Shown: piece after piece, positions 1 through 64,000 of the stretch
Position numbering within the stretch: position 1 is the first letter of the stretch
Layout: every line of letters starts with the position of its first letter
Assembly (NCBI RefSeq): GCF_001610895.1
Contig: NZ_CP011273.1
Span: 992,001 to 1,056,000 of the forward strand
DNA: 64,000 nucleotides
Direction: 5' to 3'
Source: Planctomyces sp. SH-PL62
Lineage (GTDB): Bacteria > Planctomycetota > Planctomycetia > Isosphaerales > Isosphaeraceae
Made by a program: the position numbers and the translations under genes
Notes under the pieces: generated by a model
What the model saw: the letters and a program-made list of their open reading frames with translations, nothing else
Databases searched by the model: none
What the model was told of the DNA's origin: nothing

Positions 1-354
1 CGCCAATCCGGTCGACACCGCTTCCCAAAGGGCCTGGTGGGTGTGGACCACGTCGAGTTCGCCGCGAAGCCGCCGGAGTGCCCGGACAAGCCCGGCGACG
101 AACGACACGGCGAAGAGGGGGCCTCGGTCGGACGTCTTGATCCAGCGGTGGATCTGGACGCCGCGGTATTCCTCGTCGTCGATCGGATAGCCGGGGACGG
201 ACCGCGTGAGGACGCGGACCGAGAACCCCCGGCGCACCAGTTCGACCCCCTGCGCCAGGGCCTGTCGCTCGGCGCCGCTGGCGAAGGGGTGGAAGTAGCT
301 GACGACCAGGCCGACTCGCAGGGGACGGTCGAGCGACGGGGGGCGATCAATCAC
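1..354 (-). CDS. GT4-family glycosyltransferase, N-terminal part (3' end cut by window)
   Basis: Reading from a GTG start at 354, the visible 118 codons give an N-terminal GT-B Rossmann half: a first strand with VGLVVSYFHPFASGAERQ, then VRVLTRSVPGYP and ELDVVHTHQALWE. The VSYFHP-SGAE pattern followed by DVVHTH is typical of GT4 (WcaA/RfaB-like) sugar transferases that build polysaccharides from nucleotide sugars in the cytoplasm. The GTG start overlaps the stop of the upstream DUF2007 gene by 8 bases, so the two are probably translated together. The C-terminal donor-binding half lies outside the window, so the sugar cannot be guessed. The family assignment is fairly safe; the exact role is not. 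Confidence 0.8.
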   Translation of the reverse strand, partial: MIDRPPSLDRPLRVGLVVSYFHPFASGAERQALAQGVELVRRGFSVRVLTRSVPGYPIDDEEYRGVQIHRWIKTSDRGPLFAVSFVAGLVRALRRLRGELDVVHTHQALWEAVSTGLA

Positions 355-616
355 TGATCGGTTCGTGGACGTGCTTCAGGTCTTTGAAGTGGGGGTAGTT
401 GGAGAGGACTGCGACGGCCCTCCGGGCGTTGTTCCCCGTGACGTAGACGCCGTGGCCGGATTCGAAGGGCAGGCCTCCGAAGACGCCGCCGGCCGTCGTG
501 GCGTCGCTTCGGGCCGGGATGCCCTCGTCCTTGAGAAGGTTGACGACCAGGGTCGCCTCCACCTCGTTGGCGACCTCGCAGAGGCGGACCTCTTCAGACT
601 GGAGTTCGTCGCTCAT
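347..616 (-). CDS. Small DUF2007-like protein
   Basis: An 89-residue cytoplasmic protein preceded by a strong Shine-Dalgarno (GGGAGGAGAGG about 7 bases before ATG). The core EVANEVEATLVVNLLKDEGIP followed later by GVYVTGNNARRAVAVL matches the DUF2007 (putative signal-transducing protein) pattern, in which a small alpha/beta fold starts with 'xxEAxLixxxLeaxGI' and ends with a strand and helix holding the 'A..AL' segment. Biochemical role is unknown. It lies directly upstream of the glycosyltransferase with overlapping stop and start codons, which suggests one transcript, but nothing in the protein itself points to sugar chemistry. Confidence 0.7.
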   Translation of the reverse strand: MSDELQSEEVRLCEVANEVEATLVVNLLKDEGIPARSDATTAGGVFGGLPFESGHGVYVTGNNARRAVAVLSNYPHFKDLKHVHEPISD

Positions 617-745
617 CGGATTCCTCTCCTCCCTCGGAGCCGGGGCGACGCCCGGGCCCTGGATGGCCCGGGCGTCGGTCGTGGGCGTGGATCGCGGCGG
701 CGGGACGAGGATGGACCTCGACCCGCCGTCGCTCCCGCCGTTGGT

Positions 746-1993
746 TCAGCGGGTGATGGTCAGGCTGGGGACGTCCCGGCCCTGGTCGTCGATGATCAGG
801 CCGTTGCTGACGGTGATCTCGCTGACGGCATAGACGCGCCCGCTGGGCATCGAGACCTTGACGGTCCAGTCGCCGTCGGGGACGCGGACGGCGAATCGGC
901 CGAAGGCGTCGGTCATGGCGGTCCGTTCGTCGAACGCGCCGGTGCGATTGGAGAGCAGGACGCGGACGCCCTCCTCGGGCTCGCTGCTGACGCGTTCGCG
1001 GACCCGACCGAAGAGGACGTTGCGGGTGGCCGGATCGACGGCGCGGGCCGGGTCATAGACCGGACGGAGCGATTCGCGGCGGTTGAACCCCAGGTTGTCC
1101 TGGGGCGCGGGGAGCAGGCCGTCGTCGGCCGGGGTCGACGGCGGGGGCGTCTCGTCCGCGGCGCCCTTGGGGGCGGGACCGGCGGGGGCCGGGGCCGGGA
1201 TCGGGGCCGGGGCGTTCGATTCGCCGTCCGGGCGGGCCGTCGACTGCTGCCGCTCGACCGACTGCGGGGCCGGGGGGGTCGCCGTTTCGGCCGCGGCGGG
1301 TGCGGGCTTCGACTCGACGGGGGCCGTCCTCGGGGTCGTGCGGGGCCGGGCGACCGGGTCGACGTTCGACGGCAGCGCCGGGGCCTCGTCCAGATCCTCG
1401 TCCAACCGCGCGCTCGGGGCTCGGCGGGCCGGCTCGGTCGCCGGGCGAGAGGCCGCCGGTTCCGGGGCGATCACGCGAATCGACGTCGGCTCGACCACGG
1501 CGTCGCCGCAGCAGGCGGTCGACGGCATGTACGCGGTCGCGACGACGCCGCGATCCACGACCATCGGCGCGCTGGAGAACGTGGTCGGCACGACGTAGGA
1601 GGTCGGGTAGTACAGGGTGGTCGGGAAGTAGTTGGCCGCGTAGCTCGTCGCATAGTAGGTCCGGCCGGTCGGGATCAGGCGACGGCCGAAGAGGCTGCGG
1701 CGGAATCGCGTCTCGTAGTACGTGGGGACGACGTAGCTGCTGGGGACGACGTAGCTCGTCGGCGCGAGCACGACGCTGTCGGTGGCGTAGGCCGTCGCAT
1801 AGACGGTCGGCGCGACGTAGGAGGTCGGCACGACGTAGGACGCGGCGAGGTAGGACGGAACGCTCGTCACGCTCGACGTCGGCACCCAATCCACCGTCTC
1901 GACCCAGACGTCGTACGCCAAAGCGTCGCGCCCGGTGCCCATCGCCCAGAGAGTCGCCGCCAGGAGGAGCGACCAAAAGCCACGGGAGCGCAT
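746..1993 (-). CDS. Secreted protein with Tyr-rich PTSYVVP repeats and C-terminal carboxypeptidase-regulatory-like domain
   Basis: A 415-residue protein. The start at 1993 (MRSRGFWSLLLAATLWAMG) gives a good signal peptide ending near DALA and has AGGA 9 bases upstream; an in-frame ATG at 2077 would add 28 residues ahead of the signal and is less likely. Residues ~30-150 are built of short repeats of the type (P)TSYVVP, TSYVAP, SSYVVP, PTSYVVPTT. Residues ~170-330 are a disordered Pro/Ala/Arg-rich linker. The last ~90 residues (FGRVRERVSSEPEEGVRVLL, TDAFGRFAVRVPDGDWTVKV) form a beta-sandwich like CarboxypepD_reg. Probably a cell-surface or periplasmic structural protein. No enzymatic motif is visible. 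Confidence 0.75.
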   Translation of the reverse strand: MRSRGFWSLLLAATLWAMGTGRDALAYDVWVETVDWVPTSSVTSVPSYLAASYVVPTSYVAPTVYATAYATDSVVLAPTSYVVPSSYVVPTYYETRFRRSLFGRRLIPTGRTYYATSYAANYFPTTLYYPTSYVVPTTFSSAPMVVDRGVVATAYMPSTACCGDAVVEPTSIRVIAPEPAASRPATEPARRAPSARLDEDLDEAPALPSNVDPVARPRTTPRTAPVESKPAPAAAETATPPAPQSVERQQSTARPDGESNAPAPIPAPAPAGPAPKGAADETPPPSTPADDGLLPAPQDNLGFNRRESLRPVYDPARAVDPATRNVLFGRVRERVSSEPEEGVRVLLSNRTGAFDERTAMTDAFGRFAVRVPDGDWTVKVSMPSGRVYAVSEITVSNGLIIDDQGRDVPSLTITR

Positions 1994-2648
1994 CGTAGGT
2001 ATCCTCGAAAGATGCTCGACAGGGCCCCGGTGAACCACCACGGCTTCATGCGCAGGGCCGCCGAACGACAACATCATAACAACTTTACAATGCGGACCAA
2101 GGAGTCCGCCTTGTTATGAAGGGGGCGAGTTTGGCGATTGCAGCGGTTGCGCGGGAGGCTCGTCGTCGGCATGAAGGTTTAAGCTCGCGAACCGTGTGCC
2201 GGAATGCCGGGGCCGGCGTCGGCCGGTCGGGTCGCCGCGCGCGTTCGGACGGGTCGTCCCGGTTGCGGAGGAGGAGATGGAGGCGGCGGGATCGGTCGTC
2301 AGACCTGGTGGACGCCTCGGCACGGAGGCGGATCCCATCTCGCGCCGCCGGCGGCGACGACGAAACGGACCGACCTGGGAGTCACGCCCGGCCGCCCGCT
2401 CGTTAAACTAGACTTGTACCTCTTCCAAGCAACGCAGCCGCTCATGTCACGGCCCGGGCCTGGGAGAGCCGTCGTCCGATCTCGGCCGCCGAATGGGCTT
2501 TCCCACGCGGCGGGCACGAACTAGTCTTGAGTGACGGGCGTCGACGTCGTCCCCCTCCGCCTGGAGCGGGAGCGCCGCGGACGCGGGAGTCCGTCGGGAC
2601 GATTCATGCGGCGAATGCCCTCCACGCTGGAAGTAGGATCGATCGCCC
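1994..2648. other. Intergenic region between divergent genes
   Basis: About 650 bases without a convincing gene on either strand; the open frames here are arginine-rich and lack family resemblance. It must hold promoters for the repeat protein on the minus strand and the O-antigen-ligase-like gene on the plus strand. Its one clear structure is the nested inverted repeat at 2075-2118. Confidence 0.6.
2075..2118. promoter_or_regulatory. Nested inverted repeat upstream of the PTSYVVP-repeat gene
   Basis: CATAACAA at 2075-2082 pairs perfectly with TTGTTATG at 2111-2118, and inside it GCGGAC at 2092-2097 pairs with GTCCGC at 2104-2109. It lies about 80-125 bases upstream of the start at 1993, in an AT-richer pocket. 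It could be an operator, or an RNA hairpin in the leader. The function is inferred only from position and symmetry. Confidence 0.35.
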
Positions 2649-4568
2649 GTGGCTATCCTGGTGCCCATCGCCCTCATCGGCTGGATCCCGGTCTCCCTGA
2701 TCCTGTTCACCATCCTCCCCCGTCGGGTGGCCGTGGTGACGATGCTCCTGGGCGCCTGGCTCTTTCTCCCGGCCTCCGGGATCAAGCTGGGCGGCCTGCC
2801 GGATTACACCAAGACCGGGGCGGTGAGCTACGGCGGCCTGCTCGCCAGCCTGATCTTCACGCCGGAGCGGTTCCAGCGGCTGCGATGGTCGATCGTGGAC
2901 CTGGGCGCTCTTCTTTATTGCAGCGCGGGGTTCCTGGCATCGGTCGCGAACGGTCTGGGGCCGTATGACGGACTGTCGTCGGCGTTCGGCACGGTGGTCA
3001 CCTGGGGCATCCCCTATCTCCTGGGTCGCCTGCACCTGGATTCCGCCGCCGACTTTCGCGCGCTCCTGGTGGCGATGGTGGTGGGGGCCGTCATCTACAT
3101 CCCTCTGTGCTGTCTCGAGATGGTGATCGGCCCCATCCTGGCCTCGAAGGTCTACAGTCTGACCTTCTGGGACGACGTCCGCCTGGGAGGCTACCGACCG
3201 CGGGTTTTCCTCTATAAAGGGCTGGAACTCGGGCTGTGGATGAGTTTCGCCAGCCTCACCGGCATCTGGCTCTGGAGGTGCGGCTCGCTGAGGCGCCTGT
3301 TCGGCCTCCCGTTCGGGGCCGTGGTGCTCCCCGCCCTGGTCGTCACGACGATCCTCTGCCGGGCCAGCGGCGCGATCTTGTTGCTGGGGGTGGGCGTCCT
3401 GGTGCTCTGGCTCTCCAGCAGGCTCGGCAGACGCTTGCCGATGATCTTGCTGATCGCGACGACCTTCCTCTATATCGGGGTCCGGGTCTCGGACAGCTGG
3501 GACTACCAGGGGTTGATCACGTTCCTGGCCAAGAATTTCGACCCCAAGCGTGCGCAGTCGCTGGAGTTCCGATTCCAGAACGAGGACCTGCTCATCGCCA
3601 GGGCGGTCCAGCAGCCCGTCTTCGGATGGGGCGGATGGGGTCGGTCGCGGGTCTACACCGAGTCCGGCAAGGACCTCACGATCACCGACGGCCTCTGGGT
3701 CATCTTGCTGGGCTCTTCCGGGTGTGTGGGGCTGTTTTCGTTTGTGAGCCTTTTGCTGGGGCCGGCGATCCTGTTCGTGAAGCGATATCCGGCCCGACGT
3801 TGGACCGAGCCCGACGTGGGGGAGATGGCGGTGGTCTCCTGCTTCCTCGGGCTCTACTCGATCGACTGCCTGCTGAACGCGTTCCCGAATGCGGTGTACG
3901 CCGTTGCGGCCGGGGGCCTGGCGTCGCGGCTGGCGGCGGGGGCGCGAGCCCTCGTCGACGATCGAGAGCACATCGCGTCCTCCGAGGACGACCGTCCGGG
4001 CGAGCCCGCCGAGGCCTCGGTCGAGGTCCGCCTGGCCGAGCGCTACATCGCGATGGCGAGGACTTCTCGGATCGCGGGGGCGTGCGACGAGGCGGCGGCG
4101 GCCCGTCGCCACGCTCTCGAACTCCTCGTCGGCCGGCTCGACGTCGACCCTTCCGACGGCGTCGCGGCGCGGATGCGGCTCGATTGCCTGAACGACCTGG
4201 GCTGGTTGCTGGCCACTCGACCGGACCCCGGTCCCAACGATCGGGCCGCGGCGGCCGAACTCGCCCGCGAGGCCGTCGCGATCGCCCCCGAGGAGCCGAC
4301 CTACTGGAATACGCTGGCGTTGGCCCTCTGCCGCGCCGGCGACGAGGCCGGGGCCCTCGCCGCGGCGCGACGCTCGATGGAGCTCGACGCCTCCTGGAAC
4401 GGCTACGACATGGCCGTGCTGGCGCTGGGCGAGGCGCGGATGGGGAGGCGGGACGAGGCCGCCCGATGGCTCGTCGAGGCCTCCCGATGGCGCGACGAGC
4501 GGGGCGGCGCGCCCGACCCGACGCTCGACGCCCTCGTCCGCGACGCCGAGGCCGCCCTCGCCTCGTAA
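2649..4568 (+). CDS. O-antigen ligase/polymerase-like membrane protein with C-terminal TPR-like region
   Basis: A 639-residue protein from a GTG start. Residues 1 to ~430 are strongly hydrophobic with about ten membrane helices and carry PVFGWGGWGRSRVYTESG in a periplasm-facing loop, the position and style of the Wzy_C loop in O-antigen ligases and polymerases. The rest (~445-639) is soluble, Ala/Arg-rich and helical, with repeats like AAAELAREAVAIAPEEPTYW and AAARRSMELDASWNGYDMAV that read as TPR units. Some bacterial Wzy/WaaL-like proteins carry TPR tails. It is likely an inner-membrane enzyme that polymerises or ligates a surface polysaccharide; the substrate is unknown. It converges with the JAB gene, 34 bases apart. 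Confidence 0.7.
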   Translation: MAILVPIALIGWIPVSLILFTILPRRVAVVTMLLGAWLFLPASGIKLGGLPDYTKTGAVSYGGLLASLIFTPERFQRLRWSIVDLGALLYCSAGFLASVANGLGPYDGLSSAFGTVVTWGIPYLLGRLHLDSAADFRALLVAMVVGAVIYIPLCCLEMVIGPILASKVYSLTFWDDVRLGGYRPRVFLYKGLELGLWMSFASLTGIWLWRCGSLRRLFGLPFGAVVLPALVVTTILCRASGAILLLGVGVLVLWLSSRLGRRLPMILLIATTFLYIGVRVSDSWDYQGLITFLAKNFDPKRAQSLEFRFQNEDLLIARAVQQPVFGWGGWGRSRVYTESGKDLTITDGLWVILLGSSGCVGLFSFVSLLLGPAILFVKRYPARRWTEPDVGEMAVVSCFLGLYSIDCLLNAFPNAVYAVAAGGLASRLAAGARALVDDREHIASSEDDRPGEPAEASVEVRLAERYIAMARTSRIAGACDEAAAARRHALELLVGRLDVDPSDGVAARMRLDCLNDLGWLLATRPDPGPNDRAAAAELAREAVAIAPEEPTYWNTLALALCRAGDEAGALAAARRSMELDASWNGYDMAVLALGEARMGRRDEAARWLVEASRWRDERGGAPDPTLDALVRDAEAALAS

Positions 4569-4602
4569 GGCCGAGGACGGCGCCCGGATCGGCCGGGCTC
4601 TC

Positions 4603-5988
4603 TCAGGAGTTCCGGCGCGAATCCGCCTCGTGGGAGAGCGGCGACGGCTCCGACAGCCCCCGGTAGTAGAAGAAGACGGCCGTGAGGGCCAGGAGCAGGC
4701 TCGACAGGGCCCCGGCGTAGGACAGCAGCCGGTAGCGGGCCAGCACGTCGTGCGTCTCGGCCGCCTTCTTGCCGTCCGCGGTGGCGAGGATCGCCCGCTG
4801 CTCCCGGATCTCTCGGAGGTGCTCGTCGGCGGCCTGCTCCAGCACGGCCACCCGCTCGCGGAGCCTGGGCGCCTCCTTGGCGTCGGCCTCGTAAGTCGTC
4901 AGCGACTTCCTCGCGGCTTCCAGCTCGGACTGGAGCGAGCCGGAGAGGGTCGCCAGGTCCTTCACGCGCACCCCGAGGGCCTCGTTGACCGACGCCTGGG
5001 CGGCGAGCTGCCGGCGGGCCTCGTCGCGGGTCCGGGCGAGCTTCTCGTAACGCTCGACGAACAGCTCGGGCGTCTCGCCGCCGACCTTCTCCAGCAGCAT
5101 GTCGACCGCGACCTTGCGCCCGGCCGCCGACTCGTCGACCTCCCGGCCCAGTGAGGCGATCGCCTCGGCCTGCTCCGCGAGCCGGGCGTCGACCCGGACC
5201 AGCCAGTAGCCGGCCGCGGCCGTCAGGACGAGCAGCAAGGTCCCGAGGAACCCCAGGAGCGCGGCCAGCGCCAGGCGGTCGCCGGGGCCTTCGAGGGGCG
5301 GGGCGGGTCGGTTCAGCATCTTGATCAGCTCCGCCTCGAGGCGAGGGGAAAGGGACGCGCCGACGCCGCCGTCGGGCGATCCCGGAAGGTTCTCCAGCTG
5401 GTCGACCAACCGGGAGAGCGCCACCCGGCCGGAACGCTCTGCGCAGAGGTGGAAGCCGCCGACCTGGACCATCTTGCCGTCCGACCACTGGAAGAACCCG
5501 CGCGTCCCCTGGATCGGGTCGACGACGTAGGCCGTCTGCAACGGCTGGGAGAAGAAGTTCTGGTGGATGAACAGGTCGTGATGCGACAGGAAGATCCCGA
5601 AATTCGGATGCGTGTGATACCAGCCGACGACGTCCAGGTCGGGGTGGAGGCGGTCCCGCTCGCGCGTGATCTCCTCCCAGGAGTCGTGGGTGTAGGTGAA
5701 GCTGGCCTGGGTGTTGGCGTAGTGCTTGGCCGGGAGCGCCTGGGTGATCCAGACGAAGGGGCGGCCGGTCGCCGGGTCGACGCATTCCTTCCCCAGCAGG
5801 ACGCCCCCCAGTTCGACCGAGGTGTCGGAGAGCGCGTGCCGCTCGATCAGATCGGCCGGGCCGAGGTCCAGGAAGATCGGCAGGTCGTCGGGGGAGGGGC
5901 ACTGGCAGGCGACGCAGGCGAACCGGGCGTCCCGGTCGGGCCGCTTCTTCTTCGCCGGCTCGCGGAACCGGATCTCGCCGAAGACCAT
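4603..5988 (-). CDS. JAMM/JAB-domain isopeptidase-like protein with two membrane helices and a long coiled coil
   Basis: A 461-residue protein, last gene of the ubiquitin-like operon, starting 11 bases after the E1 stop. Residues ~45-190 are a JAB/MPN domain with an intact zinc metalloprotease signature: Glu59 in SVELGG, then H125-T-H127-P and S135-H-H-D138, exactly the HxHPx6SxxD spacing of active deubiquitinases. An N-terminal cluster C25-V-A-C-Q-C30 may bind metal. A membrane helix follows at ~239-262, then ~160 residues of heptad-rich coiled coil (265-430), then a second helix at ~432-450 and a short charged tail. The expected role is to cut the ubiquitin-like modifier from its targets or to process it, at the membrane. 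The JAB domain is certain; the topology is predicted. Confidence 0.88.
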   Translation of the reverse strand: MVFGEIRFREPAKKKRPDRDARFACVACQCPSPDDLPIFLDLGPADLIERHALSDTSVELGGVLLGKECVDPATGRPFVWITQALPAKHYANTQASFTYTHDSWEEITRERDRLHPDLDVVGWYHTHPNFGIFLSHHDLFIHQNFFSQPLQTAYVVDPIQGTRGFFQWSDGKMVQVGGFHLCAERSGRVALSRLVDQLENLPGSPDGGVGASLSPRLEAELIKMLNRPAPPLEGPGDRLALAALLGFLGTLLLVLTAAAGYWLVRVDARLAEQAEAIASLGREVDESAAGRKVAVDMLLEKVGGETPELFVERYEKLARTRDEARRQLAAQASVNEALGVRVKDLATLSGSLQSELEAARKSLTTYEADAKEAPRLRERVAVLEQAADEHLREIREQRAILATADGKKAAETHDVLARYRLLSYAGALSSLLLALTAVFFYYRGLSEPSPLSHEADSRRNS

Positions 5989-5999
5989 GTCGTCGCCGC

Positions 6000-7205
6000 T
6001 CAAGAGTCGCCCCCCCCGCCGGTCGCGAGGCGGTCGCGGTCGCCGTCCAGCAGGAAGAACCGCGACTCGCCGTCGCCGTCGACCCGGACCACGTCGAAGG
6101 GGGGGATGCCGAGTTCGGCGAGCGTTCGCGACGCCAGGGGCGAGCCCTCGGCGATCGCGCTGAGGACGACCGGCCGCGCGTCCTCGCGGCATTCCGGGCA
6201 GACGGCCTCGGACTGGCGGACCCGAGTCCTCGGCCGCATGATCTCCCGACGACCGCCGCAGCGCGGGCATTCCACGGCCTCGACCAGCTCGCGGTCGAGC
6301 CCGAGCGACATCGGCCCCGCCAGGCCCTCGCGGGCCGCCGCGTCGAACAACTCCCGGAGGGTCGCCGATCGGCCCAGCTCGATCGCGATCGGGCTGGGGT
6401 AGGTCTCGTGGCTCAGGCAGTCCTCGCGGAACGGCAGTTTCGTCGTGTAGAACTGGTTGGCGACCCCGTTGAAGACCATCGCGGAGCCCCCCGAGACGTC
6501 CATGCCGTGCACCAGCTTGAGCGCCTCCTGGACCTGCAGCGCCGCCATCATCGAGGCGATCGTCGGGGCGGTGGGGACCTTGCCGGCCAGGATCTCGTCG
6601 CGCTTCAGGAGCGGGCAGCTGTACCGCAGGTTCAAAAGCTGGTAGTCGCGCTCGGTCATCGTGCATTCGTAGCAGGCCGAGGTCGGCGGGGTGAAGACCT
6701 TGACGACCCCCTGGATCTCCTGGATGCCGGCGTCGATCCAGGGGACGCCCATCTTCCAGCACTGGCGGTTGACCCAGAGCCGGGCCTCGCGGTTGTCCAG
6801 GCAGCCGATGACCAGGTCGACGTGGGCGAAGAGGCCCAGGCCGACGTCGGTGATTACGTCGCCGTGGATCGGGATGAAGGCGACGTCGGGGTTCAGCTCG
6901 GTCGCGCGTCGGGCGGCGACGGCCGCCTTGGATCGGCCGCCGTCCTCGGCCCGGAAGAGGACCGACCGCGAGAGGTTCGAGGGCTCGACGACGTCGAGGT
7001 CGATGACGTAGGTGGTCCCCAGGCCGACGAGCGCGAGGTTCTTCAGCACCTCGTTCCCCAGCGCCCCCGCGCCGACCACGAGGACCTTCGCCGCGGCCAG
7101 CCGCTCCTGCTTCCACCAGGAGATGAGGCGGAGCCGGCCGTAGCGATCCTCGTCGTCGATGCGCAGGGGGGGCTCGTCGGTCGTGGGGGGCGGCTGCGTG
7201 GTCAT
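6000..7205 (-). CDS. E1-like ThiF-family ubiquitin-activating enzyme homologue
   Basis: A 401-residue protein. The start at 7205 follows GGGAG by 5 bases; upstream in-frame residues look non-coding. The adenylation domain has VVGAGALGNEV (ATP loop, residues 44-54), acidic residues in YVIDLDVVEP, the N-x-x-R pair of EPSNLSR (N77, R80), Lys93 and GCLDN (D137). Next comes CYEC (178-181) and then YSCP with Cys197, followed by TAPTIASM. That order matches eukaryotic UBA2/UBA3, where the Cys after the CxEC element is catalytic. A CPRC/CPEC pair (313-316, 336-339) suggests a zinc ribbon, and the final ~55 residues may be an E2-binding beta-grasp domain. It should adenylate the C-terminus of the Ubl encoded upstream and pass it to the E2. 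Confidence 0.9.
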   Translation of the reverse strand: MTTQPPPTTDEPPLRIDDEDRYGRLRLISWWKQERLAAAKVLVVGAGALGNEVLKNLALVGLGTTYVIDLDVVEPSNLSRSVLFRAEDGGRSKAAVAARRATELNPDVAFIPIHGDVITDVGLGLFAHVDLVIGCLDNREARLWVNRQCWKMGVPWIDAGIQEIQGVVKVFTPPTSACYECTMTERDYQLLNLRYSCPLLKRDEILAGKVPTAPTIASMMAALQVQEALKLVHGMDVSGGSAMVFNGVANQFYTTKLPFREDCLSHETYPSPIAIELGRSATLRELFDAAAREGLAGPMSLGLDRELVEAVECPRCGGRREIMRPRTRVRQSEAVCPECREDARPVVLSAIAEGSPLASRTLAELGIPPFDVVRVDGDGESRFFLLDGDRDRLATGGGGDS

Positions 7206-7254
7206 GGGGTCTCCCGCCTCGTCCCGGCCGGGCCGGCGCGGCGCGCTCTCATTC

Positions 7255-8034
7255 TCATTCGATGAAGAGGATGTCGCCCTCGTGGCGAGGGGCGGGCGGC
7301 GGCTCGACGGCGCGAGGGGCGTCGACGTTCGCATCCAGGATCACGACGCCTTCCTCGGCGGCGGCGGCCAATGTCGGCGAGGGGCGAGGGGCGTCCTCGA
7401 TCGGCCGATTCCGCCAGTCCAGGAACCGGCGCACGCGATCGGTCGCCGCTCCGCCCGCCCCGCTCAGGAAGCCCCTCGGGCTCGATCCGGCGTCGGTCCT
7501 CGGCGCGGTCGTCGCCGCGATCTCGGCCGCGACCATCTCGATCCGGCCCCGGGCCTCGCGGATGTCGCGGAGCGGGCGCGGATCGGTGGGGAAAGGGACC
7601 GAGGTCTGGTTGCCGGCCCAGAGGGCGGCGTCCCGGTTGTAGGGGCTCCGGACGTCGTAGTTGTGGTAGCGGGCCATGTCCCAGAGCATCGTGCAGAGCT
7701 CGTCGAGCTGGACGCTGGGGACCCAGTGCGTCCCGTAGCCCCCCAGGCAGACCATGCCGATTTCGGAGATGTTGGGATGGTAGACGGGGGTCAGCCAGCG
7801 GATTTCGGGCATCGACCGGGGGTAGGACGAGCCGAGCTTGATCTCGATCTGGTGCGCCGCCACCACCTTCACCTTGCCGTGCTCGCGCTGGAGGCCCTTG
7901 CCCCGGAAGTTGATCCGGTAGTGGTGCGGCGGTTCCCCCTGGGTTCGGAAGTCGAACACGGTGCTCTCGGCGCGGAGGCGCTCGAGGGCCGCCAGGTCGT
8001 TGCGGAGCCGCCGGAGTCTTGGCGAGTCATGCAT
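7255..8034 (-). CDS. E2-like ubiquitin-conjugating (UBC-fold) protein
   Basis: A 259-residue protein. Residues ~1-150 follow the UBC fold: an N-terminal helix, a beta meander, then YPRSMPEIRW and TPVYHPNI followed by GMVCLGG. The HPN triplet is at 86-88 and the candidate catalytic Cys is Cys96, in the same spacing as the HPNI-x3-G-x-(I/V)-C-L element of eukaryotic E2 enzymes. The remaining ~110 residues are not part of a standard E2: a helical part, a low-complexity linker and a conserved-looking acidic tail ending GDILFIE. It sits between the Ubl gene (80 bases upstream) and the E1 gene (49 bases downstream), so it very likely carries the thioester-linked Ubl. No RING-type E3 is visible nearby. 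Confidence 0.9.
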   Translation of the reverse strand: MHDSPRLRRLRNDLAALERLRAESTVFDFRTQGEPPHHYRINFRGKGLQREHGKVKVVAAHQIEIKLGSSYPRSMPEIRWLTPVYHPNISEIGMVCLGGYGTHWVPSVQLDELCTMLWDMARYHNYDVRSPYNRDAALWAGNQTSVPFPTDPRPLRDIREARGRIEMVAAEIAATTAPRTDAGSSPRGFLSGAGGAATDRVRRFLDWRNRPIEDAPRPSPTLAAAAEEGVVILDANVDAPRAVEPPPAPRHEGDILFIE

Positions 8035-8114
8035 GGTCGTGGATCCGTCTCGTCCCGCTTCCTTCCCACCCGTCCCGTCGAGACTTCCGCCCCCTCGCCT
8101 CGCCCCGGCCCGGC

Positions 8115-8408
8115 TCAGCCGGCGACGACCTCGGGATAGACGATGAGATGGTCGCCGTCTCGGATCCCGGCGTCGACGAGGTTCCAGTTCTCCAGCAGTC
8201 GCCGCCCCCCTTCCTTGTGGTCGAGGGCGTAGCTCATCGGCTGGCCGTCGGGGCTCGTGGCCGGCAGGTTCATCTTGGTGATGATGTTCGGGATGATCCG
8301 GCTGACGGGCACGGTGAACGCGATCACCGCCTTGACCGACTTGGCCCCGGTCTGGTCCAAGAACGTCACCTGTACACCCGTAGGATCGCTCGTTCCGCCG
8401 TATGACAT
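8115..8408 (-). CDS. YukD/EsaB-like ubiquitin-like modifier protein
   Basis: A 97-residue protein, first gene of the operon. The ATG at 8408 has an excellent AGGAGG about 10 bases upstream; longer in-frame extensions look non-coding. The pattern is beta-grasp: VQVTFLDQTGAKSVKAV (first hairpin), a helix with VPVSRIIPNIITKMNLP, then SYALDHKEGGRRLL and AGIRDGDHLIVYP (last strand). The chain ends ...EVVAG, so the C-terminal residue is a free glycine and no propeptide needs removal before activation. With E2, E1 and JAB genes directly downstream, this is the probable conjugated modifier. The family resemblance (YukD/EsaB-type) comes from pattern reading, not a search. Confidence 0.82.
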   Translation of the reverse strand: MSYGGTSDPTGVQVTFLDQTGAKSVKAVIAFTVPVSRIIPNIITKMNLPATSPDGQPMSYALDHKEGGRRLLENWNLVDAGIRDGDHLIVYPEVVAG

Positions 8409-8770
8409 GATCAGGATACCTCCTCGACAGGCTTTCGTTCGTCGCCCGCCGTTATTGGGCCCCGACCGCGCGGAATCTCTCCACGCCGGCCCCCCCCTTC
8501 CGCCTGCGACCGGCGCGTTCGCCGGGGTAGGGGCCATCATACCATGAACATCGGGGGCGAGTCGCTTTGATGCGGAATGTGATCAACTGGCAGGCAGTGC
8601 GAAGGCCGCACGGGAGGAAGCCATGTTAAAAAATAATTCAGGGGTCGCAGCCTGGTATCATGGGCGATGACATGCTTACTATCCAGGACGAGACGAATTG
8701 AACAAGTTGAGTTCCGAGTGACGCACCCCCAGTCGGAATTGTCGTTCCGCCCTCTCCCCGGAGCAACACC
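8409..8770. promoter_or_regulatory. Divergent promoter region of the ubiquitin-like operon and a secreted-protein pair
   Basis: About 360 bases with no gene. It separates the minus-strand Ubl operon from the plus-strand gene at 8771. On the minus strand there is an extended -10-like TGGTATGAT (8536-8544 on the complement), roughly 130 bases before the Ubl start, with no good -35. An AT-rich patch (TTAAAAAATAATTC near 8626-8639) is the lowest-GC stretch here. All promoter assignments are guesses from base pattern. Confidence 0.4.
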
Positions 8771-9709
8771 ATGTCCATGGATCGACGTAGGCGACGCGCT
8801 GTCGGTTTCGGATGCGAACGCCTGGAATCGCGAATCCAGCTTTCTACGGCGGCCTCCCTGATCGAGTACCCAGCCGACTTCATGGGGCCGATCCCCCCGG
8901 TCGAGCGGGACTTCGGCGTCCAGCCGATGCAGTGGGTGTCTGGGATCACCCTGTCGTCCGCGACCCCCACGCTCGGCCAAGGGCTGTCAGCCACCCTGTC
9001 AGTCGACAACTTCGGCGGGTTCATGATCGCCAGCACGACATGGACCTATACCATTAGCTACGGGGGATACACGTCGCTCAGTTCGACCCCTCCCATGAAG
9101 ACGAACACATCCGCGACGGTCTACCTCCCTGTCCCCGGCATATACGAGATCAAAGCCGTCACGACCTACACCTCAACCAATCCCTCGGCTCCGCCCCCGC
9201 CGCCGACGACCAAAACGGCAACGGCCACCGTCTTACCCCCGACCACGGCGACCCCCTTCGCTGGTTTCGATACGCCGATTTTTCTCGGTTCGTCGACTGA
9301 GGTGATGAGCGACGTGACCTCCTCGACCGGGAAGATCGGAGTCTACGCCACCGGGATGATCCAGGAACGGATTCCATTCTTCATCGATGCCAACGGTGGA
9401 ATCCAGGAGTTCAATCCTGATTGGTTTCCCCCAAATGACCCGACCACGTCGTTCCGCTTGTCGAACGGTGTCCTGTTCGATCAGGTCGCCGCCGGCTACA
9501 CCCATCTCGGCGGGGTGGGGGTGGACTGGAACACGATCCCCATCGGCGGTACGTTCGTCACCTACGGACAAGAGCTAAGATATAAATGGAAGCTCACGGC
9601 TTTGGTTGGAGGGAACGCGACTCCGGTGGATTTCGATGTCCCTCTCGACACGCTTTCCTGGAAGATGGTCAAGACCTCGGCGTTCCATTGGGAACTTCAG
9701 AGAGATTGA
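8771..9709 (+). CDS. Secreted protein of unknown function with LEPR-XLL-like N-terminus
   Basis: A 312-residue protein; ATG preceded by GGAG. The N-terminus RRRRRAVGFGCERLESRIQL is the planctomycete LEPR-XLL-type leader (Arg-rich stretch, then LExRxxLS), found at the front of many exported proteins. Residues ~55-150 look like an Ig/PKD-type beta-sandwich (LSATLSVDNFGGF, WTYTISYGG, GIYEIKAVTTY), followed by a Pro/Thr linker and a ~150-residue domain ending in WKMVKTSAFHWELQRD that I do not recognise. A second gene follows 13 bases downstream. It is transcribed divergently from the Ubl operon. No catalytic motif is visible. GC is lower here than in neighbouring genes. Confidence 0.7.
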   Translation: MSMDRRRRRAVGFGCERLESRIQLSTAASLIEYPADFMGPIPPVERDFGVQPMQWVSGITLSSATPTLGQGLSATLSVDNFGGFMIASTTWTYTISYGGYTSLSSTPPMKTNTSATVYLPVPGIYEIKAVTTYTSTNPSAPPPPPTTKTATATVLPPTTATPFAGFDTPIFLGSSTEVMSDVTSSTGKIGVYATGMIQERIPFFIDANGGIQEFNPDWFPPNDPTTSFRLSNGVLFDQVAAGYTHLGGVGVDWNTIPIGGTFVTYGQELRYKWKLTALVGGNATPVDFDVPLDTLSWKMVKTSAFHWELQRD

Positions 9710-9722
9710 AGGAGGACGTGCG

Positions 9723-10541
9723 ATGCCTTGGACGTTGAAGTCGGCCACCGTCGTCGCGGTCGCCTCCGCCTCGATCGGTTTCGCCGGGTGGGGATGGGAC
9801 AAGGACGGCGCGGCTCCCAAGGGCAAGGTCCCGCGCGAGGATCCGTCGCGTCGTCCGTCGGACGCGGAGGAGCCGCCGCGTCCGCGGGATGAAGCGACCG
9901 GGCCTCTCGTCCCCGTGGGTCCACTCAACCCGAACGAGTACATCTTGCCGATGGACCGATCATACCTCACCCGCGAGGAACGCGTGCGGCTCTATCAAGA
10001 GCCGGGGGTGAAGTTCATTCGGCGAGGACCGAAAGGAAGCCCGTTCTATGATAATGGGTTCACGATCGAGCCCTACGACGAGGATCAGTTCCATGTCGAC
10101 GTCCTCCTGGGCTTCCATGTCGACGACCTCAAGGCGATTACTCCCGAAGTGAAGGAGTTGGCCGAGGAGGCCCAGCGGACGATCAAGGCCGAGCGTCCGG
10201 AGAACCCGGATCGCGCCGCCACATTCCCCAAAAACCTGGTGACGGTCCCGATCCCGAAGCTGGGGACGTTCCCCACCGAGTATGAACCATCGATCCCTCT
10301 GGTCCGTTGCGGTTGGGGGCTGTGGATCCGTCAAATCCGGCCGATCCCCGGCGGCTGGTGGGCTCTCGTCCACGTCAAGCCCGCCGCCCGGAACGAATTC
10401 TACGAGTTGATGCTTGTACGCGACAAGTTGATCGAGGAGTACTCGTTCAAGGACGGCCGGCTGACGCTGGAGCGGAGCTACCCGGACCCCGATCGCAAAC
10501 GCGATCCCACGATGGGCGTGTATGCCGTGCCCGCCCACTGA
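9723..10541 (+). CDS. Exported protein of unknown function, paired with the preceding gene
   Basis: A 272-residue protein. The ATG at 9723 has GGAGGA 8 bases upstream and opens a signal-peptide-like sequence (MPWTLKSATVVAVASASIGF). A Pro/Arg-rich spacer (~25-60) leads into a soluble domain with NEYILPMDRSYLTREERVRL, FYDNGFTIEPYDEDQFHVDV and a Trp-rich segment (CGWGLWIRQIRPIPGGWWAL). It does not match a family I know. Thirteen bases separate it from the upstream LEPR-XLL gene, so they are probably co-transcribed and both act outside the cytoplasm. Confidence 0.65.
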   Translation: MPWTLKSATVVAVASASIGFAGWGWDKDGAAPKGKVPREDPSRRPSDAEEPPRPRDEATGPLVPVGPLNPNEYILPMDRSYLTREERVRLYQEPGVKFIRRGPKGSPFYDNGFTIEPYDEDQFHVDVLLGFHVDDLKAITPEVKELAEEAQRTIKAERPENPDRAATFPKNLVTVPIPKLGTFPTEYEPSIPLVRCGWGLWIRQIRPIPGGWWALVHVKPAARNEFYELMLVRDKLIEEYSFKDGRLTLERSYPDPDRKRDPTMGVYAVPAH

Positions 10542-10720
10542 CCACGCCCGTCGCCCGCCACGCTGCCGCGCCCGGCTCGACCGGCCGCGATCCCTTTCGA
10601 TTCCCCGCGCGCCGGGTGCGGGCGCGGGGGGATTGTGGTAGATTGGGGTTTTCGTCCCGGAGCGGCGACGCGCCGCGGTACGCGCGAGCCCATTCTCCGA
10701 GCCGAGAGAGGATCCGGAAC

Positions 10721-11665
10721 ATGCAGCCCGACCCGACCCAAGAACCGACGGGTGGAGACGAACCCGAAGTCCAGGCCGAGGGCTCGCGCTTCATGCCGCC
10801 TCCCCTGGGCGGCCTGCCGATCCTCGGCCAGGACGAGCCCTTCGTGGAGGACGAGGAAGGGTTCGACCCGGACGAGGATCTCGACGATTTCGACGTCGAC
10901 GACGAGCCCCGGACCGTGCTGATCACCGGCGCCTGCGGCAACATCGGCCGCAAGCTCCGCACGGCCTGGGAGGACGTCTACGACCTGATCCTCGTCGACG
11001 GCAACCCCGGCGAGGACGATCCCGAGGTCTTCAACGTCGACCTGAGCGTCTTCGACGAGGAGTGGATCACCCACTTCCACGGCGTCGACACCGTCGTCCA
11101 CCTGGCCGGCAGCCCGGACGAGTCGGCCCCCCTGGCCGACCTCGTGAAGCCCAACCTGGACGCCCTGGCGAACGTGCTCAACGCCGCGGCCCTGGCCGGG
11201 GTGGAGCGGGTCGTCTTCGCCAGCTCGGTGCAGGTCATGTCGGGCCTCCGCGAGAACCTGCCGGAGCTGATCTCGGCCGAGACGCCGCCGAGCCCCTCGG
11301 GCGCCTACGGGATCCTGAAGTACGCCGGCGAGCGGTTCGGCGAGAGCCTGGCGCACGCGTTCGACCTCACGTTCATCTCGCTGCGGCTCGGCGCGGTGCA
11401 GCCCGGCCCGAACCGCCCCGAGACCCTCCCGGACGACTGGGAGAAGAAGGCCTGGCTCTCCAACGGCGACCTCGTCCGCCTCTTCGACGCCGCCGTCGAG
11501 GCCGAGATCGAGGACCGCCTGGTTCTGGTCGTCAACGGCGTCTCCCGCAACGGTGGGGGGCTCTGGGACCTCACCGTCGCCGCCGAGGTCCTCGGCTATC
11601 TCCCCGAGGACGACGCCTTCGCCCCCCGACACCAGGCCGAGGCCCTCGACGAACAACGTCATTGA
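10721..11665 (+). CDS. NAD(P)-dependent epimerase/dehydratase (extended SDR)
   Basis: A 314-residue protein with AGAGG 10 bases before ATG. The first ~60 residues are an acidic, Pro-rich extension (QDEPFVEDEEGFDPDEDLDD) that is not part of the fold. The Rossmann domain follows with VLITGACGNIG (the TGxxGxxG nucleotide loop), VVHLAGSPDE, and the catalytic YGILK (Y-x3-K) with SSVQV supplying the Ser. The substrate is probably a nucleotide sugar or similar, but the C-terminal half gives no clear clue. The very acidic N-terminal tail is unusual for this family. Confidence 0.8.
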   Translation: MQPDPTQEPTGGDEPEVQAEGSRFMPPPLGGLPILGQDEPFVEDEEGFDPDEDLDDFDVDDEPRTVLITGACGNIGRKLRTAWEDVYDLILVDGNPGEDDPEVFNVDLSVFDEEWITHFHGVDTVVHLAGSPDESAPLADLVKPNLDALANVLNAAALAGVERVVFASSVQVMSGLRENLPELISAETPPSPSGAYGILKYAGERFGESLAHAFDLTFISLRLGAVQPGPNRPETLPDDWEKKAWLSNGDLVRLFDAAVEAEIEDRLVLVVNGVSRNGGGLWDLTVAAEVLGYLPEDDAFAPRHQAEALDEQRH

Positions 11666-11785
11666 CGAGCCGGCGCCGGCGGCGTCGGACGCCGCTCCGG
11701 CCTCGACATCAACTCGGTCGCGAGACGCCCGCGCCCCCTTTCGGGGCGCCGCGTCCTTCCTCCCAACCGGATCTGGATCCGTCCC

Positions 11786-12337
11786 ATGATGCATCCCTGG
11801 CACGACGTCACCCCCGGCGAACACCTCCCCCTGGAGTTCAACGCCCTGATCGAGATCCCGATGGGATCGAGCGTCAAGTACGAGCTGGATAAGCAGACCG
11901 GCATGCTCCGGCTCGACCGCGTCCTGTATTCGGCGGTCTACTACCCGGCCAACTACGGGTTCATCCCCCAGACCTACGCCGAGGACGACGACCCGCTCGA
12001 CGTCCTGGTGCTCTGCCAGGAGGCCGTCGCGCCGATGACCCTGGTCACGGCCCGCGCGATCGGCCTGATGACGATGGTCGACGGCGGCAAGAAGGACCAC
12101 AAGATCCTGGCCGTCGCCGTCGGCGACCCGGAGTTCAACAGCTTCCACGAGGCCGCCGAACTCCCCCCCCACCGCCTGATGATGCTCCGACGGTTCTTCC
12201 AGGACTACAAGTACCTCGAAGGCAAGTCCGTCGAGGTCGACGAGATGCAGTCCGCCGACACCGCCCGCCCCATCATCGAGGACTCCCTCCAGCGCTACAG
12301 CGCCCAGCGCCGTCGCGGCTTCCACCACAAGCACTGA
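11786..12337 (+). CDS. ppa: Inorganic pyrophosphatase (class I)
   Basis: A 183-residue protein, the usual size for a bacterial soluble PPase. It has [20 protein letters not shown], then [20 protein letters not shown] and [12 protein letters not shown], the aspartate-rich metal and pyrophosphate binding motifs of family I. It hydrolyses PPi in the cytoplasm and so drives biosynthetic reactions forward. Two ATGs lie in tandem at 11786 and 11789; either may serve. A perfect hairpin follows 22 bases after the stop. Confidence 0.95.
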
Positions 12338-12637
12338 GCCGCCGCCGAAGCCCCCGACTCCCGATCGTCGGCCCCGACCGACCGACGATCGGGTTCGTTC
12401 GCCCCGCCCCGCGAACGGACCCATCGGCTTCAAAGCCTTTGAAGGTTTAGGCTTGAGTCGAGATTTCGGCTTCGGAAATTGGGTTCGTTCGGCCATTTTC
12501 GACTCGTCCGACAGCCTCTCGCCGCGCTCCCCTGGGCGGCTTCGGGGTGCCTCCGCGCGCGGAATCCCCCAGGGAGACCATGCGCGACGAACGCCGATCG
12601 GGGACGCCGCGCCCTCGAGAATCCGTCGCGAGTCCCC
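12338..12637. other. Convergent intergenic region
   Basis: About 300 bases between ppa and the protease gene, which face each other. It holds the ppa hairpin and a 17-base perfect palindrome CTTCAAAGCCTTTGAAG (12428-12444), followed by a less GC-rich stretch with repeated TTCGGCTTCGG / TTCGTTCGGCC words. No gene is supported. Confidence 0.5.
12360..12396 (+). terminator. Terminator-like hairpin after ppa
   Basis: CCCGATCGTCGG (12360-12371) and CCGACGATCGGG (12382-12393) form a perfect 12-bp stem with a 10-base loop, followed by TTC. It starts 22 bases after the ppa stop codon. The T-run is weak, so this could stop transcription less efficiently or protect the mRNA end. Confidence 0.6.
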
Positions 12638-14296
12638 TCAACGTGGGGGCGTTCGCGGCTTCTCCAGCGCCTCCAGGATCCGATCGAGTTTGCGGCCCAT
12701 GTCGTCGACCCGGCGCTCGACCCGATCCAGACGCGGGGCCTCTCCCACGGCCGTGTCAGGCCTGGGCGTGGTGGGGGCCGCATCGGGCTTCGGAAGCCGC
12801 CGGAACGGCCTGGCGGGAGCGAGCGGTTCCGGGGTTTTGGGCTCGGGTCCGGTGGTGGCGTAGCCGTTGGTTTCCAGGATGTGATGAATCATCTCGGGAG
12901 AGGCGTAAAGGCCGGTGCCCTTCCCCGGACCCGACGATTCGGAGTAGTTGCAGACTCCGATGATCATGAATCGCGGCTCGCCTTCCACCACGAGGCCGAG
13001 TTCGAGGGGCATACCCAGTTCGTCCCGTTTCGGACTTCGCTCGCACTCGATCGCCGCGTAGATCACGCCGTCGACCTCCCCGCGCACGTCGGGGTCGACG
13101 ATCCGCACGTCCTTCGCCGCGATGTGGCCGTCGTCGCCCAGCTTGTAGACGGTGAGGCTCCGGCCTTTGATGACCGGCCACCCCCGGGGGACGACCGTGG
13201 CGGCGGGCAGGAGTCGACCGGGACGGATGCGGATGAGGCCGACGTTCCGCGCGAGATCGTAGTCGACGACCTCGCCGGGGAGCGTGAACTCCGCCGGAGC
13301 GGGCACGGTGTAAACCGCGTTCGGACTCGCCGCGAGGGTTACGGAGACCTTGCGGGAGAATGCCTTCGGCTCCACGCGCGGCGCTCCTTCCTCGGTGTCG
13401 AAGAGGCTCCCCGCGGTCAGGACGATCGACTCGTCGGCCGTGCTCCGGACGATGACGCCGAACCCCTCGGCGGCCGGCGTTCCCTCGACGCCGATGTGAA
13501 CGAGGGGTGAGGCCGGCTCGTTCGGCAGTGGGGCGGGGGCCGAGGCTGACTTCTCGGGCGGAGCGGGGGCGGGCGTCGGCGGGCTCTCGACGGCGGGGGC
13601 CGCGACGATTGGGGCCGCGACGGCCGGCACGTGATCGGGGCCGGGTGCGGCGCCCGGAATCAGCGCGGTCAGGCCGTTCGCGTCGAGGAAGGCGTGGATC
13701 GCTTCCGGGGACGCGTAGTAGCCCTTGCTCTCCTGCGGCACCGAAGCATTGAAGACCCCGACGAGTTCCCAGGAAGGTCGGCCGGGATCGTCCGACCGGA
13801 GGAGGAGCGGGGAGCCCGAGTCGCCCGGCATCGGCAGGCCCAGGCAGCAGGTGGCGAGGTAGTCTTTCTTTCCCGAGTTGAGGAGGGTGGCGTTCGACTG
13901 AATGACCGTCGTGTATCTCAGCGTGGTCGTCTCATCCTCGGTGCGTTCGGTCCGGAGCAGTTCCTGACCTTCCTGCAGCCGTCGTCCCGGCGGGGCGAGC
14001 CGGACGCCGGGGAGAGGACGACCGGGCTTGATGCGGAGCACGGCCAGGTCGCGATCGTCGTCGCGGGCGACCAGCTCGCCACTGACCGCGACATCCAGGT
14101 CGCGAGAGGGCCGGTCCTGCGACAGGTCTGCGCCGGTGGGATCGGGATAAATCACGGTGATCTTGCGCGGTTCCCCGTCGGGACCGAGGTTGTGGGGGCA
14201 GGTGAGGATCAGCGTCTCCTCGCTGGCGCTGGAGATGATCGTGCCGAGGTTCATTCCAGGGCCGCCCGCGCCGTCGCTCGTCACGCGAACTTTCAC
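12638..14296 (-). CDS. Tandem trypsin-like (S1) protease-domain protein, probably the C-terminal half of a sigma-factor fusion
   Basis: A 552-residue reading frame from a GTG that overlaps the sigma-factor stop as GTGA. Domain 1 (~1-215) has LILTCPHNLG (His), DDDRDLAVLRI (Asp) and LPMPGDSGSPLLL (Ser), a complete trypsin-type triad. A Pro/Ala linker leads to domain 2 (~265-470), which has the same layout (VLTAGSLFD, YDLARNVGLIRI) but no His in the first motif and no GDSG, so it is a degenerate copy. Residues ~520-545 look like a short coiled coil (RVERRVDDMGRKLDRILEAL). Codons upstream of the GTG in this frame continue as a natural Pro/Ala linker, which suggests the true protein is joined to the sigma factor. 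Confidence 0.75.
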   Translation of the reverse strand: MKVRVTSDGAGGPGMNLGTIISSASEETLILTCPHNLGPDGEPRKITVIYPDPTGADLSQDRPSRDLDVAVSGELVARDDDRDLAVLRIKPGRPLPGVRLAPPGRRLQEGQELLRTERTEDETTTLRYTTVIQSNATLLNSGKKDYLATCCLGLPMPGDSGSPLLLRSDDPGRPSWELVGVFNASVPQESKGYYASPEAIHAFLDANGLTALIPGAAPGPDHVPAVAAPIVAAPAVESPPTPAPAPPEKSASAPAPLPNEPASPLVHIGVEGTPAAEGFGVIVRSTADESIVLTAGSLFDTEEGAPRVEPKAFSRKVSVTLAASPNAVYTVPAPAEFTLPGEVVDYDLARNVGLIRIRPGRLLPAATVVPRGWPVIKGRSLTVYKLGDDGHIAAKDVRIVDPDVRGEVDGVIYAAIECERSPKRDELGMPLELGLVVEGEPRFMIIGVCNYSESSGPGKGTGLYASPEMIHHILETNGYATTGPEPKTPEPLAPARPFRRLPKPDAAPTTPRPDTAVGEAPRLDRVERRVDDMGRKLDRILEALEKPRTPPR

Positions 14297-15279
14297 GGTG
14301 CTCCAGGCGGGATGGGACCTCGCGGACGATTCCTGGGCCGGGGGGACCGCGACCGGGGGGCCGCGGAGACCGGGGGCTCCGGCCTGATCGCCTCTTCGGG
14401 GGCGGGCCGTCCCCCCTCTTGCGGTCCGAGTGTGGTCGCGACGACCGCGCCGCCGAGCATGAGCGCGGCGAGGCCGATTCTCGCATGGGCGAGCCAGAAC
14501 ATGCGGGAGACTCCTTCCAGGAGGGCGGCGACGAAGGCCGGCGGGGGGGCGGAGCGGAGCCCGCCGGCGGCGATTCGCGAGGCGGCGAGGAGCGTCGCCT
14601 CGACCAGATGAGGGGGGACGACCGACGAGGCCGCCTCCGTGGCGATCCGGGGCCCGGCGAGGATCAGGCCTGGCGCGACCCCTCGCCGCGCGAGGCTGCG
14701 TCGGAGGCGTTCCCGACCCCGCGCCAGGCGGCTGTGGACGGTCCCCGGCGGGCAGCCGAGGCGGATCGCGGCCTGTTCGTCGGGCAGGCCTTCGAGCAGG
14801 CAGACGACGACGGCCGCGCGATAACGCCCGGGGAGCCGGTCGATCTCCTCGTGGATCACCGCCAGGTCGTCCGAGGGCTTCTCCTCGACGAGCGGGGAGC
14901 GATCGCCGACGGCCGCGCGCTCGCGGAGTCGACGCTGGGACGCCCGCTTGCGGGCGCGCAGGGCCGTCCGTCGAGCGACCTGATGCAGCCAGGGCCCGAG
15001 CGAATCGCGGACCCGGAGCGATCGCGACCGTCGCACCATGACCAGGAAGGTCGCCTGGTACGCGTCGTCCGCGTCGTTCGGGTCGGCCAGGATCGACCGG
15101 CAGACGCGCCAGACCATCGGCCCGTGGCGCTCCATCAGGCTCGCGAAGGCGGCCTCGGCCAGCTCGCGGTCCCGAGTCAGAAAGCGTTCCAGCAACCGAC
15201 CGTCCGACAGGTCGCCGACCGTCCCCGCCTCCAGCAAGCTCTGGAGCCGTCGGCCCACCCCGTCCCGCGCCCTCGTCAT
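14293..15279 (-). CDS. ECF-type RNA polymerase sigma factor with membrane-spanning C-terminal extension
   Basis: A 328-residue protein starting at MTRARDG; about 190 residues would suffice for an ECF factor. Sigma-2 is marked by DDAYQATFLVMVRRSRSLR and WLHQVARRTALRARK, and sigma-4 by LPDEQAAIRLGCPPGTVHSR (helix-turn-helix for the -35 region). After ~200 comes an extension with one membrane helix (~268-288, ARIGLAALMLGGAVVATTLG). The last ~25 residues turn abruptly Arg/Pro-rich, as expected after a frameshift; adding one base in the G run at 14355-14360 (plus-strand numbering) would join this frame to the protease frame through a Pro/Ala linker. It is therefore likely a membrane-tethered sigma factor fused to protease domains. 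Confidence 0.85.
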   Translation of the reverse strand: MTRARDGVGRRLQSLLEAGTVGDLSDGRLLERFLTRDRELAEAAFASLMERHGPMVWRVCRSILADPNDADDAYQATFLVMVRRSRSLRVRDSLGPWLHQVARRTALRARKRASQRRLRERAAVGDRSPLVEEKPSDDLAVIHEEIDRLPGRYRAAVVVCLLEGLPDEQAAIRLGCPPGTVHSRLARGRERLRRSLARRGVAPGLILAGPRIATEAASSVVPPHLVEATLLAASRIAAGGLRSAPPPAFVAALLEGVSRMFWLAHARIGLAALMLGGAVVATTLGPQEGGRPAPEEAIRPEPPVSAAPRSRSPRPRNRPRGPIPPGAP

Positions 15280-15696
15280 TCCGCAGCCCTCCCCGAATCC
15301 CAGATTCCGAGGATAATGCACGGACGCGGCGCGATCGGTCCCGATTTTTCCAGAATGCGAGAAGAGCGATCTCGGACCGAGGCCGTCGCCTTCACTCCTC
15401 ACCACTGGTGGGAGGAGGTGGTCCGCAGGGCCGGATGAGGGGGCGACAGCCGTCGCATGCCCAGTCCGGCGTGGGCCTCGAAGCCCGCCGCGTTCGCATC
15501 AACGAACGGTCTTCCCCCCCTCGCGGGGGAAGACAGACCACTTCGCGGTCAGATGAGGAGGAAGACGAGCGAGTCGGCCGTCGGGATTTGCAGTCCGGCC
15601 GACCATGACGCCGACGGTCTCGGTGCTCGTCCCGCCCTCATCCGGCCCTTCGGCCACCTTCCCCCGCGAGGGGGGAAGGGCTTGATGGGCTGGGGC
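15280..15696. other. Intergenic region with REP-like inverted repeats
   Basis: About 415 bases between the sigma-factor start and the end of the GDPD gene, with no gene. It carries a cluster of inverted repeats at 15428-15679 and presumably the promoter of the sigma-factor gene close to 15300. Confidence 0.6.
15428..15679. repeat. REP-like palindromic element cluster
   Basis: An outer 14-bp perfect inverted repeat joins GGGCCGGATGAGGG (15428-15441) and CCCTCATCCGGCCC (15635-15648). Two G/C-run hairpins lie with it: 15511-15532 (CTTCCCCC...GGGGGAAG, 6-base loop) and 15657-15679 (CCTTCCCCC...GGGGGAAGG, loop GCGAG); they are reverse complements of one another. The second hairpin is 18 bases after the GDPD stop and could double as its terminator. 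A related sequence is present at 39494-39541, so this looks like a dispersed element. Confidence 0.55.
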
Positions 15697-16509
15697 TCAC
15701 TCGGCGGCGAGTTGTCGCTTGAGCCACTCGGCCTTGTTGGTGGTGATGCCGTCGACGCCGGCGGCGATGAGGCGGCGGGCGACGTCGGGGTCGTCGACGG
15801 TCCAGACGTAGAAGGCCAGGCCCGCCGACTTGACGCGGTCGACGAAGGCGCGGTCGATGGGGCCGGTATAGGCGAGGTCCAGGCCGTCGGCGTTCAGCTC
15901 CTTGGCCTTGGCGATCAACTCGTCGACGGTCGGGGTGACGGCCTTGGTCTCGCGGTCGGTCTTGAAGCCGGAGAGGAAGTACGCCTTCAGCTCGGGGAGC
16001 CGCTTCTTGGACTCGGCGACGGTCTCGGCGTGGAAGCTGATGATCGCCATCTGCTCGGGCTTCTTGCCGGACTTGTGGACGGCCTCGACGAGCGGCGCGA
16101 CGATCTCGGGGCCGGTCTTCAGCTCGATGAAGATGCGGGCGCCGTCGGGGATCGTCGCCAGCGATTCTTCGAGGGTCGGCATCGTCTCGCCGGCCCACTT
16201 CGCGTCCTTCCAGCGACCGGCGTCGAGGTCCTTGAGGTCGGCCCAGTCGGTCTCCTTGATCTTCTTCTCGACCCCGGTGGTGCGCTTCGCGTCGGCGTCG
16301 TGGGTGACGACGAGGACGCCGTCGCGCGAGAGGTGGACGTCCAACTCGACGGCCTCGACCTTGCGATCCCAGGCGAGATTGAAGGCGGCCAGGGTGTTCT
16401 CAGGTGCGTCGGCCGATTCGCCGCGGTGCGAGACGAACTCCACGTTCGACGCCTCCGGGCCCAGGGTTCCGATCGTCAACAACATCAGCAGGCTCGACGT
16501 CCAGGCCAT
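15697..16509 (-). CDS. Glycerophosphodiester phosphodiesterase family protein, exported
   Basis: A 270-residue protein with a short hydrophobic N-terminus (AWTSSLLMLLTIGTLG) compatible with export. The TIM-barrel GDPD motifs are all there: SHRGESADAPENTLAAF, ELDVHLSRDGVLVVTHD, IFIELKTG and FYVWTVDDPDVARRLIAAGVDGITTN. The family hydrolyses glycerophosphodiesters to glycerol-3-phosphate and an alcohol using a divalent metal. The gene is alone; its neighbour upstream on the same strand ends about 105 bases before its start region. Confidence 0.9.
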   Translation of the reverse strand: MAWTSSLLMLLTIGTLGPEASNVEFVSHRGESADAPENTLAAFNLAWDRKVEAVELDVHLSRDGVLVVTHDADAKRTTGVEKKIKETDWADLKDLDAGRWKDAKWAGETMPTLEESLATIPDGARIFIELKTGPEIVAPLVEAVHKSGKKPEQMAIISFHAETVAESKKRLPELKAYFLSGFKTDRETKAVTPTVDELIAKAKELNADGLDLAYTGPIDRAFVDRVKSAGLAFYVWTVDDPDVARRLIAAGVDGITTNKAEWLKRQLAAE

Positions 16510-16613
16510 CAGGGCTCACCTCGCGAAACGGGTCGGGGAATTCCTTCGGGACCGTCGAGTCTCCCAGATCGGGCCGGGGTTGCCAACGGTCCCGGAAGGG
16601 CTTCACGCAATCC

Positions 16614-17837
16614 TCATCGCGGTCGGTTCCAGTAGATGCGGACGTTGTGCGTCGCGCGTCCGCCAGCGATCAGGTCGATGCGGCCGTCGCCGTCGAGGTC
16701 GGCGGCGAGGGCGTCCTCGCAGGCCATGCCGCCGTCGTCGACGGCGTGTCGCTCGAAGACCGGGCCGTCGTCCCCCGGCTTCGGGGCGAAGACGAACACG
16801 CCGGGCCCTCGGGGCGCCTCCGCGCCTTCGGCGTTCGGGTCGCGCTGGCCGATGACGATCTCGTCGTCGAGGTCGCCGTCGAGGTCCGCGCACCAGACGG
16901 CGTGGCCCCAGGCGATCGGGGTCGCGATGACCTGCCGGCGCCAAAGGGGCTCGCCCGAGCGGGGCGGCGTATAGACGACGACCTGATTCCCGTGCCAGGG
17001 CTCGATCGTGGCGATGTACCGGGAGCCGTCGGCGAGGCGGCCCACCTTGACCTCGCTAGCCCCCTTGAACGGGGCACCGGCCTCGTCACCCGCGCCGAGC
17101 TTGATGCGAGTCCATTCGTTCTTGCCCCGGCGGTCCAGGGCGAACACCCCCTCCCAGGCGGCGACGACGATCTGGTTGCGGCCCGCGCCGAGGACGTCGA
17201 CGATCTGGGCGTTGTGAGTGGTGTGGAGCGAATGGTCGGCGATCTCGGAACGCCAGTGGGGGAAGGTCGGATCGCCGGGCACGTCGTAGACGACCACGTT
17301 CACGCCGGCCCCCGCGCCGAAGTTGGGCCCCTTGGCGCCGCGACCCTGGAGCGGGACGACGACGAGTTGCTCCTTGCCGGTCCCCTGCACGTCGCCCCAG
17401 CGGATGCGGTGAATCGTGGGCTCGTCGCACTCGATCGGGTGGACCTGCCAGTCCCCCGCGTCGTCGCGGCCGAGCCACTGGAGCGTTCCGGCGTGGGCGG
17501 TGTCGGAGGGTTTCCAACCCGCGCCCAGGGTCAGGTCGATGCGGCCGTCGCCGTCGACGTCGTGGGCCTGGATGCAGACGTTGTCGCGCTTCGTCCGGCC
17601 TCGGATCACCTCGTGCTTCGTCCAGGAGGGATTCTGATACCAGACCACGGCGTCTTCCGATGCGGCCACGACGTCGGGCTTGCCGTCGCCGTCGATGTCG
17701 GCGACGGTCACGGCGTAGCAGACCTCGCCGACATGGGGGTCGATCTCCTGGATCTCGAAGCGAGGGAAGTCCGCCCCGGAAGCCCCGGAGGCGAAGGCGG
17801 CCAGGATGAGGGCCGAGGCGACGGAAGAGGTTCGCAT
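16614..17837 (-). CDS. Secreted FG-GAP/VCBS repeat beta-propeller protein
   Basis: A 407-residue protein. The start at 17837 has GGAGAA 5 bases upstream and opens a signal peptide (MRTSSVASALILAAFASGAS). The body is a beta-propeller with calcium-loop repeats VADIDGDGKPDVVAAS, HDVDGDGRIDLTLGAG, CADLDGDLDDEIVIGQ and AADLDGDGRIDLIAGG. Such VCBS/FG-GAP proteins are abundant in planctomycetes and act outside the cytoplasm, often binding polysaccharide or protein; no enzymatic motif is visible, so its partner is unknown. Confidence 0.85.
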   Translation of the reverse strand: MRTSSVASALILAAFASGASGADFPRFEIQEIDPHVGEVCYAVTVADIDGDGKPDVVAASEDAVVWYQNPSWTKHEVIRGRTKRDNVCIQAHDVDGDGRIDLTLGAGWKPSDTAHAGTLQWLGRDDAGDWQVHPIECDEPTIHRIRWGDVQGTGKEQLVVVPLQGRGAKGPNFGAGAGVNVVVYDVPGDPTFPHWRSEIADHSLHTTHNAQIVDVLGAGRNQIVVAAWEGVFALDRRGKNEWTRIKLGAGDEAGAPFKGASEVKVGRLADGSRYIATIEPWHGNQVVVYTPPRSGEPLWRRQVIATPIAWGHAVWCADLDGDLDDEIVIGQRDPNAEGAEAPRGPGVFVFAPKPGDDGPVFERHAVDDGGMACEDALAADLDGDGRIDLIAGGRATHNVRIYWNRPR

Positions 17838-17979
17838 GGGGTTCTCCTGGTGGTTGAGAGGAGGACCCATGGTAAGCGAGCGGCCGACGCGATCGAAAGG
17901 GAGCGCCGGGGCGAACCCGCTTCGGCTCACTTCCCCCGCCTGGGGGCGTCGCGTATCGTTGCCGGGAGGAGGATCGTCC

Positions 17980-18444
17980 ATGAGCGTCCCGAGCAAGATC
18001 GACGTCCGCTATGAATGCCCGCACTGCCGGGTCGAGCTGGAAGCGATTCTCGGCCGCTGGCGGGGCTGGCTGCTCTGCCCGGCCTGCGGCAAGCCAGGCC
18101 TGCCGCCTTCGCCCGGCTTCGCCCCGCCGACGCCCGGCGATGCGGGCGGCCTCGCGATGGGGGCGGGCGTCCAGGCCGCGGCCTGGATCGCCTCGGGCGA
18201 CCTTCGCGACCCGGCCCGGCCCGCCTGGCCCGCCCGGCCGGTCGATCCCCGCCGCCGACTGTCTCCGGCCGCGCGCAACGTGAGGAGGGCGGCCGTCGCG
18301 GGCCTGGCCGTCTCGCTGTTCCTGTTGCTAATCGCATTCCTCGATCAGAATGCGAGGCTCGCGGGGGCCGCGGGCGTGCTGACCCTGATCATGCTCTGGT
18401 TCCTGGGCCGGCTCGATCCCAGGCGAGCCGGGTCGGGGCGCTGA
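17980..18444 (+). CDS. Zinc-ribbon membrane protein of unknown function
   Basis: A 154-residue protein; ATG at 17980 with GGGAGGAGG 6 bases upstream. The N-terminus YECPHCRVELEAILGRWRGW followed by LCPACGKPG gives two CxxC knuckles, a zinc ribbon. A Pro/Ala/Arg-rich linker follows, then two predicted membrane helices (~106-122 LAVSLFLLLIAFL and ~128-145 AGAAGVLTLIMLWFLG). Small zinc-ribbon-plus-TM proteins are common in planctomycetes and their role is not known. It converges with the trypsin-like gene, 5 bases apart. Confidence 0.7.
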   Translation: MSVPSKIDVRYECPHCRVELEAILGRWRGWLLCPACGKPGLPPSPGFAPPTPGDAGGLAMGAGVQAAAWIASGDLRDPARPAWPARPVDPRRRLSPAARNVRRAAVAGLAVSLFLLLIAFLDQNARLAGAAGVLTLIMLWFLGRLDPRRAGSGR

Positions 18445-18449
18445 CCCGA

Positions 18450-19343
18450 TCAGTCGGCCGCCGAGGACGCGGGCCGAGAGGTCGGGGATAGGCCCCGCCT
18501 CGCGCCGGAGCTGCGGGCCGACGACCGGGAGACCACGGCCGCCAGGTCGTGCCGGCGGAGCAGCCCCCGGACGCTTTCGATCGACGCGAAGACCCCCATG
18601 CGACGGCCCTCGATCATCTCGGCGTGGCCGACGCAGACGCCCGCGAGCCGGCCCTCTCGGGTGAACAGACCGCCGCCCGACCGGCCGTGCTCGGGGATCT
18701 TGAGCGTGATCAAGAACGGCCGCTCCACGTCGCCGTTCTCCAGTTGGAACCGCGCGGTCTCGACCACCTTCGTCTTCCAGCTCGTCAGCCGGCTCCCCAG
18801 ATCGACGCCGAGCGAGGTGACGAGCGTGCCGGCCGCGAGGGCTTCGGCCTCGTCCTCGTAGAGCCGAGCGACGTAGGGGAGGGGGGGCGACCGGCGAAGG
18901 CGAAGGACCGCGACGTCGGCCGACGGGTCGGACGCGACGACTTCGGCCGGGACGATCAGGGGCCAGGCGCCGCCGGCCTTTCGTTCCAGGCCGAGGTTGT
19001 AACGGTGCAGCTCGATCGCGATCGGCCCCTCGCCGCGCACCACGTGGGCGGCCGTCAAAACGAGGGTCACGTCGGCGGTCGAGGCGATCAACGTGCCGCT
19101 CCCCTGCGAGCCCGCCATGCGGATCACCACGGTCGGCCGGAAGGTCCGGTCGTCCCCCGGCTCGACGGCGTCCCCGGCGGGACGGGAGGGGCGTGCGGCG
19201 TGAGGCGATCCGGTGGTCGATTCGTCCAGGTCGGGGCGTCGCGAGGACTGGGCGTCCGCACGTCCCGGCGAGCCGAGCAGTCCCGCCGCCAGGAGCGTCG
19301 CGATCACCCCGATGAGCCGGGGGCCGTTCTCAGATCGACGCAT
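18450..19343 (-). CDS. Exported trypsin-like serine protease
   Basis: A 297-residue protein from MRRSENGPRLIGVIATLLAA, a signal peptide ending near ADAQ. The protease domain (~65-270) has VVIRMAGSQGSGTLIAS, LVLTAAHVVRGEG (His), DPSADVAVLRLRR (Asp) and EHGRSGGGLFTREGRLAGVC (Ser within GRSGG), so all three catalytic residues are present. There is no PDZ domain, unlike HtrA. It probably acts in the periplasm or at the surface; its substrate is unknown. The gene is divergent from the small TIGR03067-like gene. Confidence 0.85.
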   Translation of the reverse strand: MRRSENGPRLIGVIATLLAAGLLGSPGRADAQSSRRPDLDESTTGSPHAARPSRPAGDAVEPGDDRTFRPTVVIRMAGSQGSGTLIASTADVTLVLTAAHVVRGEGPIAIELHRYNLGLERKAGGAWPLIVPAEVVASDPSADVAVLRLRRSPPLPYVARLYEDEAEALAAGTLVTSLGVDLGSRLTSWKTKVVETARFQLENGDVERPFLITLKIPEHGRSGGGLFTREGRLAGVCVGHAEMIEGRRMGVFASIESVRGLLRRHDLAAVVSRSSARSSGARRGLSPTSRPASSAAD

Positions 19344-19544
19344 GGCGAGCCGCCGTGTTGAAGGGTCGCGTGGAGGACGGATCCGGCCCCGACCCCTACC
19401 ACGATACCCTCTCGACGGCCCGCCTGGCGAGATCCGACCGCGCGGCCGGGCCCCGGCTTGCCTTCGGTCCAACCGCGTGATCCAATCGCCTTCGGCGAAT
19501 CTCGCCGCTCCTTTCCCCCCTCATTCCCGGAGGACCCCGCGACC

Positions 19545-20012
19545 ATGTTCTCGACTTCGAGACTCTTCCGCCTCGCCGCCCTGGCGACCTTTTCGGCCCT
19601 GGCGTTCCTCGTCGGGCCGGCGATCGGCGCCGCGAATTCCCGAGGCGACGATGCGACCGCCTCGCCTGCGCTGAAGTCGGTCCAGGGCGTCTGGTCGACC
19701 CGCGACGACAGCGAGGTTCCGGCCAAGTGGACCATCAAGGGGGACGCCTTCAAGGCGATGGTCCACGGGGCCCAGTATCTCGGCAAGGTTTCGGTCGACG
19801 ACGCGGCGAAGCCCCACCCGACCTTCACCGTCGACATCACTGAGGGGCCGGGCGACGTGAAGGGGAAGGTCGCCAAGGGCGTCTACAAGCTCGACGGAGA
19901 GAAGCTCTACGTCAACCTGAGCCCTCCCGGCGAGGCCCGCCCGACCTCCCTCGACCCCGTCGAAGGGGAGGCTTTCCTGTTCGAGCTGACGAAGGCCAAG
20001 GACGCCGAGTGA
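19545..20012 (+). CDS. TIGR03067-type small exported protein
   Basis: A 155-residue protein. Start at 19545 (MFSTSRLFRLAALATFSALA) gives a signal peptide ending near IGAA. The mature part has LKSVQGVWSTRDDSEVPAKW, GDVKGKVAKGVYKLDGEKLY and VNLSPPGEARPTSL, the layout of the TIGR03067 planctomycete family (lipocalin-like barrel with the 'LqGtW' opening and the 'gIY.ldGd.L.lc....RP..f' segment). Function is not established for the family. It converges with the membrane protein gene, 33 bases apart. Confidence 0.8.
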   Translation: MFSTSRLFRLAALATFSALAFLVGPAIGAANSRGDDATASPALKSVQGVWSTRDDSEVPAKWTIKGDAFKAMVHGAQYLGKVSVDDAAKPHPTFTVDITEGPGDVKGKVAKGVYKLDGEKLYVNLSPPGEARPTSLDPVEGEAFLFELTKAKDAE

Positions 20013-20045
20013 CCGACCCGGCTCACGGTCCCGCGAGGCCCCCCC

Positions 20046-21755
20046 TCAGCGGGCTTCGCGAGGCTTGAAGACCCGCACCTCGCCGTCGCGGGAGTCCGGC
20101 TCGAACCACCTCGCCGAAACGGCGTCGAGGGCCGGATCTTCCCGCCAGACCAGCAGCACATCGATCGCCTGGTGGTACTCGTCCATCAGCCGCTCCCACC
20201 AGAGCCGGCGGCGCTCGGCCGCCGCGGGGGCCGTGCCCAGCAGGGCGATCTCCTGGAGGTCGTACGGGTCGGGGCGGTGGAGATCGTCGCGGAAGTGGAC
20301 CGGGAAGTAGTAGTGGCGGGTCTCGTAGTTGCTCCAGACGATGTTCCCACCGTCCACCCCCAGCCAGCAGTCGGCGTGGAGCATCGCGTTGACCCGGAAC
20401 GGGGTCCGCACGTCCCCCAGCAGCGTGCCGACCCGGCGGCCCTCCCCGATCATCGGCGCGGCCCTCGCGATGCGACCGGCCGTCCGGTCGGTCGCCAGGC
20501 CGTAGTCCCAGACGCTCAGGGATTGGAGCGCGAGGGCGACGACCAGCGCGGCCGAGCCGAGGCCGCCGACCACCGACCTGGACGGCGGGCCGATGGCGGG
20601 GATCGCGGCGATCAGGCCGAGCAGGGCCACCCGTTGCGGGAGGTAGTCCCCGTGGCCCGGCCCCATCGAATCGGGCCCGAAGATCCCCGCGAGGATCAGG
20701 AGCGCCGAGAGGCCGAGCCAGGCCCGTCGTACGCCCACGCCCGCACCCGCACCCGCCGGTCGATCCTCATCCTGAGACGCCCGGAGGGCCGACAGGCCCA
20801 GGACCAGGCCCCCCGCGGCCAGCCAGACGATCGGGGCGAACGCGAGGTAAGCCCCGGCCGATCGATCGGTGAACGGCAGCATCGTCTTGATCTTCAGCGA
20901 CACCGGGTCCACCCACCCGAGCCTTCCCATCCAGCCGGCGATCGAGAGGAACTCGTCGGGCCTCGGCATCCGGGGGACCATCGCCCCCCCCCGGCGCGAG
21001 AGCCCGAGGTAGACGAAGCCGAGGACCACGAGCGGGGACAGGCAGAGGCCCAGACGGACGATTCGGTCTCGCCAGGAACGTTCACCGCAGTCGGCGGGCG
21101 CGGCGATCGCCAGGAAGCCCAGCGCGAAGACGGTCAGGCCCAGGCTGACGAGATGGCAGAAGTAGCCCACCGTCAGCAGCGCCGCGAGCGCGGCCATGCG
21201 CCCCGGCCGCAGCGCGTCGCGGCCCGGCCACCACACGCCCAGGGTGACCGCGAACAGGCAGGCGCCGAGCTGGAAGCTGGCGAACCCCATGAGCCATGAG
21301 AAGCTCATGGCCGAGAGGGCGGCGAGCGCCCGCGCCGAGACGGACGGGCGTCCCCCGGCGACCTTGCCGCGAAGCCAGACGGCCGCGAACGCGACCGCCA
21401 GGAGCGTCAGGGTCGTCATCAGCCGATCGGCCGTCCGGGGGGGGAAGGTTGCGAGCAGGGCCGTCAGCGTGAGATGACCGCCCCAGTTCGGAAGGGGCTC
21501 CCAGCGGACCACGTAATAATCGCCGAACACGGGGCAGCCGCGAAGCGAGTCGATGATGATCGCGGCGTTGTACAGGTGCGCCGGGCCGTCCTGGGTGAGG
21601 AACCAGGGGATCGACCAGATGGCGGCGAGGGCCGGCGCGAGCATCATCGCGACGACGGCGAGGTCGCGCCGCGGCGAAACCCATGCGGGGCCGGGATCGG
21701 GGATGGGGCCGGCGGCGGCCGGGTCGGACGGCTGGCGGGGGGTGGGAGTGGTCAC
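20046..21755 (-). CDS. Polytopic membrane protein, possibly a GT-C-type glycosyltransferase
   Basis: About 569 residues from a GTG at 21755; longer in-frame starts up to 22004 add a low-quality Arg/Pro-rich segment, so the start is uncertain. The protein has roughly ten to twelve membrane helices. Just after the first helix comes SIPWFLTQDGPAHLYNAAII, an acidic loop placed like the 'DE..' loop of PMT/ArnT-type GT-C transferases. A ~110-residue soluble C-terminal domain (WDYGLATDRTAGRIARAAPM to the end) faces the periplasm. I would call it a candidate lipid-linked-sugar transferase but have no diagnostic catalytic motif. Confidence 0.6.
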   Translation of the reverse strand: MTTPTPRQPSDPAAAGPIPDPGPAWVSPRRDLAVVAMMLAPALAAIWSIPWFLTQDGPAHLYNAAIIIDSLRGCPVFGDYYVVRWEPLPNWGGHLTLTALLATFPPRTADRLMTTLTLLAVAFAAVWLRGKVAGGRPSVSARALAALSAMSFSWLMGFASFQLGACLFAVTLGVWWPGRDALRPGRMAALAALLTVGYFCHLVSLGLTVFALGFLAIAAPADCGERSWRDRIVRLGLCLSPLVVLGFVYLGLSRRGGAMVPRMPRPDEFLSIAGWMGRLGWVDPVSLKIKTMLPFTDRSAGAYLAFAPIVWLAAGGLVLGLSALRASQDEDRPAGAGAGVGVRRAWLGLSALLILAGIFGPDSMGPGHGDYLPQRVALLGLIAAIPAIGPPSRSVVGGLGSAALVVALALQSLSVWDYGLATDRTAGRIARAAPMIGEGRRVGTLLGDVRTPFRVNAMLHADCWLGVDGGNIVWSNYETRHYYFPVHFRDDLHRPDPYDLQEIALLGTAPAAAERRRLWWERLMDEYHQAIDVLLVWREDPALDAVSARWFEPDSRDGEVRVFKPREAR

Positions 21756-22146
21756 GGGAGTGGTCGATCCGCACGGTTCGGGAGGCAGGCCGCGACGTGG
21801 GGGGGACGACTCGAAAGCGGAAGGCGTCGGCCCGGGCCCCCCTCCCCGTACGTCCCCCAGCGTGACCGCTCGGGGAGATTCAGGTCGAGAGGCCCGGTCG
21901 CAGGCTCCTGATAAACCGGACTGACGATCGAGTGTGGATTCCCCGGCTGTTTCTTGCCGGCCGCGGTAAGGTGAAGCTCGGAGATGCAATCGCTGCCGCC
22001 GCAACGCGACAAGGTCCTAAAGATCACGTCCAGCCTGTCCCCGGCCGAGGGCCGAGAAAACCGACGACCGGCCGCCCCGAGGGGAAGCCGGCTGTTGCAG
22101 GTAATATAACGCACGGATCGCGGCCCGTCGGAGAAAGCGTGGGCGG
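21756..22146. other. Intergenic region upstream of the polytopic membrane protein
   Basis: About 390 bases with no supported gene. It should contain the promoter of the membrane-protein gene (both neighbours are on the minus strand). A less GC-rich stretch lies around 22005-22110. I see no RNA gene or repeat here. Confidence 0.45.
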
Positions 22147-22563
22147 TCAGGTCCCGGGGGCGGCGCGGAGCATCGTCAGCTCCTTGTCGCGACGGAGTTT
22201 GCGGTGCGTGGCCTCGCCTTCCCATTCGACCTCCTCGGCCTCCAAAAAGGCGATCGCCGAGGCGACGACGCCGGCCGCCGCGGGGACCCCCAGTTCCACG
22301 TGACGCACCACGATCCCGGCGTAGCCGAGCCGGTCGAGGTCGTCCCAGAGGTCGCGGTTCGATCCGGCCTCGTCCTCGAACAGGTCGAGCGCGGCGGCGA
22401 GGGTCTGCTCGTTCGCCAGCTTCTTCTGGACGTCCTCGAGGCTCAGCGGGCTGCGATCGTCCATCAGCTCGTCGTAGGCGTCGCCGTGGACGCGCTCGAA
22501 GGCCCGGTCGAGCGCCTCGTGGGCGTCGTCGTTCTCGTAGCTCTTGATTCCCCAGCATCCCAT
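22147..22563 (-). CDS. DUF4259-like protein
   Basis: A 138-residue soluble protein. The opening MGCWGIKSYENDDAHEALDR resembles the DUF4259 signature, in which 'MGaWG...fenDdA.D' begins the protein. The remainder is acidic and helical. Function is unknown. It lies 19 bases downstream of the IMPase gene, so the two likely share a transcript. The family match is by eye on the N-terminus only. Confidence 0.6.
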   Translation of the reverse strand: MGCWGIKSYENDDAHEALDRAFERVHGDAYDELMDDRSPLSLEDVQKKLANEQTLAAALDLFEDEAGSNRDLWDDLDRLGYAGIVVRHVELGVPAAAGVVASAIAFLEAEEVEWEGEATHRKLRRDKELTMLRAAPGT

Positions 22564-22582
22564 CGTCGACGGTCCCGTCCGG

Positions 22583-23386
22583 TCAGGAGAGTTTGGGCGC
22601 GGGGTAGGGCCGCGCCGATTTGAGCATGGCGTCCAGGAGCCGCGGCGGGGCGACGAACGTGGGGACGGCGATCGGCGTCCGCATGACCACGTCGGTGGCC
22701 TCCAGCCGGCCCTCTTCGAGCGTCCCGAAGACGCAGCCGGCCTCGCCGGCGATGACCACGCCGGCGGCCACGTCGTGCGCCTGCTCGCCCAGGAAGACGG
22801 AGGCCTTGAGCCGGCCGGAGGCGACGAAGACCTGCTCGCAGCAGGCGCTCCCCAGGTCGCGGAGCCGGCCCGGCATGGAGCGCGGGTCGACCTTGCGCAT
22901 GGCGTTGGTCCCCAGGCAGACGTTGTCCTGGAGGTGGAAGGCGTCGGCGTCCTTGACGCGCAGGCGCTCGCCGTCGCGGAAGGCGCCCTGGCCCTTCACC
23001 GCCCAGTAGAGCTCGCCCAGCGGCGGGACGGCGATCACGCCCAGCACCGGGACGTCGGCCTCGATCAGGCCGATGCTGACGGCCCACAAGGGGAGGCCGT
23101 GGACGAGGTTGCCGGTCCCGTCGATGGGGTCGATGGACCAGCGTCGGGGGCCTTCGCCCCCCTCCGGGGCGTATTCCTCGCCGGTGAGGAGATCGTCCGG
23201 GAACGCGGCGCCGAGGCGGGCGCGGATGAACTTCTCCAGGTCGTTGTCCAGGTCGGTGACGTAGCTGTTGTTCGCCTTCTCGACCGGGGTCACGCTTCGC
23301 GACCGTTTCAGGGCCAGTTCGGCGGCCTCGCGGGCCAGATCCTTCACCAACTCCAGTTCCCGGGTGTAATCCGTCTCGTCCCTCAT
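22583..23386 (-). CDS. Inositol monophosphatase family protein
   Basis: A 267-residue protein. The metal-binding motifs of the IMPase/FBPase fold are present: LTGEEYA (GEE), then WSIDPIDGTGNLVHGLPLWA (DPxDGTxNxxxG) and EQAHDVAAGVVIAGEAG, where the usual W-D-x-A-A-G is H-D-V-A-A-G. It removes phosphate from inositol phosphate, histidinol phosphate, PAP or a related substrate with Mg2+; the sequence does not separate these. The Trp to His change next to the third metal ligand is unusual but leaves the Asp intact. Confidence 0.85.
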   Translation of the reverse strand: MRDETDYTRELELVKDLAREAAELALKRSRSVTPVEKANNSYVTDLDNDLEKFIRARLGAAFPDDLLTGEEYAPEGGEGPRRWSIDPIDGTGNLVHGLPLWAVSIGLIEADVPVLGVIAVPPLGELYWAVKGQGAFRDGERLRVKDADAFHLQDNVCLGTNAMRKVDPRSMPGRLRDLGSACCEQVFVASGRLKASVFLGEQAHDVAAGVVIAGEAGCVFGTLEEGRLEATDVVMRTPIAVPTFVAPPRLLDAMLKSARPYPAPKLS

Positions 23387-23464
23387 GTCGACTCCACGTG
23401 GCTCCTTCGCTCCTGGTCCCGCATCCGTCGCCTCATCTTCGGCTCCGGGGCGGTCGGCGGCAAG

Positions 23465-25084
23465 TCACAAATCCCAGACCCGATTGCCGTCGAGGAAGCA
23501 GGAGACGATGCCGTCCTCGCTGATCTTGAGAACCGGGCCGAATCGGCTGGCGACGATCGCGGCGGTCGTCCGGGCGCCCTCGGCGGTGTCGCGCGAGGGG
23601 GTCCGGTGGCCGTCGCCGGGGGGCGAGAGGTCGTGCCGGAGGATCGCGCCGAAGGACAGCAGCCGCCCCTCGCCGTCGACCGCGAGGGCGCCGTCGAGCG
23701 AGGCCAGGGCCTCGACGACCGAGGAGTCCAGCGTCAGCAGCGACCGGCCCTCGGCCAGATAGTGGATCGAGCGCTTGGACGGGGAATCGCCCCGCCCGGC
23801 GCCGGGGCCGCGAAAGCCCGGGATCGCGAACGAGGCCGGGATCTCGCCGACCGCGCGTTCGTCGTCGACGACGTGGAGCGTCGGCCCGCCGGGCTCGATC
23901 GACGTCGGCTCGGCGTCGTCCTGGTCGTCGCGCCGGTAGTCGAGGACGTCCTCGGGGGCGATCAACCGGCCGATCACCTCAGCGGGGACGGGGACGACGA
24001 CGAGGAGTCCCCCCTTGCGCTCCTCGGCCAGCTCGAGGGCCGTCTGGAAGAGGACGCGCGCGAGTCGGGGGTCGGCGAGCGACTCCCGCCAGAGGGCGAA
24101 CTTCGACGCCGGGTCGAGCACCCGCCAGCGACCGTGGGCGAAGACGAAGGTCTGCATCCCGCCGGCGAACACCTTGATCTCCTGATGCGGGCTCAGCACC
24201 AGGCAGACGTGTCCTCCCGCCCGCGTGGCCCGGGCGTGCGCCTGGTAGAGCCGCGCGCAGGGGACCTCCAAGCCGCCGTCGTCCGGCTCGGCGCCGGCGG
24301 TGGCGCCGTCGCGGTCGACCCATCGCCGGACGTCGACGACGTCGGCCATCCGGCCGTCGCGGTCGACCAGGAAGAGGGTGCGGCGGCCGTCGCAGAGCCG
24401 GTGCAGGCTCTTCAGGCTGGTCAGCTCGACGCCGAACGCGAGGGCCCCCGGCGGCGCGGCCGACTCGTCCGCGACTGGCGACGGCCCGAGGATCAGGGCC
24501 CCGGTCGTCACGCGGCGGTTCTCATAGGTGGACAGGGCCATCGTGCGGAGCGTCAGGATCGCCTCGGCGACCCGGCTCGGCGCCGAGGCCGCCGGCGCGT
24601 AGGCCGAGGGCTCCAGGCAGGCGGCGACGTAATGGTCCTCGGGCATCCCTCGCAAGAGCTGGAGGATCGACATCCGCGATCGGCGGAACAGGATCTGGTA
24701 GTTGAGGTCGAGCACCGAGCCCATCGCCCGGATCAGCCGCAAGTCCTCCTCGCCCAGCCCGATCGGCCCATCGGCGACGATCCGATACCACGATCCGAAG
24801 AGCGAGACGGCCACCCCCCGCTCCCGGCCCTCCCGAGGCCCCTCGACCATCATGCGGAAGTCCATCCCGCCTCCGGGACGGCTCCGCGTCCGGGGGAATC
24901 CCGGTCGCGCCGGGGCGTCGGCGTCCAGGGGCTCGACCCGGCAGCCGGGGAAGAACGATTCGAGGTCGCGGAAGAAGACCCCGACGAACACCCGGACGAA
25001 GGTTCGCGGGTCGCGCAGGGCTCCGAAGCGGCGATCTTCAGGCCCGCCGGGGAGCGGGGCCGAAGGCTGGATCGAGAGTGACAT
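23465..25084 (-). CDS. DisA_N-like (DACNV-type) putative nucleotide-sensor protein
   Basis: A 539-residue soluble protein. The last ~100 residues resemble a diadenylate cyclase (DisA_N) fold: ASLDGALAVDGEGRLLSFGA corresponds to the DGA motif, and EGARTTAAIVASRFGPVLKI to the G-T-R-H-R-A-A helix, followed by SEDGIVSCF for the 'VSEE.G.I' strand. The catalytic RHR is replaced by RTT, so synthesis of c-di-AMP is unlikely. Similar inactive versions are called DACNV-type sensor domains. Upstream segments (SKFALWRESLADPRLARVLF, ELAEERKGGLLVVVPVP) also fit that family. It is a single gene with no conflict-system partner next to it. Identification is by motif reading. Confidence 0.6.
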   Translation of the reverse strand: MSLSIQPSAPLPGGPEDRRFGALRDPRTFVRVFVGVFFRDLESFFPGCRVEPLDADAPARPGFPRTRSRPGGGMDFRMMVEGPREGRERGVAVSLFGSWYRIVADGPIGLGEEDLRLIRAMGSVLDLNYQILFRRSRMSILQLLRGMPEDHYVAACLEPSAYAPAASAPSRVAEAILTLRTMALSTYENRRVTTGALILGPSPVADESAAPPGALAFGVELTSLKSLHRLCDGRRTLFLVDRDGRMADVVDVRRWVDRDGATAGAEPDDGGLEVPCARLYQAHARATRAGGHVCLVLSPHQEIKVFAGGMQTFVFAHGRWRVLDPASKFALWRESLADPRLARVLFQTALELAEERKGGLLVVVPVPAEVIGRLIAPEDVLDYRRDDQDDAEPTSIEPGGPTLHVVDDERAVGEIPASFAIPGFRGPGAGRGDSPSKRSIHYLAEGRSLLTLDSSVVEALASLDGALAVDGEGRLLSFGAILRHDLSPPGDGHRTPSRDTAEGARTTAAIVASRFGPVLKISEDGIVSCFLDGNRVWDL

Positions 25085-25189
25085 CGCCGGCTCCTCCTTG
25101 AGCGTCCTCGATGCGCGTCGCCCTTTCCGGACGGGCCCGGCATCGTACTCGCACGCCCCCGCCCGGGGAAGGCCGATCGCCGGATCGGC

Positions 25190-26404
25190 TCACGACGCCC
25201 CCGCCGCCCGCATGCCGACGAGGTGGGAGGCCGGGGTCGCTCGCCAGACGGGCGCGACGGCCGCGCCGCGAAGGCCCCGGGCGACGGCCGGACGGAGGCC
25301 GCGGGCGGCGATCCGCCGGGGACTCGCCTGGGAGCCGGCGACGTACACGTCCCCGTTCGGCCCCGAGCCCGCGACGCCGACGGCCCCCGCCGCGCTCACG
25401 AGCCCTCCCGTCGTCGTCCGTCCGGTCAGGCTCGCCAGGGGGCGGGCGGTCGCCTTCACATGCTCGACGAGGCGTTCGGCCGACCAGTCGGGATGGAGGC
25501 CCGCGACGAGCGAGACGACGCCCGTGGCGAACGGGACGGCCATCGACGTGCCGGAGAGCGTCGCGTAGCGGGACCGCGATGCGAACGTGCTGTAGATCCC
25601 GACGCCGGGCGCGGCGACGTCGACCGTGGTCGCGCCGTAGTTCGCGAAATCGGCCAGGTTCCCGGAGGAATCGACGGCGGTCACGACCAGGATGTTGGGG
25701 AGATCGAAGGCGGCGGGATAGACCGGGCGGAGGTCGTCGTCCGACGCCTCGTTGCCGGCGGCGGTCACGACCACCACCCCCCTGGCGTCGGCGTAGGCGA
25801 CGGCGTCGTAAAGCGTCTGGCTGTAGGTGTCGGTGGCCCAGCTCGCGTTGACGACCTTCGCCCCATTGTCGACGGCGAAGATCAGGGCGGCCGCGGCGAC
25901 TTCCGGGGTCCCGCCCCCTCGGGAGTCCAGGACCTTCAAGACCATGATCCGGGCGTTCCGATCGACGCCGACGATCCCCCGGCCGTCGTTCGCGGCGGCC
26001 CCGAGCACCCCGGCGACGTGGGTGCCGTGGCCGTAATCGTCCTGGACGTCGCCGGAACCGGCCACGAAATTCCAACCGTGGACGGCGCGACCCCGGCGCG
26101 ACGCCGTGGGGTTGATCCAGAGCCTCCCCCTGAACTCGGGGTTGTTCAGGTCGATCCCCGAATCGAGCACCGCGACGATCGTCGAGGAGGAGCCGGCGGT
26201 CGTCCGCCACGCCTCGGGGGCGTCGACGTCGACGTCGGACCGGTTGTTCAGGCCCCATTGCAGGCCGAACTGGGGGTCGGTCGGGTAGCTCGGCTGGACC
26301 GTCGGGAGGCCGACCGCGCTGCTGAGGACCACGCGAGCGTCGAGCCGCTCGACGAGCGGCTGGGCCTTGCGCGAGACGCGCCGGGCGGCGGTGCGGCGAT
26401 GCAT
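25190..26404 (-). CDS. Subtilisin-like (S8) serine protease with LEPR-XLL-like leader
   Basis: A 404-residue protein from the ATG at 26404. The N-terminus RRTAARRVSRKAQPLVERLD followed by ARVVLS is a LEPR-XLL-type leader. The catalytic domain (~45-350) has IVAVLDSGIDLNN (Asp), DDYGHGTHVAGVLGA (His), VVVTAAGNEAS (oxyanion Asn) and TLSGTSMAVPFATGVVSLVA (Ser), so the enzyme should be active. The ~50 C-terminal residues are Ala/Arg-rich and not recognised. There is no obvious propeptide between leader and catalytic domain. It is expected to act outside the cytoplasm. Confidence 0.9.
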   Translation of the reverse strand: MHRRTAARRVSRKAQPLVERLDARVVLSSAVGLPTVQPSYPTDPQFGLQWGLNNRSDVDVDAPEAWRTTAGSSSTIVAVLDSGIDLNNPEFRGRLWINPTASRRGRAVHGWNFVAGSGDVQDDYGHGTHVAGVLGAAANDGRGIVGVDRNARIMVLKVLDSRGGGTPEVAAAALIFAVDNGAKVVNASWATDTYSQTLYDAVAYADARGVVVVTAAGNEASDDDLRPVYPAAFDLPNILVVTAVDSSGNLADFANYGATTVDVAAPGVGIYSTFASRSRYATLSGTSMAVPFATGVVSLVAGLHPDWSAERLVEHVKATARPLASLTGRTTTGGLVSAAGAVGVAGSGPNGDVYVAGSQASPRRIAARGLRPAVARGLRGAAVAPVWRATPASHLVGMRAAGAS

Positions 26405-26569
26405 GGTCGTGATGTCTCGTCTCGGGTGTCGTTTCCGGACTGGTCGCGCCGATTTTAGCGATCGCACGCGTTCTTCGCCAGGATTATGGCGTCGGCATGC
26501 CTGCGTGACGACCCTCGGCTCGCGGGTGGGAGTCGCGAGGCGTTGGAGCGTCGGCGATGTGGCGGGGGA

Positions 26570-27529
26570 TCACCGTCGGCGGGAGGATCGCGCGCCGACG
26601 CGTTCGGAGGCCCCGTTTGCAATGCGGGAGTCGTCGCGAGGAGAGCGACGGCGGGCCAGGGAGGAGGAGACGAGGTTCCAGGTCTCGCCGTCGCTGACCA
26701 GGGTGATCGTCCCCCACTGGTCGGTGCGGACGAGGGGGATCTGGGTCGCGCGGAGCAGTTCGAGGGTCTCGGAGTGGGGATGGCCGTAGCTGTTGATCTT
26801 GGCCACGCTGACGACGGCCATCTCGGGACGGACGAGGTCGAGCCACGAGGCGTCGGTGCCGTTGTGGCTGCCGTGATGGGCCAGCTTGAGGACCGAGCAA
26901 TCGCGGAGGAGTTCCGGGCAGTTGGCCGTCCACCACCGTCGCGAGGGGGGCTCGCTGTCGCCGGTCATGAGCATGGAGAAGCCGCCGTACTGGAGGCGGA
27001 TCCCGATCGAGTTGTCGTTCTCCTCCTTGGGGTCCTCCGGGGGCTGGGGGAGGATCGTGAGGCTGACCGAGCCCAGCTCGATGCGACGGGGCTTGGAGGT
27101 GGGGACGACGGCGGTGACGCCCTCGGATTTCACCGTCTGGAGGAGCTTGAGGTAGCTCTTGGAGGTGTGCGAGGAATTGGTGGCGACGAAGTACCTGGGG
27201 CGGAACTCGCGGACGACCGTCTCCATCCCGCCGTGGTGGTCCAGGTGGTGGTGGGTTACCACGACGATGTCGATCGCCTCGATCCCCTTGTCCCTGAGGA
27301 GCTGCGCCGCGCCGTCTCGGGTCGGGCCGGCGTCGATGAGCGCGGTCTTCCCCTCGGGCGAGCGGACCAGGATCGCGTCTCCCTGGCCGACGTCCAGGAC
27401 GTCGACGGCCAGGATCTGGGCGGACCGGGACCGGGAGGGCCATTGCGCGTAAGCTGGCGCGGCCAGGCCGACGATCGCGACCGTCAGCGTCAGGAGGGCC
27501 AGGAATCGGCGGCGAACGAGGAACTTCAC
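26570..27529 (-). CDS. ComEC/Rec2-like exported metallo-beta-lactamase-fold hydrolase
   Basis: A 319-residue protein from a GTG at 27529 with a signal peptide (FLALLTLTVAIVGLAAPAYA). The MBL fold begins with VDVLDVGQGDAILVRSPEGK, has the metal motif VVVTHHHLDHHGGM (HxHxDH), and continues with MLMTGDSEPP and LKLAHHGSHNGTD. This is the free-standing form of the hydrolase domain of ComEC, which degrades one DNA strand during uptake in competent bacteria. The GTG overlaps the frame-corrected stop of the DUF3006 gene as GTGA. DUF3006 and this enzyme are often neighbours. Confidence 0.88.
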   Translation of the reverse strand: MKFLVRRRFLALLTLTVAIVGLAAPAYAQWPSRSRSAQILAVDVLDVGQGDAILVRSPEGKTALIDAGPTRDGAAQLLRDKGIEAIDIVVVTHHHLDHHGGMETVVREFRPRYFVATNSSHTSKSYLKLLQTVKSEGVTAVVPTSKPRRIELGSVSLTILPQPPEDPKEENDNSIGIRLQYGGFSMLMTGDSEPPSRRWWTANCPELLRDCSVLKLAHHGSHNGTDASWLDLVRPEMAVVSVAKINSYGHPHSETLELLRATQIPLVRTDQWGTITLVSDGETWNLVSSSLARRRSPRDDSRIANGASERVGARSSRRR

Positions 27530-27770
27530 AGCGAGATGTCCCCTCCGGGGTCGGTCGCCTCGAGTTCCCCTGCACCTTCTTCGTCTCGGCGGCGAGCTTC
27601 CGGGTCGCCTCGTCGTCGCGCTCGAAGGTCACGGTCAGGACGTCGCCGGGGGCGACGCCTTCCGGGAGCCAGGCGCGGGGGGCGTCGCACGACGCGCCGT
27701 CCTCGGAGACGAGGACGGCGATCGACTTGTCGCGACCTTCAAAGCGATCGACCGAGAGCTGGACGGTCAC
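27526..27770 (-). pseudogene. DUF3006 gene, frameshifted in this sequence
   Basis: From a GTG at 27770 the frame reads LSVDRFEGRDKSIAVLV, WLPEGVAPGDVLTVTF and ATRKLAAETKKVQ, a typical DUF3006 small beta-barrel. Just after KKVQ the frame turns to Arg/Pro-rich sequence and runs on across the next gene. Adding one base to the C run at 27567-27570 restores GELEATDPGGDISL and a stop at 27526-27528 that overlaps the next GTG as GTGA. The restored protein would be 81 residues, a normal family size. So either the sequence lacks one base here or the gene is broken. Function of DUF3006 is not known. Confidence 0.7.
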
Positions 27771-27791
27771 GGCGGGGCCTCCGTCGGGGGA

Positions 27792-28598
27792 TCAGCGGAT
27801 GATGATCGGGCCTTCGGCGACCTGGGCGGGGAGGTCGGGACCCCTCCGGGCAGGGGCGGAGGCGGGGGCGGGCGCATCGTTCCGGAGCGGCCGGTCCGGC
27901 CGCCGGGCGGAATCCCCGGTGCGGCGCGAGGCCAGGACGATGCGGTTCCGCGGGGAGTCGGCGCCGGGGCGGACGCGGCCCTCGGGCTCCAGGGCGAATT
28001 CCCCCGAGCCGAGCGGGAAGGAGTCCACTTCGCGCCGGGCCATTCGGAAGGACCGGGTCGAGAAGAGGCCCGCCTTGCGGTCCCAAACTTCGACGAGGAA
28101 CCGGTCCCCCTTCCGCCACTCGATCTCGAACGGCCGGTTCGACCAGTGGGCCGACAGTTCGTCGCGGCCGACGACCGCGAGGTTCTCGCCGAACGTCCGG
28201 CTCTCCCAGACGACCGATTCGGCCCCGTCGACGTCGATCCGCCGGACCTGGGCCTGGATGTCGACCGTGCGGCCCGGGGTGAACGCCTTGGGGTCGAGCT
28301 GGACGGAGTCGATCCTCACCTGGTAGACGCCCGGCCGGCTCGACGACTCCGCGAACATGCCCTTGACGGTCTCCCCGGCCGCCCCGACCGGGTCCCTGAA
28401 CTCGGACGCCCGGCCGGGCTCGTCGGGCTGGCCCAGGAACATCGCGATGATGGGCTGGAGCTGGGGGTAGTCCTTGCAGAGCCAGCCGCCGATGCCGGCG
28501 CTCCCCCCGGTGGCGGCCATCACGACGAAATACAGAATCCGGCGGAGCAGCGCCGACCGCTCGGCCGGCGACCGCCGCCTCTTCCTTGATTTGCTCAC
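27792..28598 (-). CDS. Membrane-anchored protein of unknown function
   Basis: About 268 residues from a GTG at 28598 (VSKSRKRRRSPAERSALLRR), which has GGAG 9 bases upstream; an ATG at 28682 is also in frame. One membrane helix (~22-42, LYFVVMAATGGSAGIGGWL) follows the basic N-terminus, so the rest probably faces the periplasm. Residues ~80-200 form a beta-rich domain (GVYQVRIDSVQLDPKAFTPG, TVDIQAQVRRIDVDG, FLVEVWDRKAGLF) that looks like a C2/Ig-type sandwich. A Pro/Ala-rich tail ends GPIIIR. It lies 21 bases upstream of the DUF3006 gene. I do not recognise the family. Confidence 0.65.
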   Translation of the reverse strand: MSKSRKRRRSPAERSALLRRILYFVVMAATGGSAGIGGWLCKDYPQLQPIIAMFLGQPDEPGRASEFRDPVGAAGETVKGMFAESSSRPGVYQVRIDSVQLDPKAFTPGRTVDIQAQVRRIDVDGAESVVWESRTFGENLAVVGRDELSAHWSNRPFEIEWRKGDRFLVEVWDRKAGLFSTRSFRMARREVDSFPLGSGEFALEPEGRVRPGADSPRNRIVLASRRTGDSARRPDRPLRNDAPAPASAPARRGPDLPAQVAEGPIIIR

Positions 28599-28961
28599 GA
28601 GCGTGGAGCTCCCGTCCCTGGCTGCTGGATCACGCCGCGCATCCCGTCGCGGCGGAGCGGCCGTCCCTGGTAAATTCGACAAAACGCCGCCGGGTCGGGC
28701 CGAAATGACAATCCGACCGGGCGAGTCGATGCGGAGTCGTGGGCGAACGCCGCTCTTTTAGCAGGCCCCGTCGGGGGGTCAAGGCGAGTTGGCCGCCGCT
28801 CCAGCGGGTCGCGGACCCCTTGTGGCCGCTGCAATCGGACTCATCGGCGGGCCGGAGAGAAAACTTGAGGAATTCCCAAGGAGCTTGGAACGGCTCGTGC
28901 TCTTTATGTCGATTCGCAACGCCGGCCTGCGTCGGCGGGCGATCCACCCCGAGGCGTCCCC
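28599..28961. other. Divergent intergenic region
   Basis: About 360 bases between the divergent membrane-protein gene and the alpha/beta hydrolase gene. It should contain promoters in both directions. I see no gene, RNA or clear repeat; the AT-richest part is near 28855-28915. Confidence 0.45.
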
Positions 28962-29948
28962 ATGAGCTGGTCTCACCGCCCTCCCGTCGTGGCCCTGTCG
29001 GCCCTGACCCTACTCGTCGCGCCGCTGGCCCTCGACGGCTTCGAGCGGCTGCGCGACCGGATGGCCGCACTCTCGTCGATCTCGCATCGGCCCGATCGGG
29101 CGGGGCTGCGGTACGGCCCGTTCGAGCGGAACGTGCTGGACCTCTGGCTCCCAACCGGCCCGCTCGTGGGACCTCCCCGCCCGGCCCCGGTCGTGATCTT
29201 CTTCCACGGCGGCGGATTCCTGGGGGGCGACAAGTCGAGCGTGCCGGCGTGGCTGATCCGGCGCTGCCGGGAGCGTGGGATCGCAGTGGCCTCGGCCAAC
29301 TACCGGTTCTCGCGCCAGGCCCCGTACCCCGCGCCGATGCGCGACGGCGGCCGCGCCGTCCAGTACCTGCGTGAGCATGCGGTCGAGCTGGGGATCGACG
29401 GCGACCGCATCGCCGGCTCGGGGAACTCGGCGGGGGCGGGGATCGTCCTCTGGCTGGCCTTCCATCCCGACCTGGCGGACCCCTCGGACCCGGATCCGGT
29501 CGCTCGGCGGTCGTCCCGCCTCGCCTGCACGGCCGTCATCGGCGCGCAGACCTCGTACGACCCCCGGTTCATCAAGCAGCGGATCGGCGGGAGGGCCGCC
29601 GATCACGTCGCGATCCGGCCGTTCTTCGGGCTCGCGCCGGGGGCGGATCTGAACGACCCGGCCCTCGATGCGCTCTATCGAGACGCCTCGCCTTTGACCC
29701 ACGTCGGGCCGGGGGCGCCGCCGGCGTTCCTGGCCTACTCCGAGCCCAGGGCGCCGCTCTCCGAGGACGACCCGCCGGGCCGTGGGATCCACCATCCCGA
29801 ATTCGGCGTCGCGCTCAAGGAGCGGCTCGACCCGATGGGGATCGAGTGCGTTCTGGTCCACGACGACGACTACCGCGATCGTCCCGACCCCGAGGACGGC
29901 GTGCCGCGCGACTTCGTCGCGTTCCTCGCCCGCCGCCTGGGGCTTTGA
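28962..29948 (+). CDS. Alpha/beta hydrolase (HSL/BD-FAE-like esterase)
   Basis: A 328-residue protein with an N-terminal hydrophobic segment (VVALSALTLLVAPLALDGF) that may be a signal or anchor. The fold is shown by VVIFFHGGGFLGGDKSSV (oxyanion HGGG), IAVASANYRFS and GDRIAGSGNSAGAGIVLWLA (nucleophile Ser in GNSAG). Asp and His of the triad are probably in the C-terminal part near LSEDDPPGRGIHHPEF. Similar proteins in planctomycetes sit with sulfatases or polysaccharide genes; here it is alone. The substrate is likely an ester, perhaps of a carbohydrate. Confidence 0.85.
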   Translation: MSWSHRPPVVALSALTLLVAPLALDGFERLRDRMAALSSISHRPDRAGLRYGPFERNVLDLWLPTGPLVGPPRPAPVVIFFHGGGFLGGDKSSVPAWLIRRCRERGIAVASANYRFSRQAPYPAPMRDGGRAVQYLREHAVELGIDGDRIAGSGNSAGAGIVLWLAFHPDLADPSDPDPVARRSSRLACTAVIGAQTSYDPRFIKQRIGGRAADHVAIRPFFGLAPGADLNDPALDALYRDASPLTHVGPGAPPAFLAYSEPRAPLSEDDPPGRGIHHPEFGVALKERLDPMGIECVLVHDDDYRDRPDPEDGVPRDFVAFLARRLGL

Positions 29949-30019
29949 ACGCCCCCCCGCGTGAGTTAGGCTGACGAGGCGTCGCATCCCTCGCCAGTAT
30001 CCCCCGCGAGCCCCGCCGC

Positions 30020-31150
30020 ATGGAGTCTCTCGTCGCCAGGAACGTGATCGTCGGCGCGGGGGCGGTCGGATCGGCCGCCGCCTACCACCTGTCGCGTCGG
30101 GGGGAGCCGGTCGTCCTGGTGGAGCAGTTCGGCCTCGGGCACGCACGCGGCAGCTCCCACGGCGCGGCCCGGATCACCCGCCACTCCTACGCCGATCCCG
30201 ATTCCGCCCGGCTCATGCCCGCCGCCTTCCGCGCCTGGCGCGAACTGGAAGCGGACGCCGCCCGCGCGTTCTACGTCAGCACCGGGGGCGCCTCGTTCGG
30301 CCCGCCGGGGGTCGGCTACGTCGACCGGGTCGCCGCCAATCTCGCCGAACTCGACGTCCCGCATCGCACGATGACCGGCGACGCCTGGAACGCCGCCCAG
30401 CCTACCTTTACGCTCCCGGCGGATTATGAGGTCGTCTTCGAGCCCGACGCCGGCGTCCTCGCCGCCGCCAGGGCCCAGGAGGCGATGATCGAGCTGGCCC
30501 GACGCAGCCCGTCCACGCGGATCCTGGCCGAGACGCCGATCCGCCGGATCGACCTGGAAGGCGAACGGCCGGTGGTCGTCGCCGACGGGCTGACGATCGA
30601 GGCGGAGCGGCTGATCCTGGCGGCCGGCTCGTGGATCGGCCGGCTCGTCCCGGAACTCGCCCCGACGCTCCGCCCCACCCGCCAGCAGGTCCTCTACTTC
30701 CGCCCCCGGGACCCATCCCCATTCCAGGTCGGTCGGTTCCCGACCTTCATCCACATGGGGAGGACGTCGGACGAGGCGTTCTACGGCATGCCCGAGTTCC
30801 TGGGGACGGGCGTCAAGGTGGCGCGGCACGACGGCCCCGACGCCGATCCGGACGCGCCGGACTCGACGATCACCGACCCTTACATCGCCCTGATCCGAGG
30901 CTTCCTGGCGGAGCACCTCCCCTCGCTGGCCGGGGCCGAGATCGTCGCCACCGAAACGTGCCTCTACACCGTGGCGCCCGACGAGCGATTCCTCGTCGAC
31001 TTCCACCCGGCCCGCCGCGACGTGATCGTCGCCAGCCCTTGCAGCGGGCACGGCTTCAAGTTCTCGATCCTCGTCGGCCGCGCGATCGCCGACCTGGCGG
31101 TCGCCGGCGAGTCCGACGCCGCCTTCGACGTCTGGAAGCGTAGACCCTGA
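30020..31150 (+). CDS. FAD-dependent amine oxidase of the sarcosine oxidase/N-methyltryptophan oxidase family
   Basis: A 376-residue protein, the size of monomeric sarcosine oxidase. VIVGAGAVGSAAAYHLSRRG is the FAD dinucleotide loop, and VVLVEQFGLGHARGSSHGAA follows the family pattern ending in the RxxxH region (ITRHSYADP). ATETCLYTVAPDERFLVDFH holds the Cys that binds FAD covalently in MSOX, and PCSGHGFKFSILVGRAIADL is the C-terminal flavin-contact helix. It oxidises an N-methyl amino acid and releases formaldehyde and H2O2; which one is not shown by the sequence. The next gene starts 20 bases later. Confidence 0.9.
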   Translation: MESLVARNVIVGAGAVGSAAAYHLSRRGEPVVLVEQFGLGHARGSSHGAARITRHSYADPDSARLMPAAFRAWRELEADAARAFYVSTGGASFGPPGVGYVDRVAANLAELDVPHRTMTGDAWNAAQPTFTLPADYEVVFEPDAGVLAAARAQEAMIELARRSPSTRILAETPIRRIDLEGERPVVVADGLTIEAERLILAAGSWIGRLVPELAPTLRPTRQQVLYFRPRDPSPFQVGRFPTFIHMGRTSDEAFYGMPEFLGTGVKVARHDGPDADPDAPDSTITDPYIALIRGFLAEHLPSLAGAEIVATETCLYTVAPDERFLVDFHPARRDVIVASPCSGHGFKFSILVGRAIADLAVAGESDAAFDVWKRRP

Positions 31151-31170
31151 CCCCCCCGGAGCCCGCCGCC

Positions 31171-33297
31171 ATGACGACCCGCCTCCGAACGACGACGCTC
31201 CTCGCCGCGATCCTGGCGACGTGGGCGACTTCCGCCCTGGCCGACGATCCGATCCCGCCGCCGCTGAAGGCCTACCTCGACGCCGAGGCGGGCCGCCTCG
31301 CCGCGCGGCCGCTGCTCGGCGTCCAGACGGCCGACGAGTGGAAGGCGCGACGCCCCGAGTTCCAGCGCCGGCTCCGCGACATGCTGGGCCTCGACCCGCT
31401 CCCCCCGCGCACCGACGTCAAGCCCGAGGTCCGGGGCGTCGTCGAGCGTCCGGACTTCGTCGTCGAGCGGCTCGTCTTCCAGTCGTCGCCCGGCCTGTAC
31501 GTCACGGGGAACCTGTACCGGCCCAAGGTCGTCGAGAAGCCGCTGCCGGCGGTGCTCTACGTCTGCGGCCACGCCAACGTCGAGAAAGACGGCGTGATCT
31601 ACGGCAACAAGGCCCATTACCAGCACCACGCCGCCTGGTTCGCCGCCAACGGCTACGTCTGCCTGGTGCTGGACACCCTCCAGCTCGGCGAGGTCCCCGG
31701 CCTCCACCACGGCACGTATCGCGAGGGGATGTGGTGGTGGCAGTCGCGCGGCTACACCCCGGCAGGCGTCGAGGTCTGGAACGGCATCCGGGCGCTCGAC
31801 TACCTGACCTCCCGCCCCGAGGTCGATCCCGAACGCCTGGGCGTCACCGGCCGGTCCGGGGGCGGGGCGATCTCGTGGTACCTGGGCGCGGTGGACGACC
31901 GCCTCAAGGTCGTCGTCCCCGTCGCCGGGATCACCGACCTGCACGACCACCTGATCGCCGGCAATCCCAAGGTCGCCCACCCGGCGGGGGTCGTCGACGG
32001 CCATTGCGACTGCATGTACTTCGTGAACACCGACCAGTGGGACCACACGATGCTCGCGGCGCTCGTCGCCCCCAGGGCGCTTCTGGTCGCGAACACCGAC
32101 GTCGATCCGATCTTCCCCGAGGCCGGCGTGCGGCGGATCTTCCAGCAGTTGGAGACCGTCTACGGCTGGTACGGCGCCCGCGAGAAGCTCGACCTCGTCG
32201 TCGGCAAGGGGGGCCACGTCGACACTCCCGAGATCCGACACCCCGCCTTCGCCTGGTTCGAACGCTGGTTCAAGGGCGATTCGGCGCAGTCCCTCGCCGC
32301 GATCCAGGAACCCGACCGCGCCGTGCCGATCGAGCTTCTCAAGGTCCTGGAGCCCAGGAAGCCCCTCCCGGCCAACGTCAACGACACGGTGCACGAGTCG
32401 TTCATCCCCCTCGCCGCCGCGCCCCCGGTCCCGAAGGACCAGGCCGAGTGGGAGGCCCTCAAGGCGACCTGGCGGCAGGCCCTGGAGGCACGATGCTTCG
32501 CCGGCGACGCGCCGAACGCAGACGCGCCCGTCGTCGTCGATCGTCCCTATCAATCGCGCTCCGGGGGCGAAACGACCGAGATCGCGAAGCACGGATTGGC
32601 GGTCACGGCGTACGACTACTGGATCGAGGCGCAGCCGGAACGGAAGCTGCGCATCTGGATGTTCCACGAGCCTGGCCGCGCCACGCCCACGGGCGGGGTC
32701 GAGCTGGTCGTGCTGACGCCCGAGGATTGGGAGAACTACGGACCGCTCATCGACGCCTTCGAGGACAAGGACGGCGACCCCTCCACACTTCCCGGGTTCG
32801 CGGCGACCGAGTTCGCGGCGCTCAAGGCGCGGCCCGAGGGTAGCCCTCGTCTCGCCCTCGTCGCGCCGACGGGCGTCGGCCGGACCGCCTGGCCGAAGTC
32901 GAAGGACGTGTCGGTCCGCCGCCGCTTCGGACTGCTCGGCCAGACCGTGGACGGCGTCCGCGTGCTCGACGTCCGCCGGGCCGTCCGCTGCATGACCCCA
33001 TCGGACGGCAAGCCCCTGACCCTCGTCGGGCGGGGCGAGGCCGCGGCCCTCGCCCTCTGGGCGGCGGCGTTCCGGGACGACGTCTCGAAGCTCGTCCTGA
33101 TCGACCCGCCGGCGACCGTCCGCGACGGCCCGGCCTTCCTCAACCTGGGCCGCATCCTCGACATGCCCCAGGCCGTCGCCTTGCTCTTCCCGAAAGACGT
33201 GCGGATCGTCGGCTCCCCCGCCGCCTACTGGGAGTGGCCCCGCACGCTGGCCGAACGACTTGGCGCGGCGAAGCCCTGGCCGGAGATCGCGCCCTGA
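31171..33297 (+). CDS. Exported acetyl-xylan-esterase/prolyl-oligopeptidase-type hydrolase
   Basis: A 708-residue protein with a signal peptide (TTLLAAILATWATSALA). The first half is an alpha/beta hydrolase: LYVTGNLYRPKV, AVLYVCGHANVEKDG, then LGVTGRSGGGAISWYLGAVD with Ser in GRSGGG and GGHVDTPEIRHPAFAWF with a candidate His. The second half (~410-700) looks like another hydrolase-type fold (WMFHEPGR, LVGRGEAAALALWAAAF) without a clear nucleophile motif. Long 'acetylxylan esterase' proteins of this shape are frequent in planctomycetes and probably deacetylate polysaccharides outside the cytoplasm. It starts 20 bases after the oxidase gene. Confidence 0.82.
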   Translation: MTTRLRTTTLLAAILATWATSALADDPIPPPLKAYLDAEAGRLAARPLLGVQTADEWKARRPEFQRRLRDMLGLDPLPPRTDVKPEVRGVVERPDFVVERLVFQSSPGLYVTGNLYRPKVVEKPLPAVLYVCGHANVEKDGVIYGNKAHYQHHAAWFAANGYVCLVLDTLQLGEVPGLHHGTYREGMWWWQSRGYTPAGVEVWNGIRALDYLTSRPEVDPERLGVTGRSGGGAISWYLGAVDDRLKVVVPVAGITDLHDHLIAGNPKVAHPAGVVDGHCDCMYFVNTDQWDHTMLAALVAPRALLVANTDVDPIFPEAGVRRIFQQLETVYGWYGAREKLDLVVGKGGHVDTPEIRHPAFAWFERWFKGDSAQSLAAIQEPDRAVPIELLKVLEPRKPLPANVNDTVHESFIPLAAAPPVPKDQAEWEALKATWRQALEARCFAGDAPNADAPVVVDRPYQSRSGGETTEIAKHGLAVTAYDYWIEAQPERKLRIWMFHEPGRATPTGGVELVVLTPEDWENYGPLIDAFEDKDGDPSTLPGFAATEFAALKARPEGSPRLALVAPTGVGRTAWPKSKDVSVRRRFGLLGQTVDGVRVLDVRRAVRCMTPSDGKPLTLVGRGEAAALALWAAAFRDDVSKLVLIDPPATVRDGPAFLNLGRILDMPQAVALLFPKDVRIVGSPAAYWEWPRTLAERLGAAKPWPEIAP

Positions 33298-33457
33298 CGC
33301 GGGCTTCGGGTCGCGGCGGCCCGTCGCGATTGCCGGGATGGGCGTCGTTCTGCTAGTCTGGTTCCGCGCGAACGCGCGGAATCTTCGTCGCAACTTGTTG
33401 AGGGCGGTCCGCCTCCGGTCGGTGAACCGGGGCGGGGCCGCGATAGGGCAGAAGCCG

Positions 33458-34828
33458 ATGATCGACCCCCGGGTGGCCAGCGGGCTGCGAGACCTGCTCC
33501 CCGCCGTCATGATCCCCCGCGAGCGGATCTTGCAGACGTTTCGAGAGACCTTCGCGTCCTTCGGCTTCGTGCCGATCGAGACCCCGCACATCGAGCGGAT
33601 GGAGGTCCTCACCGGCAAGGGGGCCGGCTCCGACGAGGTGCTGCGGCAGATCTTCGAGGTCACGAACAAGGGGGGCACGCCCGGCGAGCTGGCCCTGCGG
33701 TTCGACCTGACCGTGCCGCTGGCCCGGTTCGTCGCCCGGCACATGGACGAGGTCGGCGTACCGTTCAAGCGGTACGCCATCGGGTCGGTGTTCCGGGGCG
33801 AGCGCCCGGCCAAGGGCCGGTTCCGCGAGTTCGTCCAGTGCGACTTCGACACGATCGGCACCGACAGCCGGCTCGCCGACGCCGAGACCGCGCAGATGAT
33901 CCACGCCGCCCTCGCCGCCGCCGACGTCCCGCCGTTCACGATCACGCTCAACAACCGCAAGATCCTCGACGGCCTCCTGGAGACGCTGGACCTCTCCGAT
34001 CGGTCGGGGCTGGTCCTGCGCTCGCTCGACAAGCTCGCCAAGATCGGCCGCGACGGCGTCGCGACGGAGCTGCAACGCCCCGCCGAGGCGGCGGGCGCGG
34101 GGCTCGACGCCGACCAGGCCGCGCGGATCCTGGACTACGCCGAGGCCGGTCGCGGCGACGCCGGGGTGCTCGACGCCGCCGAGTCGGCGCTGGGCTCGAA
34201 CGCCAGGGCCGCGGAAGGGATCGCCGGCCTTCGCACGATCGTCCACCTCCTGGAAGCCGGCGGCGTGCCCAAAGACCGGCTGGCGATCGACCTCGGCCTG
34301 GCCCGAGGGCTCGACTACTACACCGGCGTCGTCTTCGAGACGACCGTGGACGGCTGGGAGAAGTTCGGCAGCATCGCCTCGGGCGGCCGGTACGACGACC
34401 TGGCGAGCCTCTACACGAACCGCCGACTCCCCGGCGTCGGGGCCTCGATCGGCCTCGACCGGCTGCTGGCCCTGCTCGAGGAGGCCGGGGCGCTGAAGGC
34501 GGCCACGTCGACCGCGCCGGTCCTGATCGCCAACTTCCCGGGGACCGACCCGGCGGTGGCGGTCCGGCTGGCCGCGAGGCTCCGGAAGGCCGGGGTCGGC
34601 TGCGAGATCTACCCGGAGCCGATCCAGGTGGGCAAGCAGATGGGCTACGGTTCCAAGCACGGCTACAAGCTGGCCGTGATCGTCGGTCCCGACGAGGTCG
34701 CCGCGGAGGTCTTCAACCTCCGCTCGCTGGAGACGCGGCACGAGGACAAGGGGCTGGCGTGGTCGGTCCTCGAAGACTCGGTGCGAGGGGCCCTGGAAGT
34801 CCTCGACAACGGGAGGCTCCCCTCATGA
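33458..34828 (+). CDS. hisS: Histidyl-tRNA synthetase
   Basis: A 456-residue protein starting at MIDPRVASGLRDLLP; earlier in-frame residues look non-coding. Class II motifs are present: motif 2 in YAIGSVFRGERPAKGRFREF followed by VQCDFDTIG, the His-A loop LARGLDYYTGVVFE, the FGSIASGGRYDDL segment and motif 3 around GASIGLDRLLALLEE. The C-terminal anticodon-binding domain starts near VLIANFPGTDP. It charges tRNA-His. Its stop overlaps the start of hisZ as ATGA, placing aminoacylation and histidine biosynthesis genes on one transcript. Confidence 0.95.
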   Translation: MIDPRVASGLRDLLPAVMIPRERILQTFRETFASFGFVPIETPHIERMEVLTGKGAGSDEVLRQIFEVTNKGGTPGELALRFDLTVPLARFVARHMDEVGVPFKRYAIGSVFRGERPAKGRFREFVQCDFDTIGTDSRLADAETAQMIHAALAAADVPPFTITLNNRKILDGLLETLDLSDRSGLVLRSLDKLAKIGRDGVATELQRPAEAAGAGLDADQAARILDYAEAGRGDAGVLDAAESALGSNARAAEGIAGLRTIVHLLEAGGVPKDRLAIDLGLARGLDYYTGVVFETTVDGWEKFGSIASGGRYDDLASLYTNRRLPGVGASIGLDRLLALLEEAGALKAATSTAPVLIANFPGTDPAVAVRLAARLRKAGVGCEIYPEPIQVGKQMGYGSKHGYKLAVIVGPDEVAAEVFNLRSLETRHEDKGLAWSVLEDSVRGALEVLDNGRLPS

Positions 34829-36405
34829 GCGGGCTCCCTTCGAACGTAAACGAAGCCGCGACGGCCGGGTCGGTCGCGACCGAACGCCACGTCGGCCAGG
34901 TCCGGGGCACGCGAGACCGGCTCCAGGCCGACTACGCACGTCTGCTCGGTTACGAGCGGACGCTGCTGGACCGTTTCGCCCGCGCCGGCTACCGCCCGGC
35001 GCGGACGCCGATTTTGGAACTCTCGGACCTGCACGAGCGCAAGAGCGGCGCGGGGATCGTCGGCAAGCTGTTCGAGGTCTCGGGCGCCGGGACGGCGGGC
35101 ATCTGCCTGCGTCCCGAGCTGACCGCCGGTCTGGTGCGGGCCTACGTCGAGGCCGAGGAGCCGCCGGCGCTCCCCTGGCGGGCGAGCGTCTCCGGCCCGG
35201 TCTTCCGCTTCCGGTCCACGGGGCGGGGGCTCGACCGCGAGTTCGTGCAGACCGGCGTCGAGCTGATCGGCGCGGGGGGCCCGGCGGCCGACGCCGAGCT
35301 GATCTGGCTCGCCGACTGGTCGTTGCAGGCCCTGGGGGTCGCCTCCCCGAAGATCCGGGTCGGCCATGTCGGCCTGATCCTGGAACTTCTGGGACGGGCG
35401 GGACTGCCGGCGGCGGCGACGGCCGCGCTGGTCGAGTCGCTGAGCGAGGCCGCCAGCGAGGGGAAGGGGGTCCATGCCCTGGAGGCGGCCCTCGACCGGC
35501 TGACGACCTGGCTGGGATCGAGCGGGACGGCCGAGGAGGCCGCCGCGGCGTTCGCCACCCCGGCGGCGGCCCCCGAGCCGGCCGTCGACCGCCTGTTCCG
35601 CCACCTCGTCCCGGACGTCGCCGGCCGCCGCTCGGCCGGCGAGATCGTCGGCCGCCTGCGCCGGAAGTGGGCCCTGGAGCACTCGCTCCACGACGCCCTG
35701 GGCAAGGTCCGCGACCTGGTCCGCGACCTGGCCGACCTGCGCGGCCCCGCCGCCGAGGTCCTCGACCGGCTCGACCGCCGGTTCGCGGGGCTGGCCCCCG
35801 AATCCACGGCCGCGATCCGCGAGCTGGCCGCCATGCTGGAAGACCACGGCGTCGACCTCGGCCGGGTGGAACTCGACCTGGGCTTCGGCCGGGGGATCGG
35901 CTTCTACACCCAGATGATCTTCGAACTCTCCGTCGACACCCCCGACGGCCCCGTCGAGGTCTGCGGGGGCGGCCGGTACGACGGCCTGGCCCGCGTGCTC
36001 GGCGGTCGCGACCGCGACGACCGAGGCGCGGGGTTTGCGTTCGGACTGGAGCGGCTCGACCAGGCCCTCAAGGGGGCGGGGGAGGGCGGCGGTGGGGCGA
36101 TTCCGCCGGAGGTCCGGGGCGTGCTGGTGACCGGCGGCGGCCGGGGCCTCGGCCGCGAGGCCGCGATCACGGCCGCGTTCCTCCGCGAGCGGCTCGACGC
36201 GCCCGTGGTCCTCGCCGATCCGGGGCCCGCCGCCGCCGAGGGCTACGCCCGCGGCCTCGGCCTGGGTCGGATCGTCGCCGCCGGCCCGGACGTCGAGGCC
36301 TGGGACCTGGACCCCAACGCGCACGGCCTCCGTCCGATCGAGGGGGGCGAATGGCTTGAACAGATCCGGGGTCGGCTCGCCGCGGCCCGGAGGGAAGTCC
36401 GATGA
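34825..36405 (+). CDS. hisZ: ATP phosphoribosyltransferase regulatory subunit (HisRS paralogue)
   Basis: A 526-residue protein, longer than typical HisZ (~390). It has the catalytic-core layout of His[59 protein letters not shown] and [17 protein letters not shown]. The synthetase-specific active-site residues are eroded: motif 2 reads [12 protein letters not shown] ~100-residue insert (~190-290) and a C-terminal domain resembling the HisRS anticodon domain account for the extra length. In other bacteria HisZ binds short HisG to form the first enzyme of histidine synthesis. It overlaps hisS and hisG by 4 bases each (ATGA). Confidence 0.88.
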
Positions 36406-37460
36406 ACGCGAGTCCGATCGACCCCATCCGCCTGGCGATCCCCTCGAAGGGGCACCTCTACGAGGGGATCATCGAGATCCTCAAGACGGCCGGCTACAAG
36501 GTCCGTCGCGCCAGCGACCGCCAGTACGAGGCGACGATCTCGGGCCAGCCCCGATTCCACGTCGTCTTCATGCGGCCGACCGACATCGTGCTCCAGGTCC
36601 AGGAGGGGCGTTGCCACCTGGGCGTCACAGGCATGGACGTCTACGCCGAGCAGGCCTTCGAGGCGCAGGAGGCGGCGGTCGTCGTGCCCGACCTGGGTTA
36701 CGGCGGCTGCCGGCTGGTCGTCGCCGTCCCGGAGAGCTGGGTGGACGTCGGCCATATCATGGACCTCGTCGACCTGACGGCCGAGTTCAAGGCGGCCGGC
36801 AAGACGTTCCGGGTCTCGACGAAGTACCCGGCCCTGGTGCGGCAGTACTTCCGCAAGTGGGGCATTTATTATTATCAGTTGATCGATTCCGAGGGCGCGC
36901 TCGAGCTTCACCCGAGCCTGGGCATCGCCGACATCATCGTCGACCTGACCAGTTCCGGCGTGACGCTCAAGGACAACCGGCTCCGCGAGCTGGCCGGGGG
37001 GATCGTGCTCGACTCGGCCTCCTGCCTGATCGGCCACGCGCCGAGCCTGGCGGCGCTGGTCGCCGAAGGCAAGACCGGGCCGCTGGCTCTGCTGCTGGAC
37101 GCGATGGACGGCGTGCGGCGTTCCGAAGGGCTGCTCCACCTGGAGGTCGTCGGCTCGCCCGCCGCGCCGGGGCCGGGTCCGGAGACGGCGGCGGCCGTGA
37201 CCGAGTACCTGCGAGGGCAGGGGGCCCAGCACCTGGCCCGTGGCGAGGTCTGGGACGATCGCGGCCTCCCCGGCTGGCGGGTCACGGCCCTGGTCGCGGC
37301 CAAGAAGCTGACGGCCTGCCAGCGCGCCCTGTTCGAGCTGGGGGCGAGCCGGATCGTCGGCCTCCCGGCCCAGTTCGTCTTCGACCGCGACGCGCCATCG
37401 ACGTTCGACGACCTTCGCGAGCGGCTCGCGGTCCCCGCCGGAGCGGCCTCGCGCGACTGA
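36402..37460 (+). CDS. hisG: ATP phosphoribosyltransferase with C-terminal extension
   Basis: A 352-residue protein. Catalytic domains (~9-225) have [58 protein letters not shown] and the PRPP-binding signature [20 protein letters not shown]. It joins ATP to PRPP, the first step of histidine synthesis. Short HisG (~210 residues) needs HisZ, while long HisG (~290) carries its own regulatory domain. This one has a ~125-residue tail ([37 protein letters not shown]) that looks like a HisG_C beta-alpha-beta domain and yet has hisZ directly upstream (4-base overlap). Confidence 0.92.
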
Positions 37461-37484
37461 AACGACCGACCGGGAGGGCCCCGC

Positions 37485-37856
37485 GTGCGACCGACCCGCG
37501 TGCTCATCGTGGACGACAACCGCGACGCGGCCGACCTCGCCGTGATGGTCCTCAATTTCGAGGGACATCAGGCGGAAGCGGCTTACAACGGCCTGGACGC
37601 CCTCCAGGCCGACCGCCGCTTCCGGCCCGACGTCGTCCTGCTCGACATCGGGATGCCGGACATGGACGGCTGCCAGCTCGCCGAGGCCCTCCGCCGCGAG
37701 TCCCCGCCCCCGCTGTTGATCGCCCTGTCGGGCCTCGCCGACGAGGTCGCCCGGGAGCGGTCGCGGGACGCGGGCTGCGCCAGGCATCTGGTCAAGCCGG
37801 TCGACATCGAGGTCCTGCTCGCGCTCGTGGCCGCCGCCCCCGCCCGCGAGCCCTGA
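37485..37856 (+). CDS. Stand-alone response regulator receiver protein
   Basis: A 123-residue CheY-like protein from a GTG at 37485 with GGGAGGG upstream. [17 protein letters not shown] holds the acidic pair D10/D11, [13 protein letters not shown] the phosphorylated D54, IALSGLA the switch Ser82, and [11 protein letters not shown] the Lys104. No output domain is present. It follows hisG by 24 bases, so it may be co-transcribed, but no histidine kinase is in this window. Receiver-only proteins usually act by protein contact. Confidence 0.92.
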
Positions 37857-37918
37857 GCCGCGTCGGTCCCTTTCGGTGCTCCACCCCCCTCTCGATCCGA
37901 CCGACCGGAGCCGCCGCC

Positions 37919-38926
37919 ATGCAAGTCGCCGTCTTCAGCGCCAAGTCGTACGACCGGAAATTCCTGGACGCCGCCGCCGAGGGGACCGGGCATCAGCTCC
38001 GGTACTTCGAGGCGAGGCTGGCGCACGACACGGCCGGGCTCGCCCGCGGCTTCCCCGCCGTTTGCATCTTCGTCAACGACGAGGCCGACGCCGCCGCCCT
38101 CCGGGCCCTCAAGGACGGCGGGACGGGCCTGCTCGCCTGCCGCTGCGCGGGGGTCAATCAGGTGGACCTGAACGCGGCCCGCGACCTGGGCGTCACCGTG
38201 ACGCGCGTCCCCGCCTACTCGCCGCACGCGGTCGCCGAGTATGCCGTCGGGCTCATCCTGACCCTCAACCGGAACATCCACCGGGCCTACAACCGGGTCC
38301 GCGAGGGGAACTTCGCGCTCGACGGGCTGATGGGGTTCGACCTGTTCGGCAAGACGGTCGGCGTGGTCGGCACGGGCAAGATCGGCTCGCTGACCGCCTC
38401 CATCCTCAAGGGGTTCGGCTGCGAGATCCTCGCCCACGACACGTACGTCAACCCGGCCTGCACGGCGATCGGCGCGAGGTACGTCGGCCTGGACGAACTG
38501 CTGGCGGCGTCCGACGTCGTCACCCTCCACTGCCCGCTGACGCCCGAGACCCATCATCTCGTCAACGCCCGGACTCTCGCCGCGATGAAACCGGGAGCGA
38601 TGCTCATCAACACCAGCCGAGGGGACGTGATCGACACCGGAGCGGTGGTCGACGCCCTCAAATCGGGCCGACTCGGCTACCTCGGCCTGGACGTCTACGA
38701 GGAGGAGGAAGGCTACTTCTTCGAGGATTTCTCCAGCCGCGTCATCAAGGACGACGTCCTCGCCCGCCTGCTCACGTTTCCCAACGTGCTCATCACCGGG
38801 CACCAAGCCTTCTTCACCCGCGAGGCCATCGGCAACATCTCCCGGACCGTGGTCGAAAGCCTGACCAACTTCGAGCAAGGCCGAGCCCTCCCCAACTGGG
38901 TCGAACCCGCCCCGGCGGGCTCGTAA
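37919..38926 (+). CDS. ldhA: D-lactate dehydrogenase-like 2-hydroxyacid dehydrogenase
   Basis: A 335-residue protein, the size of fermentative D-LDH. It has the opening [20 protein letters not shown], the NAD loop [12 protein letters not shown], the catalytic Arg in [17 protein letters not shown], Glu in [18 protein letters not shown] and His in [14 protein letters not shown], the last two matching LdhA closely. It reduces pyruvate to D-lactate with NADH in the cytoplasm, or works on a related keto acid. A terminator-like hairpin lies about 50 bases downstream. Confidence 0.9.
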
Positions 38927-38977
38927 GCCCCGGAAGCTCCGACGTTCCAGGAATCTGGGCGATCCGGGTGACGGCTT

Positions 38978-39006
38978 GAAAAGCCTGGCCTAGGCTTTTC
39001 TAGGAA
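38978..39006 (+). terminator. Terminator-like hairpin after ldhA
   Basis: GAAAAGCCT (38978-38986) pairs perfectly with AGGCTTTTC (38992-39000) around a 5-base loop, followed by TAGG. It lies 52 bases after the ldhA stop. The stem itself ends in a T-run, in the manner of a bidirectional terminator. Confidence 0.5.
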
Positions 39007-39076
39007 GCCGAGGACGTGCTCGGCTGCTGACGATGAGGTCCCGGGTCCCGACCCGCAACCCGACGAGCCGCCGACC

Positions 39077-39463
39077 ATGAAATTCGTCCGCCATCATCAT
39101 CGGGGAGACGCCCCCCAGCTCAATACACCCGTCCTGGATCGCCGGTCCTGCCCCCGGGGATCGGTCCGATCTCCGGAGGCCACGCTGCGGTGGTCTTCCG
39201 CCCTGGCCGAGTCCGCCGTGGAAGCTCGGGTGGTGAACCTGAGTCGCGGCGGGGCCGGGCTGCTGGTCCGCGAGGCCCCCCCGACGGACGCCATCCTCCG
39301 CCTCGTCCTCTCCCGCTCGCGAGGCGTGGTCATCGAGGGCTGGGTGGTCGGCGTCCGCGACCAGCCCGACGACGAATGGCAGTTCGTCCACATGAGATTC
39401 AGCCACGACTGCCCCGGTCGAATCCTGGATTCGATCCTGGACGACCCGATGGACGACGAGTGA
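39077..39463 (+). CDS. PilZ-domain protein
   Basis: A 128-residue protein. R27-G-S-V-R31 supplies the RxxxR motif and N54-L-S-R-G-G59 the (D/N)xSxxG motif that together bind cyclic di-GMP in PilZ domains; the rest (GAGLLVREAPP, VVIEGWVVGVRDQPDDEWQF, VHMRFSH) fits the six-stranded barrel. It probably senses c-di-GMP in the cytoplasm. No partner domain is attached. The short stretch before residue 25 is of unknown purpose. Confidence 0.82.
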   Translation: MKFVRHHHRGDAPQLNTPVLDRRSCPRGSVRSPEATLRWSSALAESAVEARVVNLSRGGAGLLVREAPPTDAILRLVLSRSRGVVIEGWVVGVRDQPDDEWQFVHMRFSHDCPGRILDSILDDPMDDE

Positions 39464-39831
39464 CCGAACCGGCGACGGTTTCCGCGCTCGTCGCCCCCTC
39501 TTCCGCCGCTGCGCGGCACCTTCGCCCTCGAGGGGGGAAGGGGTCACGTCGACGGCTCGTTGGCTCACTTGCCCATTCGCGGCGAGTTGGGCGCAATCTC
39601 CGATGTCGGTGCATCCTCAAGGTAAGGGATGCTGCGCCGACGATCCGCGAGGTGGACGGCGAGAAGGGCGTCGCGAGGAACGAAGCCTCGATGAAAATCG
39701 CCGAACGAAGCCAATTTCAGGCCGAGAGAATCGCGGCTAAAGATCTGTTGAGAAACAGTTTGCGTCGATTGGCTTCGGTTGCGGGCCCTCGCGAGCGAAG
39801 CCAATCCGCCGACGACTCGCCGCCGTTAGAC
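39464..39831. repeat. Intergenic region with REP-like and GAAGCCAAT-type repeats
   Basis: About 370 bases with no supported gene. At 39494-39541 it has a sequence related to the repeat at 15635-15679, including the imperfect hairpin CCTTCGCCCTCGAGGGGGGA (39519-39538 and following). At ~39762-39815 a perfect 11-bp inverted repeat GATTGGCTTCG / CGAAGCCAATC flanks a GC-rich loop, and a further GAAGCCAATT word is at ~39709-39718. The base composition is lower in GC than the flanking genes. It looks like a site where dispersed elements accumulate. Confidence 0.45.
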
Positions 39832-40188
39832 TCAGGCCCGGCGGGGCTTGATTCCGACGAGTCGGCCGAGGCCGGCGAGGAGCTGGCCGGTCACGGTCCA
39901 GGCCATGACGAACGGGGTGGTCGGGTGGCGGAAGATGGTGGGGAGGTTGCGTTCGAAGACGAAATGGCCCGTCCACATGATCGCGTACGACAGGCAGAAC
40001 AGGCCCAGCGCCCACCACGGCCGGAACGGCGCGAGGATCACCGCAACGGCCATGATCGGCCAGCCGACGCCGACGTGGAGGAAATGGTTGATGGGATTCT
40101 GGTGGTCCTCGCGATACGTCGACCGCATCCGCTCCAGGCGAGGGGGCGTCGTGGTCGGGGTCGCGGGGGCGTCGGCGATCGGGGTCAT
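39832..40188 (-). CDS. Mpo1-like (DUF962) membrane protein
   Basis: A 118-residue protein from the ATG at 40188. REDHQNPINHFLHVGVGWPI holds the HxxxPxNxxxH pattern of the Mpo1/YGL010w (DUF962) family, and GHFVFERNLPTIFRHP supplies a second His-containing motif. Two or three membrane helices lie between. Yeast Mpo1 is an iron-dependent dioxygenase in alpha-oxidation of 2-hydroxy fatty acids; bacterial members are less studied. It starts 23 bases after the stop of the four-heme cytochrome gene, so both are probably co-transcribed. Confidence 0.82.
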   Translation of the reverse strand: MTPIADAPATPTTTPPRLERMRSTYREDHQNPINHFLHVGVGWPIMAVAVILAPFRPWWALGLFCLSYAIMWTGHFVFERNLPTIFRHPTTPFVMAWTVTGQLLAGLGRLVGIKPRRA

Positions 40189-40211
40189 GTTCGGGCCTTC
40201 CCTGTCGGCGT

Positions 40212-41813
40212 TCAGTCGGCCTGGGCGGCGACGCCCTGGTGGACCTTCGGGTCGGTGTAGGTGTCGAGCCCCTTGTGGATGACCTGCGGCCAGTAGGTCG
40301 CGAAGTCGAATTTGGGGGAGTTGTCCTCGTCGTGGCAGCGGACGCAGAGGCGGTTGCGGTCGGCCTGCTCGGCGGTCACCTTGAGCGCGTTGCGGAACGC
40401 CAGGTCGTCGGGGGCGGCGATGTGCTTCGACGCCGGGCCGTGGCAGTTCTCGCACTGGTTCCCCTTGAGGTTCGGGGTGGCCTCCGCCGACTTCCAGCCC
40501 GAGTTGTACTCGAAGCCCGTGGTGTGGCAGCTGATGCACTCGGCGTCGTAGATCACGTTGGGCTTGGGGTCGTGCTCCAGCGAGGCGTACGCCTGCGAGT
40601 GCTTGGTGGTGGACCACTTGAGGAACGTGTTGGGATGGCAGGTCTTGCAGGACTCGGCCCCGACGAACTTCGCGCCGGGGGCCCCGCCGACGTAGTCGTG
40701 CAGGGGGAAGTTCTCGACGGTCCCCACGGCTTTCAGGAGGCCGCGATACTCGTCCTCGATGATCTTCTTGACCTCGGTCCCGGGGCCGTCGAATCGTTCG
40801 GTGAGGGCCTGGCGGAGATACTTGGGAGCGGAGCCGTCGAAGAAGCCGACCGCGCCGACGTACTTGCCCCGGCGGCCGACGTTGACGAGCATCGTCTTGC
40901 CGTTGTTGAGCATCTGCGCGTCCTGCTCGGGGTCGGCGACCTCCGAGGTGGCGACCACGATGTCGAAGCCGGGATAGGCCGTCGCCAGCCGTCGGGCTTC
41001 CGCCGGGGGGGCCTGGACCATGAGGACCTGGTAGTCGCTCGCGGCCTCCAGTTCGCCGAGGACCGTGGCGAGCACCTCGTCGGGCCGCTTCACGGTGGGC
41101 AGCAGGTCGGCCTTGTCGGGGTCGACCAGCTTGGCGATGGCCTCGGGGTCCACGACGGCGGTGATCCCGAGCTTCACCGGACCCGCCTGGGCGAAGACGT
41201 GCGGCACGATCATCGTCTCGAAGCCCGCGCCGGGGACGACGTTGGCCGCGACCAGCTTCGTGGGCTCGCTGAGGCCGTTGAGGAACTGGGCGAACGCCTC
41301 GCCGACGCCGACCTTGAGATCGTCGGCGCTCAGGGCCAGGGCGTCGTACTTGAACGCGCCGAGGGCCTTCAAGGCGATCCCGAACTTGATCTTGGCCTGC
41401 TCGAAGCCGCCCCGGGCTCCGGCCGGATCCTTCATGAGGCTGCCCAGATCGATCAGGGCGTGGGGGAGCCCCTGGGCCTCCATACGCTGGATCAGGTCAT
41501 AGCGGCGGATGAGCCCGCCCATCTGGCCCTGGGAGCAGCCGCAGGGCTCGAGGTAGCCGTCCATCTCGCCGGAGACGACGAGGATGGCCTTGGGGTTGGT
41601 CCACTGGGCGAACAGCTTGGAGGACTTGCCGGAGGGCTTGGCCGACGCGTCGGGCCCGGGGGCCCCCGCGTCGCCTTTGCCGGCGGCGGGGGCGACGGAG
41701 GTGGTCGACGCCTCCCCCGGCTTCTCGGAGGCAGGGCGGCTGCATCCCACGTACGCCAGGAGCGCGACCGCCGTGGCGACCGCGGCCGTCGACCTCAGAG
41801 ATGTTCCGCGCAA
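40212..41813 (-). CDS. Lipoprotein with UshA-like metallophosphatase-type domain and four-heme cytochrome domain
   Basis: A 533-residue protein with a lipoprotein signal (VALLAYVGC, Cys24). After a low-complexity linker, residues ~70-370 look like the 5'-nucleotidase/SoxB-type fold (ILVVSGEMDGYLEPCGCSQG, MEAQGLPHALIDLGSLM), though the usual metal motifs D-x-H and G-N-H-D are not conserved. The C-terminal part has four c-type heme sites: CKTCH (~386), CISCH (~424), CENCH (~450) and CVRCH (~488), of the cytochrome c554 type. It is expected to be membrane-anchored on the periplasmic side and to move electrons; donor and acceptor are not shown. Confidence 0.82.
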   Translation of the reverse strand: MRGTSLRSTAAVATAVALLAYVGCSRPASEKPGEASTTSVAPAAGKGDAGAPGPDASAKPSGKSSKLFAQWTNPKAILVVSGEMDGYLEPCGCSQGQMGGLIRRYDLIQRMEAQGLPHALIDLGSLMKDPAGARGGFEQAKIKFGIALKALGAFKYDALALSADDLKVGVGEAFAQFLNGLSEPTKLVAANVVPGAGFETMIVPHVFAQAGPVKLGITAVVDPEAIAKLVDPDKADLLPTVKRPDEVLATVLGELEAASDYQVLMVQAPPAEARRLATAYPGFDIVVATSEVADPEQDAQMLNNGKTMLVNVGRRGKYVGAVGFFDGSAPKYLRQALTERFDGPGTEVKKIIEDEYRGLLKAVGTVENFPLHDYVGGAPGAKFVGAESCKTCHPNTFLKWSTTKHSQAYASLEHDPKPNVIYDAECISCHTTGFEYNSGWKSAEATPNLKGNQCENCHGPASKHIAAPDDLAFRNALKVTAEQADRNRLCVRCHDEDNSPKFDFATYWPQVIHKGLDTYTDPKVHQGVAAQAD

Positions 41814-41969
41814 CGTCGTTCCCTCCTTGCAGGATCCCCCATCGCGCCCGGCGCGATGCGGCCGACGGCCTGGCGAGTCGTCGCGAGGTCGGGGCCGACG
41901 CGCAGTCTACTCGCCGGGCCGAGGTCCGATAAGGTCAATAACGAGGCGCCTCGCGACGTCCCGGTTCGT

Positions 41970-43076
41970 TCAGTTCGCACCGACGAGGAAGCTGACGGGG
42001 ACCTTCAGCTCGGCCACGCCGGGCAGGTCGGACTTCAGGAGGATTTCGCCGTCGATGAGCCCCGGCGCGGTCCCCTTCGGGACGCTCACCTTCATGAGGT
42101 AGCGGCCCTTGGCGCCGACCGGATCGATCGGCTCGACGGAGACCTCGAGCTTCTCGGGCTTCTGGGCGACGTCGAAATGCGCCTCCTTGCCCCCCCTGAC
42201 CAGGAGCCTGACCTCGCCCGAGGCGCCTTCCTTGCTCTTGACGGTCACCATCCGCAGGCGGTCGGGCACGACGCTGATCGGCCCGCTCACCGAGCCGACG
42301 ACGGTGAGCTTGATCTCGGGCCGCAACGGATGATCGGTGTGGATCACGATCTCCTCGCGCATCGTCCCGAGCGGGAAGCCCGGCTGGACGTGGAGATTGA
42401 TCTTGTTGCCCGCCTTCAGGCCGCCGCTCTCCAGCTCGGACGCCGACATCGACTCCACGTCGGTCTTGAAGTAGTCGGGCTTGGACGTGTTGATCTCGGT
42501 GATCTTGGTTTCGGGCCGATCCGGCGAGTAGACCGCAACGAACACGGTCTTGGGCTCGTCGCTGTTGATCGCGCCAAGGTCGATCGTGTCGCCGGGGATC
42601 ACGACCACCGGCGGGTTGATCTTGCCGTGGACGAAGAGGGGGAAGGTGGGGTGGTCGGGGTCGTTCGTCTCGATGTTGGCGCCCTTGTGGAAGTCGCCGG
42701 TGACGAAGTTGGTCTTCCACTCGATATCGATGTCGGTCGACTCGCCCGGCTTGAGGGTCAGCTTGTCGCCCTCCTTCTGGAGCTTGGCGACGGTGCACAT
42801 GCAGGTGGACGTCCCCTTCCAGATCTGGAGGTCGGCGTCACCCTCGTTGGTCAGCTTCCACGACTTCTTGCCGGTCTGTTGCTGCCCCATCTCGCCGAAC
42901 TCGTGGGTCAGCTCCCCCTCGACCACGGCCTTCGGCATCGGTCCCGCCTTCGCCGGGGTGACCGGCAGGTTCCAGGACGTGCCGGGCGACGTCGACAGAT
43001 TCATGAGCAGCGTCGAGCCCGCCGCCAGCACGACGACCACGACCGCCAGGATGACCCACCGCAACATGATGCTCAT
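41970..43076 (-). CDS. DUF1573-containing exported protein
   Basis: A 368-residue protein with an N-terminal membrane anchor (VILAVVVVVLAAGSTLLM). EGELTHEFGEMGQQQTGKKS followed by WKLTNEGDADLQI and STCMCTVAKL is the DUF1573 signature, an Ig-like domain with a conserved Cys pair. Two or three further beta-sandwich repeats follow (TIDLGAINSDEPKTVFVAVY, VVGSVSGPISVVPDRL). DUF1573 proteins are common in planctomycetes and Bacteroidetes and lack a proven role. It lies upstream of the cytochrome gene on the same strand, about 155 bases away. Confidence 0.85.
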   Translation of the reverse strand: MSIMLRWVILAVVVVVLAAGSTLLMNLSTSPGTSWNLPVTPAKAGPMPKAVVEGELTHEFGEMGQQQTGKKSWKLTNEGDADLQIWKGTSTCMCTVAKLQKEGDKLTLKPGESTDIDIEWKTNFVTGDFHKGANIETNDPDHPTFPLFVHGKINPPVVVIPGDTIDLGAINSDEPKTVFVAVYSPDRPETKITEINTSKPDYFKTDVESMSASELESGGLKAGNKINLHVQPGFPLGTMREEIVIHTDHPLRPEIKLTVVGSVSGPISVVPDRLRMVTVKSKEGASGEVRLLVRGGKEAHFDVAQKPEKLEVSVEPIDPVGAKGRYLMKVSVPKGTAPGLIDGEILLKSDLPGVAELKVPVSFLVGAN

Positions 43077-43218
43077 TCTCCGGTTAAGACGACCGCATCG
43101 AAGACGGCCGGCGCAGGACGGGGCGTCGCCGCGAAGACGGATGAGATTAGTACGACCGACCCCCTCGGGGCGTTCACGCGACGGGAACCATTATCTTAGA
43201 AACGCCCGCTCTCCGGGG

Positions 43219-44106
43219 TCAAGCGGCCCCCTCGCCGCCGCCTCCCTCGACCGAAGCCGGCGCGGGGGGGCGACGTCCCGCGAGGTTCACCCCGTTGCCC
43301 TGGCCTTCGTGGTGGAACACCTGGCCGGCGCTCAGGTCGACCACGTCGACCAGCCCGGCCTCGGCGAACCAGCCCGCGACCTCCTCGACGGTATGCCGCG
43401 AGAGGTACCTGGGGGCGTACCAGTCGAGCGTGTCGCAGACCCGAACTTCGGCGTCTGGGTGCATCGAGACGCCGATCGTCAGCGCGTGCAGCGCGACCCC
43501 GGCCCGCTCGACGATCCGCCGGGGGCTCGCCATCAGCCGACGCTTCAGCCGCCCGATCGGGGCCGCGATCCGGCAGAGCGGCAGCAAGAGCCCCAGCGGC
43601 AGCCGCGTCGACACCGCCCGGTGCGCGTTCATGATCCGCTCGACGATCGGGCTCTCGCGGCGGTAGATCCAGATCGCGATCCGCCCGCCGGGCCCGAGCA
43701 GCCGGGCCAGGCCGAGGAACGCCGCGCGGGGATCGGGGGTGTGGTCCAGGACGCCGATCGAGTAGATGTGGTCGAACGAGCCCTCGGCCAGCGGCAGCCG
43801 CAGCAGGTCGCCCTGGACGACGGCGACGTTCGGCGAGCCTTCGGTCAGGTCGCGGGCGGCGAGCACGGCCTCGCTCAGGTCCAGGCCGACGACCAGGCTC
43901 GGGCCGCCCGCCGCCGCTACGCGGAGGTATCGCCCCATCCCGCAGCCGCCGTCCAGGACGCGCGTCCCGGCCAGGTCGGCCGGTCGCAGGCCCGTCCGGT
44001 TGGCGAAGGTGGCGCGGTCCTCCTCCTCCCGGATGATGCGGAAGCGGTTCCACTGGAGGCCGTAGGTCGACTTCGTCCGGGCCTGGTCGGGAGGGCTTGG
44101 TGGCAT
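43219..44106 (-). CDS. SAM-dependent class I methyltransferase
   Basis: A 295-residue protein from the ATG at 44106. VLDGGCGMGRYLRVAAAGG is motif I of the Rossmann methyltransferases, VVGLDLSEAVLAARDL motif II, VVQGDLLRLPLAEGSFDHIY motif III/IV and LLGPGGRIAIWIYRRE motif V-VI. The N-terminal segment KSTYGLQWNRF resembles methyltransferases in polysaccharide or quinone gene sets. It transfers a methyl group from SAM to an unidentified small molecule. Downstream of the DUF1559 gene by 32 bases. Confidence 0.85.
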   Translation of the reverse strand: MPPSPPDQARTKSTYGLQWNRFRIIREEEDRATFANRTGLRPADLAGTRVLDGGCGMGRYLRVAAAGGPSLVVGLDLSEAVLAARDLTEGSPNVAVVQGDLLRLPLAEGSFDHIYSIGVLDHTPDPRAAFLGLARLLGPGGRIAIWIYRRESPIVERIMNAHRAVSTRLPLGLLLPLCRIAAPIGRLKRRLMASPRRIVERAGVALHALTIGVSMHPDAEVRVCDTLDWYAPRYLSRHTVEEVAGWFAEAGLVDVVDLSAGQVFHHEGQGNGVNLAGRRPPAPASVEGGGGEGAA

Positions 44107-44138
44107 GGCGGCGCCGGTCGGGTGCGGGTCGGGTCGGA

Positions 44139-45176
44139 TCAGTAGGAATCGGCCGAGACGACCTCGCCGAAGTTGCGGGTGCAGAGGGCCTGGAGGATGC
44201 CGACCTTCATCCCGGGGGTCATGGTCATCACGCCCCGGCCGTCGCCGTTGAAGATCAGGCCGTTCGCCGTCTTGGTCGCCGGGTCGATCGGCCAGCAGTC
44301 CACGGAGTCCTTGAGGAACCGGACGCTGCCGTCGGCCAGGCCGACGTTGGCCCCGCCGGGGTGCCGGCTGCCGATGTTGAAGGCGATGTAGTCCCGCGCC
44401 GTGGTGTCGCTCAGCCGCATGACCTTGAGCGCCCCGTTGACTGGGTAGTAGCCGCCGATCAGCGAGTCGGTCCAGAAGCCCGAGTTCCAGCCGTGGTACT
44501 GGGCGCGGCCGGCGGAGTCGAACAGGCCGTGGTTGTGCTCGGCGAAGAGGATCGTGTTGCTCGCGCCGTCGGTGATCTCCGCCAGCCGGGTCGAGCTGTG
44601 GGCGTAGATCGAGCCGTTGGTGTTCTGGCGCCGCGCCTCGAAGGTCGGGTTGTCGACGTGGAGCATCAGGCTCCACGCCCCCACCATTCCGGAATAGCTG
44701 GTCTTGGCCTGCTTCCAGTCCCCGGTCGGCAGGCTCGCGTACTGGCCGGCGTTCACGGGAGTCAGGTCGTAGCTCGACGCGTCGCTCGGGCATTGCAGGG
44801 CCGACAAGCTGATCCCCGCCAGCGTCACGTTCTCCGCAGTGAAGGCCCCGGGGGCGAAGTTCACCATGTTGAACACGTTCGCCTGCTCGAAGAACGGCAG
44901 CATGTGGACGAACGGGCTGAAATTCCACATCGAGCCCGGCAGCGCCGCCCGCCTCGTGAATCCGCCCGGCGTGAGCGTCTGGTGGGTCGACTCGTAATTC
45001 AAGGCCCCCAGCGAGAGCTGCTTCAGGTTGTTCGTGCACTGGGCGCGTCGGGCCGCCTCGCGGGCCGCCTGCACGGCCGGCAAGAGCAGCGCGATGAGGA
45101 CCGCGATGATCGCGATCACGACCAGAAGCTCGATCAGGGTGAACGCGGCGCGGGCGGGGGTTCGGAGGGAAGACAA
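44139..45176 (-). CDS. DUF1559 protein with type IV prepilin-like N-terminus
   Basis: A 345-residue protein. The TTG at 45176 has GGAGG 8 bases upstream and gives a short basic leader before AFTLIELLVVIAIIAVLIAL, the prepilin cleavage/methylation motif with Glu5. LPAVQAAREAARRAQCTNNL then leads into the DUF1559 (SBP_bac_10) domain, ending in the family's C-terminal H-x-G-G segment (GSRHPGGANVGLADGSVRFL). The extra GRGVMTMTPGMKVGILQALC tail is common to the group. These are likely surface or pseudopilin-like proteins, highly expanded in planctomycetes; no specific role is known. Confidence 0.9.
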   Translation of the reverse strand: MSSLRTPARAAFTLIELLVVIAIIAVLIALLLPAVQAAREAARRAQCTNNLKQLSLGALNYESTHQTLTPGGFTRRAALPGSMWNFSPFVHMLPFFEQANVFNMVNFAPGAFTAENVTLAGISLSALQCPSDASSYDLTPVNAGQYASLPTGDWKQAKTSYSGMVGAWSLMLHVDNPTFEARRQNTNGSIYAHSSTRLAEITDGASNTILFAEHNHGLFDSAGRAQYHGWNSGFWTDSLIGGYYPVNGALKVMRLSDTTARDYIAFNIGSRHPGGANVGLADGSVRFLKDSVDCWPIDPATKTANGLIFNGDGRGVMTMTPGMKVGILQALCTRNFGEVVSADSY

Positions 45177-45257
45177 GCCAGGGACCTCCAGGCGGGCGGA
45201 ACCAAAACGGACGATCCCCAGTCTAATCGAGCCGCCCCCCCGCCACAATCGAGGGCC

Positions 45258-45986
45258 TCAGCGGACGTCCGGACGCGGGACGCGTGCGTCCCACTGGTCC
45301 TCGGCCGCGCTGCGGCGGAGATAGTTGGGGGCCAGGCTGGACGGGTCGACGATCGGGCTCGATTCGGCCAGCCGTCTGGTCAGCTCGACGATTCGTCGGC
45401 CGACGGGACGATGGCGCGGGTCGTCGGGATCGACGCTCGGGAGCGGGAGCGAGGCCAGGGCCGCCCGGATCGCCGGATTCCGCAGCCCAGGCCCGAGGAC
45501 GACGTCCCCCGGCTCGATGCGCGAGAGCCAGGCGTCCAGGGGCTCGATCCGGCTCGGTTCCCCCGAGACGAGCACCCCGCCGGGCGTATCCCGCCGGAAA
45601 CCGGCGGCGTAGACGTCGCCCCGCTGGGCGTCGCCGACGCAGTGGACGCGAAGGGCGTCTTCCGGGGCGTTCCAGGCCACGGCCTCCAGGCTGTCGAAGC
45701 CCACCAGCCGGGCCCCGGCCGCGAAGGCCAGCGTCCGCGCCGCGGTCAGCCCGATCCGGAGCCCCGTGTACGACCCCGGCCCGAGCCCCACGCCGATCAC
45801 CCCCAGGTCGAGCGCCCCCACGCCGGCCGACTCCAGCAGCTCGCGGATGCAGGGGAGCAGGTCCCGGCCGTGCTTGCGGGACGCGTCGGTCTCGGCCTCG
45901 TGGACCAGGCCCGACGCCGTGCGGAGCCCGACCGTCGAGCGGTCGCCCGAGGTCTCGACGGCGAGCAGGTTCAACGGATGCGACAC
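45258..45986 (-). CDS. tsaB: tRNA threonylcarbamoyladenosine biosynthesis protein TsaB
   Basis: A 242-residue protein from a GTG. LLAVETSGDRSTVGL opens the ASKHA fold, SRKHGRDLLPCIRELLESAG is the family helix, and GVGLGPGSYTGLRIGLTAAR is the highly diagnostic TsaB motif. It forms a complex with TsaD (and TsaE) in t6A37 modification of tRNAs reading ANN codons. TsaD is not in the window. It lies between two DUF1559 genes on the same strand without obvious functional link. Confidence 0.93.
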   Translation of the reverse strand: MSHPLNLLAVETSGDRSTVGLRTASGLVHEAETDASRKHGRDLLPCIRELLESAGVGALDLGVIGVGLGPGSYTGLRIGLTAARTLAFAAGARLVGFDSLEAVAWNAPEDALRVHCVGDAQRGDVYAAGFRRDTPGGVLVSGEPSRIEPLDAWLSRIEPGDVVLGPGLRNPAIRAALASLPLPSVDPDDPRHRPVGRRIVELTRRLAESSPIVDPSSLAPNYLRRSAAEDQWDARVPRPDVR

Positions 45987-46109
45987 GACGCGACTCGCAA
46001 TGCCCGGGATGCGGAACGAAACCCGACGGACAGCCGACTCTAGCCGAAAACGGCCGTCGCGGCCACCCGCCGATCGTCTCGCCCCCGGGCCGAGGGCGTC
46101 GCCGCCGGC

Positions 46110-47027
46110 TCAGTAGGCGTCGGAGGAGACGACCTCCCCGCCCTGGGTCGTCCCGAGCGCCCGCCAGATCGGCAGGCTGATGGAATTCTTGATCGCCCGG
46201 GCCGAACCGTCGCCGAAAAGGGCGTCGACCAGGCCGGGGTGTCGGCTCCGCGAGCCGAGGTACAGTGTGTTGTAATCCCACTCGAACACGCACGGCTCGT
46301 TCCGCGCGGGGTTGCTCACGCACCAGGAGACGAGGTTGTCCGGCGAGGTGGAGTTGGGCGGCAGGAACGTCATGAAGACCACCGTGGAGTCGTTCCACCA
46401 CTCGGAGCGGCAGTCGTCGGGCGAGCTGCTCTGGACCAGCTCGGAGACCAGGAGCGTCGAGCTGAGGCCGTCGGTCGCCTCGGCGATCGAGCGGGCCTTG
46501 TCGAACGCGAACGGCCCCGGCATCGGATTCACGCCGGCCCTGACGCCCTGCGAGAGCGTCGTATTCCCCCAGTTCGCGCCGTAGCTCCCCTTCATCCGGA
46601 AGGGCTGGAGGAAGTACCCGGGCGAGTCCGAGGGGCAGTTGAAGACCGCGATCCGGGTCTGGATCACGGTCGTGTTCGACTCGTAACCCGCCCAGTTCGG
46701 ACCTGCGATCCCCAGCGAGTAGTTGAACGAGTTGCCGACCGCGACGGCTTCCAGGTAGGGCAGGATCTGGATCGTCCAGGGCGTCCGGATCGAGGGGGCG
46801 TTGGGCCAGCCCGACGGCGCCATGATCCCCCCCAGCGGGAAGGCGTTCGTCACGCTGACGTAGTTGTGCACCGCCAGCCCGATCTGCTTCAGGTTGTTGA
46901 TGCACTGGACGCGTCGCGCGGCCTCCCGGGCCGCCTGCACGGCCGGGAGCAATAGCGCGATCAGGACCGCGATGATCGCGATCACGACGAGGAGCTCGAT
47001 GAGCGTGAAGCCGCGACGGTTCGTCAT
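46110..47027 (-). CDS. DUF1559 protein with type IV prepilin-like N-terminus
   Basis: A 305-residue protein; the ATG at 47027 is preferred, a GTG three codons earlier is possible. MTNRRGFTLIELLVVIAIIA is a textbook prepilin leader with cleavage after Gly. LPAVQAAREAARRVQCINNL is nearly identical to the other DUF1559 protein at 44139, but the rest differs, with NPARNEPCVFEWDYNTLYLG and SRSRHPGLVDALFGDGSARA as the family C-terminus. A small lipoprotein gene lies 64 bases upstream, the usual DUF1559 pairing. Confidence 0.9.
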   Translation of the reverse strand: MTNRRGFTLIELLVVIAIIAVLIALLLPAVQAAREAARRVQCINNLKQIGLAVHNYVSVTNAFPLGGIMAPSGWPNAPSIRTPWTIQILPYLEAVAVGNSFNYSLGIAGPNWAGYESNTTVIQTRIAVFNCPSDSPGYFLQPFRMKGSYGANWGNTTLSQGVRAGVNPMPGPFAFDKARSIAEATDGLSSTLLVSELVQSSSPDDCRSEWWNDSTVVFMTFLPPNSTSPDNLVSWCVSNPARNEPCVFEWDYNTLYLGSRSRHPGLVDALFGDGSARAIKNSISLPIWRALGTTQGGEVVSSDAY

Positions 47028-47091
47028 GTGTGGCACCCTTGGGTTCAGTGGCCGGCGACCGGAACGAACGACGGGAGGACGCCCCCCGCGA

Positions 47092-47637
47092 TCACTTCTC
47101 GAGATCGAAGTCGACTTCGTGCGCGGGGGCGGCCGGGATGTCGGCCGTCAGTTTGCTGTCGGTGTTGTAGCGGGCGGGGATCGTGTTGACGCGAGGGGTC
47201 CCGAGGTCCGCCGCGCCCGCGAAGGCGGAGGCGTCCTTGCCGAACAGGACCGTGTTGACGCCGGCCGCCGCCTTGGCCTTGGCCTTGGCCGACTCGGCCC
47301 CCGTCAGGGCGGCGAACGCCCGGATCTCCACCCGATGCTTGCCGGGCCGGGGCCCGTCCGCCCGGGACGTCTGGAAGGCCCCCCCCTTGATCGGGGCCGC
47401 GACCACCACCGCGTCGGCGTCCGTCGGGATCATCGTGACGGTCCCCTCCTCGACCGGCTCGCCGTCGATGGAGACCCGGCCGCTCACCGCGACCCCCTCG
47501 CCGCCGCCGCCGGCCTCGCCGCACCCGCCCGCGCCGAGCGTGGCCGCGAGGAGCCACGCCGTCGCCCCGGCCCATCGCCGCCGCGCCGGGCCCCCGCTCG
47601 TCCCGCCCCGCTCCTCGAAGTCGGCTGGTTTTCGCAC
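47092..47637 (-). CDS. Small lipoprotein with transthyretin-like domain, DUF1559 partner
   Basis: A 181-residue protein from a GTG with GGGGAGGAG 5 bases upstream. WLLAATLGAGGC gives the lipobox Cys. The mature part begins VAVSGRVSIDGEPVEEGTVT and continues MIPTDADAV and GKHRVEIRAF, the pattern of small planctomycete lipoproteins ('v.G.V.ldG.pl..G.V.F.P') that are encoded next to DUF1559 genes. It ends HEVDFDLEK. It is likely anchored in the membrane facing outward; role unknown. Confidence 0.82.
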   Translation of the reverse strand: MRKPADFEERGGTSGGPARRRWAGATAWLLAATLGAGGCGEAGGGGEGVAVSGRVSIDGEPVEEGTVTMIPTDADAVVVAAPIKGGAFQTSRADGPRPGKHRVEIRAFAALTGAESAKAKAKAAAGVNTVLFGKDASAFAGAADLGTPRVNTIPARYNTDSKLTADIPAAPAHEVDFDLEK

Positions 47638-48330
47638 GTCTGCTCCTCCCCATGACCTCAGATGGCGCCGTCGGCCGGCGCGCGGATCGATCGCCCCTCG
47701 ACGATCGCCGTCGCCGAGGCCGCCGCGTCCACAAAATCACGAAGGGCCCGGCGAGCGCGGAGACCATGCTCCGCGTCGGGGCCGTCGAGGCCGGTCGTTC
47801 CGACCCGACTCGGGGACCATGACCGCATTGATAGAAGATCGCCTGATCCGGCGTCGGCTCGTGGGATCGGCACAATCAAGAACTGAGACAGGGTTTTCTA
47901 TATCAGGTGGGCGGAGGGGGAACCAGGATTTTCTGGATTAAAAATCAATTTGTGTTTAACAATCTTGAGGGCCTCGCGTCACGGATCGGGCCGGGAGGAG
48001 TACACCATGCAGCGTGCCCGTCCGGGGTTTCCTCGGGGCGGGCATCGAGTGCGGTCGCTCGACGCCGGGCGGCTCGATGTATCCCCCGAGCGACGTTCGC
48101 GACCGATCCTTGAGATTGTGAAGCTCCCATGAGGTGGTGAACTTGACCGGCCGGGCTCCCTCGCGCTATCCTTAAAGCAGGCCCGGCGGGGATGGTCCCA
48201 GACGCCGTGCGAAACGTTTGATCCGATCGGTGGGAACTTCGCTGTCGCGACACCTCCCGCAACGCTCCAGGCCGAACCACGGGAATTCCTGGTGGCCGAT
48301 CCCCCTCCTCTCGTCGGAGGATCCCCTTCG
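47638..48330. other. Long intergenic region between divergent transcription units
   Basis: Nearly 700 bases with no supported gene. It includes the lowest-GC stretch of the window at ~47885-47970 (TTTTCTATATCAG, TTAAAAATCAATTTGTG), which probably contains the promoter of the lipoprotein-DUF1559 unit, and a sigma70-like promoter at 48143-48172 for the plus-strand metallophosphoesterase. No RNA gene could be recognised by eye. Confidence 0.5.
48143..48172 (+). promoter_or_regulatory. Candidate sigma70-type promoter
   Basis: TTGACC (48143-48148) and TATCCT (48167-48172) with an 18-base spacer lie in the long intergenic region, about 155 bases upstream of the metallophosphoesterase start. Match to consensus is fair; no experimental support. 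Confidence 0.3.
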
Positions 48331-49098
48331 GTGCGTCGTGCGTTAATCAGCGATATTCACGGGAACCTCGAGGCCCTCGAGACCGTGCTCGGCGACATCG
48401 CAGGTCAGGGGGTCGACGAGATCTACTGCCTCGGGGATGTGATCGGCTACGGCCCCAACCCCCGCGAGTGCATCGACCTCGTCATCGAGAACTGCCAGGT
48501 CACGCTCCTGGGGAACCACGATCAAGGGGCCATGTTCGATCCCGACGGCTTCAACGTCGGCGCCGAGCGGGCCATCTTCTGGACCCGGAGCCAGCTGGAA
48601 GGCGCCACCGACCGCGGCGGCAACGAGCGGCGCTGGGAGTTTCTGGGCGAGCTGCCGCGCCAGCACAAACTCCCCCCCTTCCTGTTCGTCCACGGCTCGC
48701 CCCGCAATCCGCTGAGCGAGTACATCTTCCCCGAAGACATCTACAACCACCGCAAGATGGAGCGGCTCTTCCAGCTCGTCGAGCGGTACTGCTTCCAGGG
48801 CCACACCCACGTTCCGGGGATCTTCACGGAGGGCAACCAGTTCTTCGCCCCCGAGGAGATCGACCACGAGTACACGCTCGGCGAGGGGAAGCTCCTGATC
48901 AACGTCGGTTCGGTCGGCCAGCCCCGCGACGGCGACCCCCGGGCCTGCTACCTCATCCTCGACGAAGGCGACGCCGGCACGCCCCCCAAGATCACCTATC
49001 GCCGCGTGCCGTACGACTTCGAGACGACGATCCGGAAGATCCACGCGATCTCGGAACTGGAGCCGTTCCTGGGCGACCGACTCCGCCAGGGCCGCTGA
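48331..49098 (+). CDS. Calcineurin-like metallophosphoesterase
   Basis: A 255-residue protein from the GTG at 48331, which has CGGAGG 9 bases upstream and puts the first motif at the N-terminus; a GTG at 48292 would add 13 residues. The YfcE/DUF2437-type motifs are intact: [13 protein letters not shown] (D-x-H), [13 protein letters not shown] (GD), [10 protein letters not shown] (GNHD), FVHGSPRNP and [11 protein letters not shown] (GHTH). It is a two-metal phosphoesterase of the cytoplasm; similar proteins act on phosphodiesters or phosphoproteins. Confidence 0.9.
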
Positions 49099-49352
49099 CG
49101 CCCGGCGTCGATCGCCCCACTCCATCCCCCTCCGACGACGCCCGCCGCCTCTCGCCGCGCTCCGGGGGCGGCGGCCCCGACGCGGAGTCCGGCTTGCGAA
49201 CTCGGCGCTCCGCGGCGACAATCGAACGTGAGAATCCGGGGCGTCCTTCCTGATCTCGCCCGGGCCGGCCTTCCGAGCCCGCGGCGGGTCGTTTTCAGCG
49301 CCCTCGACTCGCACCGCCCCGCACCGCCCAACCGCTTCGGGAAATCTGGTTC

Positions 49353-51623
49353 ATGAGTAATGAGAGACGACTCGTCCTGTTCGTGATGGTGACGTTCGCG
49401 TGGGTGATGGGTTCGCCCTATCTCCTCACGAAGCTCGGGTTGGTGCCCCCGCCTCCCAAGAAGGCCGTCGCGGTCAAGGCCGACGCCGCCAAGGGCCAGG
49501 ACGCCAGGGGCGAGGATGCGGAGAAGAAGGGCGAGCCGACGGTCCCCAAGCCGGACCAGGCCCCAACCGAGCCGCCGACCATCAAGGCCGACGCCGCCCC
49601 ATCCCAGATCGAGCTCGTCCCGGCCTCCGAGCTGGTGCTGGGCTCGATCGCGGACAAGTCGCCCACCGGATATCGTTTCGCGGTCCAGCTCGACCAGAAG
49701 GGCGCCGGGGTCGACTCCGCCGTCTCGTCGCGTTATGAGGCCGACTTCGAAGGCCGGGTCAATCCCCACCTGCCGCTTCAGCTCATCGGCCGCGATCGGT
49801 CGAAGCCCCAGTTCTCCTCGGCCTGGCCCCCCTCGCTGGCGCTGACGCTCAGCCCCGGCGACGCCGTCGGCCGCGCCGTCCCGCTGCGCCCCGACGAGCG
49901 AGTCCAGCTCGCCGGCCTGGACCCCGAGGCCGCCACCGAGGACCTGCTCGACGCCCAGGTGTGGGAAGTCGTCCGCGACGAACAGGGCCGCGTCGTCCGC
50001 CCGCTCAAGAGCGAGGCCAAGGACGGCGCGCCGGCCGTCGAAGGCCAGGAAGCCGTCTTCCGCACGAAGGCCGACAACGGCGTGATCGTGACCAAGACCT
50101 TCCGCCTCTGGCAGAACGCCGACGGCTTCGAGTTCGACCTCAAATTCGAGAGCCCCGACCAGGATCGCAGCTTCGCCTACAACCTGCTCGGCCCCTACGG
50201 CATCCCGATCGAGGGCGAGTGGTACACGGCCACCTTCCGCGAGATCTTCTTCGGGACCGCCGGCCGCGGCGGGACCGTGGCCCTGACCGCCCACACGGCG
50301 TACGAGATCGCCAAGGCGACCGACAAGACGTTCGACTCCACCGTCGACCCCCTCCGGTTCGCCGGCGTCGAGAACCAGTACTTCGCGATCCTCGTCGCCC
50401 CCATGCCCGCGCCGACCTCGAACGAGGACCGGATCGACCGCGCCACCACGGCGGTCGTCCTCCACCGCCATCCCCAGGACATCCAGAAGTCCGACGTCGG
50501 CGTCCGGATCAGCTCCAAGCCGATCAAGGTGGGGCCGAATACGCCCCAGAGCTTCTCGTTCAAGGTGTTCGCCGGCCCCAAGACCGAGGCCGCCCTCATC
50601 CCCTACGGGGCCGAGGAACTGGCGGTCTACCGCAAGGGGATCATCCCCCTGGCCCCGACCATCGCCCGCTACTTCATCACGCCCATCCTGTCGTTCACCT
50701 ACGCCCTCACCGAGCAGGTGGCGGCGTTCTTCGGCGGGACCCGGGGCAACTTCGGAATCGCGATCATCTTGCTGACCCTGGTCGTCAAGATGCTCCTCTT
50801 CCCGCTCGGCCGCAAGCAGGCGCTGATGGCCCAGCGCATGCAGGCGTTGCAGCCGCACATGAAGGAGATCCAGGAGAAGTACAAGGACGACAAGGAGCGG
50901 CTCACCCGCGAGACCTTCGCCCTGTACAAGAAGCACGGGGCCAACCCGGTCAGCGGCTGTCTCCCGGCCCTGGTGCAGCTCCCGATCTTCGTGGGCCTCT
51001 GGCAGGCCCTGAACACGTCGGTCGGCCTGCGGCAGTCCTCGTTCCTCTGGATCAACGACCTCGCCGCGCCGGACATGCTGTTCCGGTTCCCGTTCGACGT
51101 GATCTTCCTCGGCCACTGGTTCAACCTGCTGCCGATCCTGGTCGTCGGCCTGATGATGATCCAGACCAAGCTGTTCTCCCCGCCGCCGACGACTCCTGAG
51201 GCGGAGATGCAGCAGAAGACCATGAAGTACATGATGGTCGTGATGGCCGTGATGTTCTACAAGGTCCCCTCCGGCCTGGGCCTCTACTTCATCACGAGCA
51301 GCCTGTGGTCGATCGGCGAGCGTCTGCTGCTCCCCAAGATCATCCACGAGAAGCCCGTCGCCGAGGAAGAGGAGACGGGTCGCAACGGCAACGGCCGCAA
51401 GGGACCCGCCGCGCCGGCCGCCCCTCCGAAGCCGGAAGGGGGCCTCGCCAAGTTCTGGAACCGGGTGCTCGACGAGGCCCGGAAAGACCCGACCTACCGT
51501 AAGATCGTGGACGAACGGGACGGCAAGGACGCGAAGGGGAAGGATCGACCCGCCTCCAACCCCGACCGCCCCGACGACCGTCGCGATCGCGGCAAGCCCC
51601 GCGCCCGGCCGGGTCGGAAATGA
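49353..51623 (+). CDS. yidC: Membrane protein insertase YidC
   Basis: A 756-residue protein. The first helix is at residues ~5-28 (RLVLFVMVTFAWVMGSPYLL), then a low-complexity Lys/Ala/Pro linker, then the periplasmic P1 beta-sandwich domain (~150-425), and the conserved five-helix core (~440-660): FGIAIILLTLVVKMLLFPLG, the coiled-coil hairpin QALMAQRMQALQPHMKEIQE and GCLPALVQLPIFVGLWQALN. A basic, disordered tail (~670-756) may bind ribosomes. It inserts and folds inner-membrane proteins. mnmE follows 39 bases later, the classic yidC-mnmE order. Confidence 0.96.
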   Translation: MSNERRLVLFVMVTFAWVMGSPYLLTKLGLVPPPPKKAVAVKADAAKGQDARGEDAEKKGEPTVPKPDQAPTEPPTIKADAAPSQIELVPASELVLGSIADKSPTGYRFAVQLDQKGAGVDSAVSSRYEADFEGRVNPHLPLQLIGRDRSKPQFSSAWPPSLALTLSPGDAVGRAVPLRPDERVQLAGLDPEAATEDLLDAQVWEVVRDEQGRVVRPLKSEAKDGAPAVEGQEAVFRTKADNGVIVTKTFRLWQNADGFEFDLKFESPDQDRSFAYNLLGPYGIPIEGEWYTATFREIFFGTAGRGGTVALTAHTAYEIAKATDKTFDSTVDPLRFAGVENQYFAILVAPMPAPTSNEDRIDRATTAVVLHRHPQDIQKSDVGVRISSKPIKVGPNTPQSFSFKVFAGPKTEAALIPYGAEELAVYRKGIIPLAPTIARYFITPILSFTYALTEQVAAFFGGTRGNFGIAIILLTLVVKMLLFPLGRKQALMAQRMQALQPHMKEIQEKYKDDKERLTRETFALYKKHGANPVSGCLPALVQLPIFVGLWQALNTSVGLRQSSFLWINDLAAPDMLFRFPFDVIFLGHWFNLLPILVVGLMMIQTKLFSPPPTTPEAEMQQKTMKYMMVVMAVMFYKVPSGLGLYFITSSLWSIGERLLLPKIIHEKPVAEEEETGRNGNGRKGPAAPAAPPKPEGGLAKFWNRVLDEARKDPTYRKIVDERDGKDAKGKDRPASNPDRPDDRRDRGKPRARPGRK

Positions 51624-51662
51624 TCGACCCCGAGATCGTCCCGGACGGAGGGCGAGGCGACC

Positions 51663-53009
51663 GTGTCATCGGCCTTCGATCCTGAAGAACCGATCGCCGC
51701 GACGGCCTCGGCCCCCGGGCCGGGCCTTCGCGGGATCGTCCGGGTCTCCGGCCCCGGCGCCTGGCGGATCGCCCTCGACGGATTCGAGCCGGACCGCGAG
51801 TTCCCGACTCCGACCCGGTCCGTGGTCGTCTCGGGCCGATACCGGCTGCCGGGCCTCCGCCCGTTTCTCCCCGCCGACGTCGCCCTCTGGCCTGCGCCGA
51901 GGACCTACACGGGACAGGAACTTGCAGAGATCCACGCGCCGGGCTCGCCGCCGCTCCTGGGCCTCCTCCTGGCCCACTGTTTGGCGCAAGGAGCGAGGCC
52001 GGCGCAGCCGGGGGAGTTCACTCTCCGGGCGTTCCTCTCGGGACGCCTCGACCTGACGCGGGCGGAAGCCGTGCTCGGCGTCATCGACGCTCGCGACGAC
52101 CGCCGCCTCGAGGCCGCGCTGGAACAGCTCGCGGGTGGGGTCGCCGGGCCGATCGAAGCCCTGCGCGACCGCTTGCTGGACCTCCTCGCGCACCTGGAGG
52201 CCGACCTCGATTTCGTCGACGAGGCCGACGTCGACCCGATCGGCCGCGTCGCGCTCGCGGACCGGCTCGCCCGCGAAGCCGAGGCGCTCGACGCCTTGAC
52301 CGACCGCCTGGGTCGCCGCGACCGCGCCGAGGGGAACCCCCGCGTGGTCCTCGTCGGCCCCCCCAACGCCGGCAAGAGCCGGCTGTTCAACGCACTACTC
52401 GGCGGCGACCACGCGATCGTCTCTCCGCTCGCCGGGACCACCCGCGACTACCTGTCGGGCCCCTGCGCCTGCGACGGCCTGGTCGTCGACCTCGTCGACA
52501 CGGCGGGGATCGAGGCGGCCGTCGACGCGATCGCCGCCGAGGCCCAGGGGCTCCGGGCCTCAGAGGCCGAACGCGCCGACGTGCTCCTCGCCTGCGCCTC
52601 GGCCGATGCGCCGGCCGTCGACCTGCCGGTCGACGACGACCGCGCGCTGATGGTCTGGACGAAGGCCGATCGCGCGGGCCCGCCTTTGGGCGAGGAGGCG
52701 GCCTGGATCGTCACGAGCGCCTCGACCGGGATGGGGATCGACGCACTACGTCGGGCCCTCGCCGCCGCGATCCGAGGCCGGGAGGGCGATCACGCCGCGA
52801 CGGGCACCTCGGCCCGATGCCGCGACAGCCTGATCGGCGCGGCCGCCGCCATCCGCGACGCCGCCGATGTGATGCGAGCCGAAGCGGGCGACGAGTTGAT
52901 CGCGTTCGAACTCCGCACCGCGCTCGACGATCTGGGCAAGGTCACCGGCGCGGTCGTCGCCGACGACGTCCTCGACCGGATCTTCGCGCGCTTCTGCATC
53001 GGCAAGTAG
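51663..53009 (+). CDS. mnmE: tRNA modification GTPase MnmE
   Basis: A 448-residue protein from GTG. The N-terminal domain opens IAATASAPGPGLRGIVRVSG (the 'tiaAiatp.G.GaIaviRvSG' pattern). The G domain has GPPNAGKSRLFNALL (Walker A, ~229), PLAGTTRDYL (G2), LVDTAGIEA (G3) and WTKADRA in place of the usual NKxD (G4). The C-terminus FCIGK keeps the CxGK Cys. With MnmG it makes the cmnm5U34 modification of certain tRNAs. The helical region between is shorter than in E. coli. Follows yidC. Confidence 0.93.
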   Translation: MSSAFDPEEPIAATASAPGPGLRGIVRVSGPGAWRIALDGFEPDREFPTPTRSVVVSGRYRLPGLRPFLPADVALWPAPRTYTGQELAEIHAPGSPPLLGLLLAHCLAQGARPAQPGEFTLRAFLSGRLDLTRAEAVLGVIDARDDRRLEAALEQLAGGVAGPIEALRDRLLDLLAHLEADLDFVDEADVDPIGRVALADRLAREAEALDALTDRLGRRDRAEGNPRVVLVGPPNAGKSRLFNALLGGDHAIVSPLAGTTRDYLSGPCACDGLVVDLVDTAGIEAAVDAIAAEAQGLRASEAERADVLLACASADAPAVDLPVDDDRALMVWTKADRAGPPLGEEAAWIVTSASTGMGIDALRRALAAAIRGREGDHAATGTSARCRDSLIGAAAAIRDAADVMRAEAGDELIAFELRTALDDLGKVTGAVVADDVLDRIFARFCIGK

Positions 53010-53131
53010 AGGGGCGGGGCCTCGTGGCGTCGGCCTCGCGGCGGCATTATCATCCTGGGGGCGCCCGGGTCCGCGCGACGTGCGATCCGGCCCGAACCGG
53101 ACCCCTTTCCGTTCCAGCCAGGACGTCGATC

Positions 53132-53566
53132 ATGCTCAAGCGTATCCCGCCGATCCTCTCCCCGGAGCTGCTGCACCTGATCGCCCAGATGGGGCATGGC
53201 GACGAGTTGGTGATCGCCGACGCCAACTTCCCGGCCGTGACCTGCGCCCAGAGGCTCGTCCGGGCCGACGGCCACGGCGTGCCGGTCATCCTGGAGGCCA
53301 TCCTCCAGCTCTTCCCGCTCGACAGCTTCGTCGAAGCACCGGCCGCCGTCATGCGGCGTCTCGACAAGCCCGGCGATCCGGCCCCGATCTGGGCCGACTA
53401 TCAGCGCATCCTCGACAGCGCCGAGGGGCGGCACATCGCGATGGAGCAGGTCGAGCGGTTCGCCTTCTACGAGCGTGCGAAGACCACCTTCGGCGTGGTC
53501 GCGACCGGCGAAGGTGCCCTGTACGGCAACATCATCATCAAGAAGGGGATCATCCCGCCGTCTTGA
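53132..53566 (+). CDS. fucU: L-fucose mutarotase/RbsD-FucU family protein
   Basis: A 144-residue protein, the usual FucU length. MLKRIPPILSPELLHLIAQM, GHGDELVIADANFPA (with the catalytic His and Asp) and FYERAKTTFGVVATGEGALY with GNIIIKKG match FucU strongly. It interconverts anomers of L-fucose (or a similar sugar) in the cytoplasm. No other fucose genes are next to it; it lies 122 bases after mnmE on the same strand. Confidence 0.92.
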   Translation: MLKRIPPILSPELLHLIAQMGHGDELVIADANFPAVTCAQRLVRADGHGVPVILEAILQLFPLDSFVEAPAAVMRRLDKPGDPAPIWADYQRILDSAEGRHIAMEQVERFAFYERAKTTFGVVATGEGALYGNIIIKKGIIPPS

Positions 53567-53673
53567 CGGGAGCCCTTCCGTCCCGAACCGAGGCCGAGGT
53601 TCCGCCCGCATCTTTCGCGGGCGGGCCCCGTCCGTCGACTCTCACCGAGAGTGGAACGGCGTGCGCCGAGCGA

Positions 53674-54669
53674 TCAGGCGGGGGGAGGCGTGCGGTCACG
53701 CGCCGCGGTGGAATCGACCGGCTGGCCGCCCTCTTCCCGGTTTCGAGCCTCGCTCTCCGCCGGTTCCTCATACCTGGGCAGGGCGTCCAGGACGGACTTG
53801 ACCGGGACGTCGGGCGGGGAAAGCGCCTCGGTCTCCTCGGCGTCGGGGACCTTGGCGTAGAGCTGATCGAGGGCGGCGCGGGCGGGATCGGCGTAGTCGG
53901 AGTGATTGGTGAGTTTGAGGACGCGCTGGAGGTCCGCGATCGCCTCGACGTCGCGTCCCTCGGAGGCCCGGCAGAGGCCGCGATGGAGGTAGCCCTCCAC
54001 GTCGTTGGGCCGCATGCCCATGTAGACGTCCAGGTCCTTGTCCGCCGTCTGGAAGTCGCCGAGCTCGGTGAGCAACCGGCCTCGCATCAGGTAGGCGCCG
54101 GAGAGCTGCGGGTCGCACCGCAGCGCATGATCGAGGTCGGCCAGGGCCTCGTCGGTGCGGCCCATGGCCCGGTAGACGGTCGCGCGGTGGTAGTAGGCCT
54201 CTCCCAGATAGGGGGCGATCTGGAGCACCTCGTCGAAGGATTCCTGGGCCCCTTCCAGGTCGCCCCGGACGAGCCGCACCCGGCCCTCCTTGATCAGGCC
54301 GGGGATGGTGGAACGCCGCCGCCGTTGGGTGGTCCAGAGGACCTGCATCATGAGGAAGGCGGCGGCGGCCGGCAGGCCGATCAGGGCGACGCGGACCTGG
54401 AACCGCACGGCGGGGGAATATCGCCAGTGCGTGAGGGTCACGTGGGCGCCCTTCGTCTCCACGACCTTCTGCTCATGGATCAGGAACATGGCCAGCATGA
54501 AGCTCAGGACGCCGAGGATCCCGAGCCCGCGCGCGAACCATCGCATCCGGCCGAGCGACAGCAGCAAGGCCGCGACGACGACCAGGACCACGCCGGCGGC
54601 GAAGAGCTGCGTGATCGCCGCAGGGCCGGGCATGTCGAGGATGCGGTCGTAGATCTCGATGCCTCTCAT
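53674..54669 (-). CDS. TPR membrane protein
   Basis: A 331-residue protein from the ATG at 54669. The first ~120 residues have three hydrophobic helices (ITQLFAAGVVLVVVAALLLS, GLGILGVLSFMLAMFLI, VALIGLPAAAAFLMMQVLW). From ~125 to ~270 there are four TPR units (GLIKEGRVRLVRGDLEGAQE, AYYHRATVYRAMGRTDEALA, AYLMRGRLLTELGDFQTADK, YLHRGLCRASEGRDVEAIAD). The tail is acidic and Pro-rich. It likely scaffolds a complex at the inner membrane; the partner is unknown. Confidence 0.8.
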   Translation of the reverse strand: MRGIEIYDRILDMPGPAAITQLFAAGVVLVVVAALLLSLGRMRWFARGLGILGVLSFMLAMFLIHEQKVVETKGAHVTLTHWRYSPAVRFQVRVALIGLPAAAAFLMMQVLWTTQRRRRSTIPGLIKEGRVRLVRGDLEGAQESFDEVLQIAPYLGEAYYHRATVYRAMGRTDEALADLDHALRCDPQLSGAYLMRGRLLTELGDFQTADKDLDVYMGMRPNDVEGYLHRGLCRASEGRDVEAIADLQRVLKLTNHSDYADPARAALDQLYAKVPDAEETEALSPPDVPVKSVLDALPRYEEPAESEARNREEGGQPVDSTAARDRTPPPA

Positions 54670-55117
54670 CGCGGAACGTCTCGCGGGGTTACGGTGTGAG
54701 GGAGATCTGGGGACGGGTCGGGAGGACTTCTCCGTCCTTCCCGCCGGACGCGACCCCTGGCCGAAGGAGGAAGGCCGCGGGCTTCGAGGCGTACGCGCCG
54801 GATGGCGAGGGGACGGCGAATCGGAGGGACGCACCCTCACTCTAGGAATGCAACCAATCGGTGTCAATCCGCTAGCCAGACCCCACGGTCTTTTCGGAAC
54901 GATCGCGGTCGGGGCTCTCGGTCGAGTCCCCCGCATCGGCCGATTCTCCCAGCCGGTTTGGTTGTGCATCCCGCCGTTCGGGCCGATCGCGCATGAAACC
55001 CCCGATCGCCGAAACGGCTGCTATATTCCCCATAGGAACGGAATCAGTGCAAGGAGACGTGCGAGTCCATGGCACATCGAATGGAAACAACAACCCCGAG
55101 CACGAGGCTTCCCCACC
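54670..55117. promoter_or_regulatory. Divergent region between the TPR gene and the subtilase-discoidin gene
   Basis: About 450 bases with no supported gene. It separates the minus-strand TPR gene from the plus-strand secreted protease. A TATATT-like -10 word (GCTATATTCC near 55020) about 95 bases before the protease start is the best promoter candidate, without a clear -35. Confidence 0.4.
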
Positions 55118-58100
55118 ATGACTCGACGCCGAGGCGCCTCCGTCCGCCTTCCCGACCTCCTCGCACTTGAGCATCGCACGCTCCTGACCACCTTGATCGC
55201 CGTCGTCGACTCGGGGATCGACCTGAACGACCCCGTCGTCGCCCCCTATCTCGACCTCGCCTCGGCTTACGACGCCTACAACAAGCAGACCTACGCCGAG
55301 GCCGGCGCCCGGGCGATCCTCGACACCAGCATGGCGCACGGACACGGGTCGGTCGTGACCAACATGACCGTCCAGGGGATCATCGCCGCCGCCGCGGCCT
55401 CGGGCCGGACGCCCGACGTCAAGATCCTCCCCATCCGCGACACGTCCTCGAACCTGAACATCGACCCCAACGCCGTGATCCGGGGGATCTACTGGGCCGC
55501 CGACCACGGCGCCTCGGTCATCAACCTGAGCGTCAATTTTTCATACAACCCCAGCCTCTACGATCCGGGCTCGCCCAGGCACGGCGCGACCCTCGTCGAC
55601 GCCATCCAGTACGCCGAGACCAAGGGGGCGGTGGTCGTCACGGCGCCGGGCAACGCGACCCGCAACATCGACCTGATCCCGGTCTTCCCCCCCTACGCCG
55701 ACGACTCGCTCTACTCGTTCACCCGGCCCACGCCCGGCAACGTCCTGGTCGCGGCGGCCGTCGATTCGAACGGGAACCTGACGCCGGCTTCGAGCTGGGG
55801 GCCGATCCACGTCGACCTCGGCGCGTACGCGGGGCCCGAGGGCTTCACCTCCTACTCCGCGGCCTACGCCTCGGGCGTCGCGGGCGTCGTCCACGAGCTG
55901 CTCCCCGCCACGGCGACGGCCCGGCAGGTGCTCGACGTCCTGGAATCGACCGCCGCCCCCAGGTCCCAGGGCGTCGGCGCCTGGTCGAAGACCGGGGGCG
56001 TCCTGGACCCCGCCGCGGCCGTCTCGCGGGCTATCCACGGCCTCGCCTCGCCCAACGGCTCGATCGTGATCGATTCGGGGTCTTCGGCCGACGCCTACTT
56101 CCAGGGCGGCTCGACCTCGACCACCACCGCGACGGTCGACCTGAGCGGCGTCGAGTCCCCGCCCGCCGCGAGCGTCTTCCGGACCGATCGCCACGGCTCG
56201 GCCTTCTCGTACAGGATCAACGGCCTGACCGCCGGGGCGTCCTACCACGTCCGGCTGGACTTCTCCGAGACCCTCTACGACGGCCCCGACCAGCGCCGGT
56301 TCGACGTCCTCGTCAACGGCGCGACCCGGATCTACTCGCTCGACGTCTTCGCCGCGGCCGGCGGCGGGAACAAGGCGGTCGCCCGCGACCTCATCGTCCA
56401 GGCCGACGGCTCCGGGACGATCACGCTCGCGTTCAAGGGGGTCAAGGGCGACGCCAAGGTCGACGCCGTCGAGATCCGCCCGGCCACGAACCTCGCCGCC
56501 GGCAAGCCCGCGTCGGCCTCGTCGATCGAGTCGTGGTCGTACAACCCGGCGCTCGGGGTCGACTTCTCCTCGGCGAGCCGCTGGTCGAGCGGCCAGTGGA
56601 TGCAGAGCACCTCGAACGCCTGGTACGCGGTCGACCTCCAGGACTACTACCAGATCAGCGAAGTCCGATTGAACTGGGAGCAGGCCTACGCGGTCGACTA
56701 CCAGATTCAGGTCAGCGACGACGGCTCGGCCTGGACCACCGTCAAGACCGTCTCCGGCAACCAGACTCCCGGCCAGGTCGTCCTCTCCGGCCTCTCGGGC
56801 GAGGGGCGGTTCGTCCGCGTCTACTCCACCAGGACGAGCGCCGGCTCGAACAACTACTCGCTGTTCGATTTCCAGGTGTCCGGGGCCCGGCTCAACGACC
56901 TCGCCCGGGGAAAGCCCGCGACGGCGACCTCGTCCGAGTCCCCCCAGTTCGGCCCGTCGGGCGCGTTCGACGACGACGCCGCCACGCGCTGGTCGAGCGG
57001 CCAGTGGATGCAGAGTTCGCAGGCCGCCTGGCTCTCGGTGGACCTTGGCGCGGTCTCGGCGATCCGCGACGTGCGGCTCGTCTGGGAGACCGCCTACGCC
57101 GCCAGCTACCAGATCCAGTCGAGCGTGGACGGCAAGAACTGGACGACGCTCCGGTCCGTCCAGGGCGCCGGCGCCGCCGGCCCGGCCTTCTTCGCCGATC
57201 TCGACGGGGTCGGCCGCTACGTCCGGGTCCTGTGCACCCAGCCCGGCCCGATCAACAACAACTATTCGCTTTATGACTTCAACGTCTACGGCCAGCCGAT
57301 GACCAACCTCGTCACCGGCAAGGTCGCGACCTCGTCGAGCAACGAGGGCAACTTCTACGCCCCCTCGATGGCGATCGACGGAAACCTCGCCTCCCGATGG
57401 TCGAGCGGCCAGTGGAACCAACCCGACGCGAACGGCTGGATCGCGATCGACCTGGGCGCGCGGTACGACCTCGCCGCGGTCGCGCTCGAGTGGGAGCGGG
57501 CCTATGCGGTCGACTACCAGATCCAGGTCAGCGACGACGGCCGGAACTGGACCTCGATCCGCTCGCTCGTCGGCAACGCCCGGCCCGGCCCCGACATCCA
57601 GGGAGAACTGTCCGGCTCCGGCCGGTTCGTGCGGATCTTCGCCACCCGGACGAGCGCGGGGTCGAACAACTACTCTCTCTACGACATCCAGGTCTACGGC
57701 ACGCCGGCCTCGGGTTCGTCGTCGACTTCGATCGAATCCTCGGGCTGGTCGACCTGGACGGCGACGAACGCCCCGGCCGTCGCGACGGCGCCGCTCGCCA
57801 CCTCGACCGACGCCCGTTCGACGCCCCCCCGGCGCGGCGAGCCCTTGCAGCGGAGGCGTTCGCCAACCGTTCGCCACGCGCCGCGGCGCCCCGACCGTTC
57901 CTCTCCCGCGTCGGCCGACCGGGGATGCGCACCGCCGACGCTTGAGACCATCCGAATGAGGATGGAGTCCGCCGCCCGAGTCCCTTCCCTCACGGAAAAG
58001 GGGCTCGGCAGCTTTTCGATCGGCCCGGTCAGGCGACGCCGACGGCTTCTCGCGCTTCGCGGAGCATTTCGCGGGCTTCGCGGCGGGTGCTCTCGACGGC

Positions 58101-58204
58101 GGAGTCGCCTCGGAGCATGGCGGCGAGTTCGGCGACGCGCTCGGTCTCGGCGAGGGGGGCGATGGTGGTCCGGGTTCGGCCCCGTTCGACCTGCTTGCGG
58201 ATGA
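55118..58204 (+). CDS. Secreted subtilase-like protein with malectin-like and three discoidin (F5/8 type C) domains
   Basis: Begins at ATG 55118 with a LEPR-XLL-like leader (LPDLLALEHRTLLTT). Subtilase domain (~20-300): IAVVDSGIDLND (Asp), MAHGHGSVVTNM (His), VVTAPGNATRN (Asn) and FTSYSAAYASGVAGVV (Ser in a modified GTSxAxP motif). Next is a malectin-like domain (~310-455, FRTDRHGSAFSYRINGLTAG), then three discoidin repeats with SRWSSGQWMQS, TRWSSGQWMQS and SRWSSGQWNQP. The frame as given runs to 58204 across the end of recN, but the last ~130 residues turn Arg-rich; one added base near the C run at 57824-57830 would give a natural end at 57945. Probably a surface protease binding glycans. 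Confidence 0.8.
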   Translation: MTRRRGASVRLPDLLALEHRTLLTTLIAVVDSGIDLNDPVVAPYLDLASAYDAYNKQTYAEAGARAILDTSMAHGHGSVVTNMTVQGIIAAAAASGRTPDVKILPIRDTSSNLNIDPNAVIRGIYWAADHGASVINLSVNFSYNPSLYDPGSPRHGATLVDAIQYAETKGAVVVTAPGNATRNIDLIPVFPPYADDSLYSFTRPTPGNVLVAAAVDSNGNLTPASSWGPIHVDLGAYAGPEGFTSYSAAYASGVAGVVHELLPATATARQVLDVLESTAAPRSQGVGAWSKTGGVLDPAAAVSRAIHGLASPNGSIVIDSGSSADAYFQGGSTSTTTATVDLSGVESPPAASVFRTDRHGSAFSYRINGLTAGASYHVRLDFSETLYDGPDQRRFDVLVNGATRIYSLDVFAAAGGGNKAVARDLIVQADGSGTITLAFKGVKGDAKVDAVEIRPATNLAAGKPASASSIESWSYNPALGVDFSSASRWSSGQWMQSTSNAWYAVDLQDYYQISEVRLNWEQAYAVDYQIQVSDDGSAWTTVKTVSGNQTPGQVVLSGLSGEGRFVRVYSTRTSAGSNNYSLFDFQVSGARLNDLARGKPATATSSESPQFGPSGAFDDDAATRWSSGQWMQSSQAAWLSVDLGAVSAIRDVRLVWETAYAASYQIQSSVDGKNWTTLRSVQGAGAAGPAFFADLDGVGRYVRVLCTQPGPINNNYSLYDFNVYGQPMTNLVTGKVATSSSNEGNFYAPSMAIDGNLASRWSSGQWNQPDANGWIAIDLGARYDLAAVALEWERAYAVDYQIQVSDDGRNWTSIRSLVGNARPGPDIQGELSGSGRFVRIFATRTSAGSNNYSLYDIQVYGTPASGSSSTSIESSGWSTWTATNAPAVATAPLATSTDARSTPPRRGEPLQRRRSPTVRHAPRRPDRSSPASADRGCAPPTLETIRMRMESAARVPSLTEKGLGSFSIGPVRRRRRLLALRGAFRGLRGGCSRRRSRLGAWRRVRRRARSRRGGRWWSGFGPVRPACG

Positions 58205-59735
58205 CCCACTGCTTGTGCGCGTAGCTGGCCATCTGCGGCAGGTGGGTGACACAGACCACCTGATGATGCTTCGCCAGGTCGGCGAGCGTCTTCCCCAGGG
58301 CCGAGCCCAGCCGACCGCCGACGCCGGTGTCGATCTCGTCGAAGACCAGGGTCGGCACGCGGTCGACGGCCGCCAGCACGGCCTTGGCGGCGAGCGTCAC
58401 GCGCGACAGCTCGCCGCCGGAGGCGATCTTGCGGAGGGGCTGGGGGACCTCGCCGGGGTTCGCCAGGAAGATCATCTCGACGCGGTCCGCGCCGGACTCG
58501 GGGGGCGGGGGGGCCGTGGGGTCGTCCCCCAGGTCGCGAAACTCGACCTCCACGGAGAGCCGGGCCCGGTCCATGCCGAGGCACTTCAGCCGCGCCTGGA
58601 TGGCCTTGCCGAAATCCTTGGCGGTCTTGCGACGCCCCTCGGAGAGCGCGGCGGCGGCCCGCTTGAGGGCCGCCCAGGCTTCGGCGAGGGGCTTGTCGAA
58701 CTCCTTCAGGTCGGTCTCGTCGCGCTCGATGGCGGCGAGTTTGGCCTCGATCTCGGCCTTGAGAGCGGCCAGTTCGTCCGGCTCGCGGTGGAAGTGGTTC
58801 GACAGCTTGCGATATTGGGCGAGCCGAGCCTCGACGTCTTCAAGACGCTCCGGGTCTTCGTCCCAGCCTTGCCCCAGGTCGCGGAGGGTGTAGGCGACCT
58901 CGCGGGTCTCGTCGGCGAGCCGTTCGAGGGTCGTGGCGGCGTCGGCCAGCTCGGGGACGTCCTTCGCGAGCGGTTCGAGCGACCGCGCGACCCGGCAGAG
59001 GACCTCCTGCGCCGAGCGGTCGGCCTCGTAGAGGAGCCGGTGGCCGTCGACGGCGGCGGTCCGGAGAGCCTCGGAGTTGGCGAGGATGTGGGATTCCTGG
59101 ACCAGCTCGTCGTGCTCGCCCGACCTGGGTGCGAGCGTGGCGAGTTCACCTCGCTCGAACTCCAGCAGGCTCCGCTCGCGCTGGCGGGCCTGGGTGGCGT
59201 CGATGAGCGCCTGGCGGGCGCGTCGGAGCTGATCGTGCCGGCCTCGGGCCTCGGCGTAGGCCTGGTGCAGCTCTTCCAGGCCGCCGAAGGCGTCGAGGAG
59301 GCTCCGCTGGCGGTCGGGATCGACGAGCGCGCGGTTCTCGAACTGGCCGTGGACGTCGATCAGCCGCTCGCCGAGCTTCTGCAAGGTGGCGATCGTCACC
59401 GGCATGCCGTTGACCTGCGCGGCGCTCCTCCCCTGGGCGGAGACGCGACGGTTGACGATCAGCGTTCCATCCTCCAGCGACGCCCCGAGGATCTCCTCGA
59501 GATCGGCCCGCAAGGTGGGGTGCTCGATCTCGAAGACGGCGCCGGCGCGGGCCTCGGGCTTCCCCGCCCGCACCAGGTCGGCCGACGCCTTGCCGCCGAG
59601 CACCAGGCCGAGGGCCGACAGCAAGAGACTCTTGCCCGCACCGGTCTCGCCGCTCCAGACGCAGAAGCCGTCCTCCAGCGCGATCTGGACGTCTTCGATC
59701 GTCGCCAGGTTCTGAACCGAGAGTTCGCGTAGCAC
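58029..59735 (-). CDS. recN: DNA repair protein RecN
   Basis: A 568-residue protein. The GTG at 59735 gives MLRELSVQNLATIEDV with GGAGG 9 bases upstream; the TTG at 59750 lies in that ribosome site and is less likely. Walker A is GETGAGKS (29-36), the signature is IASGGELSRVTLAAKAVLAA and Walker B VPTLVFDEIDTGVGG (~463). Two coiled-coil arms lie between. The RecN-specific HGQFENRALVDPDRQRSLLD replaces the usual HGQHEHQ. This SMC-like ATPase helps repair double-strand breaks. Confidence 0.96.
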   Translation of the reverse strand: MLRELSVQNLATIEDVQIALEDGFCVWSGETGAGKSLLLSALGLVLGGKASADLVRAGKPEARAGAVFEIEHPTLRADLEEILGASLEDGTLIVNRRVSAQGRSAAQVNGMPVTIATLQKLGERLIDVHGQFENRALVDPDRQRSLLDAFGGLEELHQAYAEARGRHDQLRRARQALIDATQARQRERSLLEFERGELATLAPRSGEHDELVQESHILANSEALRTAAVDGHRLLYEADRSAQEVLCRVARSLEPLAKDVPELADAATTLERLADETREVAYTLRDLGQGWDEDPERLEDVEARLAQYRKLSNHFHREPDELAALKAEIEAKLAAIERDETDLKEFDKPLAEAWAALKRAAAALSEGRRKTAKDFGKAIQARLKCLGMDRARLSVEVEFRDLGDDPTAPPPPESGADRVEMIFLANPGEVPQPLRKIASGGELSRVTLAAKAVLAAVDRVPTLVFDEIDTGVGGRLGSALGKTLADLAKHHQVVCVTHLPQMASYAHKQWVIRKQVERGRTRTTIAPLAETERVAELAAMLRGDSAVESTRREAREMLREAREAVGVA

Positions 59736-60160
59736 GTTCCGGGCCTCCAAGCCCCCCGCCGATTACCAGGGTCGGGGTGAAACCCTCTCGCTCGCCCTTC
59801 ATTTTGCCATGCGCCGTCGAACTATCCAGATGGACTCAATGAAAATTTGGACACCAGGGTTCAGGTGGCCAGGATCGGGAAGAGGAGTCGGGTGGACGGC
59901 GGTCGTCGGTGGGGGTCGTTCATGCTCTCGATCCCCCGACATAATTTAAGTCTCCGGAGCGATTTGCAACGGTGAGGCGGTCGAAATCGGGCTGCGATGT
60001 CGCTTTGTTTCTCTGCGGCAACACGAAGTCGTTCGGGCTGTCCTCGATCGTCCCGGATTTCCGGCGTGAGAAATGCATGACAGCCTTCCAGAGACCCGCC
60101 GGCCTACGGATCGGGGTCCGTGACAACCTTTCCGACAGTCTGACAGCAGGGGGCGCAGCG
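59736..60160. promoter_or_regulatory. Divergent region between recN and the glutamate-cysteine-ligase-like gene
   Basis: About 425 bases with no supported gene. It has an AT-richer area (CATAATTTAAGTCTCC near 59940-59955) that may be a promoter for the plus-strand gene, and must also contain the recN promoter. I found no LexA-type palindrome that I would defend. Confidence 0.4.
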
Positions 60161-61312
60161 ATGCCCGTCCAACCGTTTCGGGGGAGCGACTGGCCGACGC
60201 TGGGCGTCGAGCTGGAGATGCAGATCATCGACCGGGAGACGAAGGATCTGTCGCCGGTGGGCGACGACATTTTGGGGACGATCCCGGAGGAGTTCGCGAA
60301 GTCGGTCAAGCCTGAGCTTTACCAGTGCTGCGTCGAGGTGAACACGGGGATCTGTCGGGACGTGGACGAGGTGGGCCGAGACCTGGCGGCGAAGCTGGCG
60401 ATGGTGTCGGAGCACGCCGTGGGGTTCGGGGCGGAGGTGGCCTGGGGGGGCGCGCATCCCTTCTCATACTGGCTGGATCAGGATATCTCGGTGAGCGATC
60501 GCTACGCGCAGTTGATCGAGGACAACCAGGACACGATCCGACGCCAGTTGACCTTCGGCCTGCACGTCCACGTCGGGGTCGCCGACGGCGACACGGCGGC
60601 GCGGGCCTGCACGCGGGTCTCGCACTACCTGCCGACGCTCCTCGCGCTATCGGCCAACAGCCCGTTCTGGTGCGGTCGCGACACCGGCCTGAGCTCGTAT
60701 CGCCTGGACGTGATGGGGGTGGCCCCGACCGGCGGTCAGCCGCCGTTCCTTCGCGACTGGGAGTCGTTCGTCCGCCTGGCCGAGCACCTGGCCTCTGTCG
60801 GCTCGATCAAGACGACCAAGGAGCTCTGGTGGGACGTCCGTCCCAGCGATCGCTTCGGGACCGTCGAGGTCCGCATCTGCGACATGCCGACCGACCTGGC
60901 CTCGGTCCAGGGCCTCACGGCCCTGATCCAGTGCCTGATCCACCACATGGCGAGCGACAAGGGGTTCAAGCTGGCCGAGCTGAACGAGTTCGGCCGCCTG
61001 ATGATCCGCCAGAACCGCTGGCGCGCCGCTCGCCACGGGCTCGATGCGGTCCTTGTCGACCCGGAGACGGGGGGCAACGAGGTCGCCCGCGATGCCGTCC
61101 GGCGCATGACCGAGACCCTGGCGCCGACGGCCGAGCACCTCGGTTGCTCGCACTGGTTGGAGCACGCGAGGGCGATGGCCGAACGGCCCGACGGCGCGAC
61201 CCGTCAGCGCGAGGTGTTCGCGAAGACGGGCCGGCTGACCGACGTCGTCCGGTTCCTCGCCGGCGAGGACGTGCTCGCCGAGGAGGGCGTCGACGTCGAG
61301 GTCAAGGCTTGA
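60161..61312 (+). CDS. Carboxylate-amine ligase, YbdK/GCS2 type glutamate-cysteine ligase family
   Basis: A 383-residue protein from the ATG at 60161 (GGGGG 6 bases upstream); 63 additional in-frame codons upstream look non-coding. WPTLGVELEMQIIDRETKDL opens the glutamine-synthetase-like ATP-grasp-type fold of GCS2; VEVNTGICRDVDEVG, HVHVGVADGDTA, SANSPFWCGRDTGLSSYRLD and FGTVEVRICDMPTDLAS are the family motifs. E. coli YbdK has weak glutamate-cysteine ligase activity; the natural reaction of this protein could be that or another amide bond. It overlaps the convergent esterase gene by 11 bases. Confidence 0.88.
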   Translation: MPVQPFRGSDWPTLGVELEMQIIDRETKDLSPVGDDILGTIPEEFAKSVKPELYQCCVEVNTGICRDVDEVGRDLAAKLAMVSEHAVGFGAEVAWGGAHPFSYWLDQDISVSDRYAQLIEDNQDTIRRQLTFGLHVHVGVADGDTAARACTRVSHYLPTLLALSANSPFWCGRDTGLSSYRLDVMGVAPTGGQPPFLRDWESFVRLAEHLASVGSIKTTKELWWDVRPSDRFGTVEVRICDMPTDLASVQGLTALIQCLIHHMASDKGFKLAELNEFGRLMIRQNRWRAARHGLDAVLVDPETGGNEVARDAVRRMTETLAPTAEHLGCSHWLEHARAMAERPDGATRQREVFAKTGRLTDVVRFLAGEDVLAEEGVDVEVKA

Positions 61313-62060
61313 GCTTCAGGTTCCGGGCGTGGAACGCGATCGCTTCCTGGATATGCTTATCCCAGTATTCCCAGTTGTGGTTGCCGGGGAATTCCTCGTA
61401 CTCGTGGGGGACGTGGCGGTCTTCCAAAAACTTGTGGAAGTCGCGGTTGTGCTGGATGAGGAAGTCCTCGGTCCCGCAATCGATCCGGAGGGCCGGGATG
61501 CGGCCGTGGTCGATCCCTTCGAGGATCGCGAACGGGTCTTCCGGCCCCCCCTTCGGCTCCTTGCCGAAGATCCGTTCGAACTCCGGGCTGAGCTTCTTGT
61601 TCTCGGCCGGGTCGGTCCGCAGGAAGGCCAGGGCGCCGGAGTGGGAGTTCACGCTGGCGAACGTCTCGTGGTGCTTCAGCCCGAGCTTGACCGCGCCGTA
61701 GCCTCCCATCGAGAGCCCGCCGATCGCGCGGCCTGCGCGCTCGGCCTTGACGGGGAAGGTGCGTTCGACGAGGCCGAGGACGTCCTTCGTGAGGTCGTCC
61801 TCGTAGGCGTAGCCCTCGGCGGCGTTCGTGTACCAGCCTCGCCCGCCGTCGGGCATGACGACGACGAGGGGCAGCCCGCTGACATACCGTTCGAGGCTGG
61901 TGCGCCGGGCCCAGATGGTGTGGTCGTCGGAGAGTCCGTGGAGGAGGTAGAAGGTCGACCAGGGTCGGGGGATGGCCGGGTCGTCCGGGAAGATGACGTT
62001 GAAGGCCGACGCCTTCGAGAGCGAGCGGCTGAAATACTGGATCGTGGCGAAGGCCATCAC
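61302..62060 (-). CDS. Esterase D/S-formylglutathione-hydrolase-like alpha/beta hydrolase
   Basis: A 252-residue protein. FYLLHGLSDDHTIWARRTSL (oxyanion side), VVVMPDGGRGWYTNAAEGYA, IGGLSMGGYGAVKLGLKHHE (Ser in GLSMGG), DCGTEDFLIQHNRDF (Asp) and FPGNHNWEYWDKHI (His) give a complete triad. Esterase-family (PF00756) members include S-formylglutathione hydrolase, mycolyltransferases and feruloyl esterases. GTG at 62060 or ATG at 62057 may be the start; the GTG overlaps the upstream methyltransferase stop as GTGA. Confidence 0.88.
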   Translation of the reverse strand: MMAFATIQYFSRSLSKASAFNVIFPDDPAIPRPWSTFYLLHGLSDDHTIWARRTSLERYVSGLPLVVVMPDGGRGWYTNAAEGYAYEDDLTKDVLGLVERTFPVKAERAGRAIGGLSMGGYGAVKLGLKHHETFASVNSHSGALAFLRTDPAENKKLSPEFERIFGKEPKGGPEDPFAILEGIDHGRIPALRIDCGTEDFLIQHNRDFHKFLEDRHVPHEYEEFPGNHNWEYWDKHIQEAIAFHARNLKLKP

Positions 62061-63676
62061 GAGTCCTCGGCTGCTGGGGGGCGGGTGACGCGGTTCGTCG
62101 GGGATCGGTCCAGTGTCGGGGCGTCGGCCGGGGAAAGCAACGGGGCGAGGCGCTCGATCTCGGTTTCGATCGTATCGGCCGAGGCTTCGGGCGAGTCGGC
62201 GTTCAGCCCAAGGTCGTCTCGGAGCGCCGCGAGGGCGCGCGCCACCAGCGCCGGGCGGTCCGCTCGGCCGAGGACGACGCCCAGGTCGATCCGCGCCAGC
62301 AGGGCCTTGGTCACCGGCCGCTTCGCGTGTTCGGGCGTGAAGGCCGCGAGCAGCCCGCGCGTGATCGGGTCGTCGCCGAGGGCGGCGAGCACGGCGGCCT
62401 CGGCGGCCGAACGGCAGGGGAGCATGTAGCAGGTGTCGTCCAGGACGGTCGGTCGGCCGTCGACCGGGCCGACGGCTCGGAATCGCGTCGGCCGGTGGAG
62501 CCCGGCGACGGCCGTCTTGTACGGGGCGAACGTGTAAGGGCCGACCCCGAACAGGGCGAACGGCGGCCGACCCTCGTAGATCGACGACCGCCGCCTTGCG
62601 AAGCGGTCGGCGTGGCGTTCGAGGTAAGCCCAGAGCCTCGGTGCGGCGGCGGCGAGATCGCGCGTGTCGTCGCCGAGCTTCGCCTGGGTGACGATCAAGC
62701 CGCGCTGGGGCCGCTCGCGCGCAGGCCGCTTCAGGTCGGCCCCCTTGAGGAGCGGGTAGACGTGGTCGGGCTCGACTTCCACGATCTCGCCCAGGCCGTT
62801 GCGGAGCAGGCCGCCGGGCGACTCCGCGGTCAACTCCATGACGCTCGCGGCGTCGTGCTTGACCCCTTGCCGCCAGACGACCGGACTCTCGCCGATCGCG
62901 AACTCGTGCGCGAGCGCGGCGTCGAGGTCGGTCGCGTAGAGGCCCCGGACCGTCCCCATCGAGCGTACCGGGGCCTTCGATCCGGGATCGGGGAAGACGA
63001 GGACGCGTCCCGATCCGGGCTGATCAGTCTGGCCCAGCGAGATCGTCAGGAAGCAGGCCCCGACCGAGGCGCCGAACCAGCGTCGCGCGTCGATCTCGAC
63101 GAGTTCGGCGGCGGCCAGCGGTGGGCCGGACCGATCGAGTCGCCGGAGGACGGCACGCGCGACGGCCGTCTTGCAGAGCAGGGCGATGGTCGGCGCCTGA
63201 TCGGCCAGGTCCGTGATCAGCTTGAGCCAGACGGCCTCGCCGAGATCGAAGTTGGCCGCCCCGGTGCGTGCGTCGAGGCCACCGAGCTTCGCGGCGTTGT
63301 TCTTCGCGGGGAGGTTCCCGCTCCCCAGTTTCCCCAACTCGGCGTTCGTGACCCACGGGGGATTGCCGACGACGAGGATCGGCCCGTCGCCGGTCCACGG
63401 GAGCTGGGCGAAATCGACGTCGAAGACGTCGGCGTGGAGGATCGTCGCCTGATCGCCGAGGGCCGCGCGCGATTGATCGCAGTACTCGGCCTGCAACTCG
63501 ACGCCGATCACTTCGCGCGGGGGCGTCGGCGAGGCGAGGACGGCTTTGAGGAAGCCCCCTCGCCCGCAGGTCGGTTCGAGCACGCGGGACCAGCGGTCGC
63601 CGATCGGCCCGAGCCTTCGGACGAGCGCGGCGGCCAGTTCCGGCGGCGTCTGGAAATCGCCGAGGTCTCTACGCAA
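62057..63676 (-). CDS. N6-adenine-type DNA methyltransferase (Eco57I/TaqI-like), orphan
   Basis: A 539-residue protein from a TTG at 63676 with GAGG 9 bases upstream. GDFQTPPELAAALV is motif X, VLEPTCGRGGFLKAVL motif I (SAM binding, ~33-45), VIGVELQAEYC motif II and ILVVGNPPWVTNAELG motif IV with the catalytic NPPW (105-108). The C-terminal ~300 residues (LKGADLKRPARERPQRGLIV, FALFGVGPYTFAPYKTAVAG) fit the target-recognition part of Eco57I-type enzymes. No nuclease gene is adjacent. It is translationally coupled to the esterase. Confidence 0.88.
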   Translation of the reverse strand: MRRDLGDFQTPPELAAALVRRLGPIGDRWSRVLEPTCGRGGFLKAVLASPTPPREVIGVELQAEYCDQSRAALGDQATILHADVFDVDFAQLPWTGDGPILVVGNPPWVTNAELGKLGSGNLPAKNNAAKLGGLDARTGAANFDLGEAVWLKLITDLADQAPTIALLCKTAVARAVLRRLDRSGPPLAAAELVEIDARRWFGASVGACFLTISLGQTDQPGSGRVLVFPDPGSKAPVRSMGTVRGLYATDLDAALAHEFAIGESPVVWRQGVKHDAASVMELTAESPGGLLRNGLGEIVEVEPDHVYPLLKGADLKRPARERPQRGLIVTQAKLGDDTRDLAAAAPRLWAYLERHADRFARRRSSIYEGRPPFALFGVGPYTFAPYKTAVAGLHRPTRFRAVGPVDGRPTVLDDTCYMLPCRSAAEAAVLAALGDDPITRGLLAAFTPEHAKRPVTKALLARIDLGVVLGRADRPALVARALAALRDDLGLNADSPEASADTIETEIERLAPLLSPADAPTLDRSPTNRVTRPPAAEDS

Positions 63677-63754
63677 GCGGACGCGCCTCGGCTTTCAAAC
63701 TTAGCGACAGTCCGGGAAATTCCTGCGAGGAGATGGACCGTGGGCGCTACGGGA

Positions 63755-63776
63755 CACGGGTCGCGTACGACCCGTG
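63755..63776. repeat. Perfect 9-bp hairpin between metG and the methyltransferase gene
   Basis: CACGGGTCG (63755-63763) pairs perfectly with CGACCCGTG (63768-63776) around CGTA. On the minus strand it lies about 70 bases after the metG stop, so it could end metG transcription, although no T-run follows. It could equally be a dispersed palindrome. Confidence 0.4.
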
Positions 63777-63847
63777 GCACCCTGCACGGAACTCCGAGCG
63801 TGGGAGGCGCCCAGAACAGGGGGGCGAACCCGCTTCGGGATGGCCTC

Positions 63848-64000
63848 TTACTTGATCCTGGCGCCGGGGACGCACTCGGCGTCGTCGACGGTCAGCAGGA
63901 TGACCTTCTCGCCCGAGGTCGCAGCCAGGAGCATGCCGTTGGACGTCTCGCCGCGGAGCATCGCCGGCGCGAGGTTGTCGACGATCACGATGTTCTTGCC
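63848..64000 (-). CDS. metG: Methionyl-tRNA synthetase C-terminal tRNA-binding domain (5' part outside window)
   Basis: Only the last 50 codons are in view. They read GKNIVIVDNLAPAMLRGETS, NGMLLAATSGEKVILLTVDD and AECVPGARIK, then TAA. This is the end of the OB-fold tRNA-binding (Trbp111-type) domain present at the C-terminus of many bacterial MetRS. A stand-alone tRNA-binding protein or PheT N-terminal domain is less likely, given the 'N.apa.lrG..S.GMlLaa' pattern ending the protein. The rest of the gene cannot be assessed. Confidence 0.75.
   Translation of the reverse strand, partial: GKNIVIVDNLAPAMLRGETSNGMLLAATSGEKVILLTVDDAECVPGARIK

Follow-up and report, generated by a model that had tools for sequence, protein, structure and literature searches.

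A steadily kept Ubl-E2-E1-JAB operon in Isosphaeraceae points to a housekeeping-like ubiquitin-like cascade with a probable RING partner

The window analysed here, a stretch of 64,000 nucleotides from Planctomyces sp. SH-PL62, carries four consecutive minus-strand genes for a ubiquitin-like modifier (Ubl), an E2, an E1 and a JAB peptidase (Table 1), and this order, described in an earlier note made from the letters alone, is real and lies where the note had placed it. Pfam matches are 54.7 bits for YukD in the Ubl and 46.4 bits for UQ_con in the E2 (cut-off 27 for both), 181.7 bits for ThiF in the E1 (cut-off 28.1) and 36.1 bits for JAB (cut-off 22.5; families PF01398/PF14464). The intergenic gaps of 80 and 49 bases were given correctly, but the 11 bases reported before JAB are probably wrong, as the start likely lies upstream. 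In eight of 20 JAB rows an in-frame start codon (TTG or GTG) stands precisely five codons upstream, and nine of the other 12 already open with a similar peptide (read by eye), so the most likely start is the upstream TTG, which overlaps the E1 stop.

Table 1. Genes and motifs of the operon and its candidate partner (window positions, except where C1 is given)
Feature	Position	Strand	Properties
Ubl, YukD-family ubiquitin-like modifier	8115..8408	-	97 aa, ends ...EVVAG (Gly97); PF08817
E2, UBC fold	7255..8034	-	259 aa; HPN...Cys96, W104; PF00179; variable Pro-rich linker, C-terminal DILFIE
Acidic-hydrophobic motif DILFIE-stop, E2 C-terminus	7255..7275	-	proposed Ubl-docking (SIM-like)
E1, single ThiF-type adenylation domain	6000..7205	-	401 aa; PF00899
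JAB/JAMM peptidase	4603..6003	-	TTG 6003 start, 466 aa (MSGDDMVFGEI...); ATG 5988 start gives 461 aa
Prok-RING_1 protein, candidate E3	C1:1819997-1820815		0.82 Mb from operon; PF14446

Within Isosphaeraceae, a neighbourhood survey that took each genome's best E2 locus and counted the window found the four genes complete and in unchanged order in 19 of 22 loci, far beyond what chance would give. The exceptions are L010, which lacks JAB because the contig ends, L044, where JAB was not found, and L045, which has Ubl, E2 and RING but showed no E1 or JAB nearby. A wider set comprised the best 80 of 101 loci, drawn from named genomes and located by two Ubl peptide patterns, which biases it toward close Ubls. 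In these best 80 of 101, 78 have an E2 close to the Ubl, the other two having contig ends no more than 130 bases from the Ubl, and Ubl, E2, E1, JAB and RING genes occur together in 49. All five are also together in the cultured and completely sequenced Singulisphaera acidiphila DSM 18658 (L155), and Paludisphaera soli represents the genus of the window. Alignment A2 was made without the E2 of L042, whose sequence as read ran past the stop into the next gene, and alignment A7 without L214, which has an in-frame stop within the chosen range.

The AF2 model of the Ubl (pLDDT 89) has a beta-grasp fold and resembles beta-grasp Ubls. Foldseek placed SUMO first, yet by VIA-align Z-score SUMO is tied with EccD, ISG15, ubiquitin and the Ubl domains of USPs, and SUMO was therefore dropped as the unique closest fold. 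The C-terminal Ala96-Gly97 pair is invariant in 80 of 80 Ubls (best 80 of 101 loci), and in 39 of the same 80 the invariant PE[VI][VT]AG is followed by variable tails of 1-68 residues, which look as those of processed precursors do. The Ubl has a dN/dS of 0-0.10 against 0.19-0.46 for its partners, and it is conserved to the same degree as pyrophosphatase.

The E2 keeps the motif HPNI...GMVCLGG with Cys96 in place and matches yeast Ubc13 at an E-value of 3.1e-10. Among the best 80 of 101 loci, Cys96 is present in 77 of 78 (one gap) and His86 in 76 of 78 (Gln in one, gap in one). A strict form of its C-terminal motif is found in all 21 family E2s (mean in shuffles 0.004), and a relaxed form in 76 of 78 loci from the best 80 of 101 (mean in shuffles 2.5). 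The JAB N-terminus carries a comparable acidic-hydrophobic motif, SGDDMVFGE, and by analogy with the SUMO-interacting motifs (SIMs) that bind SUMO the two may dock the Ubl non-covalently. A similar motif was visible by eye on the E1 N-terminus in several genera, yet a pattern search recovered it in only 10 of 75 loci (best 80 of 101), and no docking site is claimed there.

The E1 combines a CxxC at residues 178/181, a candidate catalytic Cys197, a C-terminal UFD-like domain and zinc-ribbon cysteines at 313/316/336/339. Its AF2 model (pLDDT 86.8) has low confidence around Cys197, a residue found in 74 of 75 loci with one gap (best 80 of 101). Residues 22-389 align to the SUMO E1 9dqb_B with Z 29.2 over 310 residues (rmsd 4.0), and the UFD aligns to 9dqb_B, UBA1 and UBA7. 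The "UBA2/UBA3-like" cysteine order noted earlier is not specific, as the structures closest to the E1 core are the sulfur-carrier enzymes MoeB and ThiF (Z 31.4), slightly ahead of UBA3, UBA5 and SAE2 (Z 29.2-29.8). In the JAB protein, the segment HTHPNFGIFLSHHD matches HxHPx6SxxD; the HxH, Ser and Asp of this motif are kept in 70 of 71 loci (one gap) and Glu59 in 71 of 71, again among the best 80 of 101. Hydropathy predicts membrane segments at residues 244-262 and 426-444 flanking a coiled-coil-like region, in agreement with the membrane anchoring that had been suggested. Judged by sequence comparison, the parts of a conjugation and deconjugation cascade are thus all encoded with their catalytic residues conserved, and Cys96, Cys197 and the terminal Gly, whose conservation the earlier note had wished to see checked, are all kept in relatives (best 80 of 101 loci).

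The same note saw no E3, which holds for the surroundings of the operon but does not hold for the genome, where a search found one Prok-RING_1 protein elsewhere; a reading without any E3 was accordingly abandoned. This sole PF14446 protein scores 34.6-37.8 bits (cut-off 29.1), and one or more predicted membrane segments suggest that it is membrane-anchored. The eight C4HC3 ligand positions are invariant in 15 of 15 aligned sequences. Of three orthologues tested at the outset, two reach only 23-24 bits, below the Pfam threshold of 29.1, and a PDB profile search returned weak zinc-finger matches (best E-value 0.0017), so that the family call is a modest one. The RING gene lies beside the Ubl or inside the operon in many relatives, with the orthologue no more than 1.3 kb from the Ubl in 19 of the 35 family genomes that have both.

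Presence across 45 family genomes was scored with cut-offs set in this analysis (160 bits for Ubl, 220 bits for RING), by which G428 (Ubl) and G429 (RING), with weaker matches to other family members only, count as absent. The window-type Ubl is present in 37 genomes and the RING orthologue in 39; both occur in 35 and neither in four, with two mismatches of Ubl without RING and four of RING without window-type Ubl. The association has a Fisher p of 0.006 over all genomes and 0.009 over the 26 high-quality ones, although the co-loss may be a single event, as all four genomes with neither belong to one genus. Evolutionary distances correlate at 0.76 between E1 and RING, compared with 0.62 and 0.40 for each against pyrophosphatase. 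Co-occurrence and gene proximity make it probable that the single Prok-RING_1 protein is the E3 of this cascade, and the operon, retained by most relatives with the constancy of a housekeeping gene, resembles a core gene set.

According to PMC12687455, bacterial gene clusters that combine a Ubl and its E1 and E2 with a protease appear to serve chiefly in defence against phages, and the earlier note had likewise pointed to Bil/Bub systems. On this reading the cascade would tag phage proteins and protect the cell. PADLOC lends this some support, with its generic E1-E2 model matching the E1 (E-value 6e-15) and its JAB model matching JAB (E-value 1.8e-4), and core genes can still serve immunity. 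The same search, however, gave no match for the Ubl and only an E-value of 0.036 for the E2, and the eight neighbouring proteins compared with the PADLOC profiles gave none. Retention of the Ubl in most of the family also contrasts with operon types 6a-6e, whose distribution is described as sporadic, and the Ubl dN/dS of 0-0.10 likewise counts against a defensive role. The link to phage defence is therefore weak and this function is unlikely here. Similarly improbable is an ERAD-like route in which conjugates are passed to a membrane protease for degradation, with the neighbouring M48 enzyme as partner. Of 56 mapped loci, 16 have a CAAX/Ste24-like M48 protease close to the operon and 12 have an MMPL transporter there, mostly directly after JAB; M48 is found in 17 of 80 loci (best 80 of 101). 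Yet three genomes with neither Ubl nor RING still carry the M48 orthologue, genus g9 has Ubl and RING with only weak M48 matches, and in the window's genome the gene is distant (C1:457340), all of which makes the link look positional only; M48 and MMPL were dropped as integral partners and treated as old synteny. The search for a proteasome partner led to a single gene of the proteasome family, whose product of 199 aa is HslV-like in size; nothing follows from it.

Two further readings dispense with conjugation. The Ubl could serve a type VII-like secretion system structurally and non-covalently, its neighbouring enzymes being incidental, as its PF08817 membership and the EccD ubiquitin-like domains among its closest structures (Z 11.0, 82 residues, rmsd 2.1-2.2) might suggest. 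Bacillus YukD is reported as not conjugated in PMC1779556, which counts against conjugation, and the genome does encode a WXG100 protein and an FtsK/SpoIIIE ATPase elsewhere (WXG100 matches at C1:3181257 and C1:3055844). The genome's only YukD nevertheless belongs to the operon studied here, with the WXG100 gene some 2.2 Mb away, and the Ubl's near-constant E2 neighbour and invariant AG end are hard to reconcile with an accessory role, which is very improbable and was set aside. Still a shade less credible is a sulfur-carrier function, in which E1 and Ubl would together form a thiocarboxylate that serves in cofactor or tRNA modification, as ThiS, MoaD or Urm1 do, and E2 and JAB would only regulate: the E1 core is indeed slightly nearer to MoeB/ThiF, but the UBC catalytic site is conserved, the E1 has its UFD-like domain and RING stands in the operon of many relatives.

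Conservation of the catalytic residues and Gly97, linkage to RING, the E2 tail motif and a Ubl conserved like pyrophosphatase together favour, over a patchily distributed phage defence, a cascade that is functional, tethered to the membrane and housekeeping-like. We put at about 0.72 the probability that the four genes provide a ubiquitin-like cascade with its modifier, E1, E2 and deconjugase and have a steadily kept housekeeping-like function, the E3 probably being the genome's single Prok-RING_1 protein. JAB would cut off any tail beyond Gly97, a step not needed in the window's genus, where the Ubl already ends there. E1 would adenylate Gly97 and then bind it through a thioester, Cys197 being the probable site, and the UFD would present E2 so that the Ubl could pass to Cys96. 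The predicted membrane RING would deliver E2~Ubl to inner-membrane substrates, an isopeptide bond would form, and the predicted membrane-anchored JAB would later take the Ubl off. The most likely role of such a cascade would be the regulation or quality control of envelope proteins.

A broader proposal is more tentative, and we consider it possible but doubtful: that Isosphaeraceae and many other planctomycetes share a housekeeping inner-membrane Ubl pathway, in which a membrane RING E3 and a membrane JAMM deconjugase edit envelope proteins and the SIM-like motif shared by E2 tail and JAB N-terminus binds the Ubl. If true, these bacteria would possess a counterpart of SUMO or ERAD signalling that serves normal physiology and not mainly phage defence. 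The system makes it directly testable whether ubiquitin-like tagging has a place in normal bacterial physiology, whether proteins of the YukD family undergo conjugation, and whether SIM-like docking is older than, or parallel to, that of SUMO.

Burroughs, Iyer and Aravind (2011, Mol. BioSyst. 7:2261) reportedly predicted prokaryotic Ubl-E1-E2-RING-JAB systems with the same five parts, and their abstract is said to propose that YukD-like Ubls may be conjugated and to note a UFD on the E1. A difference is that the RING gene lies outside the operon in the window's genus; the tail motifs, the predicted anchoring in the membrane and the wide retention in Isosphaeraceae were measured here. Among the titles and abstracts listed in literature searches, none was a study of the Isosphaeraceae system, which does not prove that none exists. 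The operon is not new in kind, contrary to the view that it stands apart from known types, as related planctomycete operons were predicted in 2011 by Burroughs, as cited in PMC4197634. The Caldiarchaeum subterraneum operon (Ub, E1, E2, RING and Rpn11-like) is built on the same logic of a cascade. The Ubl has the ubiquitin of that operon among its best structural matches, and an N11-like JAMM of the same entries is the top PDB sequence match of JAB, whereas here the Ubl belongs to a different family (YukD), and E3 and DUB have predicted membrane segments. BilABCD/Bub systems likewise keep Ubl, E2, E1 and JAB/DUB genes together, and according to PMC11354881 the site of BilB is CEHH and BilD has two adenylation domains, one inactive and one active; here the E2 has a eukaryote-type HPN site, the E1 one adenylation domain plus a UFD, and a RING partner is present. 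Likeness to the SUMO pathway extends to the Foldseek rank of SUMO for the Ubl, the alignment of SAE2 to the E1 through the UFD and the SIM-like motifs. SUMO deconjugases are cysteine proteases, whereas the deconjugase here is a JAMM peptidase.

The four minus-strand genes that the earlier note had reported, for a YukD-family ubiquitin-like protein (Ubl), a UBC-fold E2, a ThiF-type E1 and a JAMM peptidase (JAB), were found where claimed on re-examination of the genome (6.78 Mb, 5 contigs), and their products exceed the Pfam cut-offs for YukD (54.7 bits, cut-off 27), UQ_con (46.4, 27), ThiF (181.7, 28.1) and JAB (36.1, 22.5). The ATG first read as the start of JAB needs correction. The start is most likely TTG 6003, overlapping the E1 stop codon, because in 8 of 20 JAB rows compared a TTG or GTG stands in frame precisely five codons 5′ of the ATG and, by our reading, 9 of the other 12 already start with a similar SGDE-type peptide. 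Membrane anchoring of JAB holds as a prediction: hydropathy gives two transmembrane segments, and the same rule gives two in 17 of the 20 rows and one in 3.

The operon is widespread in the family. Of 25 Isosphaeraceae genomes, the window's own among them, 22 have E2, versus 1 of 15 others, and the order Ubl-E2-E1-JAB was intact in 19 of these 22; of the exceptions, L010 runs off its contig, L044 showed no JAB, and L045 showed neither E1 nor JAB. Ubl profile matches occurred in 38/45 family genomes, window-type (≥160 bits, our own cut-off) in 37/45, and in 30 of 392 genomes sampled across the phylum. Scanning 84,980 species genomes with two Ubl peptides gave 101 relatives, of which the best 80 were kept; planctomycetes are named in all but five of these records, three being other candidate or little-known groups and two 'bacterium' only. 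Among these best 80 of 101 loci, E2 was found in 78, E1 in 75, JAB in 71 and a Prok-RING_1 (RING) protein in 54, with all four operon genes in 71 and all five in 49, counts that are lower bounds because many contigs stop early; every matched gene lies on the Ubl strand.

Key residues, among them the Cys96, Cys197 and terminal Gly whose non-conservation the earlier note had named as refuting, are conserved across these best 80 of 101 loci: Ubl A96-G97 in 80/80, E2 Cys96 in 77/78 (one gap), the E1 CxxC in 75/75 and Cys197 in 74/75 (one gap), along with the JAB His, His, Ser and Asp in 70/71 (one gap). Ubl ends at Gly97 in 41/80 and carries a further 1-68 residues in 39/80; these tails vary in length and sequence, with short ones such as RA, RR and RS recurring. 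Judged from sequence, strict conservation to the Gly and little beyond is what modifiers synthesised in precursor form show. The predicted E1 model (pLDDT 86.8) aligns with SUMO E1 over residues 22-389, covering the C-terminal UFD (Z 29.2, 310 residues, rmsd 4.0), its core matches MoeB and ThiF (Z 31.4) slightly better than SUMO E1, and Cys197 sits in a loop (194-209) modelled with low confidence.

The earlier statement that an E3 is lacking stands for the operon itself and fails for the genome, which encodes one Prok-RING_1 protein, a candidate E3, elsewhere (table). A gene of ~278 codons, one family, occurs in 13 of 56 mapped loci, mostly immediately before Ubl; its product has a predicted membrane segment close to the N-terminus in 6/6 tested and a C-terminal Prok-RING_1 match of 37.9 bits in L045 and of 23-24 bits, below the 29.1 cut-off, in two others. 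All eight zinc-ligand positions are invariant in 15/15 aligned relatives, in the order C4HC3, that of PHD and RING-v fingers, and the zinc pattern occurs in 53 of the 54 RING-bearing loci from the best 80 of 101, the one without it (L207) scoring just 21 bits. A PDB profile search gave weak matches (best 1weo_A, E 0.0017). By gene presence and strand in the 80 loci, RING is an operon member in many lineages, set apart from the operon in the window's genus. Of the 35 family genomes that have both genes, 19 place RING no more than 1.3 kb from Ubl; the other 16, including all six of the window's genus, have it far away or on a different contig.

Features outside the operon (C1, contig of the window's genome, G000; L, compared loci)
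Feature	Coordinates	Genome	Content
RING orthologue	C1:1819997-1820815	G000	sole PF14446 match of the genome; whole protein 34.6 bits
Second system type	L047:9504-17259	G007	Ubl-E1-JAB-FHA protein-zinc-ribbon proteins-RING/trypsin-like protein-E2
Type VII-like cluster	L225:9243-14917	G000, C1 ~3.18 Mb	WXG100 protein, FtsK/SpoIIIE ATPase

Across the 45 family genomes, 35 have both Ubl and RING, 2 Ubl alone, 4 RING alone and 4 neither (Fisher p 0.006), where the joint absence may be one event, since the four genomes with neither are a single genus; the 26 high-quality genomes give 23, 0, 1 and 2 (p 0.009). The control pyrophosphatase, encoded near the operon, was found in 40/45, and none of that genus's four genomes lacks it. 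Protein-distance correlations were 0.76 for E1-RING (22 genomes), 0.62 for E1-pyrophosphatase (22) and 0.40 for RING-pyrophosphatase (19), plain pairwise values that hint at joint evolution of E1 and RING beyond shared descent.

An acidic-hydrophobic end such as DILFIE follows a variable Pro-rich linker in 21/21 aligned family E2s. The patterns were composed after the alignments had been viewed, and shuffles therefore exaggerate the surprise of the counts: a mean of 0.004 in shuffled family tails; 76/78 (relaxed; shuffles mean 2.5, maximum 10), 65/78 (strict; mean 0.02) and 62/78 (a third pattern) for the wider E2 set; and 48/71 for a related motif at JAB N-termini (mean 1.5, maximum 6), the last two sets drawn from the best 80 of 101 loci. 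These motifs may be akin to SUMO-interacting motifs and are possible docking sites. SUMO is the first Foldseek match of the Ubl model; by VIA-align it is not unique.

Other arrangements were seen. The second system type (table; also L088, L091, L092 and L101), with a zinc ribbon on E2 in several, coexists with the window-type operon in some Isosphaeraceae. In the genome that holds both L045 and L047, window-type Ubl, E2 and RING are kept at L045, and the divergent second system at L047 might supply E1 and JAB. Two JAB and two E2 genes follow Ubl in several operons outside the family (L168, L174, L182, L183, L195 and others). In the divergent L097 and L098 (G057, G183; family f26), E1 precedes Ubl and JAB, an E2 between the latter two was called in L097 alone, and Ubl has an FVAG end plus tail and scores just 51-54 bits.

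Against five congeners, dN/dS (NG86, ratios computed by us) was 0-0.10 for Ubl, 0.19-0.28 for E1, 0.29-0.46 for E2 and 0.34-0.38 for JAB; mean protein distance over 22 genomes was 0.136 for Ubl and 0.149 for the pyrophosphatase. No defence-system matches were found among 8 neighbouring proteins. Constraint on Ubl, breadth in the family and this lack of defence matches favour a housekeeping-like role. YukD is treated as a type VII protein, not conjugated, in Iyer 2006 (PMC1779556). A type VII role is unlikely here because the genome's single YukD gene lies in this operon, apart from the WXG100/FtsK cluster. An M48 protease and an MMPL transporter are frequent after JAB; neither was upheld as a partner, and the protease is not co-inherited with the Ubl system.

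YukD-like Ubls were reportedly proposed to be conjugated in the abstract of Burroughs 2011. Taken together with Iyer 2006 and a 2014 review, this makes the kind of system already known. Bacterial operons with E1, E2, JAB and Ubl are described as sporadic in Iyer 2006 (PMC1779556), and the review cites Burroughs 2011 for operons related to Caldiarchaeum's in Planctomycetes and describes such operons as frequently absent from close relatives (PMC4197634), a remark that the Isosphaeraceae set does not fit. New, as far as checked, are the split-off predicted-membrane RING, the predicted-membrane JAB, the tail motifs that are shared, and the persistence of the system across the family.
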